NCBI RefSeq assembly: GCF_003337555.1
Contig: NZ_QPJK01000005.1
Coordinates: forward strand, 372,001 to 436,000
Length of the DNA: 64,000 nt
Direction: 5' to 3'
Source: Pseudorhodoferax soli
GTDB taxonomy: Bacteria > Pseudomonadota > Gammaproteobacteria > Burkholderiales > Burkholderiaceae_C
The notes below the pieces were generated by a model. It was not told where the DNA came from. It saw nothing but the letters and a program-made list of their open reading frames with translations, and made no database searches. The first letter of the stretch is position 1. Each line of letters opens with the position of its first letter. Made by a program: the position numbers and the translations under genes. Shown piece by piece: positions 1 through 64,000 of the stretch.

Positions 1-99
1 GCACGCAAGGCCTGGCTGCAGCGCCCGGCGGCAGCGCTGCCGCAGCGCCTGCTGGCACGCTCCTGGCTGCTGACCATGTGGTGGGCGGGTCCGCGATGA
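1..99 (+). CDS. C-terminal end of an unidentified protein (partial)
   Basis: The first frame is open from the window edge and ends in TGA at 97-99, giving 32 residues that finish in the tryptophan-rich tail LLTMWWAGPR. The gene starts outside the window. The tail is basic and hydrophobic and carries no motif I recognise. The gap to the next gene is only about 40 bp, so it could be the promoter-proximal gene of the yej operon, but that is inference. Confidence 0.45.
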   Translation, partial: ARKAWLQRPAAALPQRLLARSWLLTMWWAGPR

Positions 100-139
100 G
101 GCCGGGCCGGTGGCGCGGGGCATACCGCAGAATGGCTGC

Positions 140-1936
140 ATGAGGATCTGGTTTCTTTGCATGGCCTGGCTGATGGCCGTTCCTGCCTGGGGGGCGCATG
201 CCTATGCCCAGTTCGGCGATATCCGCTACGGGCCCGGCTTCACGCACTTCGACTATGTGAACCCCGACGCCCCCAAGGGTGGCGAGATCCGCCTGGTGCC
301 GCCGATCGCGGTGACGCAGTTCGACAAGTTCAACCCGTTCACGCTCAAGGGCACGCCGCCCGCGGGCCTGACCGAGCTGGTGTTCGAGTCCCTGCTGACG
401 GGCAACCTGCAGGAGCCGGCCACGGGCTACGGCCTGCTGGCCGAGGATGTCCAGGTGGCGCCGGACGGTCGCTCGGCCACGTTCCGCCTGCGGCCACAGG
501 CGCGCTTCAGCAATGGCCTGCCGGTGCTGGCGGCCGATGTCGTGCACTCCTTCGAGACCTTGATGAGCCCGCGCGCGGCGCCGCAGTACCGGACCCTGCT
601 GGCCGATGTCGCGCGTGTCGTCGCGCTCGGCGAACGCGTGGTGCGCTTCGACTTCTCGAGCGACAACCGCGAGTTGCCCCTGATGGTGGGCGGCATCCCG
701 GTGTTCAGCCGCGCGTGGGGCGCGGGCAAGCCCTTCGACCAGGTCACGACCGACCTGCCGATCGGCTCGGGGCCCTACCAGCCCAGCAGCGCACGGCTGG
801 GCCGCGACATCACCTATGTGCGCCGCGCGGACTACTGGGGCTGGGAGTTGCCCGTGCGCCGCGGCATGTACAACTTCGACCGCATCACCTACAAGCTGTA
901 CCTGGACGATGCGGCCCGCTTCGAGGGGCTCAAGGCCGGCGAGTACGACCTGAAGCGCGAGTTCATTTCGCGCAACTGGGCGCGCCAGTACCGGGGCCGC
1001 GCGTTCGACGCCGGCGAGGTGCGCAAGCGCGTGTTCGAGCACCGCTATCCCGGCGATTTCCAGGGCTACATCTTCAACCTGCGCAGTCCCAAGCTGAAGG
1101 ACATCCGCGTGCGCCAGGCGCTGGCGCTGACCATGGACTTCGAGTGGCTGAACCGCCAGATGTTCTATGGCCTGTACGCGCGGGTGCAGGGCTGGTTTCC
1201 TGGCAGCGACTTCCAGGCGGTGGGCGCGCCCAAGGCCGATGAGCTGGCACTGCTGGAGCCGCTGCGGGCGCAGTTGCGGCCAGAGGTGTTCGGCGAAGTG
1301 CCGCTGTCGCCCAGCACGGCGCCGCCGTCCAGCCTGCGCGAGAACCTGCGCCATGCGCGCGCGCTGCTGGCCGATGCGGGCTGGACCTACCGCGACGGTG
1401 CGCTGCGCAACGCCAAGGGCGAAGCGTTCGTGCTCGAGTACCTCACGGCCCAGCCCTCGGGCGTGCGCCTGGTGCTGCCCATGCAGGCGGCGATGGCCAA
1501 GCTGGGCATCGCGCTCACGGTGCGCACCGTCGACGGGGCGCTGTACCAGCAGCGCATGGACGACTTCAACTTCGAGTTGGCGAGCCTGCGGATTCCGGCC
1601 ACGTTGACGCCCGGCAGCGAGCTGTTCGAGCGCTTCGGGTCCAAGGCCGCCAAGACCCCTGGTTCGGCCAACTACTGGGGCATCGAGGACCCTGCGGTCG
1701 ATGCCTTGATCCGCCACGCCACGGCGGCTACGACGCGGGAGCAGCTCGACAGCGCCCTGCGGGCCCTCGATCGCGTGCTGCGACTTGGTTACTATGCCAT
1801 CCCCCAATGGACCAGCCGCAACTTCCTGGTCGGCTATCGGCCGGAAGGTTTCGGGTTGCCGCCTGTCGTGCCACCCTACTATGAGCCCGACAGCTGGGCA
1901 GCCGTCACCTGGTGGGCTGTGCCCAAGAATCCCTGA
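140..1936 (+). CDS. yejA: YejA-like periplasmic peptide-binding protein of an ABC importer
   Basis: Solute-binding protein of extracellular family 5, which captures peptides in the periplasm for the permease encoded next. I chose the ATG at 140 over the upstream in-frame GTG at 110 because it places a classical signal peptide (MRIWFLCMAWLMAVPAWG) at the N-terminus. The mature part opens with the family-typical run FDYVNPDAPKGGEIRL. At 598 residues it matches the usual YejA length of about 600. The family is known for uptake of microcin C-like and other N-formylated peptides. It is followed after 3 bp by both permeases and the ATPase, so the four genes form one operon. Confidence 0.93.
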   Translation: MRIWFLCMAWLMAVPAWGAHAYAQFGDIRYGPGFTHFDYVNPDAPKGGEIRLVPPIAVTQFDKFNPFTLKGTPPAGLTELVFESLLTGNLQEPATGYGLLAEDVQVAPDGRSATFRLRPQARFSNGLPVLAADVVHSFETLMSPRAAPQYRTLLADVARVVALGERVVRFDFSSDNRELPLMVGGIPVFSRAWGAGKPFDQVTTDLPIGSGPYQPSSARLGRDITYVRRADYWGWELPVRRGMYNFDRITYKLYLDDAARFEGLKAGEYDLKREFISRNWARQYRGRAFDAGEVRKRVFEHRYPGDFQGYIFNLRSPKLKDIRVRQALALTMDFEWLNRQMFYGLYARVQGWFPGSDFQAVGAPKADELALLEPLRAQLRPEVFGEVPLSPSTAPPSSLRENLRHARALLADAGWTYRDGALRNAKGEAFVLEYLTAQPSGVRLVLPMQAAMAKLGIALTVRTVDGALYQQRMDDFNFELASLRIPATLTPGSELFERFGSKAAKTPGSANYWGIEDPAVDALIRHATAATTREQLDSALRALDRVLRLGYYAIPQWTSRNFLVGYRPEGFGLPPVVPPYYEPDSWAAVTWWAVPKNP

Positions 1937-1939
1937 TCC

Positions 1940-2974
1940 ATGGCCGCCTATATCGTCAAACGCCTGTTGCTGATGTTTCCCACGCTGCTGGGCGTGCTGT
2001 TGCTGACCTTCGTGGTCATCCAGTTCGTGCCGGGCGGTCCGGTCGAGCAGATGGTGGCGCAGCTGCAGGGGCGCGATGGCGGCGGGGAAGGCCCCTCGGC
2101 CAGCTCTGCCGGCTACCGTGGCCGCCAGGGGCTGAGCCCGCAGCAGGTCGAGGAGATCAAGGTGCTCTACGGCTTCGACAAGCCGGCGCCCGAGCGCTTC
2201 TGGCAGATGCTGAAGTCCTTCGCGCAGTTCGACCTGGGCCAGAGCTTCTACCAGCGCAAGGGGGTGTGGGAGCTCATCAAGGAAAAGCTCCCCGTCTCCG
2301 TCAGCCTGGGCCTGTGGACCTTCTTCATCAGCTACCTGATCGCCGTGCCGCTGGGCGTGGCCAAGGCCGTGCGTGCGGGCTCGCGCTTCGACTTCGTGAC
2401 CACGCTCATCGTGCTGGTCGGCTATGCCATTCCGGGCTTCGTGCTGGGCGTGGCGCTGCTCGTGGTCTTCGGCGGGCAGCTGCAGTGGTTCCCGCTGCGC
2501 GGGCTGGTCTCGTCGAACTGGGAGCAGTTGTCCGTCGGCGCGCGCATTGCCGACTACCTCTGGCACATCACGCTGCCGGTCACGGCCATGGTGCTGGGCA
2601 GCTTCGCGGTGACGGCCATGCTGACCAAGAACGCCTTCCTTGAGGAGATCCGCAAGCAATACGTGCTGACGGCGCGCGCCAAGGGACTGAGCGAGCGCCG
2701 CGTGCTCTGGAAGCACGTGTTCCGCAATGCGCTGATCCCCATCATCACGGGCTTTCCCGCGGCCTTCATCGGCGCCTTCTTCACGGGCTCGCTGCTGATC
2801 GAGACGCTGTTCTCGCTCGACGGCCTGGGCCTGCTGAGCTATGAGAGCGTCATCCGGCGCGACTACCCGGTGGTGCTGGGCACCTTGTTCTTCTTCACGC
2901 TGATCGGGCTCGTGACCAAGCTGATCAGCGACCTGTCCTATGTGCTGGTTGATCCACGGGTGAAATTTGACTAG
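1940..2974 (+). CDS. yejB: YejB-like ABC transporter permease
   Basis: Inner-membrane permease subunit of the oligopeptide (DppB/OppB) class, 344 residues with about six membrane segments. A hydrophobic anchor at residues 8-28 is followed by a long periplasmic stretch rich in Gly, Ser and Gln (about 45-65). The cytoplasmic EAA-type loop that docks on the ATPase is visible as TARAKGLSERRVLWKHVFRN around residues 235-255. It starts 3 bp after yejA and overlaps the region where yejE begins, so translation is probably coupled. It should form a heterodimer with YejE. Confidence 0.94.
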   Translation: MAAYIVKRLLLMFPTLLGVLLLTFVVIQFVPGGPVEQMVAQLQGRDGGGEGPSASSAGYRGRQGLSPQQVEEIKVLYGFDKPAPERFWQMLKSFAQFDLGQSFYQRKGVWELIKEKLPVSVSLGLWTFFISYLIAVPLGVAKAVRAGSRFDFVTTLIVLVGYAIPGFVLGVALLVVFGGQLQWFPLRGLVSSNWEQLSVGARIADYLWHITLPVTAMVLGSFAVTAMLTKNAFLEEIRKQYVLTARAKGLSERRVLWKHVFRNALIPIITGFPAAFIGAFFTGSLLIETLFSLDGLGLLSYESVIRRDYPVVLGTLFFFTLIGLVTKLISDLSYVLVDPRVKFD

Positions 2975-2981
2975 CAGCACC

Positions 2982-4049
2982 ATGCCGCCCACGGCTGCTG
3001 CGCCGGCACCGGCGCCGGAGCCGTTGCACCTCTCGCCCGGCCGTCGTGCCTGGCAGCGCTTTCGCCGCAACAAGCTTGGCTTCTACAGCCTGGTGCTGTT
3101 CTGCACGCTGGTGGTGCTGAGCCTGTTCGCCGAGGTCCTGTCCACCGACAAGCCGCTCGTCGTGCATTACGAAGGCCAGACCTATTACCCGGTGCTGCGC
3201 GACTATTCCGAGAAGGTCTTCGGTGGCGACTTCGAGACACCGGCCGACTACCTGGACCCCTTCATCCGCCAGCGCATCACCCGTGGCGAGAACTGGGCCG
3301 TCTATGCGCCCAACCCTTACGGCCCGCGCACGCTGAACTACTTCGCAAGCCAGCCCAACCCGGCTGCGCCCTCGACCGAGAACTTCTTCGGCACCGACGA
3401 CCGCGGCCGCGACCTGCTGGCCCAGCTGGTCTACGGTTTCCGCGTCAGCGTGCTGTTCGCGCTGGCGCTGACGGCGATCGGCGTGGTGCTGGGCATCGTG
3501 ACGGGCGCCATCCAGGGCTACTTCGGCGGCAAGACCGACCTTGCATTCCAGCGCTTCATCGAGATCTGGGGCTCCATGCCCGAGCTGTACCTGCTCATCA
3601 TCTTCAGCGCCATCTTCGCGCCCAGCGTGTCGCTGCTGCTGGTGCTGCTCTCGCTGTTCGGCTGGATGGGGCTGTCGGACTACGTGCGGGCCGAGTTCCT
3701 GCGCAACCGGCAGATGGACTACGTGCGCTCCGCGCGCGCGTTGGGCGTGTCCAGCGTGCAGATCATGTGGCGCCACATCCTGCCCAATTCCATGGTGCCG
3801 GTGGTGACCTTCCTGCCGTTCCGCATGAGCGCGGCCATCCTGGCCCTGACCTCGCTGGACTTCCTGGGCCTGGGCGTGCCACCCGGCACGCCTTCGCTGG
3901 GCGAGCTGCTGAGCCAGGGCAAGGCCAACATCGATGCCTGGTGGATCTCCATGTCCACCTTCGGCGTGCTGGTGCTGACCTTGCTGCTGCTGACCTTCAT
4001 GGGCGACGCGCTGCGCGATGCGCTCGACCCGCGAAAGGCTGAGAAATGA
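2982..4049 (+). CDS. yejE: YejE-like ABC transporter permease
   Basis: Second permease subunit (DppC/OppC class). A proline/alanine-rich cytoplasmic N-terminus precedes the first membrane helix near residue 35, then a large periplasmic insertion of about 120 residues and four or five further helices. The EAA loop reads YVRSARALGVSSVQIMWRHI. The ATG at 2982 is used here; a TTG at 2967 in the same frame would overlap the yejB stop and cannot be excluded. The stop overlaps the ATG of yejF by 4 bp (ATGA), a sign of coupled translation. Confidence 0.93.
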   Translation: MPPTAAAPAPAPEPLHLSPGRRAWQRFRRNKLGFYSLVLFCTLVVLSLFAEVLSTDKPLVVHYEGQTYYPVLRDYSEKVFGGDFETPADYLDPFIRQRITRGENWAVYAPNPYGPRTLNYFASQPNPAAPSTENFFGTDDRGRDLLAQLVYGFRVSVLFALALTAIGVVLGIVTGAIQGYFGGKTDLAFQRFIEIWGSMPELYLLIIFSAIFAPSVSLLLVLLSLFGWMGLSDYVRAEFLRNRQMDYVRSARALGVSSVQIMWRHILPNSMVPVVTFLPFRMSAAILALTSLDFLGLGVPPGTPSLGELLSQGKANIDAWWISMSTFGVLVLTLLLLTFMGDALRDALDPRKAEK

Positions 4050-5680
4050 CGCAGCCCCTGTTGTTGAACGCCAAACAGCTGCAGGTGTCCTTCGGCGGCC
4101 ACACCGTGGTGCACGGTGTCGATTTCACCCTGGCACCCGGCGAGAAGCTCGCGCTGGTCGGCGAATCCGGCTCGGGCAAGACCGTCACGGCGCTGAGCCT
4201 GCTGCGCCTGGTGCCCGACGCGCAGGTCACGGGCCAGGCGCTCTTCCAGGGCCGTGCAGGCTGGACCGACCTCGTGAGCCTGCCCGAGCGCGAGGTGCGT
4301 GCCATCCGCGGCCAGGAGATCGCGATGATCTTCCAGGAGCCGATGACGGCACTGAACCCGCTTTACACCGTGGGCGAGCAGATCGCCGAGGTGCTGCAGC
4401 TCAAGCAGGCGCTGCTGCGCGGCGAGGCCTGGCGCGAGGCCGTGCGCCTGCTGGGCGACACCGGCATCCCCGAGCCCGAACGCCGCGCCGGTGCCTACCC
4501 GCACCAGCTGTCGGGCGGGCAGCGCCAACGCGCGATGATCGCGATGGCTCTGGCTTGCAAGCCGGCGCTGCTGCTGGCCGACGAGCCGACGACGGCACTG
4601 GACGTGACGCTGCGCGGCCAGATCCTGGACCTGCTGTCCGACCTGCAGCGCCGCAACGGCATGGCCGTGCTGCTGATCACGCACGACCTGAACCTGGTGC
4701 GCCGCTTCGCCGACCGCGTGGCCGTGATGGAGGCCGGTCACATCGTGGAGCAGGGCCCGGTCGAGCAGGTCTTCGCCCAGCCCAGGCACCCCTACACGCG
4801 CCGGCTCATCGACAGCCGGCCGCAGCGCGATGTGCTGGAAACCCCTGCCGAGGGGGTGCCGGTGCTGCGCGCCGATGGCATGCGCGTGAGCTATACGGTC
4901 ACGCTGCCCGGCATCGCGGGCTGGTTCCGCAAGGGCCGCTTCGAGGCCGTCAAGGGCGCGGACTTCGCGGTGCCGCCCGGCCGCACACTGGGCGTGATCG
5001 GCGAATCCGGTTCGGGCAAGTCCACGCTGGCGCTCGCAGCCCTGGGCCTGCTGCCGTCGCAGGGGCGGCTGGAGGTGGCCGGCGGCACCTGGGGCGGCGG
5101 GCGCCGTGCCGAACTTGCGCTGCGCCGCGCCGTGCAGGTGGTGTTCCAGGACCCGTTTTCCTCGCTCTCGCCACGCATGACGATCGAGGAGATCGTCGGC
5201 GAGGGCCTGCGCGTGCACGCGCCCGAACTCACGCCCGAGCAGCGGCGTCCCCGCGTGCAGGCCGCATTGGCCGACGTGGGCATGACGGCCGAGCGCTTCC
5301 CGGCACTGCTGCAGCGCTATCCGCACGAGTTCTCCGGCGGCCAGCGCCAGCGCATCGCGATCGCGCGCGCGCTGATCGTCGAGCCGACGCTCTTGGTGCT
5401 GGACGAACCCACCAGCGCGCTGGACGTGACGATCCAGAAACAGGTGCTCGAGTTGCTGCAAAAACTGCAGCGCTCCCGCGGCCTGGCCTACCTGCTGATC
5501 ACCCACGACGTGGATGTGGTACGGGCCATGGCGCACGACGTGATCGTGATGAAAGACGGGGAGATCGTTGAATTCGGCCCGGCGGCCACCATGTTGGACA
5601 CACCGCATCACCCCTATACGCGCAGCCTGGTGGCTGCCGCTGCACCTGTGGGTGTACACAGCCCGCCAAATTTGGGCTAG
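4046..5680 (+). CDS. yejF: YejF-like dual ABC ATPase of the peptide importer
   Basis: A single 544-residue polypeptide with two complete nucleotide-binding domains, as expected for YejF, rather than the separate DppD/DppF subunits. Domain 1 has Walker A GESGSGKT (39-46), signature LSGGQRQR and Walker B LLLADEP. Domain 2 has Walker [10 protein letters not shown], signature FSGGQRQR and Walker B LLVLDEP. Each ends in the oligopeptide-type tail (HPYTRRL, HPYTRSL). Domain 2 carries a glycine-rich insertion near residues 345-355. It is the last gene of the operon; its stop overlaps the -10 element of a candidate rimP promoter. Confidence 0.95.
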
Positions 5681-5683
5681 AAT
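5655..5683 (+). promoter_or_regulatory. Candidate promoter of the rimP-nusA-infB operon
   Basis: TACACA at 5655-5660 and TAGAAT at 5678-5683 are separated by 17 bp and fit a sigma-70 promoter. The -10 element overlaps the yejF stop codon. Predicted transcription would begin near 5690, just ahead of the leader hairpin. This is the only good candidate in the gap before rimP, but I infer it from consensus alone. Confidence 0.45.
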
Positions 5684-5694
5684 GCGCGCTTCAC

Positions 5695-5735
5695 GACCAA
5701 ATGGGCGGGTAGCTACCGGCCCATTTTTTTTGGTC
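5695..5735 (+). terminator. Rho-independent terminator/attenuator-like hairpin in the rimP leader
   Basis: An almost continuous hairpin pairs AAATGGGC (5699-5706) with the mirror segment ending CCCATTT (5720-5726), with GGTAGCTACC at the apex. It is followed by eight T residues at 5724-5731. The arms GACC (5695-5698) and GGTC (5732-5735) extend the stem across the T tract. It could end yejF transcription. If the promoter at 5655 is real, it also lies at the very 5' end of the rimP-nusA-infB message and could act as an attenuator. Confidence 0.7.
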
Positions 5736-5748
5736 GCTTGATTTTGAG

Positions 5749-5823
5749 GATTGACGCAAGCAAGGGCGCCTGGCGACTTTGCCTTGGCACATGCGTTGTG
5801 TTTGCGGCCGGTTTGCGTCAATC
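5749..5823 (+). promoter_or_regulatory. Long inverted repeat in the rimP leader
   Basis: GATTGACGCAA (5749-5759) is perfectly complementary to TTGCGTCAATC (5813-5823), an 11-bp stem enclosing 53 nt. The enclosed part can form a smaller stem of CAAGG (5761-5765) with CCTTG (5782-5786). The structure ends about 25 nt before the ribosome-binding site of rimP. The 5' untranslated region of this operon is therefore folded. It could mediate autoregulation by a product such as NusA, or it could be a structured leader of a known rimP-leader type. Confidence 0.5.
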
Positions 5824-5858
5824 GTGTTGTTGGTGTGTTGTTGGGCAAAAGGAGAGCC

Positions 5859-6482
5859 GTGGCGTTGCAGGAGCTGGTGACCAAGACCGTCGAAGGTCTG
5901 GGATACGACTTGGTGGAGATCGAGCGCTCTGCCGGAGGCTTGCTGCGCATCACGATCGACCATCCCTGGGTGCCGGGCACCGCCAAGGGCACTGAGTTGT
6001 TCATCACGGTGGAAGACTGCGAGAAGGTCACGCGCCAGCTGCAGTTCGGCCTGGAAGTGGAGGGCGTCGAGTACCGCCGGCTGGAGGTGTCCTCGCCCGG
6101 GATCGACCGCCCGTTGCGCAAGGAAGCCGATTTCCAGCGCTTTGCCGGCGAACTGGTCGACCTGACGCTCAAGGCCCCGCTGGGCGCCGCGGCCGCGGGC
6201 CAGGTGGCGCCGACACGCAAGAAGTTCCGCGGCCGGCTCGAGCGCGTCGAGGCCGTGAACGCCGACACACCGGCCGACGCGCAGGCCGCCGCACCGGCGC
6301 AGTGGCAACTGCTGTGGAGCGAGGAGCCGCCCGCACCCAAGCCCGGACAGAAGCCGTCCCGCAAGAAGACCGAGTTGCCGGTGCACGTGCTGGGCTTCAC
6401 GCTGGACGAACTGCGCGACGCCCGCCTGGCGCCGGTGGTGAATTTCAAGGGCCGCGGCAACAGTGCGGCCGCCGAAGAATGA
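5859..6482 (+). CDS. rimP: Ribosome maturation factor RimP
   Basis: RimP assists late 30S subunit assembly in the cytoplasm. The GTG at 5859 is preceded by AAGGAG (5848-5853) and gives the family-typical N-terminus [20 protein letters not shown]. The open frame extends further upstream, but that stretch lies in the structured leader. The motif [10 protein letters not shown], typical of RimP, is present. The product is 207 residues, longer than the roughly 150 of enteric RimP, because of an Ala/Pro/Lys-rich insertion in the C-terminal domain (about residues 125-175). This is usual in Burkholderiales. nusA follows after 54 bp. Confidence 0.93.
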
Positions 6483-6536
6483 AGGGACGCCCCCGGATGT
6501 CCCCGCAACGAATGAAGACTGCAGGAGAAGCATGAC

Positions 6537-8033
6537 ATGAACCGCGAAATGCTGATGTTGGTCGACGCGATCTCGCGCGAGAAGAACGTGGAGCGCGATG
6601 TCGTGTTCGGCGCGGTCGAGGCCGCCCTGGCCCAGGCCACCAAGAAGCTGTACCAGGGCGAAGTGGACATCCGCGTGGCGGTGGACCGCGACAACGGCGT
6701 CTACGAGACCTTCCGCCGCTGGCTGGTCGTGCCCGATTCCGCCGGTCTGCAGAATCCCGAGGCCGAGGAGCTGTACTCCGACGTCAAGGAAGACATCGCC
6801 GACATTGAAGAAGGCGACTACATCGAGAAGCCGGTCGAGTCCGTGCCGATCGGCCGCATCGGTGCAATGGCCGCCAAGCAGGTCATCCTGCAGAAGATCC
6901 GCGACGCCGAGCGCGAGATGCTGCTCAACGACTTCATGAGCCGTGGCGACAAGATCTTCGTTGGCACCGTCAAGCGCATGGACAAGGGCGACATCATCGT
7001 GGAGAGCGGCCGTGTCGAAGGCCGGCTGCGCCGCAGCGAGATGATCCCCAAGGAAAACTTGCGCACGGGCGACCGTGTGCGGGCCATGATCATGGAGGTC
7101 GACCTCACGCTGCGCGGCGCGCCCATCATCCTGTCGCGCTCTTCGCCGGCCTACATGGTCGAGCTGTTCCGTCAGGAAGTGCCCGAGATCGAGCAAGGCC
7201 TGCTGGAGATCAAGTCATGCGCCCGTGATGCCGGTTCGCGCGCCAAGATCGCCGTGGTCTCGCACGACAAGCGCGTCGACCCGATCGGCACCTGTGTCGG
7301 CGTGCGCGGCACGCGTGTCAACGCGGTCACCAACGAGCTGGCCGGCGAGCGCGTGGACATCGTGCTGTGGAGCGAAGACCCGGCGCAGTTCGTGATCGGT
7401 GCACTCGCTCCGGCCAACGTGTCCTCCATCGTCGTGGACGAGGAGCGCCATGCCATGGATGTGGTGGTCGACGAGGAGAACCTCGCCATCGCCATCGGCC
7501 GCGGCGGCCAGAACGTGCGCCTGGCAGCCGAGTTGACCGGCTGGAAGATCAACATCATGGACGCCGCCGAATCGGCGCAGAAGCAGGCCGAGGAGACCGA
7601 CTCCAGCCGCAAGCTGTTCATGGAAAAGCTCGATGTGGACGAAGAGATCGCCGACATCCTGATCTCCGAAGGCTTTACCAGCCTCGAAGAAGTGGCCTAT
7701 GTGCCGCTGCAGGAAATGTTGGAGATCGAAAGCTTCGACGAAGAGACGGTCACCGAGCTGCGTTCCCGTGCCAAGGATGCGCTGCTGACCATGGAAATCG
7801 CGAAGGAAGAAGGCGTGGAAGGGGTGTCGCAGAACCTGCGCGACCTCGAAGGCCTGTCGGCCGAGATGATCGACAAGCTCCAAGCGAACGGGGTGAACAC
7901 CCGCGACGATCTGGCCGACCTGGCCGTCGACGAACTCACAGATATCACAGGCCAGTCCACGGACGAGGCCACGGCCCTGATCATGAAGGCGCGCGAGCAC
8001 TGGTTCGCCAGCGACGCCGCTTCGCATGAGTAA
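6537..8033 (+). CDS. nusA: Transcription termination/antitermination factor NusA
   Basis: NusA binds RNA polymerase and modulates pausing, termination and antitermination. The 498 residues show the full order: N-terminal polymerase-binding domain (1-130), S1 domain (about 135-205), two KH domains (ending near residue 345, with the [10 protein letters not shown] motif) and two acidic C-terminal repeats (about 360-420 and 435-495), as in E. coli. The start has a good ribosome-binding site (GCAGGAGAAG) and an ATGAC-ATGA arrangement. It lies between rimP and infB as in most proteobacteria. Confidence 0.97.
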
Positions 8034-8057
8034 TGGCTATGAAAGGTTGCGCAGTAC

Positions 8058-11009
8058 ATGTCCACCACCACCGTCGCTGAATTCGCCTCCGAACTGAAGA
8101 AGCCCGCAGAGACCCTGCTGGAACAGCTCAAGGGAGCTGGCGTCTCCAAGTCCTCCTCGGCCGATACCCTGTCCGAAACCGACAAGCAAAAGCTGTTGAG
8201 CTACCTGCAGGCCAGCCATGGCACGCAGAGCGCCGACCGCAAGAAGATCACGCTGGTCAAGAAGTCGACCACCGAGATCAAGCAGGCCGACGCCTCCGGC
8301 CGTGCCCGCACGATCCAGGTCGAGGTGCGCAAGAAGCGCACCTTCATCAAGCGTGACGACACGGAAGGCGAAGTCCAGACCGAAGGCAACGAGGAAGCCG
8401 AACGCGCCGCCGAGCGCGAAGAGGCCGAACTTGCCCGCCGCGAGGAAGAAGCCCGCGAGCACGCCGAAGCCCTGCGCCGCCAGGAAGAAGAACTGGCCGA
8501 GCAGCGCCGCCTGCGCGATGAGCAGGAACGCCGCGAGCGTGAAGCCGCCGAAAAGGCCGAACGCGAAGCCGCTGCTGCGGCCGAAGCCGCACGCAAGAGC
8601 GCCGAGCAGGCCCAGGCCCAGGCTGACGCCGCCCGCGCGGCCGAGGCCAAGGTTGCCGCACCTGCTGCTGCTGCTGCGCCCGCGTCCGCGCCGGCACCTG
8701 CCGCCGCTCCCGTTGCCGCTGCAGCCCCCACGCCCGCGGCCGTAGCCCAGGCCGACAAGGCCGCCGCCGCAGCAGCCGCTTCCAAGGCCCGTGCCGAGGA
8801 GGAGGCCGCCCGTTCCAAGGAACTGGCCGAGCGCCGTCGCAAGGCTGAAGCCGAGGCGGCCGCCATCCGTTCCATGATGGCCGCACCCAAGAAGGTGCTG
8901 ATCGCCAAGAAGGAAGAGCCCAAGCCTGTCGCCAAACCGGCCGAGGCCGCGAAGCCCGGCGTCAAGGGCACGCTGCACAAGCCTGCCACGCCAGGCGGTG
9001 TGCGTCCGGCCGTGGGTACGCGCCCGGGTGCTCCTGCACCGGCGGCACCCGGCGGTGCCGGCAAGGAAATCAAGTCGGCCAAGACGTCTTCCGCCTGGGC
9101 CGGCGATCCGGCCAAGAAGAAGGCCATCCCGACCCGCGGCGACTCCAGCGGCGGCGTGGGACGTGGCAACTGGCGCAGCGGCCCGCGTGGCCGCCGTGGC
9201 GACGGCCGCGACCAGCGCGACGACCATGGCCAGTCGGCACCGACCGAAGCCCGCATCATCGAAGTGCACGTGCCCGAGACCATCACGGTCGCCGAGCTGG
9301 CGCACAAGATGTCGATCAAGGCTTCCGAGGTCATCAAGCACCTCATGAAGCTGGGCCAGATGGCCACCATGAACCAGCCGCTGGACCAGGACACGGCCAT
9401 GATCGTGGTCGAGGAAATGGGCCACAAGGCCGTGGTGGCGGCGCTGGACGATCCGGAAGCCTTCACCGAAGACGAAGCGCAGGGCCAACAGGCCGAAGCG
9501 CTGCCGCGCGCACCGGTGGTCACTGTCATGGGCCACGTGGACCACGGCAAGACCTCGCTGCTGGACCGCATCCGCACCGCCAAGGTGGCCGCGGGCGAAG
9601 CCGGCGGCATCACGCAGCATATCGGCGCCTACCACGTCGATACGCCGCGCGGCATGGTGACCTTCCTGGACACCCCGGGCCACGAGGCCTTCACGGCCAT
9701 GCGTGCCCGTGGCGCCCAGGCCACCGACATCGTGATCCTGGTGGTCGCGGCGGACGACGGCGTCATGCCGCAGACCAAGGAAGCCATCAAGCACGCCAAG
9801 GCAGCCGGTGTGCCCATCGTGGTTGCGATCAACAAGATCGACAAGCCCGACGCCAACAGCGAGCGTGTGCGCAGCGAGTTGGTCGGTGAGCAGGTCGTGC
9901 CCGAAGAGTTCGGCGGCGATTCGCCGTTCGTGGAAGTCTCGGCCAAGACCGGCAAGAACATCGACGCGCTGCTCGAGCAGGTGCTGCTGCAGGCCGAAGT
10001 GCTGGAGTTGAAGGCTCCGGTGACCGTGGCCGCCAAGGGCCTGGTCATCGAAGCCAAGCTGGACAAGGGCCGCGGCCCGGTCGCGACGGTGCTGGTGCAG
10101 TCCGGTACGCTGAAGATCGGCGACGTGGTGCTGGCTGGCTCGACCTCGGGCCGCGTGCGCGCCATGATCGACGAAGACGGCCGCCCCTCCAAGGAAGCCG
10201 GCCCGTCGATCCCGGTCGAGATCCAGGGCCTGACCGAAGTGCCGCAGGCCGGCGACGAGTTCATGGTCATGGCCGACGAGCGCCGTGCCCGCGAGATCGC
10301 CACCTACCGTGCTGGCAAGTTCCGCAACACCAAGCTGGCCAAGATGCAGGCCGCCAAGCTGGAGAACATGTTCTCCGACCTGTCGGCTGGCGAAGTCAAG
10401 ATCCTGCCCATCATCCTCAAGGCCGATGTGCAGGGTTCGCAGGAAGCGCTGGCGCAGTCGCTGCTCAAGCTCTCGACCGACGAGGTCAAGGTGCAGATGG
10501 TCTACACCGGTGTGGGCGGCATCAGCGAGTCCGACATCAACCTGGCCATCGCCTCGAAGGCCGTGGTCATCGGCTTCAACGTGCGGGCCGATGTCGGTGC
10601 GCGCAAGCTGGCCGAAGGCAACGGTGTCGACCTCAAGTACTACAGCATCATCTACGACGCCGTGGACGAGCTGAAGACCGCGATGTCCGGCATGCTGGCG
10701 CCCGAGAAGCGCGAAGAGATCATCGGTCATGCCGAGATCCGCACCGTGTTCGTGGCGACCAAGATCGGCACGATCGCCGGTTCCTACGTGCTCGATGGCG
10801 TGGTGCAGCGCAATGCCCACTTCCGCCTGCTGCGCGACAACGTGGTCATCTACACGGGCGAAGTCGAGTCGGTGCGCCGCATGAAGGACGACGTCAAGGA
10901 AGTGCGCGAAGGCTTCGAGTGCGGTATCAAGCTGCGCAACTACAACGACATCCGCGAAGGCGACCAGTTGGAACTGTTCGAAATCAAGGAGATCGCCCGT
11001 ACCCTGTAA
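8058..11009 (+). CDS. infB: Translation initiation factor IF-2
   Basis: GTPase that delivers initiator tRNA to the 30S subunit. The 983-residue product is long because of a charged Glu/Ala/Arg/Lys helical linker (about 100-300), then an Ala/Pro-rich and a basic Gly/Arg segment (about 300-390). The conserved core follows: IF2-N domain, G1 motif GHVDHGKT (about 492-499), [15 protein letters not shown] and the C-terminal beta-barrel domains. A small IF2-associated N-terminal domain is present at residues 1-50. The gap to nusA is 24 bp and to rbfA 21 bp. Internal starts could give shorter isoforms, but I cannot confirm one. Confidence 0.97.
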
Positions 11010-11030
11010 GGGGTCCGGAGGGAGTAAGCC

Positions 11031-11402
11031 ATGCCCGCGAAGAAATCCGCAGCACCCAACCGCAGCCTGAAGGTGGCCGACCAGATCCAGCGCGATCTGA
11101 CGGAGATCATCGCGCGCGAGCTCAAGGATCCGCGCGTGGGCATGGTCACCGTGCAGGCCGTCGAGGTCACGCCGGACTACGCCCACGCCAAGGTGTTCTT
11201 CACCGTGCTGGTGGGCCAGCCTGACGAGACGCAGGACGCACTGAACCAGGCCGCCGGTTTCCTGCGCAACCATCTGTTCAAGCGCCTGCACATCCACACG
11301 GTGCCGACGCTGCACTTCCAGTTCGACCGCACCACCGAGCGTGCGGCCGACATGAACGCGCTGATCGCGCGTGCCGTCGCTTCGCGCTCCAAAGACGACT
11401 AG
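11031..11402 (+). CDS. rbfA: 30S ribosome-binding factor RbfA
   Basis: Small KH-type protein that binds immature 30S subunits and is needed for 16S rRNA 5'-end processing, especially in the cold. The 123 residues begin with a lysine-rich tail and then show the family run [20 protein letters not shown]. The typical FFTVL strand and the C-terminal DMNALI segment follow. GGAG lies upstream of the ATG. truB starts 3 bp after its stop, so the two are probably co-translated. Confidence 0.95.
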
Positions 11403-11405
11403 CCC

Positions 11406-12356
11406 ATGAACGCGCCACGCACCAGGGTGCAGCGGCGCCCTGTGCATGGGGTGTTGCTGCTCGACAAGCCGCTGGGGTTCTCCAGCAACGACGCCTTGCA
11501 AAAGGCGAAGTGGCTGCTGCGCGCCGAAAAAGGCGGGCACACCGGCACATTGGACCCGCTGGCCACCGGCGTGCTGCCGCTGTGCTTCGGCGCGGCCACC
11601 AAGTTCAGCCAGCTGCACCTGGACGCCGACAAGACCTACGAGACCACCGTGCGCCTGGGCGTCACCACGACCACGGCCGATGCCGAGGGCGAGATCGTCC
11701 AGCAGCGGCCCGTCGCCTGCAGCCTCGGCCAGGTGGTCGAGGTGCTCGACCGCTTCATGGGCCCCATCGCCCAGCTGCCGCCGATGCACAGCGCGCTCAA
11801 GAAGGACGGCAAGGCGCTGTACGAGTACGCACGCGCCGGCGTGACCGTGGAGCGCCAGCCGCGCCACGTGGTCATCCACGAGCTGGAACTGCTGGATGCA
11901 CAACTGCAGGGCGATGCACCGCATTTGCGTCTGCGCGTGCAGTGCTCCAAGGGCACCTACATCCGCACGCTGGGCGAAGACATCGGCGATGCGCTCGGCT
12001 GCGGCGGCCACCTCGTGGCCCTGCGCCGCGTGGCCACCGGCCCGTTCGAGGCCGCGCAGTGCATCACGCTCGCCGAGCTCGAAGCCCTGCCCGAAGACCA
12101 GCGCCTGGCACGGGTGCTGCTCTGCGAGGCACTGCTGCCACAACACACGCGCGTCACCTTGTCCGAGCAGGATGCAGGGCGCTTTCTGTCGGGCATGCGC
12201 AGGCGTGGTGCCTGGCCCGACGCCGATGCCGCCGCGGTCTTCGGCGACCAACCGCATGCCCTCTTGGGCACCGCCCATGTCAAGGCCGGGGAGCTGATTC
12301 CCTCCCGGCTGCTGAGTCCCATCGAAATTCAACAGATCCTGGAAACCCAACCATGA
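11406..12356 (+). CDS. truB: tRNA pseudouridine-55 synthase TruB
   Basis: Converts U55 of the T-psi-C loop of tRNA to pseudouridine. The catalytic motif [13 protein letters not shown] is intact with Asp50 as the nucleophile. The downstream DKTYE and KGTYIRTL family motifs are also present. The length of 316 residues is normal. A C-terminal PUA-like domain is probable (about 250-310). The stop codon overlaps the ATG of typA as ATGA, so the GTPase gene is tied into this operon. Confidence 0.96.
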
Positions 12357-14179
12357 GCAAACAGATCCGCAACATCGCCATCATCGCCCACGTCGACCAT
12401 GGCAAGACCACCATGGTCGACCAGCTGCTGCGCCAGAGCGGCACCTTCGCCGAGCACGAGAAGGTCGTCGACACCGTGATGGACAACAACGCCATCGAAA
12501 AGGAACGCGGCATCACGATCCTGGCGAAGAACTGCGCCGTGACCTGGAAGGGCACGCACATCAACATCGTCGACACCCCGGGCCACGCGGACTTCGGCGG
12601 CGAGGTGGAACGTGCGCTGTCCATGGTCGACAGCGTGGTGCTGCTGATCGACGCGCAGGAAGGCCCGATGCCGCAGACGCGCTTCGTGACCAAGAAGGCG
12701 CTGGCCCTGGGACTCAAGCCCATCCTGGTGGTGAACAAGGTCGACAAGCCGGGCGCGCGCCCGCAGCACGTGGTCAACGCCGCGTTCGACCTGTTCGACA
12801 AGCTCGGCGCGACCGACGAACAACTCGACTTCCCCGTGGTCTACGCCTCCGGCATCAACGGCTGGTCCTCGCTCGAAGAAGGCGCACCGGGCGAACAGTG
12901 GGGCACCGACATGTCGGCCCTGTTCGACACCATCCTGAGCCACGTTCCCGCGAACTCGGGTGATGCGGCCGCACCGCTGCAGCTGCAGATCTCCGCTCTC
13001 GACTTCTCCACCTTCGTCGGCCGCATTGGCGTGGGCCGCATCAGCCAGGGCACGATCAAGCCGATGATGGATGTGGTCGTCATGGAAGGTCCGGACGGCA
13101 AGACCTACAAAGGCCGCGTCAACCAGGTGCTGACCTTCCAGGGCCTGGACCGCGTGCAGGCCACCGAAGCCGGCCCCGGCGAGATCGTGCTGATCAATGG
13201 GCTGGGCGACATCGGCATCGGCGTGACCATCACCGACCCGACCAGCCCGGCACCGCTGCCCATGCTCAAGGTCGACGAGCCCACGCTGACGATGAACTTC
13301 TGCGTCAACACCAGCCCGCTGGCCGGCCGCGAAGGCAAGTACATCACCAGCCGCCAGATCTGGGACCGCCTGCAAAAAGAACTGCAGCACAACGTCGCGC
13401 TGCGTGTCGCCGAGACCGACGAAGAAGGCATCTTCGAGGTCATGGGCCGTGGCGAACTGCACCTGACCATCCTCTTGGAAAACATGCGCCGCGAAGGCTA
13501 CGAGCTGGCCGTCTCCAAGCCGCGCGTGGTGTTTCGCACTGTCGACGGCGAGAAGCACGAGCCGATCGAACTCGTGACGGCCGACATCGAAGACCAGCAC
13601 CAGGGCGGCGTGATGCAGGCGCTGGGCGAGCGCAAGGGCGAACTCGTCAACATGGAGCCGGACGGCCGTGGCCGCGTGCGCCTGGAGTACCGCATCCCGG
13701 CGCGTGGCCTGATCGGCTTCACCAATGAGTTTCTGAACCTGACGCGCGGCTCCGGCCTCATCAGCAACATCTTCGACAGCTACGAGCCCCACAAGGGCGA
13801 GATCGGCGGCCGCAAGAACGGCGTGCTGATCTCCATGGACGACGGTGAAATCTTCACCTACGCCCTCGGCAAGCTGGACGACCGCGGCCGCATGTTCGTG
13901 CGCGCCAACGACCCGGTGTACGAAGGCATGATCGTCGGCATCCACAGCCGCGACAACGACCTGGTGGTCAACGCCACGCGCACCAAGCAGCTGACCAACT
14001 TCCGCGTGTCCGGCAAGGAAGACGCGATCAAGATCACGCCGCCGATCGACCTCACGCTGGAATACGGCGTGGAGTTCATCGAGGACGACGAACTGGTCGA
14101 GATCACGCCCAAGAGCGTGCGCCTGCGCAAGCGCTACCTCAAGGAACACGAGCGCAAGCGCGCCAGCCGCGACGCCTGA
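12353..14179 (+). CDS. typA: Ribosome-associated GTPase TypA/BipA
   Basis: Translational GTPase related to EF-G that supports ribosome assembly and stress or cold adaptation. The ATG at 12353 gives [20 protein letters not shown] with the G1 motif at residues 11-18. Further motifs are [17 protein letters not shown] and [13 protein letters not shown]-like domains III and V and the BipA-specific C-terminus, ending near residue 608, follow. Full length is 608 residues. The long upstream extension of the open frame is only the shadow of truB. A strong terminator follows. Confidence 0.96.
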
Positions 14180-14210
14180 TCGCGGTTTCGACGTACAGGG
14201 TTAACCCTTG

Positions 14211-14241
14211 AAACGGCCTCTGGATCTCCAGAGGCCGTTTT
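14211..14241 (+). terminator. Rho-independent terminator after typA
   Basis: AAACGGCCTCTGGA (14211-14224) pairs perfectly with TCCAGAGGCCGTTT (14227-14240), followed by a short T run. It ends the rimP-to-typA operon and separates it from dctA. Confidence 0.85.
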
Positions 14242-14327
14242 GCTTGCGCGTCTGGAAGGCCGGAGCGCCGGCGCGCAGGCGTGATCGGATTTCCTTGTGA
14301 ATCAACGGCTTGCCGCACGGCGCAAGG

Positions 14328-14342
14328 TGGCACGCGCATTGC
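14328..14342 (+). promoter_or_regulatory. Sigma-54 promoter of dctA
   Basis: The string TGGCACGCGCATTGC has the invariant GG (14329-14330) and GC (14341-14342) exactly 12 bp apart and matches the -24/-12 consensus. It lies 36 bp upstream of the dctA ATG. An NtrC-family activator (DctD) is encoded in the same locus, so DctBD-dependent induction of dctA is the natural reading. An imperfect palindrome of the form TTGC-N8-GCAA (14310-14325) lies just upstream but is too close to be a usual enhancer site. Confidence 0.8.
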
Positions 14343-14377
14343 GAAGTGGCTTCTTTCTCCACCCAAAGAGACAAGCC

Positions 14378-15739
14378 ATGGATCCAGTCGCCAAGCCCCG
14401 TCCGTTCTACCGCTCCCTGTACTTCCAGGTCATCACGGCCATCGTGGTCGGCGTGCTGCTCGGGCACTTCTACCCGGACACGGGCGCCGCCATGAAGCCG
14501 CTGGGCGACGGCTTCATCAAGCTGATCAAGATGGTCATCGCGCCCATCATCTTCTGCACGGTGGTGGTCGGCATCGCCGGCATGGAGGACATGAAGCGCG
14601 TCGGCAAGACCGGTGGCTATGCGCTGCTGTACTTTGAGATCGTCAGCTCCATCGCGCTCATCGTCGGTCTGGTCATCATCAACCTCGTCAAGCCCGGGGC
14701 GGGCATGAACGTGGATGTGAGCCAGCTCGACACCAAGGCCATCGCGGCCTACACCCAGCCCGGCCAGATGCAGGGCACGGTGGACTTCCTGCTGCACGTG
14801 ATCCCCAACACGGTGGTCGACGCCTTCGCCAAGGGCGAGATCCTGCAGGTGCTGCTGTTCTCGGTGATGTTCGGCTTCGCGCTGCACCGCTTCGGTGGCC
14901 GCGGCACGCTGGTGTTCGACTTCATCGAGAAGTTCTCGCACGTGCTGTTCGTGATCGTCGGCTACATCATGAAGGTCGCGCCCATCGGCGCCTTCGGTGC
15001 CATGGCGTTCACCATCGGCAAGTACGGCCTGGGCTCGCTGGTGCAGCTGGGCCAGCTGATGGCCACGTTCTATGCCACCTGCCTGTTCTTCATCTTCGTG
15101 GTGCTCGGCACCATTGCCAAGGCGCACGGCTTCTCGGTCTGGAAGTTCATCAAGTACATCAAGGAAGAACTGCTGATCGTGCTGGGCACCTCGTCCAGCG
15201 AGTCGGTGCTGCCGCGCATCATGGCCAAGCTGGAGAACCTGGGCGTGCGCAAGTCCACGGTGGGCCTGGTCGTGCCGACCGGCTACTCGTTCAACCTGGA
15301 CGGCACCTCGATCTACCTGACCATGGCCGCCGTGTTCATCGCCCAGGCCACCAACACGCCGCTGGACATCACGCACCAGATCACGCTGCTGCTGGTGCTG
15401 CTGCTCACGAGCAAGGGCGCCGCCGGCGTCACCGGCTCGGGCTTCATCGTGCTGGCGGCCACGCTGTCGGCCGTGGGCCATGTGCCGGTGGCCGGCCTGG
15501 CGCTGATCCTGGGCATCGACCGCTTCATGTCCGAGGCACGCGCGCTGACCAACCTGATCGGCAACGGCGTGGCCACCGTGGTGGTGGGCAAGTGGACCGG
15601 CGACCTGGACACCGCGCGCATGCAGGCGGTGCTGAACAACGAGACGCCGGCCGAGTCGGACAGCCCCGAAGCCGTGCTCGATGCCGTGGAACACCACATG
15701 CCGGCCTCGGCGCAATCCGCGGGCAACGCGCGGGCCTGA
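14378..15739 (+). CDS. dctA: C4-dicarboxylate:cation symporter DctA
   Basis: Secondary transporter of the glutamate/aspartate symporter family for aerobic uptake of succinate, fumarate and malate. The ATG at 14378 gives [19 protein letters not shown] and a normal length of 453 residues; the longer open frame would run through the promoter. Family motifs are intact: the serine-rich re-entrant loop ([13 protein letters not shown], about residue 270) and the substrate/cation site [13 protein letters not shown] (about 305). About eight membrane helices are expected. Expression is probably driven by the sigma-54 promoter upstream under DctB/DctD. Confidence 0.95.
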
Positions 15740-15760
15740 TCGCCAGAACTGCGCACGACT

Positions 15761-15817
15761 TGGTGCAAGATGGGGGCAGGGCGCCGGGGCCGGCGTCCGC
15801 ATCCGTCCTTTGCACCA
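15761..15817 (+). promoter_or_regulatory. Inverted repeat in the leader of the gene at 15829
   Basis: TGGTGCAA (15761-15768) is perfectly complementary to TTGCACCA (15810-15817), whose end abuts the ribosome-binding site AGGAGA. Folding would bring a stem next to the translation start and could limit ribosome access. It could also be a dyad operator. Only the sequence symmetry is observed; the function is inferred. Confidence 0.35.
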
Positions 15818-15828
15818 GGAGACAAGCC

Positions 15829-16527
15829 ATGGCAAGCAGCAAGACCGGCATCGACACCGAAGCCTTGATCGCCCAGTACGAGCAGGCCACCAACCAGCAG
15901 GCGCAGGCCCTGCGCCAGGCCGTGCACGACACCACGCTCAAGGCGCTGCAGCAGCGCGAGCTCACGCTCAAGGCGATCAAGGACGTGGTCAAGTCCGTGA
16001 CCGAGGCCGCGGCCCAGGGCGCGGCGCGCAACACCCATGGCGTGGACATCGATGCGATGCTCGCGCAGACCGTGGCCGGTGTCGACGATGCGGTGCGCCA
16101 GGCCGTCCATGCCAGCCAGCGCGCCTTGCAGCAGCTGCTGGACCAGGGCCTGGACGTGCGCGAGAAGCAGGTCAAGAAGGCCATGGACGACATCGAGAAG
16201 ATGGAAGACATGGTGTTCCAGACCATGCGCAAGGCCACCAGCAACACCGCGCTGGCGCCGATGCAGGGCGCCTGGGCCCAGGCCCTGATGCTGTTCGGCC
16301 AGGGCGACAGCGCCACCGGCCAGGCCGCGAGCGAAGCCGTGGAGCAACTGCTGGCCAAGGCCCAGGCGGCAGCGCGCGAAGGCCGTGCCTTCAACCAGCG
16401 TGCGGCCCAGGCGTTCATGGACCACTACGCCACGCTGGTCAGCGGCGTGCTGATCGGCATGTCCGAAGCCATGGGCGCGGCACCGGCCAGCGCGGCCAAG
16501 CCGCCGCCAGCGCGCAAGAGCCGCTGA
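15829..16527 (+). CDS. Uncharacterised helical protein between dctA and dctBD
   Basis: The ATG at 15829 has the ribosome-binding site AGGAGACAAGCC, nearly identical to that of dctA. The 232 residues are almost free of Pro and Gly up to about residue 210. They are rich in Ala, Gln, Lys and Glu and have no signal peptide or membrane segment, so a soluble, mostly alpha-helical, probably coiled-coil protein is likely. An Ala/Pro/Lys tail ends it. It resembles phasin-like or DUF6781-type proteins only in composition. Its position 90 bp after dctA and 10 bp before dctB suggests co-expression with the dicarboxylate system, but no enzymatic motif is visible. Confidence 0.75.
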   Translation: MASSKTGIDTEALIAQYEQATNQQAQALRQAVHDTTLKALQQRELTLKAIKDVVKSVTEAAAQGAARNTHGVDIDAMLAQTVAGVDDAVRQAVHASQRALQQLLDQGLDVREKQVKKAMDDIEKMEDMVFQTMRKATSNTALAPMQGAWAQALMLFGQGDSATGQAASEAVEQLLAKAQAAAREGRAFNQRAAQAFMDHYATLVSGVLIGMSEAMGAAPASAAKPPPARKSR

Positions 16528-16537
16528 CGGGAGCGCG

Positions 16538-18411
16538 ATGGCGGACAGTCCGGCCCAGCCAGAGCGCGCACAGCGCCTGACCGCGCGCCTGGCCGCCCGC
16601 AGCGCCACCGCCGCGCTGCTGATCGGCCTGGCCGCTTGGGCCGGCAGCTGGCTCGCCATGCACCAGGGCCTGGCGGCGCTGGAGCAGGTGGCGGCTCAGC
16701 GGCTCGAGGTGGCGGCCGCGCGGCTCGATGCGCAACTCGCACGCTTCGACTTCCTGCCCTCGTTGCTGGAGACCTCTCCCGAGGTCATGCAGTTCTTCGC
16801 GCATCCCGCAGACGGCCAGCGCGCCTACGGCGTCAACCTGTACCTGCAGTCGCTCAACGCCATCGCCGGTTCCGACAACCTGTACCTCGTCGACCGCGGA
16901 GGCACCGCCATCGCCGCGGCCGACTTCGCGCTGCCGGGCACGCCATACGGGCGCGACTTGTCGTACCGGCCCTATGTGCGCGACGCGCTGGCCTCCGGCC
17001 GCGGCCACTTCTACGGGCTGGGCGTGACGACGGCGCGTGCCGGCTACTACCTGTCGTACGCGCTGCCCTCGCAGGGCACCGCCCTGGGCCTGGCCACCGT
17101 CAAGGTCGACCTCGCCGGCATGGAGCAGGAATGGCGCCAGCTGCCCGGGCCCGTGCTCGTGGTGGACGAGCACCAGGTCGCCATCCTTTCGAGTCGCGAC
17201 GACTGGCGCTGGCGCCCGCTGGTGGCGCTGACGGAGGAGGCCCGCGCCGAGGCCGCCGCCGCCCGCCGCTACGGGCCAAGCTCGCTGGAGCCCCTGGGCT
17301 GGCGCGACCGCGCGGAGGGCGATGGCCAGGCCCGCCGGACGCAGAGCGAGGGGCAAGCCTCCGGAGCGCAGAGCGACGGGCAAGCCCGCGGAACGCACAG
17401 CGACGGGCAAGCCCGCCGCGTGCGGGTCGATGGCAGGCCCTGGCTGGCCAGCACGCGCCAGGTGCACCAGGGTCGCTGGCAGCTGATCCTGCTCGACGAC
17501 GAGGCGGCCGTGCGCGCCAGCGCGCGCAACTGGGCCTTCAGCGCGGCACTGGCGATGGCCTTGCTGCTGGCCGCAGGCGCCTTGCTCGGTGCGCGCCGCC
17601 GCGCAGTCCGCCAGCACCTGGCCAGCCGCGCCGCGCTGCAGCGCGCCCACGATGCACTGGAACGCAAGGTGGCAGAGCGCACGGCGGCCCTGCAGGCCGC
17701 GCAGGACGAACTCGTGCACGCCGGCAAACTGGCGGTACTGGGCCAGCTGTCGGCCGGGCTGGTGCACGAACTCAACCAGCCGCTGGCCGCGCTGCAGACC
17801 GTCTCTGACAACGCCGACCAGCTGATCCAGCGCAACCGGCTCGACGAGGCGCGCGACAACCTCGCCCGCATCGGCCGGCTCGTGGGCCGGCTCAAGCGCC
17901 TGTCCTCGCAGCTGCGGCTGTTCGCGAGCAAGCCGGCCGACATCGTCGGCAGCGTCGAACTGCTGCGCCTGGTGCAGGAGCTGCAGCAGCAGCTCGCGCC
18001 GCGCCTCCAGGAAGGCGGGATCGTGCTCTCGCTGGAGGGCCTGCCCGCCACGCTGGCCGTGGCCGGCGACGAAAGCCGCATGGAACAGGTGCTGGCCAAC
18101 CTGCTGGGCAATGCCATCGACGCACTGCAGGGCTGGCCCGGGGCGCGCCGCATCGACGTGGCGGCCACGGTGGCAGGCGGCCGCGCGCGCGTCGCGATCC
18201 GCAACAATGGGCCCCTGATTCCGGACACGATCCTCGCCCGCATGTTCCAGCCCTTCATCACCACCAAGCCCGCCGGCAAGGGCATGGGCCTGGGCCTCAT
18301 GGTCTCCGCCCACCTCGTGCGGGAGTTCGGCGGCACGCTCAGCGCGCACAACCTGGCACCCACCGGCGCCGAGTTCGTCATCGACCTGCCGCTGCGGCGT
18401 GCCGATGCGCC

Positions 18412-18415
<4 letters not shown>
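16538..18415 (+). CDS. dctB: DctB-like sensor histidine kinase for C4-dicarboxylates
   Basis: Membrane sensor kinase of the DctB type. Order: short cytoplasmic tail, TM1 (about 25-45), periplasmic Cache-type sensing domain (about 50-315), TM2 (about 327-350), coiled coil, HisKA with the H-box HELNQPLAAL (His410), and HATPase_c with an N-box (NLLGNAID) and GKGMGLGL. At 625 residues it fits the family. An unusual array of four 9-residue repeats (residues 261-296) sits near the membrane end of the periplasmic domain. The stop overlaps the ATG of dctD, so kinase and regulator are coupled. Confidence 0.92.
17318..17425 (+). repeat. Four in-frame 27-bp tandem repeats inside dctB
   Basis: Four consecutive 27-bp units begin at 17318, 17345, 17372 and 17399. 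The last two share the string AGCGACGGGCAAGCCCGC. They encode variants of SDGQARGTQ. The units are in frame and preserve the kinase reading frame. They look like a recent minisatellite expansion in a membrane-proximal periplasmic segment. Confidence 0.85.
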
Positions 18416-19773
<1,358 letters not shown>

Positions 19774-19848
19774 CAGTGCGTTGACAGCCCTGCCGGTCAA
19801 ACGACTGTTCGGGCCATGCAGGCGGTGTCGGCGACGCGCGAGGCAGTC

Positions 19849-20667
19849 TCAATCCCTGTTGGTCAAACTCGCCTTGAGCAGTTCACGCGCATCCCATTCG
19901 AAGCCCTCCTGCTGCAGGCCGGCTGCAAGCTGAAGGCGCGTCGTCATCGCGTCTGCACCGGCCGCGGACTCCTGGGCCAGGCGTGTCTGCAGGTCTGCGA
20001 GCGCGCCGGGCGGCTCGATGCTGAACCGCCCCTCGTGCTGCTGGCCCGCGTAGCTCAGCCGCCAACTGGCCTGTGCGCCCGGCTTGAGGCTGGCCGCGGG
20101 CAGGCGGATCTCCTGGCTGGCGCCCCGCTGGCGATGGACCAACTTGCCATCGACCAGCAACTCGAAGCTTGCCAGGTTCGCGTCCGGCGCCGGGCCGAGC
20201 ACGATGCGCAGATCGTCGGCCGGTGCCGCCAGCTTGTGGCTAGGCAGCGCGGCCAGCAGGAAATCACCTTCGCCACTGCGCGACGAGCCGGTCTTGACGC
20301 GCTGCAAGCCTTCCAGCACCACGGCGACCTGGCGGAACAGGCCGGCCGACTCGCCCGGGTTCACGCCGGAGCCGGCGGACGATGCCGCAGCCAGGCTGCC
20401 GCCGTCCGCGCCAACCACGCGCGACGTGATCGCGCTGCGGTCTGCGCTGAGGACATGGACCACGACCGAACCCGACGCCACCCGCAGGCGTCGGCAATCG
20501 GCCGCCGAAAGCGCGTCCGGGAAAGGCGTCGAGATCTCCCCGGACCGGTTGATGACACGCGCGGAAGCGTCGCTGCCGCGGTAGATGCATGCCGTCGCCG
20601 TGGCCAGCGTCGGCGCGACGAGCAGCGCAAGCAGGGCTGCAGGGCGAAAGAGCGGAACAAAGTGCAT
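19849..20667 (-). CDS. Exported protein of unknown function, third gene of the caspase/CHASE2 cassette
   Basis: The 272-residue product begins with a signal peptide (FRPAALLALLVAPTLATATA) and has no further membrane segment, so it should be periplasmic. The central part has alternating beta-strand character. The last 50 residues are helical and end near GFEWDARELL, loosely reminiscent of DUF928-type proteins that accompany CHASE2 genes in other phyla. I do not recognise a catalytic motif. It lies 23 bp downstream of the CHASE2 gene on the same strand. Base composition is less GC-rich than in the dct genes beside it. Confidence 0.8.
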   Translation of the reverse strand: MHFVPLFRPAALLALLVAPTLATATACIYRGSDASARVINRSGEISTPFPDALSAADCRRLRVASGSVVVHVLSADRSAITSRVVGADGGSLAAASSAGSGVNPGESAGLFRQVAVVLEGLQRVKTGSSRSGEGDFLLAALPSHKLAAPADDLRIVLGPAPDANLASFELLVDGKLVHRQRGASQEIRLPAASLKPGAQASWRLSYAGQQHEGRFSIEPPGALADLQTRLAQESAAGADAMTTRLQLAAGLQQEGFEWDARELLKASLTNRD

Positions 20668-20690
20668 GGCGCGGAACTCTCCGATGGCGG

Positions 20691-22031
20691 TCAGTGGGAC
20701 ATCAAATAGGCCAGCGCTGCTGCGACGCAGGCGGCCTGCAAGGGCCAGGATGGACTGTGGTGCGTGTATTCGCGCCAGGAGACGGGATCGTGTGTGGCGG
20801 TGGAATCCTTAAGCAACAGGGCATGCAGCAACATGCCCAGCACGACAGGCCCTGGGTTGAGCCACATGCCGCACTCGACCAGTCGGCCCATCGTCGCCAT
20901 CAGTCCCAGCGCGACGCCGATTGCCAGCAACCAGATGCCGCTGGCCGCCGCGACCCGTAGCCAGGCGAGCAGCACAAAGCGCAGGGTCAGCCTGTCGCTG
21001 CACGTCCGGATCCGGCGTACCAGTTTCCACAGGGCCTCGAACAGAAAGCCCAGCAAGGTACCGAGCCCCAGGTCCAGCAACCAGCCGGCGGCATGAGAGC
21101 TGGTGACCGCGCCCTCGCTGGCGATCGTCGACGCGTGGATCGCCGCACCGGGAACGGCGCGGTCCATGGCTGACGTCAGGAAGCTGTCGCGGTTGTCGTA
21201 GGCGCCGCCCAGCACGATGACGGTGGGCCGCAGCTGTTGCAGCTGCAGGCGGGCCGACTGCGCCCTCCACGGGATGGCCTGTTGCACCACCGCGCGGACC
21301 GCGTCGGGATGGAGGGGCGCGCTGGTGCCCATGGAACGCGATGGGCTGGCGAACATCTGCCAGACTGCGGGCAGGTCCTGCGTCAGTGCCGCCGCCTCGC
21401 ACAGGGGGTTGGCTGCCCCGTCGCCGGTGCCGAGCCGGGCCATCGTGGCGGGGTCGGCATCGAAGCGCACGACGGTGCCGAAATGCGAGCGCACCTGGGC
21501 CAGTCCGAAGTGCACCTGGGCTTTGCACAGGCCTCGCATCCATGCGATGGCTTGGCGGTCCAGCTCGGGCGTGCGCGCCTCGGGCAGGGGCAGCACCACG
21601 CGCGTGCCGGCAGCCTTCGCATTGCGCAGCAGATCGTCCAGCGGACGCTCGGCTGGCTCACCCACGGAGGGCTCCAGCTGCAAGTCGATCAGCAGCACCG
21701 CTGGTTTGGCCGCCAGCGCGTCGCCGACGACTTGCGCGAGCTTGTCGCGCTTCAGTGGCGACTGCAGGTCGAAGGTGTCCGCATAGGTCGGCTCATCGAT
21801 CAGCAGCAGCTGCGGCAGATTCGCCGGCCTGGCACTGGCCGGCTGTGCACTGCGTGGCGTCACGACCTGCAGCATCACGGCGTCGAGCCAATCCAGCGCG
21901 TGGAAGTGCTCCATCCCGAGCATGGCCGACGCCATCACACCGGCCGCCAGCGCATGGTGCAGGACGGCGAAGCCGCGACCAGTCCAGGGCTTGCCGGCTT
22001 GCGCGGGGTGCGCGCGCGGCGACCCGCTCAT
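20691..22031 (-). CDS. CHASE2-domain membrane protein
   Basis: 446 residues with an N-terminal membrane anchor (about 24-42), a periplasmic CHASE2-like domain (about 45-310) and a C-terminal membrane block with at least four helices (about 315-440). CHASE2-typical strings are LLIDEPTY, KPAVLLIDLQLE and PTVIVLGGAYDNRD. No kinase, cyclase or other output domain is attached, so it must act through a partner. The ATG overlaps the stop of the caspase gene (ATGA), which points to that lipoprotein as the partner. Confidence 0.88.
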   Translation of the reverse strand: MSGSPRAHPAQAGKPWTGRGFAVLHHALAAGVMASAMLGMEHFHALDWLDAVMLQVVTPRSAQPASARPANLPQLLLIDEPTYADTFDLQSPLKRDKLAQVVGDALAAKPAVLLIDLQLEPSVGEPAERPLDDLLRNAKAAGTRVVLPLPEARTPELDRQAIAWMRGLCKAQVHFGLAQVRSHFGTVVRFDADPATMARLGTGDGAANPLCEAAALTQDLPAVWQMFASPSRSMGTSAPLHPDAVRAVVQQAIPWRAQSARLQLQQLRPTVIVLGGAYDNRDSFLTSAMDRAVPGAAIHASTIASEGAVTSSHAAGWLLDLGLGTLLGFLFEALWKLVRRIRTCSDRLTLRFVLLAWLRVAAASGIWLLAIGVALGLMATMGRLVECGMWLNPGPVVLGMLLHALLLKDSTATHDPVSWREYTHHSPSWPLQAACVAAALAYLMSH

Positions 22032-23809
22032 TTGGAGGTCGCCAGCACCACGTCACCCACGAGCGAGCTGATTTCTGTCGGCTCCTGCCGGTTCTTGGTT
22101 TCGCTCTTGACCGCGGCTCGGACACGCTTGAACAGTTGCTCGACGGTCTGGTTGGCCACCATCAGCTGGTCGGCGAAGTGCTTGCTGAACACGCTGTTCT
22201 TGCCGGTGCCATCTTCGGCGGTCCGGCCTGGAGCTGTCGCGAAGGCGATCAGGCCGCCTTCCGGCGGCTGCTTCACAGGGGCCAGTCCGCCACCGGCAAG
22301 GCTGCGGTTGGCCGAGGGAAGCGGGTTGTCTCTGCAAGCGTCGACCACCAGCAGCTTGACCGCCGGCGCGGCCACGTCGAGTTGTGCAACGACTGCCGCC
22401 AGTTGCACTCCGCCGCCGTCCCGCACATCCTCCATGGTGCGCATCTTGGCGTTGTCGACCGGCATCAGGAAGTTCTCGCCATCCGCCTGCAGCGCATGGC
22501 CGGCGTAGTAGAACAGGGCGATCTCGGCGCCCTTGGCGCGGGCACCGAAGTCGCGGGTGGCCGCACCGAACCTTGCCGAATCAAGGTTCTCCAGCGTCAC
22601 GACATCGAAACCGATGCGCTTGAGGCGCTCACCGACCAGGCGGGCGTCGTTCACGGGGTTGACCAGCGCGCTGCGTTGGTAGCGCGCATTGCCGATCACC
22701 AGCGCCACGCGACGGCCGTTGCCTGAGGCTGCCACCTTGCCAGCAGGGGCCTGCGTCGCCGCGGCGTTCGGATTGGCGGGCATGAACACCGCGGGGTTCT
22801 CGCGCAAGGCCTTCTCGGTGAGCGTCAGGCGACGATCGATCTGGGCATCCGGTGCATTGGCCAGCTCGGACGCCCGCTTGTAGGCCTGGTTGGCCCGCAG
22901 CATGTCGCCGCGCACCTCATGGCAGAACGCGACATTGAAGGTCAGTGCCGTGGACTCCTTGTAGTCGGTATACAGTTCCTCGAACCGGCTGCACGCCTCG
23001 TCAAGCCGTTTGGCCTTCGCGAATTCGCTGGCGGCGTCGAAACGCTTGAGGACTTCGGCCGGCAAGCCAGCATCGGCCTTCATGAGGTCCAGCGGACCCT
23101 GGACATAGGACGGCGCGAGGATTTGCATCGTCGCGGTGGTGGCGCTGACAACGGCGTCGTAGGCGATCTGTCGCCGGTCGGCCTGGGGGATGTCCTGGTC
23201 ATTGCAGCGGTAGTGCTTGGCCTGGCCGTTGACGACATCGACAAAGACCGAGCGCGCATCCACGGCGCGGACGATCCGGACCCTCGCCGCCGCAGAGCCC
23301 AGCGTGGTCGTGCAGGCCATCTTGGTCGTCCTGGACTGGTCCTTGGGGCAGGATTTGAACAGCTTGACATTCACAGCGCATGAGTAGCGGTCTTCCGTGC
23401 TCTGCGTGGCAGTGACGGAGCTCCCACCGCCGGTCACCACCACCACAGCGTCAACCCCTGCGCTGCGCGCCATGGCACTGAGTTGCGCATCGGATGGCTG
23501 CGCGGTGATGCGTTGCCCTAGCTTGGCCGTCGTGTAGTAGGGGCGCTCGTCGACGCGCAACTTGCTCATCTCCGACTCCAGGCCCATGCTCATCTGCTGG
23601 GAGACTTCAGCGCTATCGGCAAGGATGATGACCGAGCGCAAGGCGCTGGCCTCTGCGCTCCTCGCAGGCTGTTTGAAGGTCACCTTCGGCGCAATGGCGT
23701 CCGATATTGCCAAACAACCCCCCAAAAGGGTCGCGGAGCCGCATACGAAAGCTGACAGCGTCATCAGGCGCGCAGCCTTGTAGAACCGTCGATGGGCACG
23801 AGTTGTCAA
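22028..23809 (-). CDS. Caspase-like (C14) lipoprotein with N-terminal CsgG/TolB-like and helical-repeat regions
   Basis: 593 residues. The TTG at 23809 is chosen because GGGAGG lies 7 bp upstream. The signal peptide ends in a lipobox-like LLGGC with Cys32. Residues about 45-280 look like a CsgG/TolB-N-type domain (GVDAVVVVTGGGSS) with several cysteines. A helical TPR-like segment follows (about 285-355). The C14 peptidase domain (about 368-593) keeps the full dyad: His438 in YYAGHAL and Cys492 in VDACRDNP. A secreted, lipid-anchored metacaspase-like protease is the best reading. Its substrate is unknown. It heads the operon with the CHASE2 protein and a small exported protein. Confidence 0.9.
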   Translation of the reverse strand: MTTRAHRRFYKAARLMTLSAFVCGSATLLGGCLAISDAIAPKVTFKQPARSAEASALRSVIILADSAEVSQQMSMGLESEMSKLRVDERPYYTTAKLGQRITAQPSDAQLSAMARSAGVDAVVVVTGGGSSVTATQSTEDRYSCAVNVKLFKSCPKDQSRTTKMACTTTLGSAAARVRIVRAVDARSVFVDVVNGQAKHYRCNDQDIPQADRRQIAYDAVVSATTATMQILAPSYVQGPLDLMKADAGLPAEVLKRFDAASEFAKAKRLDEACSRFEELYTDYKESTALTFNVAFCHEVRGDMLRANQAYKRASELANAPDAQIDRRLTLTEKALRENPAVFMPANPNAAATQAPAGKVAASGNGRRVALVIGNARYQRSALVNPVNDARLVGERLKRIGFDVVTLENLDSARFGAATRDFGARAKGAEIALFYYAGHALQADGENFLMPVDNAKMRTMEDVRDGGGVQLAAVVAQLDVAAPAVKLLVVDACRDNPLPSANRSLAGGGLAPVKQPPEGGLIAFATAPGRTAEDGTGKNSVFSKHFADQLMVANQTVEQLFKRVRAAVKSETKNRQEPTEISSLVGDVVLATSK

Positions 23810-23831
23810 TGTTTTTCCTCCCTAGCTCGCA

Positions 23832-23879
23832 CTGAATGTATACGGTTTCTGTAGCCGCTTCTTGACAATTGCTGAATGT
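23832..23879 (-). promoter_or_regulatory. Promoter region of the caspase/CHASE2 operon with paired direct repeats
   Basis: Read on the minus strand, this AT-richer stretch contains TTGTCA (23863-23868) and TATACA (23837-23842), a weak promoter pair with a long 20-bp spacer. It also has two copies of the octamer ACATTCAG (23832-23839 and 23872-23879) whose starts are exactly 40 bp apart, close to four helical turns. The repeats bracket the promoter elements and could be operator sites. No known regulator consensus was recognised. Confidence 0.4.
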
Positions 23880-24027
23880 GTGAAAGATGCCACGTGCCAG
23901 TGCGCGCATGCCATCGCCAAGGCGCGGCCAGCGCCGCCGCAGCCGCGACTCAGCCGCGCCCCGGCCAGGAGGCCAGCGGCAGCCGCGCGGGCGATAGCAC
24001 AGCTGCCGCCTTGGCCGGTCACGGCGT

Positions 24028-24858
24028 TCAGCTGTACTTGCCGGTCAGGCCACCGTCTACGACCAGCTCCGTGCCGGTCACGTAGGCCGCCGCGTCCGAC
24101 AGCAGGAAGGCGCAGGCATGGGCCACGTCCCAGGCCGTACCCATGCGCTGCATGGGCACCTGGCGCGCGCGGGCGGCGCGCGCCTCGTCCAGGCTGCTGT
24201 CGCTGAACATCTTCGCCACCGTGCCGGCGATGCGCGGCGTGTCGATCAGCCCCGGCACCACGGTATTGGCGCGGATGCCCTGGCCCGCGTACTGCTGCGC
24301 CACCATGCGCGTGAACTGCGTGACGGCCGCCTTCGTCACGCTGTAGCCCAGGTGCGGGTAGCCCACGTAGCGCATGCCGGCCACCGAGGAAATCGCCACC
24401 AGCGCCCCGCGCCCGCGCTCGGCCATGGCCGGCAGCACCTGCTGCGCGCACAGCAGCAGGCTGCGCACGTTGACGGCGTGGATGCGGTCGAAATCCTCGG
24501 CGCTGGTCTCCATCGGGCCGCCGGTCTTGCCGATGCCCACGTTGTGGTGCAGCGCGTCGATGGGGCCGAAGCGCGCGCGGGCCTGCGCGAACAGGCGCAC
24601 CACGTCGGCCTCCACCGCCACGTCGCCCACCAGCGTCTCGGCCTCTCCGCCCTCGGCGCGGATCAGCGCCGTGGTCTCGGCTGCCGAATCGGCGTCGCGG
24701 TCGGCCACGCAGACCCGCGCGCCCAGCCGCGCGTAGGTCAGGCAGGAGGCGCGGCCGATGCTCCAGCCCGGTCCGGCCGAGCCGCCGCCGGCGACGAACA
24801 CCACGCGCCCGCCCAGGTCCAGGGGCAGGGCCGCGGCAGGGCGCTCGCCGGCTGTCAT
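24028..24858 (-). CDS. SDR-family NAD(P)-dependent oxidoreductase
   Basis: Short-chain dehydrogenase of 276 residues. The ATG at 24858 overlaps the stop of the preceding gene (ATGA). The cofactor-binding glycine motif is the stretched form GGGSAGPGWSIGRA (about 24-37). The catalytic Ser (SSVAG) and the Tyr-x3-Lys pair (YSVTK) are present, as is VVDGGLTGKY at the end. The substrate cannot be read from sequence. Being co-transcribed with a CoA ligase and a citryl-CoA-lyase-like protein suggests oxidation of a hydroxyacyl-CoA or hydroxy acid intermediate. Confidence 0.9.
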   Translation of the reverse strand: MTAGERPAAALPLDLGGRVVFVAGGGSAGPGWSIGRASCLTYARLGARVCVADRDADSAAETTALIRAEGGEAETLVGDVAVEADVVRLFAQARARFGPIDALHHNVGIGKTGGPMETSAEDFDRIHAVNVRSLLLCAQQVLPAMAERGRGALVAISSVAGMRYVGYPHLGYSVTKAAVTQFTRMVAQQYAGQGIRANTVVPGLIDTPRIAGTVAKMFSDSSLDEARAARARQVPMQRMGTAWDVAHACAFLLSDAAAYVTGTELVVDGGLTGKYS

Positions 24859-25637
24859 GCCGCGCTTTCCGGCGCCTTGCCCACGAAGGGGATGGCGTGC
24901 TCCACCGTGTCCCAGATGAAGCGGCCCGAAGGGCTTTGCTGCTCCTCGACGATGTGGGCCACCAGGCCGGCCGCGCGCGAGATCACGGCGAAGCCGCGCA
25001 TCACGTTGGTCGGCACGCCGATCTCGCCCAGCAGCGCGGCCACGGCACCGGTCGCGTTGATGGTGATGGGCCGGCCGGCGACCTCGTCCACCGCCTTGGA
25101 GAGGGTCTGCAGCGCACGGATGCGGTCGCCCTTGAGTTCCGGCTCGGCGCGGCCCAGTTCCAGCAGCTTGTAGGCGCGCGGGTCCACCGGCTTGTGCAGG
25201 TGGTGGCCGAAGCCCGGCACGGCGCTGCCGGTCTGCTTGTGGTGCTTGGCGATCTGCAGCGCCTCGGCATCCGGGTCGGCCGCGGCGGCGATGCGCTCGA
25301 GCAGCGGCGCGCAGTTCTCCATGGTGCCGACGAAGGAGCTGCCCACGGCCAGCAGGCCCGCGGCGACGGCGCCCTGCAGGTTCTCCGGCGCGCTCATGTA
25401 GACCAGGCGCGTGGCGATGGCGCTGGGCGTGAGGCCGTGCTCCATGAGCACGATCAGCACCACGTCGCAGATGCGCATGTCCACCGGGCGCGGCGGGCGC
25501 TGCAGGATCTGCATCAGCATCACCTCGGTGAAGCTGCGTTGGCCCATCAGGTCTTCGACGAGGTTGGCGTCGCCGTAGTGCAGGCTGGTCAGCGTGTGCG
25601 TGCACAACCGGGTTTCGGGGGTCTTGCTGGTCTTCAT
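24855..25637 (-). CDS. Citryl-CoA lyase-like protein of the short citrate synthase family
   Basis: At 260 residues this is far shorter than a citrate synthase (about 430). It keeps the C-terminal catalytic half found in stand-alone citryl-CoA lyases. Recognisable elements are the histidine loop GFGHHLHKPVDPRA, the acyl-CoA site region ATGAVAALLGEIGVP, and an N-terminal run of the form TSLHYGDANLVEDLMGQ. The reaction is probably cleavage or formation of a citryl-CoA-like carbon-carbon bond. The ribosome-binding site AAGGAG precedes the ATG. It lies 17 bp from the acyl-CoA ligase gene upstream, so ligase, lyase and SDR are one unit. Confidence 0.82.
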   Translation of the reverse strand: MKTSKTPETRLCTHTLTSLHYGDANLVEDLMGQRSFTEVMLMQILQRPPRPVDMRICDVVLIVLMEHGLTPSAIATRLVYMSAPENLQGAVAAGLLAVGSSFVGTMENCAPLLERIAAAADPDAEALQIAKHHKQTGSAVPGFGHHLHKPVDPRAYKLLELGRAEPELKGDRIRALQTLSKAVDEVAGRPITINATGAVAALLGEIGVPTNVMRGFAVISRAAGLVAHIVEEQQSPSGRFIWDTVEHAIPFVGKAPESAA

Positions 25638-25654
25638 GGGGGTCTCCTTGGGAA

Positions 25655-27160
25655 TCAACCGGCCGCCAGTGCGAGGTCGCGCACGGCGTTCTTGAGCACC
25701 TTGCCGACCGGCGAGCGCGGCAGGCTGGTGTGGAAATGGATGCGCTTGGGCGTGGCCACCGGGCCCAGCCGTTCGCGCACGAAGGCCGTGAGTTCGGCCT
25801 CGCTCGCCTGCCGCTCCGGGCGCAGTTGCACGGCGGCCTGCACGGCCTCGCCCCACTTGTCGTCGGGCACGCCGAACACCGCGCACTCGTGCACGGCCGG
25901 GTGCTGGCCCAGCGCGTTCTCCACCTCGATCGGGTAGACGTTGAAACCGCCCGTGATGACCATGTCCTTGAGGCGGTCCTTGAGGTAGAGCATGCCGCGT
26001 TCGTCGATGAGTCCGCGGTCGCCCGTGTGCAGCCAGCCGTCCACCAGCGTCTCGGCGGTCTTCTCGGGCAGGCGCCAGTAGCCGGTCATCAGCAGGTCGC
26101 CGCGCGCGACCACCTCGCCCACTTCTCCGCTGGGCAGCAGCCGGCCGTCCGGCGCCATGATGGCCACGTCGCTGAACCAGGCCGTGCGGCCCACCGAGGC
26201 CCAGTTGCGCTCGTCGGCGAAGTCCTCCGGCTGCAGCACGGTCAGGATCTGCGGCGCCTCGGTCTGGCCGTAGGTGGTGGCCAGCACCGGGCCGAAGAAT
26301 GCGCGCACCTCGCGGATCTTCTCGGGCGGCATCGGCGCGCCACCGTAGATCAGCCGGCGCAGCCGCGGGAAGTCGGCGCGGCTGGCGCCCGGCAGCGCCA
26401 TCAGCATGTAGACCAGCGTGGGCGGCATGAAGGCCACCGTGCCGCCGCGCGTGCGGAAGGCCTGGCGCACGGCCTCCGCGCCGCTGCCGTCCAGCAGCAC
26501 ATGGCAGCCGCCCTGGGCCAGGATGGGCAGCAGGTAGGTGGAGGTGCCGTGCGTGACGGGAGCGGCCACCACATAGCGCGTGTCCTGGTCGAAGCCCCAG
26601 CAGTGGATCTGGTTGGCGATGTTGGCCATCCACGCGCGGTAGGGCTGCATCACCCCCTTGGGCGCACCCGTGGTGCCGCCCGTGAACTTGATGGCCTGGG
26701 TGGCATCGCCCGGCAGGTCGATCACCGGCTGCGGCGCGCCGGCATGGCGGGCGAGCAGCGCGGCCACGTTGTCCTCGCCGGCCGGCGCGCTGCCGGTCCA
26801 CAGCCGCTGGCCGGGCGCGCCTGCGAGCAGGCCGGCGCAGTCGGCATCCAGCACCAGGATGCTGGGCTCGGTCGCGTCGACCAGGCGGCGCAGTTCCGGC
26901 TGCGTGCTCTTGGGGTTCAGCGGCACCCAGACCTTGCCGCTGGCCAGCACGGCCAGCAGCGCGGCGATGTGGGCCACGCTGTTGTGCGCGCAGATGCCCA
27001 CCCGACTCTGCGGGCTGGGGTCGATGGCGTGGAGCCCGGCTGCCAGCGCGCGCACGTGAGCGGCCAGTTCGGCGTAGCTGACAGTGCCCTCGGGCGCGTC
27101 GATGGCGGTGCGCGTTGGCCAGCGGGTGGCGGCGCGCCAGAAGAAGTCGATCGGGTACAT
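25655..27160 (-). CDS. AMP-forming acyl-CoA synthetase (ANL superfamily)
   Basis: 501 residues activating a carboxylic acid to its CoA thioester. Motifs in order: phosphate loop FTGGTTGAPKGV (about 156-167), the TYGQTEAP adenylate motif (about 300), the hinge DRLKDMVITGGFNVYP (about 395-410) and the C-terminal lysine RSPVGKVLKNA (about 485). The substrate is not predictable, but the gene is placed between the Bug receptor (upstream) and the lyase/SDR genes (downstream). That suggests it activates the acid whose uptake the receptor serves. Confidence 0.9.
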   Translation of the reverse strand: MYPIDFFWRAATRWPTRTAIDAPEGTVSYAELAAHVRALAAGLHAIDPSPQSRVGICAHNSVAHIAALLAVLASGKVWVPLNPKSTQPELRRLVDATEPSILVLDADCAGLLAGAPGQRLWTGSAPAGEDNVAALLARHAGAPQPVIDLPGDATQAIKFTGGTTGAPKGVMQPYRAWMANIANQIHCWGFDQDTRYVVAAPVTHGTSTYLLPILAQGGCHVLLDGSGAEAVRQAFRTRGGTVAFMPPTLVYMLMALPGASRADFPRLRRLIYGGAPMPPEKIREVRAFFGPVLATTYGQTEAPQILTVLQPEDFADERNWASVGRTAWFSDVAIMAPDGRLLPSGEVGEVVARGDLLMTGYWRLPEKTAETLVDGWLHTGDRGLIDERGMLYLKDRLKDMVITGGFNVYPIEVENALGQHPAVHECAVFGVPDDKWGEAVQAAVQLRPERQASEAELTAFVRERLGPVATPKRIHFHTSLPRSPVGKVLKNAVRDLALAAG

Positions 27161-27188
27161 GGCGTGGTTCAGTGCGGGGTGGACGGGT

Positions 27189-28184
27189 TCATTCGACCGA
27201 GGCGCCCGAGGCCTTGACGACGGCCTGCCAGCGCGTGATCTCGGCCTCGGCGAAGGCGCGCATCTGCGCTGGCGTGCCGGGCGCCGGCGTGGCCGCCAGG
27301 TCCTGCAGCCGCTTCTTCACCTCGGGCGCCTCCAGCGCCTGGTTGAGCGCGGTGTTGAGGCGGGCGATGACGGGGGCCGGGGTGCCGGCCGGCGCGGCCA
27401 GGCCGAACCAGGACTGGACGTCCAGGCCCGGAAAGCCGGACTCGGCCAGCGTCGGCACATCGGGTAGCATGGGCAGGCGCTGCGCGCTGGTCACAGCGAC
27501 GGCGCGCAGCTTGCCGGCCTGCACATGGGGCAGGGCCGAGGGTGCGTTGTCGAACATGGACTGCACCTGGCCGCCCAGCAGGTCGGTCACGGCCGGCGCG
27601 CTGCCGCGGTAGGGCACGTGCAGCATGTTCAGGCCGGTCTGCATCTTGAACATCTCGCCCGACAGGTGGATGGACGAGCCGCTGCCCGAGGAGGCGAAGG
27701 TGATGCCGCCCTTGGAGGATTTCGCGAAGCGTTGGTAGTCGTCCACCGTCTTCACCGGCAGGGCCGGGTGCACGACCAGGATGTTGGGGATCTTGGCCAT
27801 CAGGCCGATGGGTTCGAAGTCCTTGCGCGGGTCGTAGCCCAGCTTGCCGTACAGCGAGGCGTTGATGGTGTTGGCGATGGTGTAGACGTAGAGCGTGTAG
27901 CCGTCGGCCGGTGCGCGCGCCACGAGTTCGGCGCCGACATTGCTGTTGGCACCGGTGCGGTTGTCCACGAGCATGGGCTGGCCGAGCTGCTCGCCCATCT
28001 TCTGGCCCACCAGTCGGGCGACCACGTCGGTGGCGCCGCCCGCGGCATAGCCGACCACGAGGCGCACGGGCTTGGCAGGCCAGGTCTCCGCGTGGGCGGG
28101 AAGGGCGCCAGCGCAAGCCAGGCCGGCGGCAAGGGCCAGCAGGCGGCGGCGTGAAGGGTGGCAGGACGGGCTGCGGTCGGTCAT
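27189..28184 (-). CDS. Bug/TctC-type tripartite tricarboxylate transport receptor
   Basis: Periplasmic solute receptor of the Bug family (331 residues), which typically binds small carboxylates. The ATG at 28184 has CAGGAGACAAC upstream and begins with a twin-arginine-like signal (SRRRLLALAAGLACA). Family strings are WPAKPVRLVVGYAAGG at the start of the mature protein, DNRTGANSN and HVPYRGSAPA. No TctA/TctB membrane partners lie nearby. It is the first gene of the minus-strand operon with the CoA ligase, lyase and SDR, and is divergent from the IclR regulator. Confidence 0.92.
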   Translation of the reverse strand: MTDRSPSCHPSRRRLLALAAGLACAGALPAHAETWPAKPVRLVVGYAAGGATDVVARLVGQKMGEQLGQPMLVDNRTGANSNVGAELVARAPADGYTLYVYTIANTINASLYGKLGYDPRKDFEPIGLMAKIPNILVVHPALPVKTVDDYQRFAKSSKGGITFASSGSGSSIHLSGEMFKMQTGLNMLHVPYRGSAPAVTDLLGGQVQSMFDNAPSALPHVQAGKLRAVAVTSAQRLPMLPDVPTLAESGFPGLDVQSWFGLAAPAGTPAPVIARLNTALNQALEAPEVKKRLQDLAATPAPGTPAQMRAFAEAEITRWQAVVKASGASVE

Positions 28185-28273
28185 GTTGTCTCCTGGTGGG
28201 TGATCGGCGGGGCGCCGTGCCGGCGCTGGGGCACACTGCGCGGCATCGCTCCCGACCGCCCGAATTCTTCGCC

Positions 28274-29071
28274 ATGGCCCGCCCCAGCACGAACCAGAAC
28301 GTCCACTCTGCGGACGTTGTGTCCGCCGACGCCGGCGGCGCACGCGCGCTGCGGCGCGGCCTGCAACTGCTCGATGCGGTGCTCGATGCCGGCCCCGACG
28401 GCCTGCGCGTGGTCGACCTGTGCCGGGCCTGCGCGCTGGAGCGCGCCACCGTGCACCGGCTGCTGGCCACGCTGCAGGCAGCCGGCTACGTGGCCGCAGC
28501 GGGCCGCTTCCGCTATGTGCCCGGGCCGCGGCTCGGCGGGGCGGCGGCGGCGGCGCCCGGCCAGCCCAACATGGCGGTGCGGCTGCAGCCGGTGCTGGCC
28601 CGCGTCAGTGCGGCCTTCGGCGACGCCGCCTTCGCCATCGTGCGCGACGGCCCGCATTCGCACTGCATCGCGCGCGAGGTCGGCGCGCATCCGGTGCAGG
28701 TGCTCGTCATCCAGGTCGGCACGCGCCAGCCGCTGGGCGTGGGTGCGGCCGGGCTGGCGCTGCTGGCGGCATTGCCGGACGCCCAGGTGCAGCAGATCGT
28801 CGCGGCCAACGCGCCTCAGCTGGGCGCCTATGGTGGCATGACGGCCGAGCGCCTGCACCTGCTCGTGCGCGCCACGCGCGAGCGCGGCTGGTCCGTGATC
28901 GGCAACCACGCCACGCGCAACGTGCTGGCCGTGGGCATGGCCGTGCGCGACGCGCGCGGCGAGCCGGTGGCCGCCATCAGCCTGGCCAGCACGCTGGCGC
29001 GCATGCCGCGCGAGCGCCAGCAGCTCGTGGCGCGCACCATGCGCGAGGCGCTGGCGCCGCTGGCAGCCTGA
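28274..29071 (+). CDS. IclR-family transcriptional regulator
   Basis: 265 residues with an N-terminal winged helix (about 20-80; LLDAVLDAGPDGLRVVDLC and ERATVHRLLATLQAAGYV) and a C-terminal effector-binding GAF-like domain (about 90-260). The ATG at 28274 is supported by the family alignment; the longer frame overlaps the divergent gene. The 89-bp gap to the Bug receptor gene is the obvious operator region. IclR proteins usually control adjacent catabolic operons, so this is the likely regulator of the 24028-28184 genes. Confidence 0.92.
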   Translation: MARPSTNQNVHSADVVSADAGGARALRRGLQLLDAVLDAGPDGLRVVDLCRACALERATVHRLLATLQAAGYVAAAGRFRYVPGPRLGGAAAAAPGQPNMAVRLQPVLARVSAAFGDAAFAIVRDGPHSHCIAREVGAHPVQVLVIQVGTRQPLGVGAAGLALLAALPDAQVQQIVAANAPQLGAYGGMTAERLHLLVRATRERGWSVIGNHATRNVLAVGMAVRDARGEPVAAISLASTLARMPRERQQLVARTMREALAPLAA

Positions 29072-29231
29072 GGGCCGGCTGCCCGGGCCGTGGCCAGCGA
29101 TACCGTGGCGGCGCCATCCGGCGCGTGCCGTGCGCAGCGCTGCGGTGGTCGTGCGGCGAAGGTCCGCCGCCGCGCCGGCCCCGCGGCAACCCGCACAATG
29201 GCCGGCCCCGGAGACAAGACAAGCACCACAC

Positions 29232-30113
29232 ATGCATCTCACACACACGCGCGCGCTGTTCCTGATGGTCCTGGTCACGCTGATGTGGTCGATCGCCGGC
29301 GTCGTCACACGCCAGCTGCAGGCGGCCGAGGGCTTCGAGGTCACCTTCTGGCGCAGCTTCTTCACGCTCGTGGCGCTGGCCGTGCTGCTGCCGCTGCTGC
29401 AGGGCCGCACGCTGCTGGCGCGCATGCGCGCCGCGGGCTGGGCGCTGTGGATCTCGGGCCTGTGCTGGAGCGTGATGTTCACCGCCTTCATGCTCGCGCT
29501 GACGCTGACCAGCGTGGCCAACGTGCTGGTGACCATGGCGCTGGGGCCGCTGTTCACAGCGCTGGTGGCGCGCTTCGCCCTGGGCCACCGGCTGGCGCCG
29601 CGCACCTGGGGGGCCATCGTGCTGGCCGGCATCGGCATCGCCTGGATGTATGGCACGCAGCTGGGCGCAGGCGGTGCCGGCGTGCTGACCGGCACGCTGG
29701 TTGCGCTGTGCGTGCCCGTGGCCGCCGCCGTGAACTGGACCGTGGTGCAGCGCAGCCATGCGGCCGGCCGCGACCTCGACCTGGTGCCCGCCGTGCTGGT
29801 GGGCGCGCTGCTGTCCTCGCTGAGCACGCTGCCGGCGGCGCTGCCGCTCACCGCCACGCCGCACGACATCGGCCTGCTGGCGCTGTTGGGCGTGGTGCAG
29901 CTGGCCATTCCCTGCGTGCTGGCGGTGCGCTGCGCGCGCGTGCTGGCCGCGCCCGAGGTCTCGCTGCTGGCGCTGCTGGAGGTGATCTTCGGCATCGCGC
30001 TGGCCTGGTTGGGCGCGGGCGAGCAGCCCGGCCCTTCGGTGCTGGTGGGCGGCGCGCTGGTGATCCTCGCCCTGGTCGGCAACGAGCTGCTGGGCTGGCG
30101 CGCGCGGCGCTGA
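29232..30113 (+). CDS. EamA/DMT-family transporter
   Basis: Inner-membrane exporter-type protein of 293 residues with about ten hydrophobic helices in two EamA repeats. The first repeat begins FLMVLVTLMWSIAGVVTRQL and ends near YGTQLGAGG; the second ends with ILALVGNELLGW. The substrate is unknown; members export amino acids or metabolites. The ATG at 29232 gives a normal N-terminus, while the upstream extension is Arg/Pro-rich and unlikely to be translated. The 160-bp gap to the IclR gene contains nothing recognisable. Confidence 0.88.
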   Translation: MHLTHTRALFLMVLVTLMWSIAGVVTRQLQAAEGFEVTFWRSFFTLVALAVLLPLLQGRTLLARMRAAGWALWISGLCWSVMFTAFMLALTLTSVANVLVTMALGPLFTALVARFALGHRLAPRTWGAIVLAGIGIAWMYGTQLGAGGAGVLTGTLVALCVPVAAAVNWTVVQRSHAAGRDLDLVPAVLVGALLSSLSTLPAALPLTATPHDIGLLALLGVVQLAIPCVLAVRCARVLAAPEVSLLALLEVIFGIALAWLGAGEQPGPSVLVGGALVILALVGNELLGWRARR

Positions 30114-30124
30114 TCGCGAGCGGT

Positions 30125-30550
30125 ATGCTCGTGGCCATGCCGTGCCCGCACACCCCGCGCCTGCACATCGCGCGCCTGCACATTCCGCGCCCGGTCCGCC
30201 TGGCGGTGGCCTGGTGCTGCCTCGCCGCCGCGACGCTCGCCGCACCGGACGCCGAGGCGTCGCAGTCGCTGCGCTGCGATGGCCAGCTGGTGGGCAAGGG
30301 CGACTCCCCCGTGGCGCTGCTGCACAAGTGCGGCGAGCCGGTGTACCGCCAGCCGGTCTGCGTGCCGATGCTGCAGCTGGGCTGGATCGTGCTGCCCTAC
30401 CGCAGCGACGGCCCCGGCGCCGTGCTGGCCAACCAGTGCGTGCCGATGGAGGAGTGGACCTACGACCGCGGCCCCGGCAACTTCCTGGGCATCGTGCGCC
30501 TGTACAACGGCGCGATCGAATCAGTGCGCGACGGCGCGCGCCTGCGCTAG
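30125..30550 (+). CDS. DUF2845 small exported protein
   Basis: 141 residues (137 if the second ATG at 30137 is used). The N-terminus has a repeated RLHI-rich stretch, then a hydrophobic export signal (about 22-40). The mature part shows the DUF2845 pattern LRCDGQLVGKGDSPVALLHK followed by CGEP and ends in RLYNGAIESVRDGARL. The function of the family is unknown. It starts 11 bp after the EamA gene. Its stop codon shares the tetramer CTAG with the stop of dgkA on the other strand, so the two genes converge and overlap by 4 bp. Confidence 0.85.
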   Translation: MLVAMPCPHTPRLHIARLHIPRPVRLAVAWCCLAAATLAAPDAEASQSLRCDGQLVGKGDSPVALLHKCGEPVYRQPVCVPMLQLGWIVLPYRSDGPGAVLANQCVPMEEWTYDRGPGNFLGIVRLYNGAIESVRDGARLR

Positions 30551-30957
30551 CCGAAGCGCGCCACCAGCGCCGCCACCCAGACCCCGCCGCACAGCAGCAG
30601 GGCCAGCAGCACGGCTGCGCTGCCCAGATCCTTGGCGCGCTTGGACAGCGCGTGCCATTGCGGACCGACCCGGTCGATGGCCGATTCGACGGCCGTGTTG
30701 AGCAGTTCCACCACCAGCACCGCGACCACGCTGCCCACCAGCAGCGCCACCTCGACCCAGCTGCGGCCCAGCCAGAAGGCCAGCGGCAGCAGCACCAGCG
30801 AGAGCTGGGCTTCGAGCCGGAATGCCTTCTCGGCCCAGCCCGCGCGCAGGCCATCGAACGAATGGCGCAGCGCATGCCACAGGCGCACCAGGCCGTGGCG
30901 CCGCTTGTGCGGGTTGTCGAAAGTGGGATCGGACTGGGTGGGGCGGTCTGGGGTCAC
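30547..30957 (-). CDS. dgkA: Diacylglycerol kinase DgkA
   Basis: Small integral membrane kinase (136 residues) that phosphorylates diacylglycerol to phosphatidic acid. Three membrane helices are visible. The family signature is intact around LVVELLNTAVESAIDRVG, as is the cytoplasmic KRAKDLGSAAV segment. The GTG at 30957 overlaps the kinase gene stop (GTGA). The neighbouring EptA releases diacylglycerol when it transfers phosphoethanolamine from phosphatidylethanolamine, so DgkA can recycle that by-product. Similar dgkA placement near eptA and its two-component system occurs in other Gram-negatives. Confidence 0.93.
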   Translation of the reverse strand: MTPDRPTQSDPTFDNPHKRRHGLVRLWHALRHSFDGLRAGWAEKAFRLEAQLSLVLLPLAFWLGRSWVEVALLVGSVVAVLVVELLNTAVESAIDRVGPQWHALSKRAKDLGSAAVLLALLLCGGVWVAALVARFG

Positions 30958-32309
30958 GGTGGGAGGATGTTGTGGCCGGACGCATTGCCCAGCGTGAGTG
31001 TGTCGCAGCGCCAGCCGTCGGCGTCTGGCCCGGTGGTGCCGAAGCTGCCGCCATGCACGGCGGCCACGCGCCGCACGACCTGGTGGCCCAGCCCCAGGCC
31101 CAGCACGGAGCCGCTGCGGCGGTGGTCGCTCGGGTGCAGCAGGCTGGCGGCGTTGTCGCGCACCTGCAGCGTGGCTGGGGCGGCCAGCACCCGGATTTCC
31201 ACGGCGGTGCCTGGCGGCGTGTGGCCCAGCGCATTGGCGACCAGGTTGCGCAGCGCGATCTCCAGCAGCACCGGGTGGCCGTGCACCATGCATTCGGCCG
31301 GCGCCTCGACCGCCAGCTCGTGTGCGCCCTCGAACGCATCCTGCGCCTGCTCGGCGGCGATGCGGCGCGCCAGCGCGGCCAGGTCCAGCGGCTGCGCGGC
31401 CTCGGCCAGCTGGGCGCGGCCGGCCCGGGCCAGGGCCAGCAGGTCGTCCATGATGGCTGCGGTGCGCGCGGCATCGGTCTCGATCTGCGCCAGCGCGGCC
31501 TGGCGCTGCCCGGGCGTCAGCGTGCCGCGCAGCGAGGTGGCGTGCAGGCGCAGCGAGGCCAGCGGCGTGCGCAGCTCGTGCGCGAAGGTGTCGGCCAGTT
31601 CGCGCTCGTGCGCCAGTGCGGTCTGGTAGCGGCTGCCCAGCGTCTCGATGGCCGCCACCATGGCCTGGAACTCCGCATGCGGCGGCGCCTGCAGCCGGCC
31701 GGCCTGGTGGATGTCCATCGCCCGCACGCGCGCACTCAGGTCCAGCAGGGGCCGCAGGCCGCGCCGCACGGCCAGCGTGAGCACCAGCGTGACGATGGGC
31801 AGCAGCCACAGTCCCGGCGTGGCGACCTGCTCGGCGATGTCGTCGGCCAGATCGTCGCGCTCCTGCACGCTGAGCAGCACGGCGACCTTGCGCACCTGGC
31901 CCAGGTTGTCCCCACGCACGAAGACGCGCCAGGCCTGCGCCGGCTCACCGAGCTGCAGCGTGGCGAATCCCTCGGGTGTCTCGAAGGCGAGCAAGGGCGC
32001 CGGGCCGGTGCGGCTGAGCAGCTTGCCACGCTCGTCCCAGATCGCCACGCTCAGCGATTGCTGGTAGTCGTGCGCCTTCAGGTTCGGCGCCACACCCAGG
32101 GCGGCGGCATCGGGGCGTTGCTCCTCGAACGCCGTGCCGGACTGCGACAGCAGCAGCGAGGCCACGCTGGCCAGGTGGCCGTCGGTCAGTTCGTCCGACT
32201 CCTCCACGCCCGTGTGGTAGCCCACCAGCATGAACACCGACCAGACCGCGACCAGCGCCCCCAGCGTCCAGGCCAGCAGCTGGCGCTGCAGCGAGGGCCG
32301 GCCCGTCAC
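30954..32309 (-). CDS. PmrB/QseC-like sensor histidine kinase
   Basis: 451-residue membrane kinase. TM1 (about 8-30), a periplasmic sensor region of about 130 residues, TM2 (about 163-180), a HAMP-like linker, HisKA with the phosphoacceptor His244 (FAHELRTPLASL) and an HATPase domain with a short N-box region (NLVANALGHT) and GLGLG. The GTG at 32309 overlaps the stop of the response regulator gene. Genes run regulator, kinase, dgkA, all chained by GTGA overlaps. Polymyxin/metal-type sensing is inferred from the lipid A genes opposite, not from the sensor domain itself. Confidence 0.9.
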   Translation of the reverse strand: MTGRPSLQRQLLAWTLGALVAVWSVFMLVGYHTGVEESDELTDGHLASVASLLLSQSGTAFEEQRPDAAALGVAPNLKAHDYQQSLSVAIWDERGKLLSRTGPAPLLAFETPEGFATLQLGEPAQAWRVFVRGDNLGQVRKVAVLLSVQERDDLADDIAEQVATPGLWLLPIVTLVLTLAVRRGLRPLLDLSARVRAMDIHQAGRLQAPPHAEFQAMVAAIETLGSRYQTALAHERELADTFAHELRTPLASLRLHATSLRGTLTPGQRQAALAQIETDAARTAAIMDDLLALARAGRAQLAEAAQPLDLAALARRIAAEQAQDAFEGAHELAVEAPAECMVHGHPVLLEIALRNLVANALGHTPPGTAVEIRVLAAPATLQVRDNAASLLHPSDHRRSGSVLGLGLGHQVVRRVAAVHGGSFGTTGPDADGWRCDTLTLGNASGHNILPP

Positions 32310-32992
32310 GGGCGTGTTTCCTCGGGCACGAAGTAACCGACGCCGCGCATGGTCTGGATCAGGCCATCGCCGAGCTTTTTGCGCAGGTGGTGCACATGGA
32401 CCTCGATGGCGTTGCTCTCCAGCGCCTGGTCGAAGGTGTACAGGCTGGCCTCGATCTGCTGGCGCGAGAGCACCCGCGGGCTGGCCTGCAGCAGCGTGAG
32501 CAGCACGCCGAACTCGCGCGTGGACAGCTCCACCCCGCGGCCGTCCTGGCGCACCTGGCGCGCCGCCGGGTCCACTTCCAGCGTGCCGTGGCGCAGCAGC
32601 GGCTGCGGCCGGCCGGCGGCGCGGCGGCACACGGCGCGCAGGCGCGCTGCGAGTTCGTGCGCGTCGAAGGGCTTGCTCAGGTAGTCGTCGGCGCCCATGT
32701 CCAGGCCGGTGATGCGCGAGGCCACCTGGTCGCGCGCCGTCATGATGAGGACGGGCGTGGCGGGGTCGGGTTGGCGGCCCGGCGCAGCCTGGCGCAGCCG
32801 CTGCAGCAGCGTGGCGCCGTCGCCGTCGGGCAGGCCCAGGTCGAGCAGCACCGCGTCGAAGGCCTCCACGCGCAGCGCCGACCAGGCGGCCTCCAGGCCG
32901 CCCACGCAATCGACGGCCCAGCCGTGCTGGCCCAGCGTCAGGCGCAGGCCCTGGGCGATGCCCGGATCGTCTTCCACCACAAGAACACGCAT
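32306..32992 (-). CDS. PmrA/QseB-family response regulator (OmpR class)
   Basis: 228 residues. The receiver has the acidic pocket EDD (7-9), phosphoacceptor Asp51 (LLDLGLPDG) and the KPF lysine. The C-terminal winged helix follows (LSTREFGVLLTLLQ, MRGVGYFV at the end). An alternative ATG at 33001 adds three residues. The gene is divergent from the PAP2-eptA pair, and a perfect PmrA-type box lies between the two start codons. Control of both directions by this regulator is therefore likely. Confidence 0.92.
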   Translation of the reverse strand: MRVLVVEDDPGIAQGLRLTLGQHGWAVDCVGGLEAAWSALRVEAFDAVLLDLGLPDGDGATLLQRLRQAAPGRQPDPATPVLIMTARDQVASRITGLDMGADDYLSKPFDAHELAARLRAVCRRAAGRPQPLLRHGTLEVDPAARQVRQDGRGVELSTREFGVLLTLLQASPRVLSRQQIEASLYTFDQALESNAIEVHVHHLRKKLGDGLIQTMRGVGYFVPEETRP

Positions 32993-33014
32993 GGCCGCCA
33001 TTGTGCCGACGGCT

Positions 33015-33031
33015 CTTAAGGGTTCCTTAAG
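33015..33031. promoter_or_regulatory. PmrA-type box between the two-component system and PAP2-eptA
   Basis: Two copies of CTTAAG (33015-33020 and 33026-33031) are separated by exactly 5 bp (GGTTC). This matches the PmrA box pattern of two TTAA-containing half sites with a 5-bp spacer. Each half is itself palindromic, so the site reads the same from both strands. It lies in a gap of only about 50-60 bp, so bound regulator would act on both promoters. Confidence 0.75.
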
Positions 33032-33053
33032 TGACCGGCGGAATGCTGGCGGC

Positions 33054-33746
33054 ATGCACGATCGACAAGGACTCCGAGGACCAGGCACCGTGGTGCTGGC
33101 CCTGCTCGCGCTGCCGCTCCTGTGGGATGCGGGCGGCTGGGACATGGCACTGGCCGAACACATGGGAGGCCCCGCCGGCTTCGCGCTGAAAGGCAACTGG
33201 TGGCTGACCCACGTGCTGCACGACGGCGCCCGCCAGCTGGCCTGGGCGCTGGGCCTGCTGCTGTGCCTGGGCGTGGCCTGGCCGGTCGGGCCGCTGCGCC
33301 GGCTGCCATTCGCACGGCGGCTGCAGCTGGCGCTGTCGGGCCTGCTGGCCACGGGCATGGTGGCGCTGGTCAAGTCGGGCAGCCACACCAGCTGCCCTTG
33401 GGACCTGGCGGCCTTTGGCGGCGTGGCCCGCTACCAGTCGCACTGGCTCGGTTGGCAGCACAGCGATGGCGGCGCGGGCCGCTGCTTTCCGGCCGGCCAT
33501 GCCAGCGCCGGCTTTGCCTTCGTCGCCGGCTGGTTCGCGCTGCGGCGCGACCTGCCGCGCCTGGCGGCCGCCTGGCTGGTCCTGGCCATCGCCGCAGGCC
33601 TGGTGCTGGGCCTGGCGCAGCAGCTGCGCGGCGCCCATTTCATGAGCCACACGCTGTGGACGGCGTGGATCTGCGCCGCAGTCGGCTGGGGTGTCGATCT
33701 CGCTTTCGCGCATGCGCGCAAGAACCTGCAAGGAGCCGCCGCATGA
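33054..33746 (+). CDS. PAP2-family lipid phosphatase
   Basis: Membrane phosphatase of 230 residues with about five or six helices. The three PAP2 motifs are recognisable: KSGSHTSCPWDL (C1 variant, about 105-117), FPAGHASAG (C2, about 147-155) and RGAHFMSHTLW (C3, about 190-200). The ATG at 33054 lies only 22 bp after the PmrA box; a GTG at 33090 with a GAGGA ribosome-binding site is a plausible alternative. The gene overlaps eptA by 4 bp, so a role in lipid A or undecaprenyl-phosphate dephosphorylation beside phosphoethanolamine addition is likely. Confidence 0.88.
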   Translation: MHDRQGLRGPGTVVLALLALPLLWDAGGWDMALAEHMGGPAGFALKGNWWLTHVLHDGARQLAWALGLLLCLGVAWPVGPLRRLPFARRLQLALSGLLATGMVALVKSGSHTSCPWDLAAFGGVARYQSHWLGWQHSDGGAGRCFPAGHASAGFAFVAGWFALRRDLPRLAAAWLVLAIAAGLVLGLAQQLRGAHFMSHTLWTAWICAAVGWGVDLAFAHARKNLQGAAA

Positions 33747-35446
33747 CACGCCGTCCGATTTCTGCACTGTGGCTGGTGCTGGCCGCCAGCCTCTGGATGA
33801 CCCTGGTGGGCAACGGCGCGCTGTGGCAGCGCCTCACGGAATTGAACCTGCTCGCGGGCAGCCGCGGCCTGGCCTTCGGCGCCGCGCTGTGGCTGGCGAT
33901 CTGGGCGCTGCTGGCCGCGCTGCTGGGCCTCTTCGCCTGGCGCCCCACGCTCAAGCCCACGCTCGTGCTGCTGCTGTTCAGCACGGCGCTGGCGCGGCAT
34001 TTCATGGCCAGCTACGGCACGCTGATCGACCCCGGCATGCTGGTCAACGCCATGCAGACCGACTGGCGCGAGGCCGGCGCGCTGCTGAACTGGCAGCTGC
34101 TGGCCGGCGTGCTGGTGCTGGCCGCGCTGCCGGCCTGGCTCATCTGGCGCCAGCCCGTGGCCTATGGCGGCCTGCAGCGCCAGCTCTGGCGCAACCCCGC
34201 GTTCTCGCTGGCGGCACTGCTGGCCTTGGCCGCGCTGGTGCTGGCCATGTTCCAGCCGCTGGCCTCGGCCAGCCGCAACAACAAGGACTTGCGCTATCTC
34301 GTCAACCCGGTGTCCAGCGTGGTGTCGGTCGCGCGGCTCGCGGCGCGGCCGTTCCAGCACGAGGCCGGCCCGCTGCAGCCGCTGGGCGAGGACGCCCAAC
34401 TGGCCCTGGCATCGCCCACCGGCAGTGCCGCGCGGCCGCGCCTCTTGCTGCTGGTGCTGGGCGAGACGGCGCGCAGCGACCACTTCGGCCTGAACGGCTA
34501 CGCGCGGCCCACCACGCCGGCGCTGGAGCGCGAGCAGGTGCTGAGTTTCCGCAACGCCTGGTCCTGCGGCACCAGCACGGCCGAATCGCTGCCGTGCATG
34601 TTCTCGCACCTGCCGCGCGAGGAGTACCTCCGCCGCAACGGCAACTACGAAACCCTGCTGGACGTGTTGCAGCGCGCCGGCCTGGCCGTGCTGTGGCTGG
34701 ACAACCAGTCCGGCTGCAAGGGCGTGTGCGACCGTGTGCCGAACGGCGCCACCGACACCACCGCCGCCAGCAAGCTGTGCAGCGGCGGCGAATGCCTGGA
34801 CGGCGCCATGCTGGAGCAGCTGGACGCGCGCCTGGCCGCGCTGGACCCGGCACGCCGCGCGCGCGGCACCGTGGTGGTGCTGCACCAGATGGGCAGCCAC
34901 GGCCCGGCTTACGCGCACCGCTCGCCGGCCTCGGCCAAGCGCTTCCTGCCCGAGTGCACCAGCAATGCGCTGCAGGATTGCGACCCCGAGCAGCTGCGCA
35001 ACGCCTATGACAACTCCATCGCCTACACCGACCAGTTCCTGGGCGAGGCCATCGCCTGGCTGCGGCGCAACCCCACGGGCACGGACAACGCGCTGATGTA
35101 CGTGTCCGACCACGGCGAATCGCTGGGCGAGAACAACCTGTACCTGCACGGCATGCCCTACGCGATCGCGCCCGATGTGCAAAAGCACGTGCCCTGGATC
35201 ACCTGGCTGTCGCCGGGCTTTGCGCAGGCCGCGGCCCTGTCGGACAGCTGCCTGCGCGGCCGCGCCGACGCGCGGGTGTCGCACGACGACTACTTCCATT
35301 CGGTGCTGGGGCTCATGGATGTCTCCACGCACATCTACCGCATCGCCCAGGACGCCTATGCACCTTGCCGGCAGGACGCCAACTGGGCCGGCCGCTTGCC
35401 GCGCCAGGCTGCGGCGCGGCAACACGCCGTGCCGTCCGGTGGGTAG
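33743..35446 (+). CDS. eptA: Lipid A phosphoethanolamine transferase EptA
   Basis: 567 residues. Five N-terminal membrane helices (1-190, DUF1705 region) anchor a periplasmic sulfatase-fold domain. The metal site is visible in LVLGETARSDHFGLNGY and YVSDHGESLGENNLYLHG. The catalytic Thr279 lies in SCGTSTAESLPC between two cysteines that form a disulfide in family members. It adds phosphoethanolamine to lipid A phosphates, lowering surface charge and polymyxin binding. It starts within the PAP2 stop (ATGA). The gene is chromosomal in context, with no insertion sequence nearby, so it is an intrinsic family member rather than a mobile mcr gene. Confidence 0.94.
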   Translation: MTRRPISALWLVLAASLWMTLVGNGALWQRLTELNLLAGSRGLAFGAALWLAIWALLAALLGLFAWRPTLKPTLVLLLFSTALARHFMASYGTLIDPGMLVNAMQTDWREAGALLNWQLLAGVLVLAALPAWLIWRQPVAYGGLQRQLWRNPAFSLAALLALAALVLAMFQPLASASRNNKDLRYLVNPVSSVVSVARLAARPFQHEAGPLQPLGEDAQLALASPTGSAARPRLLLLVLGETARSDHFGLNGYARPTTPALEREQVLSFRNAWSCGTSTAESLPCMFSHLPREEYLRRNGNYETLLDVLQRAGLAVLWLDNQSGCKGVCDRVPNGATDTTAASKLCSGGECLDGAMLEQLDARLAALDPARRARGTVVVLHQMGSHGPAYAHRSPASAKRFLPECTSNALQDCDPEQLRNAYDNSIAYTDQFLGEAIAWLRRNPTGTDNALMYVSDHGESLGENNLYLHGMPYAIAPDVQKHVPWITWLSPGFAQAAALSDSCLRGRADARVSHDDYFHSVLGLMDVSTHIYRIAQDAYAPCRQDANWAGRLPRQAAARQHAVPSGG

Positions 35447-35449
35447 CGC

Positions 35450-38137
35450 TCAGCCGGCGACGGCGCCGCGTGCGAGAGCACCTGCGTGGGCGTGTCGCTC
35501 GGCATGCCCGCGCCGCCAGCCGTCGAAGTCGGCCGCCGGCATGGGCCGGCCGAACAGGTAGCCCTGGCCGATGTCGCACTCCAGCGCCAGCAGTTCGATC
35601 GCCGTCTGGTCGTTCTCCACCCCTTCGGCGACGGTCGTCAGACCCAGCTCGCGGCCCAGCGTGATGGTGCTCTTGGTCACCTGCCAGTCCCGCGGACTGT
35701 CGAGCATCGCGTCGACGAAGCTGCGGTCGATCTTGATCGAGGTGAACGGGAACTGGCGCACATAGGCCAGGCTGGAAAAGCCGGTGCCGAAGTCGTCCAG
35801 CGACAGGCCGATCCCGAAGTCGCGCAGCTCCTGCAGGCGCCGCAGCACGATCTCCGGGTTGTGCGCCAACGCACCTTCCGTCACCTCCAATTCCAGCAGG
35901 CCGGGCGCAATGCCGCGGCGCGAGAGCAGGGCCTTCACATGACCGGTGAAGTCGGGGTCGCGCAGGTTGTTCGCGCTCACGTTGACGGCCACTGCCAGCG
36001 GCGATCCGGCCGCGGACCACGCATGGATCTGCTCGATGGCCTCGGCCAGCACCCAGCGCGTGAGCGGGTGGATCAGTTCGGTGCTCTCGGCCAGCGGGAT
36101 GAACTCCCCGGGCGAGATCCAGCCGCGTTCGGCGTGGTGCCAGCGCAGCAGGGCCTCGGCGCCGACGACGCTGCGGTCCTCCAGGCCCAGCTTGGGCTGG
36201 TAGAACAGCTGCAGCTGCCCGGTGCGGATCGCGGTGCCCAGCTCGGCCCGCAGTTTCAGGTTGCGGCCGGGCGCCTGGTCCAGCACGCGGGAGTAGGGCG
36301 TCCATCGGTTGACCGATGGCGGTGACTGCAGCACGGCGATGGCCGCGCAGCGCAGCAGCTCGCTGGCGTCCAGCGCGTCCTCGGGGAACAGTGCCGAGCC
36401 GATGCGCGCCTGCAGTTCCACGGATGCGTCGGCCACGGTGATCGGCTCGCGCAGCACGGTGAAGATGCGGCTGCACAAGCCCTCCAGGGCCGGCAGGCCA
36501 TGCACCCCGGTGCCCAGCGCCGCGAAATCGCAGCCGCTCGCGCGGAACAGGGTCCAGTGCAGCGGGGCCAGCGCCTTGGCCAGCCGCTGCGCGCAGACCT
36601 CCAGGACGGTGTCGCCCTGGCGCGGGCCGAAGCTCTCGTTGACTTCGCGAAAGCGCAGCAGGTTGATCACCACGAGGTGCACCTGTTCGCCCGGCTGCTC
36701 TTCGATGCGCCGGTCCAGCGTGCGCAGCAACAGGTGCCGGTTGGGCAGGCCGGTCAGCACGTCGTGGCTGGCCAGGTACTCCTGCTGGCGCACATGGCGC
36801 CGTTCCGCCGACACGTCCCGGATGGTGTACATCAGCAGGCGGCGCCCGCCGGCGTCGATGCGGCCCAGGCGCACGTCGATGTCGATCTGCTGCCGGTTGC
36901 GCAGTGCCTGCACCGTCAGCCCGAAGCGCAGGTGCTCGCCGGCCCGTACGCGGGCAAAGGGGCGTGCGAGCTCCTGGTCGGCATGCAGCACGCGGTAGAA
37001 GGCGCGCAGGTCGTGGCCGATGGCCTGGGCCTTGTCCGGCACGCCGAGCAGGGCTGTCGCCGCGTCGTTCAGGCCCGCCACCGTGCCGCTCTCCGTCGTC
37101 AGCAACACGGCGTCGGAGATGTCCTGGAACAGCCGGCGGTAGGTGGCCCCGCTGGAAACCAGCGCCGCATTGAGCCGGAGCAGGCTGCGCGCGAACCATG
37201 CCAGCGCCGCCAGGCCCAGCGTGAGCATGGCCACCTTGCCGGCGCTGCGCTGCTGCCACGGTGCCAGGTACACCGCATGTCGCACGCCACTGGCGGCGAT
37301 GAACGGGTAGCGCTCGGAGCGCTGGTAGCCGACCGACAGCATGTGCCCTCCGAAGCCCGGCACGTCGAAAGCGCCCTGCGGCTGTGCGGCAGCGTGCTCG
37401 GACAGCCGGATCGCCTCGGGGACGCGCTTGCCACGCACCCGATCCGCGTGGGCCGAGCGGGTGAGCCCGGTGCCGTCCTTCAGGTAGAGGCCGCTGCCGC
37501 TGTGGGCCCCTGCGGCGCTCGCTGCGTGCTGGCCATGCAGGGCACCCAGGGGAATCAGGGCGCCGACCACGCGGCCGGTGGCATCGCCAACGGGCAGCAC
37601 CATGGGCAGATCGTGCTCGCCGCGCTGGCGCTGCACCGGCGCCAGCAGGGCGGGCTCTGCGTTCCCGGCGGGCAGGGTGAGCTGCAGGATCTGCGCCGCG
37701 AGTTCCGGCGCGGCGCGGCCTTCCCGCCCCACGGTGTAGACCTGGCCACCCGGCTCGCGCACGAACAACACGGCCGACACCGGGTCGTAGCGCATGGCGT
37801 TGCGCATCGCCGCCAGCACGGCATCTGGGGCCGCTTGCGCAGACGCGGGCACCACGCTGCGCTGTTCTTGCAAGTCGTCGCGGATGCCGCGCAGGCTGAA
37901 GGCGGTCTGGTCCAGCACCTGGTCGACGTGGATGCGCAGCGAGGCCGCCAGTTCGATGTTGTTGCGCTCGACCTGCGCCTGCACCTCGCGGCGGTCGGCC
38001 GCGATGGACAGCGCGCCCCATGCCAGGCATGCCACGGCCGTGCTCAGCAGGCCCCACTGCAGCAGCCTGGAGAAGCGTGCGTTCAGGGTGGATGTTTCGC
38101 TGGACGAAAGAAGATGCAAGGTGTCTCCCGCACACAT
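35450..38137 (-). CDS. PAS-GGDEF-EAL protein, probable c-di-GMP phosphodiesterase
   Basis: 895 residues from the ATG at 38137; a TTG at 38119 preceded by GGGAGA is a possible alternative. Order: TM1 (about 23-45), periplasmic double-Cache-like sensor (about 50-290), TM2 (about 300-315), PAS (about 335-455), GGDEF-like domain (about 460-620) and EAL (about 640-885). The GGDEF signature is degenerate (SGCDF), so cyclase activity is unlikely. The EAL domain keeps its catalytic set: EALLRW, NVSANN, ELEVTE, DDFGTGFSSL, KIDRSF, AEGVE and GQGYLF. Net role is therefore probably c-di-GMP hydrolysis. It is divergent from a chemoreceptor gene across 259 bp in which I see no clear site. Confidence 0.9.
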   Translation of the reverse strand: MCAGDTLHLLSSSETSTLNARFSRLLQWGLLSTAVACLAWGALSIAADRREVQAQVERNNIELAASLRIHVDQVLDQTAFSLRGIRDDLQEQRSVVPASAQAAPDAVLAAMRNAMRYDPVSAVLFVREPGGQVYTVGREGRAAPELAAQILQLTLPAGNAEPALLAPVQRQRGEHDLPMVLPVGDATGRVVGALIPLGALHGQHAASAAGAHSGSGLYLKDGTGLTRSAHADRVRGKRVPEAIRLSEHAAAQPQGAFDVPGFGGHMLSVGYQRSERYPFIAASGVRHAVYLAPWQQRSAGKVAMLTLGLAALAWFARSLLRLNAALVSSGATYRRLFQDISDAVLLTTESGTVAGLNDAATALLGVPDKAQAIGHDLRAFYRVLHADQELARPFARVRAGEHLRFGLTVQALRNRQQIDIDVRLGRIDAGGRRLLMYTIRDVSAERRHVRQQEYLASHDVLTGLPNRHLLLRTLDRRIEEQPGEQVHLVVINLLRFREVNESFGPRQGDTVLEVCAQRLAKALAPLHWTLFRASGCDFAALGTGVHGLPALEGLCSRIFTVLREPITVADASVELQARIGSALFPEDALDASELLRCAAIAVLQSPPSVNRWTPYSRVLDQAPGRNLKLRAELGTAIRTGQLQLFYQPKLGLEDRSVVGAEALLRWHHAERGWISPGEFIPLAESTELIHPLTRWVLAEAIEQIHAWSAAGSPLAVAVNVSANNLRDPDFTGHVKALLSRRGIAPGLLELEVTEGALAHNPEIVLRRLQELRDFGIGLSLDDFGTGFSSLAYVRQFPFTSIKIDRSFVDAMLDSPRDWQVTKSTITLGRELGLTTVAEGVENDQTAIELLALECDIGQGYLFGRPMPAADFDGWRRGHAERHAHAGALARGAVAG

Positions 38138-38396
38138 CTGGGCGGCCGTGGATGGTGACCGGCAGCGCCGCTCCTGTCCAGGCAGGCAAGCCCGGCACGG
38201 CGATGGAAAGAGCGGCTCGACTTTTGTGCAGCGCAGACGCGCAGGCGGGCCGGCCGACAGCCGGTTCCCGAACGCCCCCGTGCGGAAGGTGCATGGTGCG
38301 GAACTTGCAAAACCTGGCCGACGAGACCGTGTGCGGGCGGGCCGGGCACGGCCTGCCGCACACCGCGCCCTGTTCCCGCCACTGCCGAGACCCTGC

Positions 38397-40352
38397 ATGC
38401 TCCAACGCCTGTCCCTGTTCCACAAATTCGCCATCCTTGCGCTGATCGGCGTGCTCATGTGCCTGCTGCCGGCGTGGCTCTACACCCGCGGTGCACTGCA
38501 GACGCTGGCGCAGGCCCGCCTCGAAGCCCGTGGCGCCGCACCGCTGGCCGCGCTCCACCAGGCCGTGCAGGGCATGCAGGTGCACCGCGGCCTGTCGGCC
38601 AGCATGCTGAGCGGCAACGAGGTGCTGGCGGCGCGCCGTCCGGCCGCGCGCGATGCGGTGGCCAAGGCACTGGAGGCCGCGGACGCACGCTTCGCCGAAG
38701 CCGAGGTGCCTGCAACGCAGCGCCAGGCCTGGGGGCAGTTGCGCCAGACCTGGCAGCAGCTGGAGTCCGAGGTGGCGGCGCGCAGCCTGCAGGCGCCGCA
38801 GAGCACCGCCCGGCACACCGCTTTGATCGGCTCCACGATGCGCATTGGCGAGGAACTGCTGCAGAGCTTCCGGCTCACCGTCGAGCCCGAGCCGGCGCTG
38901 CAGGCGCTGATCCAGGCCGCGCTGGTGCAAGCGCCCATGCTGGGCGAAAAGCTGGGCGTGATGCGCGCCCAGGGGTCCGCCTTCCTCGCGCTTGGCGAAC
39001 TGCCGCCCCCGGGCCGGGCGCTGCTGCAGTCGCTGCGCGAGCGCGTGCTGGAACTGCAGGGCGAGGCCTTCCGCAACTTCGCGCGTGCCAGCGCGGCCGA
39101 CCCGGCGCTGCGCCAGGCGCTGGAGGCGCCCGCGCGCCAGCAGAGCGAGCGCATCGCCGCCACGCTGCAGCTGGCCGAGCGCGAACTGCTGCAGGCCGCC
39201 GCGCTGACGCTGCCGGGCCAAGCCTACTTCGACGACTTCACGCGGACCATCGACGGCCTGTACGGGCTCAACGCGCTGGCCATGGCCAGCCTGGATGCGG
39301 CGCTGCAGCAGCGCATCGTGGACCAGCGCAGCGCGCTGCTGTGGACCGGCATGGCGCTGGGGATGGCCCTGCTGCTCGCCGGTGGGCTGATGGCCGTGTT
39401 CGTGCGCTCCATCACCCGGCCGCTGGGGCAGGCCGTCGCGTTGGCGGGGGCCGTGGCGCAGGGCGACCTGGCAGGCCCGGGCATCCCGCATGGCACGGAC
39501 GAGGTCGGCCGCCTGATCGCCGCGCTGCTGGCCATGCGCGCGCAGCTCACCGAGGTGGTGGTGCGCGTGCGCGGCAATGCCGATGGCGTGGCCACGGCCA
39601 GCGCCGAGATCGCGCAGGGCAACAACGACCTGTCGGCGCGCACCGAGAGCCAGGCCAGCGCGCTGCAGCAGACGGCCGCCTCGATGGAGCAGATGACGGC
39701 CACCGTGCGCCAGAACGCCGATACGGCGCGCCAAGCCAGTCGGTTGGCCGCCAGCGCCAGCGGCGTGGCCGAGCAGGGCGGCACGGTGGTTGCGCAGATG
39801 GTGCAGACCATGCAGGGCATCCACGCCGCCTCGGGCCGGATCGCCGACATCATCGGCGTGATCGACGCCATCGCATTCCAGACCAACATCCTCGCGCTCA
39901 ACGCCGCGGTCGAGGCGGCGCGTGCCGGCGAGCATGGCCGCGGCTTCGCTGTCGTTGCCAGCGAGGTGCGCGTCCTGGCCAAGCGCAGCGCCGAGGCGGC
40001 CAGGGAGATCAAGGCCCTCATCACCGACAGCGTGCAGGGCGTGGATGCCGGCAATGCGCTGGCCGGCCGGGCCGGCACGACCATGCAGGAGCTGCTGGCC
40101 GCCGTGCGCCGCGTGTCCGACCTGATGGGAGAGATCAGCGCCGCCAGCCAGGAACAATCTCAGGGCGTGGCGCAGGTCGGCGAGGCCGTCACGCAGATGG
40201 ACCAGACGACCCAGCAGAACGCCGCGCTGGTGGAGCAGATGGCCGCCGCCGCGAGCAGCCTGCGCAGCCAGGCGGGCGAACTGGTCGACGGCGTGGCGGT
40301 GTTCCGCACCCAGGGCGCTGCGCAGAGCGAGCCGTGGCTGCAGGCGGCTTGA
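38397..40352 (+). CDS. Methyl-accepting chemotaxis protein with a NIT-type sensor domain
   Basis: 651 residues. TM1 at about 11-30, a purely helical periplasmic domain (31-310), TM2 (about 317-340), HAMP (about 340-395) and the signalling domain with the conserved hairpin DAIAFQTNILALNAAVEAAR (about 480-500). The periplasmic domain begins with LHQAVQGMQVHRGLSASML, which resembles nitrate/nitrite-sensing NIT domains. No C-terminal CheR-tethering pentapeptide is seen. The ATG at 38397 is preferred, since the long upstream frame is antisense to the GGDEF/EAL gene. Confidence 0.92.
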   Translation: MLQRLSLFHKFAILALIGVLMCLLPAWLYTRGALQTLAQARLEARGAAPLAALHQAVQGMQVHRGLSASMLSGNEVLAARRPAARDAVAKALEAADARFAEAEVPATQRQAWGQLRQTWQQLESEVAARSLQAPQSTARHTALIGSTMRIGEELLQSFRLTVEPEPALQALIQAALVQAPMLGEKLGVMRAQGSAFLALGELPPPGRALLQSLRERVLELQGEAFRNFARASAADPALRQALEAPARQQSERIAATLQLAERELLQAAALTLPGQAYFDDFTRTIDGLYGLNALAMASLDAALQQRIVDQRSALLWTGMALGMALLLAGGLMAVFVRSITRPLGQAVALAGAVAQGDLAGPGIPHGTDEVGRLIAALLAMRAQLTEVVVRVRGNADGVATASAEIAQGNNDLSARTESQASALQQTAASMEQMTATVRQNADTARQASRLAASASGVAEQGGTVVAQMVQTMQGIHAASGRIADIIGVIDAIAFQTNILALNAAVEAARAGEHGRGFAVVASEVRVLAKRSAEAAREIKALITDSVQGVDAGNALAGRAGTTMQELLAAVRRVSDLMGEISAASQEQSQGVAQVGEAVTQMDQTTQQNAALVEQMAAAASSLRSQAGELVDGVAVFRTQGAAQSEPWLQAA

Positions 40353-40380
40353 CCGGCAGGCCCTGCGCAAATAGCCCACG

Positions 40381-41346
40381 TCATGCGGCCAGCGGCTGCC
40401 CCGCTTGCCGCTGCGGCCGTGCCGCCAGGCCCAGCATCAGGTCGAGGTTCTGCACCGCGGCACCCGCGGCGCCCTTGCCCAGGTTGTCGAACACCGCGGC
40501 CAGCAGCACCTGGCCGCTGCGCTGCTGCCCGAACACCGAGAGTCGCAGGCGGTTGCTGCCGTTGAGCGCCCGCGGATCGAGGCGCTGGGCATCTGCGTCG
40601 CCGCCCAGGGGCTGCAAGTCGATGCAGGCCTGCCCCGCGTAGCGCGCCTGCAGCGCGGCGTGCAGGTGTCCGGGCGTCACGCCGGCGGGCAGCAGGCGCA
40701 GGTGCAGCGCGATGGTCAGCACGATGCCCTGCCGGTAGTGGCCATAGGCCGGCACGAACACCGGCGCATGCGCCAGCCCGGCATGCTGCTGGATCTCGGG
40801 CACATGCTTGTGCTGCAGGCCCAGGCCATAGACCTGCAGGGGTGCCGCCTCGGCCGCGTTCGCGCCTTCGTGGTCCTCGAGCCCGGCCCGGCCCCGCCCG
40901 GAGTAGCCCGACACCGCGTGGATCGCCAGCGGGTAGTCGGCCGGCAGCAGTCCGGCGTCGACCAGGGGCCTGAGCAAGGCCAGCGCGCCGGTCGGGTAGC
41001 AGCCAGGGTTGCTGACCCGCGCGGCATGGGCGATGCGGTCGGCCTGCGCCGCCGCCAGCTCCGGCAGCCCATAGACCCAACCGGGTGCCGTGCGGTGCGC
41101 AGAGCTGGCATCGATCACGCGCACGCCGGGGCGGCGCACCAGCGCCACGGCCTCCCGCGCGGCCTCGTCCGGCAGGCACAGCAGGGCGATGTCGCAGTCG
41201 TTCAGCGCCTCGGCGCGGTGGGCCGCGCTCTTGCGCTGTTCTGCGGGCAGCTGCAGCACGCGCAGGTCGGTCCGGCCGGCCAGCCATTGCCGCACCTGCA
41301 GGCCGGTGGTGCCTTGGTCGCCATCGATGAAAACGAGAGGGGTCAT
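40381..41346 (-). CDS. argC: N-acetyl-gamma-glutamyl-phosphate reductase, short type 2
   Basis: Third step of arginine synthesis: NADPH reduction of N-acetylglutamyl phosphate to the semialdehyde. 321 residues, the shorter type-2 form. The catalytic Cys116 lies in [11 protein letters not shown], the N-terminal dinucleotide strand reads [12 protein letters not shown], and [18 protein letters not shown] is typical of this subgroup. No other arg gene is nearby. It is divergent from a LysR regulator (118-bp gap), so regulated expression apart from the main arginine genes is likely. Confidence 0.92.
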
Positions 41347-41464
41347 GGGAGTGCTCCGACAGGGTTCGGAACGCATGGTGCCGCGCTGCGCGCATGCAGG
41401 CCAGTTGAATCTGACAAACTGCGGATTCAGAAACCATGAATGACGACCCGGGGAGGCATGGACC

Positions 41465-42349
41465 ATGCGTGAACTCAATCTCGACCGCCTGCGGACCTTG
41501 CTCATGGTGGCCGACCTCGGCTCGTTCGCCGCGGCAGCCAAGGCCTTGCACCTGGCCCCGCCCACGGTGACGCTGCATGTGGCGCAGCTCGAAGCCCGCC
41601 TGGGCACGCGCCTGCTGCACCGCGCGCCATCGGGCGTGACGGCCACATCCGCCGGCAGCCTCTTGATCGACAAGGCTCGGCGGCTGCTCGCCGAAGCCGA
41701 CGAGCTGCTGCAGGCCGTGCAGGCCCAGATCGCCGCACGCGGCGGCCGTGTGCGCCTGGGGGCCTCCACGGGCGCGCTGGCGCACCTGCTGCCGCAGGCG
41801 CTGCAGGCCCTGGCCGCCCAGCATCCGGAGATCGACGTGCAGGTCGCGGTGATGACCAGCGTGGAAGCGCTCGCACGCCTGGCGGCCGGCAACCTGGACA
41901 TCGGCATCGTCGCGCTGCCGCAGCCGGCACTGCGTGGCCTGCGCGTGCGGGCCTGGCGGCAAGACCCGGTGCTGGCCTTCGTGCCCGCGGACTGGAAGCC
42001 GCCGCGGCAGGTGACGCCCGCCTGGCTGGCCGCCCGGCCGCTGATCGCCAACGACAGCGGCACCCGGCTCTCGCGCCAGACCGCCGAGTGGTTCGCGGCG
42101 GCGGGGGAGCGGCCGCAGGCGCGCATCGCCCTGAACTACAACGACGCGATGAAGAGCCTGGTGGCCGCGGGCTACGGGGCCGCGCTGCTGCCGCACGAAG
42201 CCGGCGCGCCGCTGCCGGACCAGCGCATCAGCATGCGGCCGCTGCGGCCTGCGTTGTCGCGGGCGCTGGGCATTGCGCACCGGGTGAGGCTGGACGACGG
42301 GCCGACGGAGTTGACGCTGCAGGCCCTGCTGGAGATGCCGGCGCGCTGA
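41465..42349 (+). CDS. LysR-family transcriptional regulator
   Basis: 294 residues with an N-terminal winged helix (about 4-62; [20 protein letters not shown]) and a periplasmic-binding-protein-like effector domain (about 90-290). It starts 118 bp from argC on the opposite strand, and the gap holds a GAATCTGACAAACTGCGGATTC near-palindrome core around 41408-41429 that could be its operator. The natural inference is control of argC or of itself. The effector is unknown. Confidence 0.9.
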
Positions 42350-42359
42350 GGTGCCGCGC

Positions 42360-42393
42360 AAAAAAGCGCAAGGCCCGTTGCCGGGCCTTGCGC
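42360..42393 (-). terminator. Rho-independent terminator after ggt
   Basis: GCGCAAGGCCCG (42366-42377) pairs perfectly with CGGGCCTTGCGC (42382-42393). On the minus strand the stem is followed by six T residues (42365-42360), so it ends transcription of ggt. The same hairpin lies just after the LysR gene and may also slow transcription from that side. Confidence 0.8.
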
Positions 42394-42425
42394 GGTGGGG
42401 AGGGGCGTTGCGGGCCCCCCGGGCG

Positions 42426-44390
42426 CTACAGCGCGCCGTCGCCCAGCACGATGCCTTCGCGGCGCGGATCCACGCCGCCTTGCAGCATCCACTTGCCGTC
42501 CTTCTGGATCCGCATGATGGTGGAGATGCCGCTGGACTGTGCTCCGGTGTTCACGGTGTGGCCCATGGCGCGCAGGCCGGCCACGAGCGCCGAGGTGTCC
42601 AGCGCCGTGTTGGCGCCGTCGACGTTGGTGGTCGGGCTGTTGGCCGCGCCGAAGTCCACCATCGAGGTGGCCATCTGCGCATCCATGCCCCAGTCCAGCG
42701 CGCCGACCACGGTCTTCAGCACGTACTGGATGATCGTGCCGCCGCCAGGCGAGCCGGTGGCCAGCATGAAGTCACCCGGCTCGGAACCGCGGAACACCAG
42801 CGTAGGCGCCATCGTGCTGCGCGGGCGCTTGCCCGGTGCAACGCGGTTGGCGATCGGCGCACCGGTCGTCAGGTCCACCGGCTGGCCGGAGAAGTCGGTC
42901 AGCTGGTTGGTCAGCAGGAAGCCGTTGGTCATGTGGAAGGAGCCCATGCTGGACTCCACCGTGGACGTGACCGAGGCCACGTTGCCGTAGGAGTCGACGA
43001 TGGAGAAGTGCGTGGTGCCGGCTTCGATCGAGGTGTCGCGGCCCAGTGGCACATCGCCCAGGTTGCCGGCCGCTGCCGTGCCCATGCTGCGCGTCATGTC
43101 GATCAGCGCTGCACGGCTCTTCAGGTAGTTCTTGTCGAGCATGGTGGACAAGCCGTTGCCGGGCAGCGGGATGTAGTCCGTGTCGGCCACGTACTTGTCG
43201 CGGTCGGCATAGGCCAGGCGCGACGCCTCCGACACCAGGTGCACGCCCATCACGCTGGGCACGCCACCTTCCACGTCGGGGTTGATTGGCGGGTAGGCCG
43301 ACAGCGGGAAGTTCTCCAGGATGCCCAGCGCCTGCGTGATCGCGATGCCACCGGAAGACGGCGGCGCCATGGCGCAGACGTAGTAGGTGGCGCGGTAGGT
43401 CGTGCAGGCCGGATCGCGCTTCTTCGCCTTGTAGCCTGCCAGGTCGGCCATGGTCATCAGGCCGGGGGTGATCGGCGTGCGGGCTGCATCGTCGCCGACA
43501 GCCTGTGCGACCTTGGCCACGATGGCCTGGGCGATGGGGCCGGTGTGCAGCGCGTCCGCGCCCTGCGCGGCGAGCGCCTGCAGCGTCTGCGCGTAGGGCA
43601 GGTTGGTGGTGGTCTCGCCGCTCAGCTTGGGGCTGCCGTCGGCCTTGAAGTACGCGGCCACCGCATTGGCGTCCAGCGCCAGGCTGGCGCGGTTGCTGTT
43701 GATGGCGGCACCCAGGCGCGCCGGGATCACATAGCCGTTGGTGGCGAGATCGACGCCTTCGTCGAAGAGCTGGTTCCACTTGAGCTTGCCGTGCTCCTTC
43801 TGGGCCATCTCCATCATGCGCATCACGCCGGGCACGCCGATCGAGCGGCCGCTGCGGCGTGCGCTGGGCAGGGGTGCGGGCGAAGCGGCGTCCGCCTGGT
43901 CCTGGCGCACCAGGTAGTAGCCGGTGGCGCCGGCGGGCGCGGCCTCGCGGCCGTCGTAGGCAGTGATCTTCTTGCTGGCCGCGTCGTAATACATCATGAA
44001 CGCGCTGCCGGCGATGGTGCTCGATTGCGGCTCGACCAGGCCCAACACCGCCTGCACGGCGACGGCCGCATCGGCAGCCGTGCCGCCGGCCTTGAGCACC
44101 TCACAACCGGCCTTGCTGGCCAGCGGCGTGTTGGCCACCACCATGTAGCTGCTGGAATGCTTGGCCTTGTAGCCCAGGCGGTAGCCAGACGCGGCTTCGG
44201 GCGCGGCCGGATCGCCGGCCACACCGGAGCCGACGACCACCGTGGAGCCGTTGCTGGCCAGGATGGCGCAGCTGTCTGCCTTGGTGTCGACGATCAGGTC
44301 GTCGCCACCGTCGCCGCCACAGGCGACAACGGCCAGGGCGACTGCAATGGGCGTGGCAATCCAGAGAGGGGTGCGTGTGTTGTATTTCAT
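42426..44390 (-). CDS. ggt: Gamma-glutamyltransferase, probably exported
   Basis: Cleaves or transfers gamma-glutamyl groups, for example from glutathione, in the periplasm. The ATG at 44390 gives 654 residues with a hydrophobic signal followed by VVACGGDGGDD, a lipoprotein-like cleavage site (Cys near 24). The autoprocessing site is TTHFSIVDSYGN, the first Thr being the expected nucleophile of the small subunit. Other family strings are GGTAADAAVAVQAVLGLVEP near the N-terminus and SPGGGTIIQYVL near the C-terminus. It stands alone and has its own terminator. Confidence 0.92.
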   Translation of the reverse strand: MKYNTRTPLWIATPIAVALAVVACGGDGGDDLIVDTKADSCAILASNGSTVVVGSGVAGDPAAPEAASGYRLGYKAKHSSSYMVVANTPLASKAGCEVLKAGGTAADAAVAVQAVLGLVEPQSSTIAGSAFMMYYDAASKKITAYDGREAAPAGATGYYLVRQDQADAASPAPLPSARRSGRSIGVPGVMRMMEMAQKEHGKLKWNQLFDEGVDLATNGYVIPARLGAAINSNRASLALDANAVAAYFKADGSPKLSGETTTNLPYAQTLQALAAQGADALHTGPIAQAIVAKVAQAVGDDAARTPITPGLMTMADLAGYKAKKRDPACTTYRATYYVCAMAPPSSGGIAITQALGILENFPLSAYPPINPDVEGGVPSVMGVHLVSEASRLAYADRDKYVADTDYIPLPGNGLSTMLDKNYLKSRAALIDMTRSMGTAAAGNLGDVPLGRDTSIEAGTTHFSIVDSYGNVASVTSTVESSMGSFHMTNGFLLTNQLTDFSGQPVDLTTGAPIANRVAPGKRPRSTMAPTLVFRGSEPGDFMLATGSPGGGTIIQYVLKTVVGALDWGMDAQMATSMVDFGAANSPTTNVDGANTALDTSALVAGLRAMGHTVNTGAQSSGISTIMRIQKDGKWMLQGGVDPRREGIVLGDGAL

Positions 44391-44537
44391 TGGTAGGGAA
44401 AGCCTCGGGACGGGAAATCTGCGCACCAGGAGCGGGCACAGGGCGACAGGGGAAGCAGCTACTGTGCCAGCGCTTGCGCCCTCGCGGCCATTGCGGCTAA
44501 CCAGCAAGTTGTTGCCAAGTGTTACCTGACGGCGTCG

Positions 44538-45467
44538 TCACCGCTTCGAGGGCAGCCGGACCACACCCGTCGCCAGCGCCGTCCCGCACAGGATCACCAC
44601 ACCGCAGCCCAGCATCGCCGGCGTGAGCGCCTCGCCCAGCAGCAGCGTGCCGTACAGCACGCCGAACACCGGCACCACAAAGGTCACCGTCAAGGTGCGC
44701 GCAGGCCCCACATTGGCGATCAGCCGGAAGAAGAGGATGTACGCGAGCGCCGTGCACAGCACGCCGACCGCGAGCAGGCTGCCCAAGGCCGTGAGGCTGG
44801 GCGCGCGGCCTGGCCACAGCCACAGCGCCGGTAGCGCCAGGCCCAGCGTGGCGCCCAGCTGGCTGCCGGCGGCCAGCACCAGCGGCTTGACGTCGCCGAG
44901 GTAGCGCTTGGTGAACGTGGCGGCCAGGGCATAGCAGATGCAGGCCAAGAGGCAGGCCAGCACCGCCCAGCCCGTCGCGGCGCCGCCGGCCTTGGGGGTG
45001 AAGCTGGCCTTGTTCCAGGCCAGCAGCGCCACGCCCACGAAGCCCAGCGCCAGGCCCAGGCTGCGCGAGGCGCCCGGCCGCTCGCGCAGCCAGGCCCAGG
45101 CCACGACGGCGCCGAACAGCGGCACGGTCGCGTTGAGGATGGCCGACAGGCCGGTGGAGATCGACAGTACCGCGTACGAGTACAGCGCGAACGGGATGCC
45201 CGAGTTGAGCAGGCCCACGAACAGCACCGGCCGGTGGTGGCGCACGAGCTCGGGCAGCAGGCCGCGCCGCCACAGCAGCGGCATCAGGCACAGCGCCGCG
45301 ATGCCCACGCGCGCGGCGGCCGTCGGCAAGGGGCCCAGCTCCATCGCGGCATTGCGCATGAACAGGAAGGAGGCACCCCACAGCGCCGACAGCAGGAGGA
45401 AGTCGCCGAGCCAGGCGCTGCGCGGCTGGGCCACTGGGGCAGCTCCGGGCGGCCGGACCGCGCTCAC
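44538..45467 (-). CDS. EamA/DMT-family transporter in the alkylation-repair operon
   Basis: 309 residues and about ten membrane helices in two EamA repeats (LSALWGASFLFMRNAAMELG at the start, VGPARTLTVTFVVPVFGVLY in the second repeat). The GTG at 45467 overlaps the stop of ogt (GTGA), so the exporter is translated from the DNA-repair message. The substrate is unknown. The linkage may be incidental, or the exporter may remove toxic metabolites. Confidence 0.87.
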   Translation of the reverse strand: MSAVRPPGAAPVAQPRSAWLGDFLLLSALWGASFLFMRNAAMELGPLPTAAARVGIAALCLMPLLWRRGLLPELVRHHRPVLFVGLLNSGIPFALYSYAVLSISTGLSAILNATVPLFGAVVAWAWLRERPGASRSLGLALGFVGVALLAWNKASFTPKAGGAATGWAVLACLLACICYALAATFTKRYLGDVKPLVLAAGSQLGATLGLALPALWLWPGRAPSLTALGSLLAVGVLCTALAYILFFRLIANVGPARTLTVTFVVPVFGVLYGTLLLGEALTPAMLGCGVVILCGTALATGVVRLPSKR

Positions 45468-46042
45468 TGGAGTACCTCCGCGCTGCGCGCTGCGGTGCCG
45501 GGCACCTTGGGGCGGCCCGGCGGTGCCCAAGCAGCAAGCTCCGGCAGTGCGCTTTCGCGCTGGAGCAGCGCGCTCTTGCGCGGCAGCCCGCCCGCGTAGC
45601 CCGTCAGCCCACCGGCGTGGCCGAGCACGCGGTGGCACGGCACGATCACGCTGATCGGGTTGCGGCCCACGGCGGCGCCCACCGCGCGCACGGCCGCCGG
45701 CCGCGCGAGCTGGTGCGCGAGCGCGCCATAGCTGCAGGTGGCGCCCGGCGCGATCGCCAGCAGGGCCTGCCAGACCGCGCGCTGGAAGGCGGTGCCGCCG
45801 GACAGGTCCAGCGGCAGCGCGAAGTGCTCGCGCGCGCCGGCGAAGTAGGCCAGCAGCTGCTCCTGCGCAGCGAGCAGCACCGGATGCCGTGTGGCCTGGG
45901 GCCAGGCGTCGGAGGTGGGCTGGTGGCGCTGGCCGTCGAACCAGGCGCCGTTGAGGCCCGCCTCGGAGGCAGACAGCACCATGGCACCGAGTGGCGTGTC
46001 GATGCGGGTGTGGACGGTAGACGGGTGGAACAGCATGTTCAT
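45464..46042 (-). CDS. ogt: Methylated-DNA-protein cysteine methyltransferase
   Basis: Suicide repair enzyme that moves the methyl group from O6-methylguanine to its own cysteine. 192 residues. The active-site motif VIVPCHRVLG is intact, as are the DNA-binding helix (TAFQRAVWQALLAIAPGATC) and the GRNP loop before the cysteine. The C-terminus is extended by a Pro/Ala-rich tail of about 25 residues. The ATG at 46042 overlaps the stop of the Ada-AlkA gene. Confidence 0.94.
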   Translation of the reverse strand: MNMLFHPSTVHTRIDTPLGAMVLSASEAGLNGAWFDGQRHQPTSDAWPQATRHPVLLAAQEQLLAYFAGAREHFALPLDLSGGTAFQRAVWQALLAIAPGATCSYGALAHQLARPAAVRAVGAAVGRNPISVIVPCHRVLGHAGGLTGYAGGLPRKSALLQRESALPELAAWAPPGRPKVPGTAARSAEVLQ

Positions 46043-47577
46043 TCCTTCGTTGTGGTCTTCTTGGCAGGGCGCGCTGGCAGGGTCGCCCAGGCGCGCAGCA
46101 CGGCGTAGCTGCGCCAGGGCTTCCAGGGTTCGGACGCGGCCTCTGCCGCACGCCCGGGATGCGGCGCATCGCGCACGCCCAGCGCGTTGTGCAGCGCCAC
46201 GTCGCCGGCCGGGAAGGCGTCGGGCCAGCGCAGCGCGCGCATGGCGATGTACTGCGCTGTCCAGTCGCCGATGCCGGGCAGGGCCTTCAGCGCGGCGATG
46301 GTGGCCGGCACGTCGCCGCCGGGCTGCAGGTTCAGCCCTGCGGCCGCCGCACGCGACAGCGCCACGATGGCCGCCTGGCGCTGGCGCACGATGCCCAGGC
46401 CGCCGAGGGCGTCGCCGGCGGCATCGCCCAGCTCGGCCAGCGCCTGTGGCGCGGGGAACAGATGGGTGAGGCCCGGCTCGGCGGTGGCGATGGGCTGGCC
46501 GAAGCGCGTGACCAGGCGGCTGGCCAGCGTGCGCGCGGCCGCCACCGTGATCTGCTGGCCCAGCACGGCGCGCACGGCCAGCTCGTAGCCGTCCATGCAG
46601 CCCGGCACGCGCAGGCCCGCGCCCTCGGGAAAGCGCGCGCCCAGCACCGCGTGGATGGCCTCGGGGTCGGCATCCAGGTCGAGCAGCACGCGCACGCGCC
46701 GGATCACCAGCGGCAGCACGGCGCGCAGGCTGTCGGACACGCGCAGCAGCAGCTGGTGGCGTTCGGGCGCGAAGGCCATGTGCAGCCAGCCCTCGTGCCG
46801 CTGCCCACCTGCCTGCAGCGCCAGCGTGCGCGCGATGCCGGGTGCCGCGGCGTCGGGGCCGGCCACCGTCTCCATGCCGGGGACCTGCCGCGCCCCGAAG
46901 AAGGCCAGCATGGCCTGCCAGTAGTACGGCGGGCGGTAGCCCAGCCGCACCTGGGCGCCCTGGCCTTCGCGCTGGCCGCCAGCGCGGCGCAGCGCTGCGG
47001 GGTTGAGGCCGTAGTGCGCGACGAAGGCGGCATTGAAGCGGCGCAGGCTGTGGAAGCCGCTGGCCTGGGCCACCTGGGCGATCGCCAGGTCGGTGTCGGC
47101 CAGCAGCTGCTTGGCGGCCAGCAAGCGGCGCGTCTGCAGGTACTGCAGCGGCGAGACGCCGAACTGCGCCTCGAAGATGCGGCGCACATGCCGGTCGGAG
47201 ACGCCCAGCCGTTCGGCCAGCGCCTGCACCGTGGGGCCGGCCTCGGGCCAGGCATCGGGCGCGTCGAGCAGCCGCGCGGCCTGCTGGGCGAGGATGCTCG
47301 ACGCGTCCTGCGTCGACCAGGGGAAGGCCTGGGGCGCCAGCTCGGGCCGGCAGCGCAGGCAGGGCCGGAAACCGGCGCGCTCGGCCTGGGCCGCGTGCTC
47401 GAAGAAGCGGCAGTTCTCCCGCCGCGGCGTCTTCACGCTGCACACCGGGCGGCAGTAGATGCCGGTGCTGGTCACGCCGGTGAAGAAGCGGCCGTCGAAG
47501 CGCGCATCGCGGGCGGCCAGCGCGCGGTAACGGGCTGCGTCGAGCGGGTCGCCGGGGGAGAGGGTGGACGGGTCCAT
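46039..47577 (-). CDS. alkA: Ada-AlkA fusion: DNA-3-methyladenine glycosylase with Ada zinc and AraC domains
   Basis: 512 residues. N-terminal Ada zinc domain (about 10-85) with four cysteines in YCRPVCSVKTPRRENC and PCLRCRPE, the site that accepts methyl groups from phosphotriesters. An AraC-type helix-turn-helix follows (about 95-190; LGVSDRHVRRIFEAQFGVSP). The C-terminal AlkA glycosylase (about 205-490) has the helix-hairpin-helix LPGIGDWTAQYIAMRAL and the catalytic Asp in PAGDVAL. It is therefore both an alkylation sensor/activator and a base-excision enzyme. It heads the operon with ogt and an EamA gene, and probably autoregulates. Confidence 0.93.
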   Translation of the reverse strand: MDPSTLSPGDPLDAARYRALAARDARFDGRFFTGVTSTGIYCRPVCSVKTPRRENCRFFEHAAQAERAGFRPCLRCRPELAPQAFPWSTQDASSILAQQAARLLDAPDAWPEAGPTVQALAERLGVSDRHVRRIFEAQFGVSPLQYLQTRRLLAAKQLLADTDLAIAQVAQASGFHSLRRFNAAFVAHYGLNPAALRRAGGQREGQGAQVRLGYRPPYYWQAMLAFFGARQVPGMETVAGPDAAAPGIARTLALQAGGQRHEGWLHMAFAPERHQLLLRVSDSLRAVLPLVIRRVRVLLDLDADPEAIHAVLGARFPEGAGLRVPGCMDGYELAVRAVLGQQITVAAARTLASRLVTRFGQPIATAEPGLTHLFPAPQALAELGDAAGDALGGLGIVRQRQAAIVALSRAAAAGLNLQPGGDVPATIAALKALPGIGDWTAQYIAMRALRWPDAFPAGDVALHNALGVRDAPHPGRAAEAASEPWKPWRSYAVLRAWATLPARPAKKTTTKE

Positions 47578-47722
47578 GGCGGGGATGATAGGTGTCGGGC
47601 AACCAGGCGACTCGCCGTTTTCGGACATGTGCCTCGACAGGGACCGACAGCGCCGCGGGACGCCGGCCGACAGCTGCGGCGCCCCCACGGCAGCACCATG
47701 GTGGCCGAAAGGAGGTCTTGCC

Positions 47723-48028
47723 ATGACCACGAACAACCAATACTGCGTGACCGCCGTGCGCTACCAGAACCAGCAACTCACGGCCGTGCAGCTCGGGCAC
47801 GGCGATGGCAGCGGCGCCTGGCAGCAGGAGCCGCATGCGGTCGAGGTCGACCAGGTGGTCGCCCGCATCGACGCGGGCGACGCCGTCCATGCCCTGCTGC
47901 GCGATGGCGAGCGCGTGTCGCTGGGCCCTCGCCTGAAGGTCGTGCAGGGCGAGGGCGGCGACCGCTCTCTGGCCCTGGACAACCAGCCCACCGACTGCCT
48001 GGAACTGGCCGACCTGGAGCGCTTCTGA
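47723..48028 (+). CDS. Small DUF3892-like protein
   Basis: 101 residues behind a near-ideal ribosome-binding site (AAAGGAGGT). The N-terminus CVTAVRYQNQQLTAVQLG resembles DUF3892-type beta proteins. There is no signal peptide, and the second half is acidic with an ELADLERF end. The function is unknown. The gap of 145 bp to the divergent Ada-AlkA gene should hold both promoters. A second small gene follows 2 bp later. Confidence 0.72.
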   Translation: MTTNNQYCVTAVRYQNQQLTAVQLGHGDGSGAWQQEPHAVEVDQVVARIDAGDAVHALLRDGERVSLGPRLKVVQGEGGDRSLALDNQPTDCLELADLERF

Positions 48029-48030
48029 CC

Positions 48031-48291
48031 ATGCAGCGCAAGCCCCTGAACCATGTGCAGTACCTGGCCGAACTGAACCAGCGGCTGTGGGCCGATCCGG
48101 AGTTCTCCGAGGGCATGGCCTTCCGCATTTACCCCGACGGCAAGATCGGGGGCCATCTGCGCGATGCCAGCGACGTGGGCAGCTGCCGCATCCCCGCGGT
48201 GTTCGCGCGCATCGAGCAGTGCGTGGCACGCGAGTTCGAGCTGGTGGTGCCCGTGGTGACGCCGCAGGTGGCCGAAGGCATGCTGGCGTAG
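48031..48291 (+). CDS. Small uncharacterised cytoplasmic protein
   Basis: 86 residues, starting 2 bp after the preceding stop, so very likely co-translated with it. No membrane segment or signal. A central FRIYPDGKIGGHLRDASD and a valine-rich C-terminus (FELVVPVVTPQV) suggest a small alpha/beta fold. I do not recognise the family. The pair precedes the stress genes uspA and osmC, which makes a stress-linked role possible but unproven. Confidence 0.68.
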   Translation: MQRKPLNHVQYLAELNQRLWADPEFSEGMAFRIYPDGKIGGHLRDASDVGSCRIPAVFARIEQCVAREFELVVPVVTPQVAEGMLA

Positions 48292-48352
48292 CGGGCGGCG
48301 GGCGCTGCCGCGCGCCTAGACTTGGGGCCTTCTACCCTCCAAGGAGACCCGC

Positions 48353-48799
48353 ATGTACAAGCAGATCCTGGTTCCCGTGGATGGCTCGCAGGCCGCCCTG
48401 GCCGCCCTGCACCATGCCGTGGAACTGGCGCGCGCTTTCCAGTCCGATCTGTTCGTCGTCCACGTGATCGACATCTACCCTTTCATGGGCGTCGGCACGG
48501 ACACCGCCGTGGGCCAGGCCGAATACCTGTCTGCCGCCAACGCCAATGCGGAGGGTGCGTTGCGCGCGGCGGTGGCCATGGTCGAGGCGGCCGGCGTGCC
48601 CTGCGAATCCGCCACCGTCGAGGGCCATGCGGCCGAAGACGGCATCCTGCAGGCGGCCGGCACCTGCGGTGCCCATCTCATCGTGATGGGCTCGCACGGC
48701 CGGCGCGGCATCGAGAAGCTGCTGCTGGGCAGCGTCACGCAGCGCGTGTTGCAGAACGCGCGCGTGCCGGTGATGGTGGTGCGCGGCAGCGAAGCCTGA
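48353..48799 (+). CDS. Universal stress protein (UspA family)
   Basis: 148 residues with the Usp fold: N-terminal strand YKQILVPVDGSQAALAAL, and the ATP-binding pattern G-x2-G-x9-G-S seen as GSHGRRGIEKLLLGS near residues 120-134. C-terminal PVMVVRGSEA. It is therefore of the ATP-binding subclass. A ribosome-binding site (AAGGAGA) precedes the ATG. It lies between a pair of small unknown genes and an osmC gene. Confidence 0.93.
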   Translation: MYKQILVPVDGSQAALAALHHAVELARAFQSDLFVVHVIDIYPFMGVGTDTAVGQAEYLSAANANAEGALRAAVAMVEAAGVPCESATVEGHAAEDGILQAAGTCGAHLIVMGSHGRRGIEKLLLGSVTQRVLQNARVPVMVVRGSEA

Positions 48800-48862
48800 C
48801 ACTGCGTGCCGGCCGGGTGGCCGTGGCACCATCGGCGCCCGTCCACCTGCCGAAGGAGCACC

Positions 48863-49270
48863 ATGTCCGCCGATGTCACCCTGCAAGCCACCCTGGGCGC
48901 CACGCCCTACGCTGTCGAGTTCCGCGACGAGGCCGGCCACCGCTGGAGCGGTGACGAGCCCGCGGCGCAGGGCGGCGGCGACACCGGGCCGACACCGCAT
49001 GCGCTGCTGCTGTCCAGCCTGGGTGCCTGCACCGCCATCACGCTGAAGATGTTCGCCGCGCGCAAGCAGTGGCCGCTGGAGGGCATCGAGGTGGCCCTGA
49101 CCCTGCGTGCCGCCGCGCCGGGCGCGGTCGGCACCGACATCGCGCGCAGCATCACGCTGCAGGGCCCGCTCGACGCCGCCCAGCGTGAGCGCCTGCTGGC
49201 AGTGGCCAATGCCTGCCCGATCCACAAGGTGCTGACGGGCGAGGTGCGCATCGCCACCGCACTGGTCTAG
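48863..49270 (+). CDS. OsmC-family peroxiredoxin-like protein
   Basis: 135 residues. The two OsmC cysteines are present: [13 protein letters not shown] (about residue 57) and [10 protein letters not shown] (about 116). These act in thiol-dependent reduction of organic hydroperoxides in characterised members. GAAGGAG lies before the ATG. It follows uspA by 63 bp on the same strand. The GC-rich stretch after it (49271-49404) can form several hairpins but has no clear T tract. Confidence 0.9.
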
Positions 49271-49404
49271 GCCAGCACAGCAGCGCGCCGGTGAACGCCG
49301 GTACGCGCCGGCACGCGGCCGTGCACCGGGCCTGACTGCCCCTGCGGGCCAGGCGTTCCGGATGCAGGCCCGGGCGGCCGCCGGTGCGCTGGCAAGGGCC
49401 GCCT

Positions 49405-50319
49405 TCAGCCCGCCGCGCCCTGTGCCAGTTCCTTCGCCACTTCCGCCACCAGTTCGCGCAGCCAGCGGTGCGCGGGATCGTCCCGGTAGCGCACGTGCCA
49501 GGCCATCTGCACGGGAAAGCTGCCCAGGTCCACGGGGGCGGGCAGCACCTTGAGCCGTGCATCGTTGGCCAGCCGGCGGCAGATCTGGCGCGGCAGCGTG
49601 GCGCAGTAGTCCGTCACGGCCACGAGTTCGGGAATGGCCAGGAAGTGCGTGACCGAGACCGCCACCTCGCGCTTGAGCTGCACGCGCTCCAGCTTCTGAA
49701 ACAGCCCCGCGCGCAGCCGGCCCGGCGGCAGCATGTTCACGTGCTTGAGCCGCTCGTACTGCCGGCGCGTGATGCGCGCGCCGACCTCCGGATGGTCGGC
49801 CCGCACCACGCAGGCCAGGCCGTCGTCCATGAGGTGCTGCACGACCAGGTTGGCGGGCGGGTCCGTGATGCGGCCGAACACCATGGCGGTGGCGCCCGAG
49901 ACCACGCCGGTCTCGGCCAGATCGGCGCCGTAGGGCGTGAGCCGCAACCGGATACCGGGCGCCAGCGCGCGTAGCCGCGCCACCAGCGCAGGCACCAGCA
50001 CGTACTCCACGTAGCTGTTCGGCGCGATGGTGACCAGGCCCTGCGCGCTGGCCGGGTCGAAGGCCTGCTGGCCGCGCACCAGGCCGTCCAGCGTTGCGAG
50101 CGCTTCGGCGATGGCCGGGGCCAGTTCCTCGGCCTTCGGCGTGGGCTGCATGCCGTAGCGCTCGCGGATGAACAAAGGGTCCTGCAGCAGCGCACGGAGC
50201 CGCGTCAGCGCGTTCGACAGCGCCGGCTGCGTGATGCCCAGGCGCTCGGCCGCGCGCGTCACGCTGCGCTCCTCCATGAGGGCCAGGAAAACAGGCAGCA
50301 GGTTCAGGTCGTAGCGCAT
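49405..50319 (-). CDS. LysR-family transcriptional regulator divergent from nemA
   Basis: 304 residues with the winged helix at the N-terminus (ERSVTRAAERLGITQPALSNA) of the NodD/SyrM-like subgroup and a C-terminal effector domain. It reads away from the ene-reductase gene across 127 bp with an AT-rich dyad-containing operator region. Control of nemA and the aldo/keto reductase is the likely role, responding to an electrophile or quinone. Confidence 0.92.
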   Translation of the reverse strand: MRYDLNLLPVFLALMEERSVTRAAERLGITQPALSNALTRLRALLQDPLFIRERYGMQPTPKAEELAPAIAEALATLDGLVRGQQAFDPASAQGLVTIAPNSYVEYVLVPALVARLRALAPGIRLRLTPYGADLAETGVVSGATAMVFGRITDPPANLVVQHLMDDGLACVVRADHPEVGARITRRQYERLKHVNMLPPGRLRAGLFQKLERVQLKREVAVSVTHFLAIPELVAVTDYCATLPRQICRRLANDARLKVLPAPVDLGSFPVQMAWHVRYRDDPAHRWLRELVAEVAKELAQGAAG

Positions 50320-50320
50320 C

Positions 50321-50372
50321 CAGATATCTTGCTTGATGAATATCTGAAATTCAACGAATAAATTGGATGAAT
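50321..50372. promoter_or_regulatory. Dyad operator region between lysR and nemA
   Basis: CAGATAT (50321-50327) is the inverted complement of ATATCTG (50340-50346). A second dyad is ATTCA (50349-50353) with TGAAT (50368-50372). This segment is strikingly AT-rich for the window. LysR proteins bind such interrupted dyads near divergent promoters. No footprint consensus specific to a known regulator was recognised. Confidence 0.5.
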
Positions 50373-50446
50373 GGAAGAGGACGGCCCAAACTTCGCTTCA
50401 CCCGGGACCCATCCACCACCACCGAATCCACCAAGGACACCGCACC

Positions 50447-51541
50447 ATGACCACCGAAACCCTGTTCACCCCGAGCCGCCTGGGCGCTATCGCCGTGAAG
50501 AACCGCATCGCCATGGCCCCGCTGACGCGCTCGCGCGCCGGCATGGACGGCGTGCCCTCGCCGCTGGCCGCGCGCTACTACGCCGAGCGCGCCTCGGCCG
50601 GCCTGCTGATCGCCGAGGCCACCAACATCTCGCGGCAGGCGCGCGGCTACGCCTGGACACCCGGCCTGTACACCGACGCCCAGGTGGCCGGCTGGAAGCA
50701 GGTGACCGACGCCGTGCACGCGGCCGGCGGCCGCATCGTGGTGCAGCTGTGGCACGTGGGCCGCATGTCGCACACCAGCCTGCAGGAGGGCGGCGCCGCG
50801 CCCGTTGCGCCCTCGGCCTTGCAGGCCGGCGGCAAGGTGTTCACCGAGACCGGCTTCGAGACGCCTTCGATGCCGCGTGCGCTCGAACTCCACGAGATCG
50901 CCGCCATCGTCGAGGATTACCGCCAGGCCGCGTTGCGCGCCCAGGCCGCGGGCTTCGACGGTGTCGAGGTGCATGCCGCCAACGGCTACCTGCTCGAGCA
51001 GTTCCTGCGCGACAGCACCAACCGGCGCACCGACGGCTACGGCGGCTCCATCGAGAACCGCGCGCGGCTCACGATGGAGGTCGTGCAGGCGGTTGCCGGC
51101 GTCTGGGGCGCAGACCGCGTGGGCGTGCGGCTGTCGCCGCTGTCCACGGCCATCGGCGACACGCCGCTGGACAGCACGCCGCAGGAGACCCATGCCGCTC
51201 TGGCCAGCCGCCTCGGCGCGCTCGGCCTGGCCTACCTGCATGTGGTGGAAGGCCAGATGCATGCCGAAGACGGCACCGGCCGCCTGTTCGACAACCAGGC
51301 CTTGCGCCAGGCCTTCGGCGGCGCCTACATCGCCAACAACGGCTACGACCGCCAGCGCGCCATCGCCGCCACGGCCTCGGGCCATGCCGACATGGTGGCC
51401 TTCGGCCGCGACTTCATCGGCAACCCGGACCTGGCCGAACGGCTGCAGCACGGCCTGCCGCTGTTCAACGCCCCCGCCGCCGGATACTTCGGCGGTGGCG
51501 CCGAGGGCTACACCGAATTCAGCGTCGCCCAGGCCGCCTGA
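50447..51541 (+). CDS. nemA: NemA-like FMN ene-reductase (old yellow enzyme family)
   Basis: 364 residues forming the FMN-binding TIM barrel that reduces activated alkenes, nitro compounds or N-ethylmaleimide with NAD(P)H. Typical strings: N-terminal LFTPSRLGAIAVKNRIAMAP, QLWHVGRMSH, FDGVEVHAANGYLLEQFL, the catalytic region DGYGGSIENRARL, and FGRDFIGNPDLAERL at the C-terminus. The ATG at 50447 is chosen from the family alignment. It is followed after 30 bp by the aldo/keto reductase. Confidence 0.92.
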   Translation: MTTETLFTPSRLGAIAVKNRIAMAPLTRSRAGMDGVPSPLAARYYAERASAGLLIAEATNISRQARGYAWTPGLYTDAQVAGWKQVTDAVHAAGGRIVVQLWHVGRMSHTSLQEGGAAPVAPSALQAGGKVFTETGFETPSMPRALELHEIAAIVEDYRQAALRAQAAGFDGVEVHAANGYLLEQFLRDSTNRRTDGYGGSIENRARLTMEVVQAVAGVWGADRVGVRLSPLSTAIGDTPLDSTPQETHAALASRLGALGLAYLHVVEGQMHAEDGTGRLFDNQALRQAFGGAYIANNGYDRQRAIAATASGHADMVAFGRDFIGNPDLAERLQHGLPLFNAPAAGYFGGGAEGYTEFSVAQAA

Positions 51542-51571
51542 ACCGACGCCCACCCTCTGGAGAACACCACC

Positions 51572-52585
51572 ATGGCACTCAAGGACCTCCTGCCCGGCCC
51601 GCTGGGCTTCGGCACCGCGCCGCTGGGCAACATGTTCCGCGACATCCCCGAGGCCGAGGCGCGGGCCACCGTGGACGCCGCCTGGAACGACGGCATCCGC
51701 TACTTCGACAACGCACCGTTCTACGGCGCCGGCCTGGCGGAGATCCGCATGGGCGAGGCGCTGGCCGGCCGGCCGCGCGGCGACTACGTCATCAGCACCA
51801 AGGTCGGCCGCCTCGTGCTCGATGAAGTGGAGGATGTGGCCGCGCGCGACCAGGGCGAGAAGGGTGGCGTGTTCCTGCATGGCCGCCCCAACCGGGTCGT
51901 CAACGACTACTCGGAGGACGCCACGCTGCGCTCCATCGAGGACAGCCTGAAGCGCCTCAAGACCGACCGCATCGAGATCGCCTGGGTGCACGACGTGGCG
52001 CAGGACTTCTACGGCGACGAATGGCTCAGCGTGTTCGAGACTGCACGCAAGGGCGCCTTCAAGGCCCTGGACCGGCTGCGCGACGAGGGCGTGATCCAGG
52101 CCTGGGGCCTGGGCGTGAACCGGGTCGAGCCGATCGAACTGCTGCTGGACCTGCAGGGCCCACGGCCGGACGGGTTCCTGCTCGCCGGGCGCTACACGCT
52201 GCTGGACCATGGCCGCGCGCTGCAGCGCGTGATGCCCAAGGTGGCCGAGCGCGGCCTGTCCATCGTCGTCGGCGGGCCCTACAGCTCGGGCGCGCTGGTC
52301 GGTGGCCCGAACTTCGAGTACGCGCCGGCCACGCCGGCCGCGCTGGCCAAGGTGGCCGCGATCAAGGCGATCGCCGACCGCCATGGCGTGTCCATGAAGG
52401 CGGCCGGCCTGCAGTTCGCGCTGGCCCATCCCGCCGTGGCCGCCGTGATTCCCGGCGCGAGCCGCCCGGGGCGCATCGCCGAGGACCGCGCCGCACTGCA
52501 GCAGCCCGTGCCGGCCGCGTTCTGGCGTGAACTGCGGGATGCCGCGCTGGTGCATGCCGATGCACCGCTGCCTTCGGGCGCCTGA
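51572..52585 (+). CDS. Aldo/keto reductase, D-threo-aldose 1-dehydrogenase type
   Basis: 337-residue TIM-barrel oxidoreductase. The catalytic tetrad is visible: Asp and Tyr in YFDNAPFYGAG, Lys in ISTKVGR, His in WVHDV. GSRPGRI-type NADP contacts appear as IPGASRPGRIAED near the C-terminus. The L-fucose/D-threo-aldose 1-dehydrogenase subgroup is the closest match by motif. The pairing with an ene-reductase points to detoxification of reactive carbonyls. The ribosome-binding site is CTGGAG. Confidence 0.9.
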   Translation: MALKDLLPGPLGFGTAPLGNMFRDIPEAEARATVDAAWNDGIRYFDNAPFYGAGLAEIRMGEALAGRPRGDYVISTKVGRLVLDEVEDVAARDQGEKGGVFLHGRPNRVVNDYSEDATLRSIEDSLKRLKTDRIEIAWVHDVAQDFYGDEWLSVFETARKGAFKALDRLRDEGVIQAWGLGVNRVEPIELLLDLQGPRPDGFLLAGRYTLLDHGRALQRVMPKVAERGLSIVVGGPYSSGALVGGPNFEYAPATPAALAKVAAIKAIADRHGVSMKAAGLQFALAHPAVAAVIPGASRPGRIAEDRAALQQPVPAAFWRELRDAALVHADAPLPSGA

Positions 52586-52592
52586 GCTGCAG

Positions 52593-52721
52593 TCATTCCG
52601 GCCGGGCGGCTGCCAGGCGGCCCGTCGTGCCGCACACACGGCGGGCACCGGACTGGCGCTCGCGGAAGCTTGCCGATCTGCTGAAGCCGGGCTGCAGCAG
52701 GATCAGGCGGTCGTTGGCCAT
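52593..52721 (-). pseudogene. Possible remnant of a DUF3088-like gene
   Basis: The frame from the ATG at 52721 opens with MANDRLILLQPGF, the typical DUF3088 start, and then loses resemblance. In the next frame the downstream bases read LPRAPVRCPPC, which loosely matches the cysteine motif of that family. The gene stops after 42 residues. It begins 11 bp after the peroxiredoxin gene on the same strand. A frameshifted, truncated leftover is the best explanation; a genuine short peptide is less likely. Confidence 0.35.
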
Positions 52722-52731
52722 GGCGCGCGCC

Positions 52732-53373
52732 TCAGCGGTTCGGCTGCGGCGTGATGCGCAGGTAGGGCCGCACGGCGGTGTAGCCCTTGGGGAAGCGCTC
52801 GGCCAGTTCCTTGCGGTCCTGCAGGCTGGGCAGGATCACCACGTCGTCGCCGTCCTGCCAGTTGGCCGGCGTGGCCACCTTGTGGCTGTCGGTCAGCTGC
52901 AGCGAGTCGATCACGCGCAGGATCTCGTCGAAGTTGCGGCCGGTGCTGGCCGGGTAGGTGATGGTGGCGCGCACCACCTTCTTCGGGTCGATGATGAACA
53001 CGCTGCGCACCGTGGCCGTGGCCGAGGCATTGGGGTGGATCAGGTCGTACAGCGTGGACACCTTGCGGTCGGCATCGGCCAGGATCGGAAACTGCACCGA
53101 GGTGTTCTGCGTTTCGTCGATGTCGGCGATCCACTGCCGGTGCTTGTCGACCGGGTCGACGCTGATGGCGATGGGCTTGACGCCGCGTTGGGCGAACGCG
53201 CCCGACAGCGCCGCCGTCTTGCCGAGTTCGGTGGTGCACACCGGCGTGAAATCGGCCGGGTGCGAGAACAGCACGACCCAGTCGTCTCCGGCCCAGGCGT
53301 GGAAGTCGATGGTGCCGAGGCTGGATTGCTGCGAGAAATCGGGGGCGGTGTCGCCGAGTCGGAGGGTGGCCAT
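52732..53373 (-). CDS. 1-Cys peroxiredoxin (Prx6 family)
   Basis: 213 residues that reduce hydrogen peroxide and alkyl hydroperoxides. The peroxidatic Cys46 lies in PADFTPVCTTE with the catalytic Thr two residues earlier than Val. VRSVFIIDPKKVVRATITYP and the extended C-terminal arm (DRKELAERFPKGY) define the Prx6 class. No resolving cysteine is seen. The ATG at 53373 has the weak ribosome-binding site GGAACCTTCC upstream. It is transcribed on its own. Confidence 0.93.
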   Translation of the reverse strand: MATLRLGDTAPDFSQQSSLGTIDFHAWAGDDWVVLFSHPADFTPVCTTELGKTAALSGAFAQRGVKPIAISVDPVDKHRQWIADIDETQNTSVQFPILADADRKVSTLYDLIHPNASATATVRSVFIIDPKKVVRATITYPASTGRNFDEILRVIDSLQLTDSHKVATPANWQDGDDVVILPSLQDRKELAERFPKGYTAVRPYLRITPQPNR

Positions 53374-53452
53374 GGAAGGTTCCGAAAGGATGGTGGACGG
53401 CCCGAGTATTCGGAGCGCGCCCGCTGGAACCAACGAATTTTTGCTTCTATGC

Positions 53453-53803
53453 TTAGACGCGCGACGCCAGGCTGCCCAACGCACTCACGCCCAGCAGCGC
53501 GCCACCACTCAGCAGCAGCCGCACGATGCGCTGCGGCGCATACGTCAACGTGAGCGCCACGGCCAGCGCCGCCACCGTCATCACGCCGAACCAGAAGACC
53601 CAGCCCTGGGCGCTGCCGTAGCCCGCGATGGCGGCCCACAGCGACAGCGCCAGGCCCAGTGCGCCGCCCAGCTGCATCCAGCGCCGCAACGCGGCGGTCG
53701 GTGCATGGCCACGGCCCTTGTAGTCCTCGTAGTGGCGGTCCATCGCCAGGCTCAGTGCGGAGAAGCCCGTCAGTGCGGCCGAGAAGGCGAGCAAGGCTTT
53801 CAC
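53453..53803 (-). CDS. DUF3325 membrane protein of an iron-uptake operon
   Basis: 116 residues with three or four membrane helices. The N-terminus KALLAFSAALTGFSALSLAM followed by DRHYED matches the DUF3325 pattern. The GTG at 53803 overlaps the stop of the PepSY gene (GTGA). The function is unknown, but the family is found with PepSY and DUF3649 genes beside siderophore receptors. It is the last gene of the Fur-box operon. Confidence 0.85.
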   Translation of the reverse strand: MKALLAFSAALTGFSALSLAMDRHYEDYKGRGHAPTAALRRWMQLGGALGLALSLWAAIAGYGSAQGWVFWFGVMTVAALAVALTLTYAPQRIVRLLLSGGALLGVSALGSLASRV

Positions 53804-55485
53804 CGGCCAACTCCCGCAGGTTCGAGCCGCGGTTCGGCAGCCAGAAGCTTCGCCTCGGCCTCGGCCTTGGCGTGGGCAGCGGCCGCGCGCGCCTTGGCGG
53901 TCGGCTTGCGCTTGCCCACGTACCACGCCGCCGCGAGCAGGCCGGCGCCGAGAGCGATCGCGGTGAGGTCGAAGCCGGCGATGCGCCACTCACCGGCCGG
54001 CAGGCTGGCGAGCAGGCCCATGCCGCCGCTCAAAGGGTTCAGCACCGGCAGCAGCGCGAACAGCAGGCCGCCCAGCGCCAGCTGGACCTGCCACATGCGC
54101 CTGGCCGGCCAGGCGAGGCCGGCCACAGCCGCCAGGCCCCAGGCCCAGAAGAAGCAGGCGATCTCGGTGGCGGGGCGTTCGGCGATGCCCACGGGCACGC
54201 AGCGGTTGGCCCAGAAGAACACGGCCATGGCCAGCGGCAGGCCGGCGATGGCCCCCACGTTGAGGCCATCGACGAGGCGCAGGCCCCAGCCCACGCGGCC
54301 GCCCCTGGCGAGCGCCTTGGCGTACTTCTGGCGCTCCTTGACGGACCACAGCAGCAGGCCCGTGGCCACCATCACGCAGCCCGCGACGCCCGAGGCGAAG
54401 AACAGCCAGCGCAGCAGCGGGTGCGCGAAGCGGCCGAGGTGCAGGCCGTAGAGCACGCCGCGCGTGTCGGAGGCCGGCGCGATGTCCTCGCCGGCTCGGC
54501 CCAGCAGCCGGCCGCTGGCGCCGTCGAAGGTCATGGAGCTCTGGTTGGCGGAGAGCTTGCCCCCCTCGTGCCGGTACAGCGTCACGCGGGCCGTGGCGTC
54601 GCCGGGGTTGTTGACGACGACGCGGCTCACGGCCGCGCCATGCCAGGCCGTGCTGGCCTCGCGCATGAGCGGCTCCACGGGCACCAGCGGCGCCGGCACG
54701 CCGGCGGCCTTCTGGTTGCTGAAACCCGCGGACGAGGGGAAGACCTCGGCGATGAAGGTCGTGCGGTCGTCTTGGTAGACGGCCTCCTGGCCCCAGGGCA
54801 TGTACAGGAACATCAGCGTGACCAGCCCGGTGTAGGTGATCATGAGGTGGTAGGGCAGGGCCAGCACGGCCGTGGCGTTGTGCGCGTCCAGCCAGGAGCG
54901 CTGGCCCTTCTTCGGCCGGAAGGTGAAGAAGTCCTTGAAGATGCGCTTGTGCGTGACGATGCCGCTGACGATGGCCACCAGCATGAACATGGCGCAAAAG
55001 CCCACGATCCAGCGGCCCCAGATCGCCGACATGTAGTGCAGGTCGAAGTGCAGGCGGTAGAAGAAATCGCCGCCGCGCGTCTCGCGCGGGGCCGCCACGG
55101 GCTGGCCCGTGGCCGGGTCCAGCGTGGCCGAGGCGAAGCGGGCCCGGCGCGGGCGCTCGCCCGTCCGCGGCGCGGAGGCGGCCGCTTGCGGCACGGTCCA
55201 GCCGGTGCGCAGCAGCGGCTCGCGTTCGCTGGGCAGCTCGATGCTCCAGCGCGGGCTGCCGGCCGCCTTGTCCTGCAGATGGCGCAGCGCCAGTGCCACG
55301 GCCTGCGCCGGCACCGCCGGCGGTGCCGCCGTGGCCGCGTGCAGCTCGGGTTTCATCCACAGGCTGATCTCGTCGCGGAAGTAGGCCGAGGTGCCGCCCG
55401 CGAACACCATGAACAGCACCCAGCCGACCAACAGGCCCGACCAGGTGTGCAGCCAGGCCATGGACTGGCGGAAACCTTCCTTCAT
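53800..55485 (-). CDS. PepSY-associated TM protein, iron-uptake related
   Basis: 561 residues. First helix at 10-32 (HTWSGLLVGWVLFMVFAGG), a large periplasmic PepSY region, then helices near 150-175, 205-225 and 345-370, and four more toward the C-terminus. HTWSG and the later HxxxxTYTGL motif with several histidines resemble families that act as ferric-siderophore reductases. The C-terminal 40 residues are a charged Ala/Lys/Glu tail. Both ends overlap the neighbours (ATGA and GTGA), so the three genes act as one translational unit. Confidence 0.9.
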   Translation of the reverse strand: MKEGFRQSMAWLHTWSGLLVGWVLFMVFAGGTSAYFRDEISLWMKPELHAATAAPPAVPAQAVALALRHLQDKAAGSPRWSIELPSEREPLLRTGWTVPQAAASAPRTGERPRRARFASATLDPATGQPVAAPRETRGGDFFYRLHFDLHYMSAIWGRWIVGFCAMFMLVAIVSGIVTHKRIFKDFFTFRPKKGQRSWLDAHNATAVLALPYHLMITYTGLVTLMFLYMPWGQEAVYQDDRTTFIAEVFPSSAGFSNQKAAGVPAPLVPVEPLMREASTAWHGAAVSRVVVNNPGDATARVTLYRHEGGKLSANQSSMTFDGASGRLLGRAGEDIAPASDTRGVLYGLHLGRFAHPLLRWLFFASGVAGCVMVATGLLLWSVKERQKYAKALARGGRVGWGLRLVDGLNVGAIAGLPLAMAVFFWANRCVPVGIAERPATEIACFFWAWGLAAVAGLAWPARRMWQVQLALGGLLFALLPVLNPLSGGMGLLASLPAGEWRIAGFDLTAIALGAGLLAAAWYVGKRKPTAKARAAAAHAKAEAEAKLLAAEPRLEPAGVGR

Positions 55486-55784
55486 GCCGCAGCTCCCGCG
55501 GTTTGCGCCAGCCACAGGCTGCAGGCCAGCACCGCGCAAGGCAGGACCAGCCCGCCCCAGGCGCGCCAGGCATTGCGGGCCGCGAAGGCCCACATCACCG
55601 CGCAGGTGTAGACGACGAACGACGCCAGCGTGCCCGTGATCACCGCCTCGGCGCGGTGCAGCGGCAGGTACAGCGCCATCGCCGTGGCGGCCAGGGCCGA
55701 CAGCGCATAGCCGCCGCCGATGGCGGCCAGGGCGCGCGAGGCCACCGCAAGGCGGTAGCGCGCGCCGATCTTTTCCTTCGACAT
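55482..55784 (-). CDS. DUF3649 membrane protein of the PepSY operon
   Basis: 100 residues with three membrane helices. RLAVASRALAAIGGGYALSA and FAARNAWRAWGGL are typical of DUF3649. The ATG at 55784 is preferred over the upstream in-frame ATG because it matches the family start. First gene of the operon, 90 bp from the Fur box. Confidence 0.86.
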   Translation of the reverse strand: MSKEKIGARYRLAVASRALAAIGGGYALSALAATAMALYLPLHRAEAVITGTLASFVVYTCAVMWAFAARNAWRAWGGLVLPCAVLACSLWLAQTAGAAA

Positions 55785-55874
55785 CCCTCGTCTTCCTTCG
55801 GCCTCGGTCGGACCGGCTGGGCCCGGCACGGCGGGCTGGCGGGGAACAGGTTTCCCCGGAAGCGGGCGATGTTA

Positions 55875-55894
55875 AATGAAAACTACTCGCAATT
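55875..55894 (-). promoter_or_regulatory. Fur box upstream of the DUF3649-PepSY-DUF3325 operon
   Basis: The string AATGAAAACTACTCGCAATT is an imperfect 20-bp dyad in an otherwise GC-rich gap and resembles the 19-bp Fur consensus. It lies about 90 bp upstream of the DUF3649 start on the operon side. Iron-repressed expression of the operon follows if Fur binds. Confidence 0.65.
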
Positions 55895-55920
55895 GAGAGG
55901 GGCGCTGGTAAAGATGCCGG

Positions 55921-57396
55921 TCACACCGCGTCGGTCAGCACCACGCGGTTGCGCCCGCCGTGCTTGGCCTCGTAGAGCGCGCGGTCGGCCGCCTGCAGCA
56001 GCCGGTCCAGGCTGGCCTCGGCCTGCGGACTCACGCTGGCGCCGATGCTGACCGTGCAGCCGGTGGTGCGGTCCTGGCCAAGGTCCACGGCCGCATCGGC
56101 GCAGGCTTGGCGCACGCGCTCGGCGACGTCGCGCGTGCGTGCGTGGTCGGCATCGGGCAGCAGCACGGCGAACTCCTCGCCCCCCAGGCGCCCGAGCAGC
56201 AACGGCCCTTCAGGCAGGTGGTCGGCCACGAGGTTGGCCACCAGGACGATGACCTGGTCGCCGACGGCATGGCCGTAGGTGTCGTTCACGTTCTTGAAGC
56301 GGTCGATGTCCAGCACCAGCAGGCCCACGCTGCGGCGTGCCGCGCGGGCGGCGCGCAGCGCCTTGCCCGCCTGTTCGGCGAAGGCGCGGCGGTTCATGGT
56401 GCCTGTCATGGGGTCGTGCTCGGCCATGTGCCGCAGCTGCGCCATCAGGATGCGGTTGGCGGCCATGGCGCTGGCCACGGCCAGTGGGGAGATCGCGATC
56501 AGCGCCACGCCCAGACGCACCGACATCAGCATGGCCGGCGATTCGATCTCCACCGCGGTGTTGAGGACGCCCTTGGAGATCGCCACCAGCGTCCAGGCGG
56601 TGGTCAGCAGAGACAGCACCGCGGCAGGAAAGACGCCGTAGCGCATGCCGCACCACAGCAGGGCCGGCACCGGGAATGCCACGGCGCCCGGCCCGCCGAC
56701 CAGCACGGCCGCCGCCATCGAGGCGAGCAGGGCCAGCAGCGGGGTGGCACGCCGCAGCGGCGGCATGCTCTTGCGCCACTGGCGCGCCACCTCGCGGTGC
56801 TGCGCGGTAGGGATGCTCAGCACGGCCGGCAGGATGGTGAAGTAGTTGAGCAGTTCGCTGGCGAACCAGGCCAGGCAGGACTCCAGTGCCGTGCCGCCGA
56901 AAGCCACCGGCCCGACGACGCCGCCGGCCAGGCCGCCCGCGACCGAGGCCAGGGCCGCGATCGCCAGGAGCTGCAGCACACCGGCCGCGCCGAGCAGCTT
57001 GCGCGCGTCGGAAGCGAAGGGCTGTGCCAGCAGCAGGTAGCCGGTGACCACGCTGGCGAAGTTGGTCAGCGTCAGCAGCACGGAGATCGGCAGCGGGTCG
57101 CCGACGATGTAGCCGGCCAGCAAATGGCCGACGCAGGCACCGACCCAGCCGGCCGCCGTGTCCAGGCGCGGAAAACGGATGAACAGGCCCAGCAGCAATG
57201 CGTTGGCGGGCCAGAACACGGCCAGCTGGCCGGCCAGCCGGGTCCAGACGCCGAACAGGCAGACCGCCGCCATGATGGCCGCGACCAGCGCGGCGCCTGC
57301 CAGCAGCTGTGCCGGCGTCGCACGTACGGCCGGGATGCTCGATTCCAGCTTCTGCGGACGGCTCAGCTTGTCGCGTTGGGAGTTCATGGACTGCAT
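55921..57396 (-). CDS. MASE1-GGDEF diguanylate cyclase
   Basis: 491 residues from the ATG at 57396, which has GGGAGA upstream. N-terminal MASE1-type membrane domain with about eight helices (about 30-310; VFWPANALLLGLFIRFPRL), then a GGDEF domain (about 325-485). The active-site motif is GGEEF in the run RLGGEEFAVLLP, so diguanylate cyclase activity is expected. An RxxD autoinhibition motif five residues before it is not evident. It is adjacent to, but separately transcribed from, the PepSY operon. Confidence 0.92.
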   Translation of the reverse strand: MQSMNSQRDKLSRPQKLESSIPAVRATPAQLLAGAALVAAIMAAVCLFGVWTRLAGQLAVFWPANALLLGLFIRFPRLDTAAGWVGACVGHLLAGYIVGDPLPISVLLTLTNFASVVTGYLLLAQPFASDARKLLGAAGVLQLLAIAALASVAGGLAGGVVGPVAFGGTALESCLAWFASELLNYFTILPAVLSIPTAQHREVARQWRKSMPPLRRATPLLALLASMAAAVLVGGPGAVAFPVPALLWCGMRYGVFPAAVLSLLTTAWTLVAISKGVLNTAVEIESPAMLMSVRLGVALIAISPLAVASAMAANRILMAQLRHMAEHDPMTGTMNRRAFAEQAGKALRAARAARRSVGLLVLDIDRFKNVNDTYGHAVGDQVIVLVANLVADHLPEGPLLLGRLGGEEFAVLLPDADHARTRDVAERVRQACADAAVDLGQDRTTGCTVSIGASVSPQAEASLDRLLQAADRALYEAKHGGRNRVVLTDAV

Positions 57397-57532
57397 TGCG
57401 TCTCCCTGCTTGTTGGGGGCGGGTAGGCGCGCAAGCGTGCCAAGGCAATGCAAATTGTTGCAGATGTCGGCGCCTATCAGGCCGGGAATACGTGAATATC
57501 CCACATCCAATCCACCGAAGAAGGCCATTGAC

Positions 57533-57572
57533 CGTCCGAAATGCTGCGGTCTTCGCAGCATTTGTCCGGACG
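57533..57572 (-). terminator. Hairpin at the end of the 57592-64000 operon
   Basis: AAATGCTGCG (57539-57548) pairs perfectly with CGCAGCATTT (57554-57563) around a 5-nt loop. The outer arms CGTCCG (57533-57538) and CGGACG (57567-57572) extend it across a 3-nt bulge. It begins 20 bp after the last stop of the operon. There is no long T tract, so it is a weak intrinsic terminator or an mRNA-end stabiliser. Confidence 0.5.
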
Positions 57573-57591
57573 TTTCGCACTCTGAACGTGC

Positions 57592-58560
57592 TCAGTCCAC
57601 CGTGGCGCCGGAAGCCTTGACGATGCGTTCCCACTTGGCCAGTTCGCTGCGCGTGTAGGCGGCGAACTCCTGCGGCGTGTTGCCCACCGGTTCGGCGCCC
57701 AGGGCGGCCAGGCGCTCGCGCACGGCCGGCTGGCGCACGATCTGCGCGATCTCCTGCGAGACGCGGTCGACGATCTCGGCTGGCGTGCCGGGCGGTGCCC
57801 ACACGCCGTACCAGGTGCTGATGTCGTACCCCGGCACGCCGGATTCGGCGATGGTCGGCACGTCGGGCAGCGCGCTGGCCCGCTTGGCGGTGGTCACGGC
57901 GATGGCGCGCAGCTTGCCGGCGCGGATCTGGCCGATGCTGGACGGCATGGAGTCGAACATCAGCTGTGTCTGCCCGCCGATCACATCGGCCAGCGCCGGG
58001 CCGCTGCCCTTGTACGGCACGTGCTGCATCTGCACGCCCGTGGCGATCTTGAAGGCCTCGCCGGCCAAGTGCGGCGCGGCGGCGTTGCCCGACGACGCGA
58101 AGTTGAGCCGCTTTGGGTCGGCCTTGGCCGCCGCGATCACGTCCTGCACGGTGTTGAAGCCCTGCGATGGCGCGGCCACCAGCACCAGCGGCACGTCGGC
58201 GATCAGGCTCACGGGCGCGAAGTCGCGGATCGCGTCGTGCGGAGGCTTCTTGTACAGGCTGGGGTTGATCACGTGGATCGACGCGTTGACGAGCAGCGTG
58301 GTGCCGTCGGGCGGCGCCTTGGCCACGATGTCGGCGCCGATCATGCCGCTGGCGCCCGGCTTGTTGTCGACCACCACGGGCTGGCCGAGACGGGCTTCGA
58401 GTTGCTGCGCGACGATGCGGCCCAGGATGTCGGTCGGCCCGCCGGGCGGGTACGGGATGACCATGCGGATGGGCTTGGCGGGCCAGGCCTGGGCGAAGGC
58501 CAAGCCGCTGGCTGTGGCCAGCAACAACGCCGTGAGTACGCGGCGGTTCAGTTTGATCAT
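57592..58560 (-). CDS. Bug/TctC-type receptor, last gene of the AtuA-type operon
   Basis: 322-residue periplasmic binding protein. Signal peptide MIKLNRRVLTALLLATASGL, then WPAKPIRMVIPYPPGGPTD, the first ligand loop of the family. The second loop reads NASIHVINPSLYKK, and HVPYKGSGPALADV follows. It lies 25 bp after the CoA-transferase gene. This is the second Bug receptor of the operon and clearly differs from the other, so two related substrates or a duplicated, diverged receptor are possible. Confidence 0.93.
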   Translation of the reverse strand: MIKLNRRVLTALLLATASGLAFAQAWPAKPIRMVIPYPPGGPTDILGRIVAQQLEARLGQPVVVDNKPGASGMIGADIVAKAPPDGTTLLVNASIHVINPSLYKKPPHDAIRDFAPVSLIADVPLVLVAAPSQGFNTVQDVIAAAKADPKRLNFASSGNAAAPHLAGEAFKIATGVQMQHVPYKGSGPALADVIGGQTQLMFDSMPSSIGQIRAGKLRAIAVTTAKRASALPDVPTIAESGVPGYDISTWYGVWAPPGTPAEIVDRVSQEIAQIVRQPAVRERLAALGAEPVGNTPQEFAAYTRSELAKWERIVKASGATVD

Positions 58561-58585
58561 GTGTTGTCTCCTGATGGTCGTGTGT

Positions 58586-59761
58586 TCAGCCTTGCACGGC
58601 GATGCCGTCGCGCTCCAGCGCAGCCACCTCGCCGGGCGCATAGCCGATCTCGGCCAGCACCGCGCGCGTGTGCTGGCCCGTGGCGGGTGCGGGCGGGATC
58701 GGGCCGCCGCGCGGCGTGCCGGGCACATAGGGCATCGGCAGCGGCTGGTAGGGCGGCTGCGCGAGTTGGCCGAACGCGCCCAGGTGCTGCATCTGCGGGT
58801 GGTCGCGGAACTGGGCGTAGTCCTGCACCTCGGCACAGAGCACGTCGGCGGCCTCCAGCGTGGCGATCCAGTGCGCGCTGGATTGGCCTGCCAGCTGCTC
58901 GGCGGTGGCGGCGTTCAGCGCAGCCGCATTGCGACCGCGCGCACTGTTGTCGATGTAGTCGCCCGCCGTGCGCCACTCGGCACGGCCGAGCGCAGCGCAC
59001 AGCCGCTCCCACATGTCCTGGCGCAGCACCAGCAGCGTGATGAAGCCATCCAGCGTGCGGAACACGCCCGAGGGCACGGCCGTGGGCGGCGCCTGGCGGC
59101 CCGCGAACAGCGCGCTCTCGTAGATCGGGGCGGCCTGGAAGGCGGCGCAGCACTCGGCCAGCGAGACCTGCACGTGCCTGCCGCGCCCGCTGCGGCTGCG
59201 CGCGTACAGTGCCGCGCCCACCGCCTGCGTGGCGTACAGCGCCGACACCGTGTCGGGCACCAGCATGCCGATGCGGCGCGGCCGGCCGTCGGCCTCGCGG
59301 TTCAGCATGGCCAGGCCGGTGTAGGCCTGCAGCACGGAATCGGTGCCGGGCTTGTCGACCCAGGGTCCGCTGGCGCCGAAGCCCGAGATCGACAGGTAGA
59401 CCAGCGCCGGGTGCCGCGCGCACAGCGCGGCGGCGTCCAGCCCCAGCCGCGCCATCACGCTGGGGCGGAAGTTCTCGACCAGCACATCGGCCTGTGCAGC
59501 CAGGCGTTCGATGGCTTCGCGGCCCTGCGGCTTGCGCGCGTCGATGCACAGCGAGCGCTTGCCCAGGTTGCTGGCCACGGCCAGCGGCGTCATGCCGGCC
59601 TGGCCGCCGCCCATCACGCGGATCCAGTCGCCGCCGGGCGGCTCGACCTTGACCACGTCGGCCCCCTGCAGGCCCAGCAGCGCGGCGCAGTAGGGGCCGG
59701 CCACGCCCTGGCTCATGTCGAGCACGCGCAAGCCCGCGTAGGCATCGGGTTCCAGCATCAC
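58586..59761 (-). CDS. Class III (CaiB/BaiF) CoA-transferase
   Basis: 391 residues moving CoA between carboxylic acids. The N-terminus has LRVLDMSQGVAGPYCAALLG and ADVVKVEPPGGD. The expected catalytic Asp lies in PGTDSVLQAYTGLA. The GTG at 59761 and the ATG at 59758 are adjacent; the former overlaps the upstream stop as GTGA. It is located between two Bug receptor genes and so likely activates the imported acid as its CoA ester. Confidence 0.92.
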   Translation of the reverse strand: MMLEPDAYAGLRVLDMSQGVAGPYCAALLGLQGADVVKVEPPGGDWIRVMGGGQAGMTPLAVASNLGKRSLCIDARKPQGREAIERLAAQADVLVENFRPSVMARLGLDAAALCARHPALVYLSISGFGASGPWVDKPGTDSVLQAYTGLAMLNREADGRPRRIGMLVPDTVSALYATQAVGAALYARSRSGRGRHVQVSLAECCAAFQAAPIYESALFAGRQAPPTAVPSGVFRTLDGFITLLVLRQDMWERLCAALGRAEWRTAGDYIDNSARGRNAAALNAATAEQLAGQSSAHWIATLEAADVLCAEVQDYAQFRDHPQMQHLGAFGQLAQPPYQPLPMPYVPGTPRGGPIPPAPATGQHTRAVLAEIGYAPGEVAALERDGIAVQG

Positions 59762-60729
59762 TCAACCTTCAGGCCGGTGGCCGCGACGACCTTCTTCCAC
59801 TTCGCCTCCTCGTCGGCGATCTGGCGGCCGAACGCGTCGGGGCTGTTGGCCACCGGCGCGGCGCCCATGTCGGCCAGCCGCTGCACCGAGGCGGGCCGAC
59901 GCAGCAGCTCAGCCACGGCCTGCTGCAACTGCTCGACAATCGGCCGCGGCGTGCCGGCCGGCGCCAGCATGCCGAACCATGCGCTGGCCTCGTAGCCAGG
60001 CACGGTTTCGGCCACGGTCGGAATATCGGGCGTGCCGGGCCAGCGCTGCGCCGTGGTGACGGCCAGCGCGCGGATGCGGCCGGACTGGATGTGCGCCATC
60101 GACGAGGGCAGGTTGTCCACCCCCACCGGGATCTGGCCGCCGATCAGGTCGGTCAGCATCGGGCCGCCGCCCTTGTACGGGATGTGCACCATGTCCACGC
60201 CGGCCATCACCTTGAGCAGCTCCACCGCCATGTGCGGCGATCCGCCCGCGCTGGTGGAGCCGAAGCTCAGCTTGCCGGGCTGCGCCCGCGCCATGGCCAA
60301 CAGCTCCGACAGCGTCCTGACGGGCAGGGCCGCGTTGACGGTGATGACGTTGGGCGTGCTGGCCACGCAGGTGATGGGCGCGAAATCGGCCACCGGGTCG
60401 TAGGGCAGGGCCTTGTTCAGCGCGCTGTTGATGCCGTGCGAACTGATCGTGGCCATCACCAGTGTGTAGCCATCCGCCGGTGCCTTGGCCACGGCCAGCG
60501 AGCCGATGGCGCCGCTGGCCCCGGCCCGGTTGTCGACCGTGAAGTTCTGGCCCAGTTTTTCGCCCAGGCCGGCGGCCACCAGGCGGGCCAGCAGGTCGGT
60601 CGTGCCACCGGGTGGGTAGGGCACGACGAGGCGCACGGGCTTGTCGGGATAGCCGGCCTGGGCGAGGGCGGGCAGTGCTGTGACGGCGGCCGTGGCGGCC
60701 AGCCCTTGCAGTGCGGTGCGGCGCTTCAT
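59758..60729 (-). CDS. Bug/TctC-type receptor within the AtuA-type operon
   Basis: 323 residues. N-terminal KRRTALQGLAATAAVTALPA is a signal peptide with a basic start, followed by YPDKPVRLVVPYPPGGTTDL. DNRAGASGAIG and HIPYKGGGPMLTDLIGG are the typical ligand-loop regions. The ATG overlaps the stop of the AtuA C-terminal-like gene (ATGA). It probably supplies the operon's substrate, but no membrane components of a tripartite transporter are encoded nearby. Confidence 0.93.
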   Translation of the reverse strand: MKRRTALQGLAATAAVTALPALAQAGYPDKPVRLVVPYPPGGTTDLLARLVAAGLGEKLGQNFTVDNRAGASGAIGSLAVAKAPADGYTLVMATISSHGINSALNKALPYDPVADFAPITCVASTPNVITVNAALPVRTLSELLAMARAQPGKLSFGSTSAGGSPHMAVELLKVMAGVDMVHIPYKGGGPMLTDLIGGQIPVGVDNLPSSMAHIQSGRIRALAVTTAQRWPGTPDIPTVAETVPGYEASAWFGMLAPAGTPRPIVEQLQQAVAELLRRPASVQRLADMGAAPVANSPDAFGRQIADEEAKWKKVVAATGLKVE

Positions 60730-61088
60730 GCGGCCTTCCTCTCGGGGTGGTTGCGCAGTTGGTCCATCAGCGCCTCGGGCACGTCGATCGGAAAGCGCAG
60801 CAGCGCGGCCGACATGGCCTTGCCGTACTGGTCCAGCGCCAGGCTGCGCGAGACGCCGCCGCCCAGCGCGCCATGTGCCACGAAGTTGATGGCGTGCAGG
60901 CCGTCGACCGGGTAGCGCAGCACCTCGCCGGTGATGGCGCCCTGGTAGAAGGCCTTGAGCTTGTCGGCGGTCAGTTGCTCGACGAGCAGCGGGTACAGCG
61001 CGGGTTCGTAGGCGAACACGGCGATGTTGACGGTGTTGCCCTTGTCGCCGGAGCGGCAGTGGGCGAGGTGTTGGAGCATCACTTGCAT
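60726..61088 (-). CDS. AtuA C-terminal-like protein (ferredoxin-fold, stand-alone)
   Basis: 120 residues with the run LAHCRSGDKGNTVNIAVFAY, which is the hallmark of the small domain fused to, or encoded beside, AtuA/DUF1446 proteins. An alternative ATG three codons further on (61079) is possible. In many genomes it follows atuA directly. Here the two are separated by the 753-bp repeat region, so the pair is split but still in order and on the same strand. Confidence 0.88.
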   Translation of the reverse strand: MQVMLQHLAHCRSGDKGNTVNIAVFAYEPALYPLLVEQLTADKLKAFYQGAITGEVLRYPVDGLHAINFVAHGALGGGVSRSLALDQYGKAMSAALLRFPIDVPEALMDQLRNHPERKAA

Positions 61089-61132
61089 GTTGAGGTCCCG
61101 TGGTGTTGTATTGCGCGCAGCGCAAACGGTGG

Positions 61133-61435
61133 CGCGGCCGAGCGAAGCGATGGCCCGTATGTGACCCCGCTCCCACCCCTGTGCCCACGCCGAGGAGCGC
61201 AGTGGCCTGGGCGGCGCGGGGAACCTCGCGCTTCGTGAACTGACTCATTGCACTTGTCCGAGCTGAACGAACGCAGTGAGTGGTGCGAGTTGTGCAATGC
61301 GCCCAGGCCGCGAGCACCGCAGGTTGCCCGGAGCGCTAGCGGAGGGACGTGGGCACCGGGGCCGCCTTCTTTTGCTTCCTTTTCTTGGCGGAGCAAGAAA
61401 AGGGAGTCGCCGTGCGGGGGCGAATACCCCGCCTC
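61133..61435 (+). repeat. Structured repeat element, copy A
   Basis: Non-coding copy of a roughly 300-bp element. Helices seen directly: P1 GGCCTGGGCG (61204-61213) with CGCCCAGGCC (61300-61309). P3 GCGCGGGGAACCTCGCGC (61214-61231), a hairpin that starts directly after P1. P2 CATTGCAC (61246-61253) with GTGCAATG (61292-61299), which abuts P1. P4 TGCCC (61325-61329) with GGGCA (61351-61355). P5 hairpin 61378-61403 (10-bp stem, 6-nt loop). P6 GCGGGG/CCCCGC (61414-61432, 7-nt loop). P1, P2 and P3 together make a three-way junction. No protein-coding evidence. Confidence 0.8.
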
Positions 61436-61489
61436 CTCACTCTGATCGGCAGATGGTGTGCATAGAACAGACTGCTTTCGCGCAAGCAC

Positions 61490-61790
61490 CTGGAGCCGGG
61501 ATGTGCGCCCGGCAGCGCAGTCACTTTCTCTTGCTTCGCCAAGAGAAAGTAACCAAAGAGAAGGCGACCCCGGTGCCCCTGTCCCTGCGCTGGCGCTCCG
61601 GGCAACCTGCGGTGCTCGCGCCATGGGCTGCATTGCGCAACTCGCACCGTTCGCTCCGCTCACTACGCTCGGACAAGCGCAATGAGTCAGTTCACGAAGC
61701 GCGAGGTTCCCCGCGCAGCCCATGGCACTGCGCTCCTCGGCAGGGGCACAGGGGGAAGTCCCACACGGGCCATCGCTGCGCTCGGCCTGG
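61490..61790 (-). repeat. Structured repeat element, copy B (inverted)
   Basis: Read on the minus strand, this copy aligns with copy A over its full length with many substitutions, yet repeats each helix. P1 is an 11-bp pair of GCCATGGGCTG (61620-61630) and CAGCCCATGGC (61716-61726). P2 is CATTGCGC/GCGCAATG (61631-61638, 61677-61684). P5 is an 11-bp hairpin (61523-61550) with the same 6-nt loop size. P6 is GCCGGG/CCCGGC (61495-61513) with the same 7-nt loop. The paired changes relative to copy A keep base pairing. The stretch from there to 61841 adds a second imperfect GGCCGAGCG repeat. Confidence 0.8.
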
Positions 61791-61841
61791 GGCTCGGGCC
61801 TTCGCTTCGCTCGGCCGCTGGGCGTGGTGGGGGCTTTCACC

Positions 61842-63197
61842 TCAACTCTCCAGGTAGTGGATGCTGGGCTGGATCGCCTCGCGCGGCACCAGCGTGGACC
61901 ACACGCCGATCACCTCGCGTGTGCGGTCCTGGTGCGGCACGCGCTTGCCGGTGTGGGCGATGCCCGAGACGGCCATGCCGTCGACCTCGCGGCCGACCTT
62001 GAGCGCTTCCTCTTTCGTGCGCGTACGGGCCGCCACGCGCACGGCGATCTCATACGGCTCGGGCCAGTCGGCGGGCGTGGCCTTGCCGTGCACGGCGTTC
62101 ATGCCCAGGAAGTCGATGCGCAGGTCTTCGGCTTGCAGGCCGACGATGCGAAAGCGCTCTTCCAGGATGCGCTTGGCCAGCTGCGCGCGGCGCAGCGCGC
62201 CGGGGCCGGCGTAGAAGAACATGTCCTCGCCGATAAAGCCCTCGGTGCAGCCGACCGAGGCCTTGAGCGTCGGCGTGCGCGGCTTGCCGCCGATGCCACT
62301 CACGCGCACGCGGTCGGGGCCGATCTGCTCCAGCCGGGCGGTGGTGAAGTCCACCACCACATCGGGCGTGATGTAGTTGGCCGGGTCGTGCACCTCGTAC
62401 AGCAGCTGCTCCTTGACCGTGCGCAGGTCGATGGCGCCGCCCGTGCCGGCCACCTTCTCGATCACGGCGCTGCCGTCGGCCGAGACCTCGGCGATCGGGA
62501 AGCCGAAGTTCCAGGGCTCGGGCACGTCCTTGAAGCCGGGGTCGCTGAAGTAGCCGCCGGTGACCTGGGCGCCGCATTCGAGCAGATGCCCGATGCCGTT
62601 GCCGGCACCGAGGCGCGCGTGGTCGAGCGCGTCCCAGCCGAACTCGGCCATCATCGGCGCCATGAACACCGAGGGGTCGGCCACGCGGCCCGTGACCACG
62701 ATCTGCGCGCCGGCGCGCAGGGCCTCGGCGATGGGCTCGGCGCCCTGGTAGACCTCGGCCGAAATGATGCTGTCGGCCAGCGTGGACAGCGGCACGCCGG
62801 TCTCCATCACGGTGTCGGCCAGCTGGCCGATGCGCTCGGTCACGAGGCTGCCGTCCACGGCCGCGATCTTCACGCCCTTGTGGCCCATGCCGCGCAGCAG
62901 TTCGGCGATGCGCGCCGCTGCGCCGCGCGGGTTGATCCAGCCCTGGTTGGAGACGATGCGCACGCCCTGCGCGATGCAGGCCGGCAGCACGGCGCGCATG
63001 CGGTCGTCCAGGTAGGTGTCGTAGCCGGGGAACGACGGGTCGCGGCGCGCACGCACCTGGGCGGCCGAGATCGTGGCCTCGGCCATGGTCTCGAAGCACA
63101 GGTAGTCGAGCCGGCCCTGCTCGGCGTTCAGTTGCGCGGGTTCGACACGGTCGCCCCACCAGGCCGAGCCGGAACCGATGCGGATGGTCTTGGTCAT
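61842..63197 (-). CDS. AtuA/DUF1446-family protein
   Basis: 451 residues. The family is required for acyclic terpene (citronellol/geraniol) use in pseudomonads and is widespread in carboxylate-degradation operons; its reaction is not firmly known. Family strings are IRIGSGSAWWGDR at the start, DYLCFETMAEATISAAQ, VSNQGWINPRGAA and VVVTGRVADPSVFM. The ATG at 63197 overlaps the stop of the acyl-CoA ligase gene (ATGA). The protein lacks the C-terminal ferredoxin-like domain, which is encoded separately beyond the repeat. Confidence 0.92.
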   Translation of the reverse strand: MTKTIRIGSGSAWWGDRVEPAQLNAEQGRLDYLCFETMAEATISAAQVRARRDPSFPGYDTYLDDRMRAVLPACIAQGVRIVSNQGWINPRGAAARIAELLRGMGHKGVKIAAVDGSLVTERIGQLADTVMETGVPLSTLADSIISAEVYQGAEPIAEALRAGAQIVVTGRVADPSVFMAPMMAEFGWDALDHARLGAGNGIGHLLECGAQVTGGYFSDPGFKDVPEPWNFGFPIAEVSADGSAVIEKVAGTGGAIDLRTVKEQLLYEVHDPANYITPDVVVDFTTARLEQIGPDRVRVSGIGGKPRTPTLKASVGCTEGFIGEDMFFYAGPGALRRAQLAKRILEERFRIVGLQAEDLRIDFLGMNAVHGKATPADWPEPYEIAVRVAARTRTKEEALKVGREVDGMAVSGIAHTGKRVPHQDRTREVIGVWSTLVPREAIQPSIHYLES

Positions 63198-64000
63198 TCG
63201 GAATCCTTCAATTCGACGAGAGCGTCGACGATGGTGGCGCCTTCGCCGGCGGCGCTGAGCAACACCGGGTTGAGGTCGATGGAGGCGATGCGGCCCTGCG
63301 CCGCGACGATCAGCCGGCCCACCTGCACTGCGACATCGGCCAGCGCCTGCACGTCCAGCGGCGGGTCGCCGCGCGTGCCGGCCAGCAGCGGCGCGATGCG
63401 CAGCTTGCCGAGCGCAGCCACCACCTCGGCCTGGTCGAACGGCGGCACCAGCAGTGCCACGTCGCGCATGGCCTCGACGTACTTGCCGCCGTCGCCCACC
63501 GCCACGACCGGGCCGAATTGCGGGTCGATGTGCGCACCGACCATGGCCTCGTGCCGGCCCCGGCGCATGGTGGCGACCAATACGCCGTCCTGCGCGGCGC
63601 CCATGGCGGCGAGTTGGTTCCATTGCTGCGTGAAGGTGGTGGCCACGGCGTCGGCATCGTTCAGGTTCAGCGCGACCAGGCCGTGTTCGGACTTGTGCGG
63701 CACGTCGCGCGAGCACGCCTTCACGGCGACCGGGCCGCCGAGTTCGGCAAAGGCTGCGCGCGCTGCATCGGCCGTGCGGCACAGGCGGTGCTGCACCACG
63801 GGCAGGCCTTGGGCGGCCAGCAGCGCCAGGCTGTCGGCTTCGTTGAGCAGGCCGCTGGCGCCGGGCAGCGCGGGCATGGGCAGCGCCTCGGCCTGCGGCA
63901 GTGGCTCGCGCAGCATCGCCATGTGGTCGGCGATCTGCGCCAGCGCGCCCAGCGCGTCGTGTTCATTGGCATAGGTCGCCACGCCCGCGGCGCGGAAGAC
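63194..64000 (-). CDS. ADP-forming acyl-CoA ligase family protein, C-terminal part (runs off the window)
   Basis: 269 codons are in the window and the frame is open to the edge, so the N-terminal CoA-binding part lies beyond 64000. What is seen is the linker (RAAGVATYANEHDAL) and the ATP-grasp beta-subunit-like region: LLAAQGLPVVQ, VAVKACSRDVPHKSEHGLV, and IDLNPVLLS at the end. This fits the acetate-CoA ligase (ADP-forming)/acyl-CoA synthetase family, which makes acyl-CoA from acid and ATP. First visible gene of the AtuA-type operon. Confidence 0.88.
   Translation of the reverse strand, partial: VFRAAGVATYANEHDALGALAQIADHMAMLREPLPQAEALPMPALPGASGLLNEADSLALLAAQGLPVVQHRLCRTADAARAAFAELGGPVAVKACSRDVPHKSEHGLVALNLNDADAVATTFTQQWNQLAAMGAAQDGVLVATMRRGRHEAMVGAHIDPQFGPVVAVGDGGKYVEAMRDVALLVPPFDQAEVVAALGKLRIAPLLAGTRGDPPLDVQALADVAVQVGRLIVAAQGRIASIDLNPVLLSAAGEGATIVDALVELKDSE

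Follow-up and report, generated by a model that had tools for sequence, protein, structure and literature searches.

A structured inverted-pair element of Pseudorhodoferax operons, probably mobile and translationally coupled to its neighbors

Within the window, a 64,000-nucleotide stretch of the Pseudorhodoferax soli genome, two co-directional genes are separated by an insert that consists of two inverted, folded arms and is spanned by an open frame. We consider it probable that this insert is a copy of a non-autonomous mobile structured repeat, which persists in Pseudorhodoferax operons by way of translational coupling. In the mechanism that we propose, the element would insert at operon stop/start junctions in Pseudorhodoferax; a ribosome finishing the upstream gene would re-start at the element's overlapping start codon, translate some 220 to 250 codons of apparently meaningless peptide across the element, terminate at the start codon of the downstream gene, and re-start there once more. 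Such translation would also unfold the highly stable hairpin and protect against Rho-dependent polarity, and insertion need not silence the downstream gene. The element would thus persist in operons because a stop-free frame runs through it.

The copy in the window is laid out as follows (window positions).

61089 to 61840, no strand: DNA inserted relative to the empty junction of the congeners G001, G002, and G003 (contiguous flanks in three relatives, by eye)
61136 to 61430, plus strand: arm A, from its REP-like outer end to the P6 inner hairpin (profile match L001 1548-1842)
61136 to 61155, plus strand: REP-like terminal motif of arm A (motif search, C5:433136-433155)
61176 to 61361, plus strand: closing helix of arm A, 61176-61189 with 61348-61361 (inverted repeat I7; 96.5% of cells paired, helix 1)
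61375 to 61433, plus strand: P5 and P6 hairpins of arm A (inverted repeat I10 and folding; helices 6 and 7 of the covariation test), P6 being 61415-61420/61428-61433 with a 7-nt loop
61436 to 61489, no strand: spacer between the arms (sequence)
61497 to 61787, minus strand: arm B (profile match L001 2199-1909)
61768 to 61816, minus strand: end of arm B, with two REP-like motifs at 61768-61787 and 61797-61816 (motif search)
61079 to 61840, minus strand: through-reading frame of 253 codons, from GTG at 61840 to the stop at 61079 (ORF list)
61842 to 63782, minus strand: upstream gene AtuA, start uncertain (ORF list; Pfam PF07287, 2.1e-144)
60726 to 61088, minus strand: downstream gene, AtuA ferredoxin-like (ORF list; Pfam PF23544, 7.1e-29)

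Folding and distribution of the arms

An earlier note on this DNA had described an inverted pair of non-coding arms of about 300 bp, in which several helices were preserved through paired changes, and had taken selection for folding as the simplest explanation. The pair is real: the arms are 87 to 89% complementary (I1, 61176-61300 with 61630-61754, 87%; I2, 61301-61373 with 61556-61628, 89%), with the REP-like hairpins at the outer ends and the P6 hairpins at the inner ends. The description of the pair as non-coding holds only in part, since the 253-codon frame on the minus strand spans all of it. In none of the six frames does the element have gene-like codon usage. The GTG of this frame lies one base past the AtuA stop, and its own stop falls barely within the next gene.

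Singly, the arms fold well (z scores of −2.8 and −4.9), and the whole insert forms one very long hairpin (−564 kcal/mol, z score of −30). In an alignment of 23 diverse arms with 56 consensus pairs (A1), changes on both sides were seen at 37 of these pairs. The number of cells changed on both sides was 228, compared to 68.6 ± 7.4 in shuffled alignments (0 of 500 shuffles reached 228) and 19 to 45 when the structure was slid along the alignment, and 95.7% of the cells pair, compared to 78.2% in shuffles. A held-out set of 43 arms from 32 other loci, with N-bearing or incomplete arms excluded and the structure predicted anew, gave 454 both-sided cells against a shuffled mean of 152.7 and a maximum of 175 in 200 shuffles. 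Both sets thus bear out the paired changes of the earlier note and support selection on the folding of the arm. The P2, P5, and P6 helices, with the loop of P6, are as that note described them; of its three-way junction, P1 and P2/P3 are present, and the consensus turns out to be a larger, multi-branched arm made of the closing helix, P1, P2/P3, P5, and P6.

A covariance model built from the 23 arms (R1) matched both arms of the window copy (arm A at C5:433176-433432, arm B at C5:433495-433754). The own genome (8.16 Mb in 30 contigs) holds 27 R1 matches, each of them part of an inverted pair or located at the end of a contig. All six genomes sampled from the genus, among them the own one, carry the element, and a DNA search (E ≤ 0.001) found it in 82 of the 150 genomes sampled from the family. 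At E ≤ 1e-4, R1 matched 51 genomes among the 150 of the order sample and 72 among the 274 of the class sample, the own genome being included in both; these two counts are lower bounds, because the filters were strict and few candidates were scored per genome. With arm B as the query, matches were found in 2 of the 72,556 plasmid records and in none of the 50,697 phage records, which, at that sensitivity, would make the element rare on plasmids, with none seen in phages. One of the two plasmid records with a matching fragment has it between convergent genes and the other in an 818-bp co-directional gap, according to an incomplete gene table. This structured family is common in the sampled genomes. 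It had no Rfam match, either at E ≤ 1 in window positions 60900 to 62000 or at the gathering threshold in 20 loci, and we found no published description of the element in a search that covered mainly openly accessible papers.

Eight contig ends of the own assembly fall inside the element (G000 contigs C1, C6, C7, C13, C19, C21, and C22), from which it appears that Pseudorhodoferax drafts break there, and doubled seams and N occur in the copies of relatives. An apparent variant with internal duplications (++-, +--, and ++--; nine copies) was judged to be an assembly artifact, since eight of the copies contain N and the remaining one, L046, has a doubled seam. The pattern was also seen in contigs labeled Flavobacteriales, Ochrobactrum, and Bifidobacterium (L183, L199, and L209), either by contamination or by chance. 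A second complete element (L004, G000:C5:440064-440720) lies about 4 kb past the window end and 6.9 kb from the window copy; it is likewise flanked by co-directional genes and coupled, in the sense given in the next section.

The arrangement of the arms separates Pseudorhodoferax from the other genera. In Pseudorhodoferax pairs the REP ends point outward, whereas 30 of the 32 pairs tabulated for other genera have REP ends inward and P5/P6 outward (L089 in the same table being the copy from the window). Several of the other-genus pairs consist of two arm subtypes facing each other (L062, L064, L068, L069, and L076, by eye); their gene context is mixed, as judged with a crude caller, and open frames are occasional (8 of 32 pairs are open on one strand, 5 of 32 on the opposite one). 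In the own genome, the inner part of the copies is found in both orientations, and the window copy resembles a mosaic of the kind that recombination between arms would be expected to produce (both by eye). At three other-genus loci the arms stand about 1 kb apart and enclose ORFs (L146 1032-2409, L148 1046-2593, and L149 1029-2431). Four ORFs between these arms gave no Pfam match over the cut-off and are possibly cargo. An autonomous relative was sought in 14 stretches, with ORFs listed in 8: neither the four inter-arm ORFs scanned against Pfam nor the remaining listed ORFs, inspected only by eye, revealed a transposase.

We lend about as much belief as doubt to a wider reading of these data, namely that the arms belong to a large class of interspersed elements with a conserved multi-branched fold, seemingly without a protein of their own, spread across the window's order and class, of which our searches found no description, and that one lineage, its arms turned outside-in, has become a translated operon passenger whose 750-nt hairpin has to be passed by ribosomes on their way to the next gene.

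Insertion site and the frame through the element

The junction between atuA and the AtuA ferredoxin-like gene is uninterrupted in the three congeners G001, G002, and G003. It is filled in G005, the relative with the flanks most similar to those of the own genome (97% and 93%, compared to 89 to 90%); for G004, there was no strong match to the window site among the matches listed. In G002 the empty junction reads TGA-G-ATG, and the insert 61089-61840 falls in between (by eye). Other sites (L165 to L170) show empty states or internally deleted remnants, again by eye. With many copies per genome and an orthologous site empty in three congeners, the mobile structured element suggested by the earlier note is supported, and we infer that it transposes. 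The arms themselves form terminal inverted repeats, as in a MITE. A MITE-like nature is not supported by target-site duplications, of which none was found above the level of mismatched flanks in 23 units (longest direct match with a mean of 7.5 nt for own flanks and 7.3 nt for mismatched ones). Single cases that resembled such a duplication, for example CTGACATG, which flanks L008 on either side, proved not to be general.

The first 23 complete units, which were drawn from the best matches to the window copy, all lie between genes that are co-directional by codon usage, all are near-adjacent to these genes at both junctions, and all have a stop-free frame in the operon sense, compared to 1 of 23 in the antisense. 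Relative to the upstream stop, the start codon of the frame is at −1 to +10 nt, and relative to a downstream start its stop is at −16 to +5 nt; in this analysis the start of L003 is TTG, and allowing only ATG and GTG gives a distance of −14. From 107 clusters we then kept 40 distinct copies, excluding those less than 400 nt from a locus end, exact repeats, and four loci with other organism names (L183, L190, L199, and L209). These copies occupy 22 sites, and 38 of them are co-directional with a stop-free frame in the sense direction in 34 of 38 and in the antisense in 6 of 38. Coupling at both ends was found in 32 of the 40 copies, with at least one coupled copy at 19 of the 22 sites. Among clean copies, 28 of 30 are coupled from the upstream stop codon to the downstream start codon, by limits that were set after the first 23 units and that five of the seven further clean copies pass. 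Their commonest upstream offsets are +4 (11 copies, TGANATG type) and −1 (9 copies, ATGA type); downstream, they are −4 (10 copies, TGANATG type) and +1 (9 copies, ATGA type). For comparison, 21 of the 36 neighboring gene pairs in the window are co-directional, and 6 of the 36 have a start between −4 and +10 relative to the stop, or 10 of 44 with a looser caller, the gene caller being a crude one trained on 30 to 33 window frames. It replaced an earlier caller that had given contradictory contexts at orthologous sites.

The eight copies scored as uncoupled by the script comprise six with gaps or doubled seams and the pair L174 and L182, from one clean site that precedes a LysR-like gene (named by eye); L174 is open and by eye ends in TGA-C-ATG, and L182 is broken. 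The ten non-clean copies have gaps or rearrangements; four count as coupled. Coupling is shown only in Pseudorhodoferax, because most pairs of other genera have the opposite topology and their open frames are occasional.

Comparisons between orthologous copies suggest that the openness of the frame is kept and its peptide is not, since every one of the 12 coupled-ortholog comparisons, which draw on 18 copies from 8 sites, contains indels whose lengths are not multiples of three; these comparisons took in only coupled clean copies, the clean pair L174/L182 being left out, and indels of a single base are sensitive to the choice of aligner. In 6 of the 12 the frame is shifted by the net difference in length as well, the second arm is read in differing frames among copies, and L026 lacks about 205 bp relative to its ortholog and is still coupled. 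The ortholog indels match what selection for an uninterrupted coupled frame would predict, in a test that is weakened by the choice of copies already coupled.

Alternative explanations

The same data bear on whether insertion specificity alone could produce the pattern, with an element that targets overlapping stops and starts and a frame that is open through composition and common descent, not later selection. The same junction types at both ends are consistent with this, and so are the GC-rich arms, which are stop-poor in some frames, as the open frames of other genera illustrate. However, the frame-shifting indels in every coupled-ortholog comparison, a set that holds no uncoupled copies, and the small number of open antisense frames argue for something further, and we regard this explanation as unlikely. 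It is quite unlikely, in our view, that the element is a host-beneficial operon regulator, whose long hairpin would determine how the mRNA is processed or in what ratio the two genes are expressed, with coupling as part of the device. The extreme stability of the folded insert would suit such a role, and several sites are common to two to four genomes, but three congeners lack it at the window site, and large internal losses are seen in L026 and, by eye, in L169 and L170.

That the element is a REP/BIME, a class that the earlier note had named, and is mobilized by a RAYT is very unlikely. All 34 exact occurrences of the REP-like motif GGCCGAGCGNAGCGANGGCC in the genome lie at the element (by eye; diverged copies would be missed), weak end-motif matches elsewhere have E values of 0.05 or more, and the short palindromes dispersed outside larger elements that characterize REP/BIME were not seen among the exact hits. 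The hairpin ends are nevertheless REP-like, the own genome has a single Y1_Tnp (RAYT-like) gene (L160 1132-1821), and Y1_Tnp is somewhat commoner in carriers (38 of 51 genomes) than in non-carriers (57 of 99; p = 0.05). Against this, 13 of the 51 carrier genomes have no Y1 transposase match, and no R1 match lies beside the Y1_Tnp gene of the own genome. A genuine protein-coding gene in every operon is barely credible: the frame is complete, with start and stop at coupled positions, but in the window copy it has no Pfam match, codon usage is negative in all frames, and the reading frame of the second arm varies.

Comparison with known repeats

The preferred reading, a mobile structured repeat carried through operons by coupling, can be set beside four known kinds of repeat. 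REP, BIME, and REPIN sequences have palindromic ends, pair in inverted orientation, and spread between genes, and in all of this the present element resembles them; it differs in its arms of about 200 to 300 nt, in an exact terminal motif that never stands alone, and in having no clear RAYT tie. Rickettsia palindromic elements are translated palindromic repeats that lie in frame within genes, whereas the present element, whose translation is predicted, lies between genes and has a frame of its own. The beta-proteobacterial repeat element BRE is described as a repeat that is found in Comamonadaceae and in Alcaligenaceae and shows some traits of mobile elements (PMC3110155), and in this it resembles the present one. 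It is set apart, by description and not by sequence, through its size of about 90 bp and its sometimes tandem arrangement (PMC3110155).

MIRU, as outlined in a review, is an apparently mobile repeat that inserts at start codons and has an internal frame coupled to the gene there, for which the proposed advantage is insertion with minimal impact on expression (PMC12548453). The likeness lies in this internal frame coupled to a neighboring gene, which here is coupled at both ends (28 of 30 clean copies, 32 of 40 overall). MIRU is short according to the same review (PMC12548453), whereas the element described here, found in a betaproteobacterium, measures about 650 to 750 bp and is an inverted pair of covarying, multi-helix arms. 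By analogy, and with no claim of membership by sequence, it may work like MIRU. If so, translational coupling for insertions that dwell in operons would have arisen outside mycobacteria too, and in an element several hundred bases long whose folding is under selection; matched filled and empty operons would offer a means to measure how far such coupling reaches.
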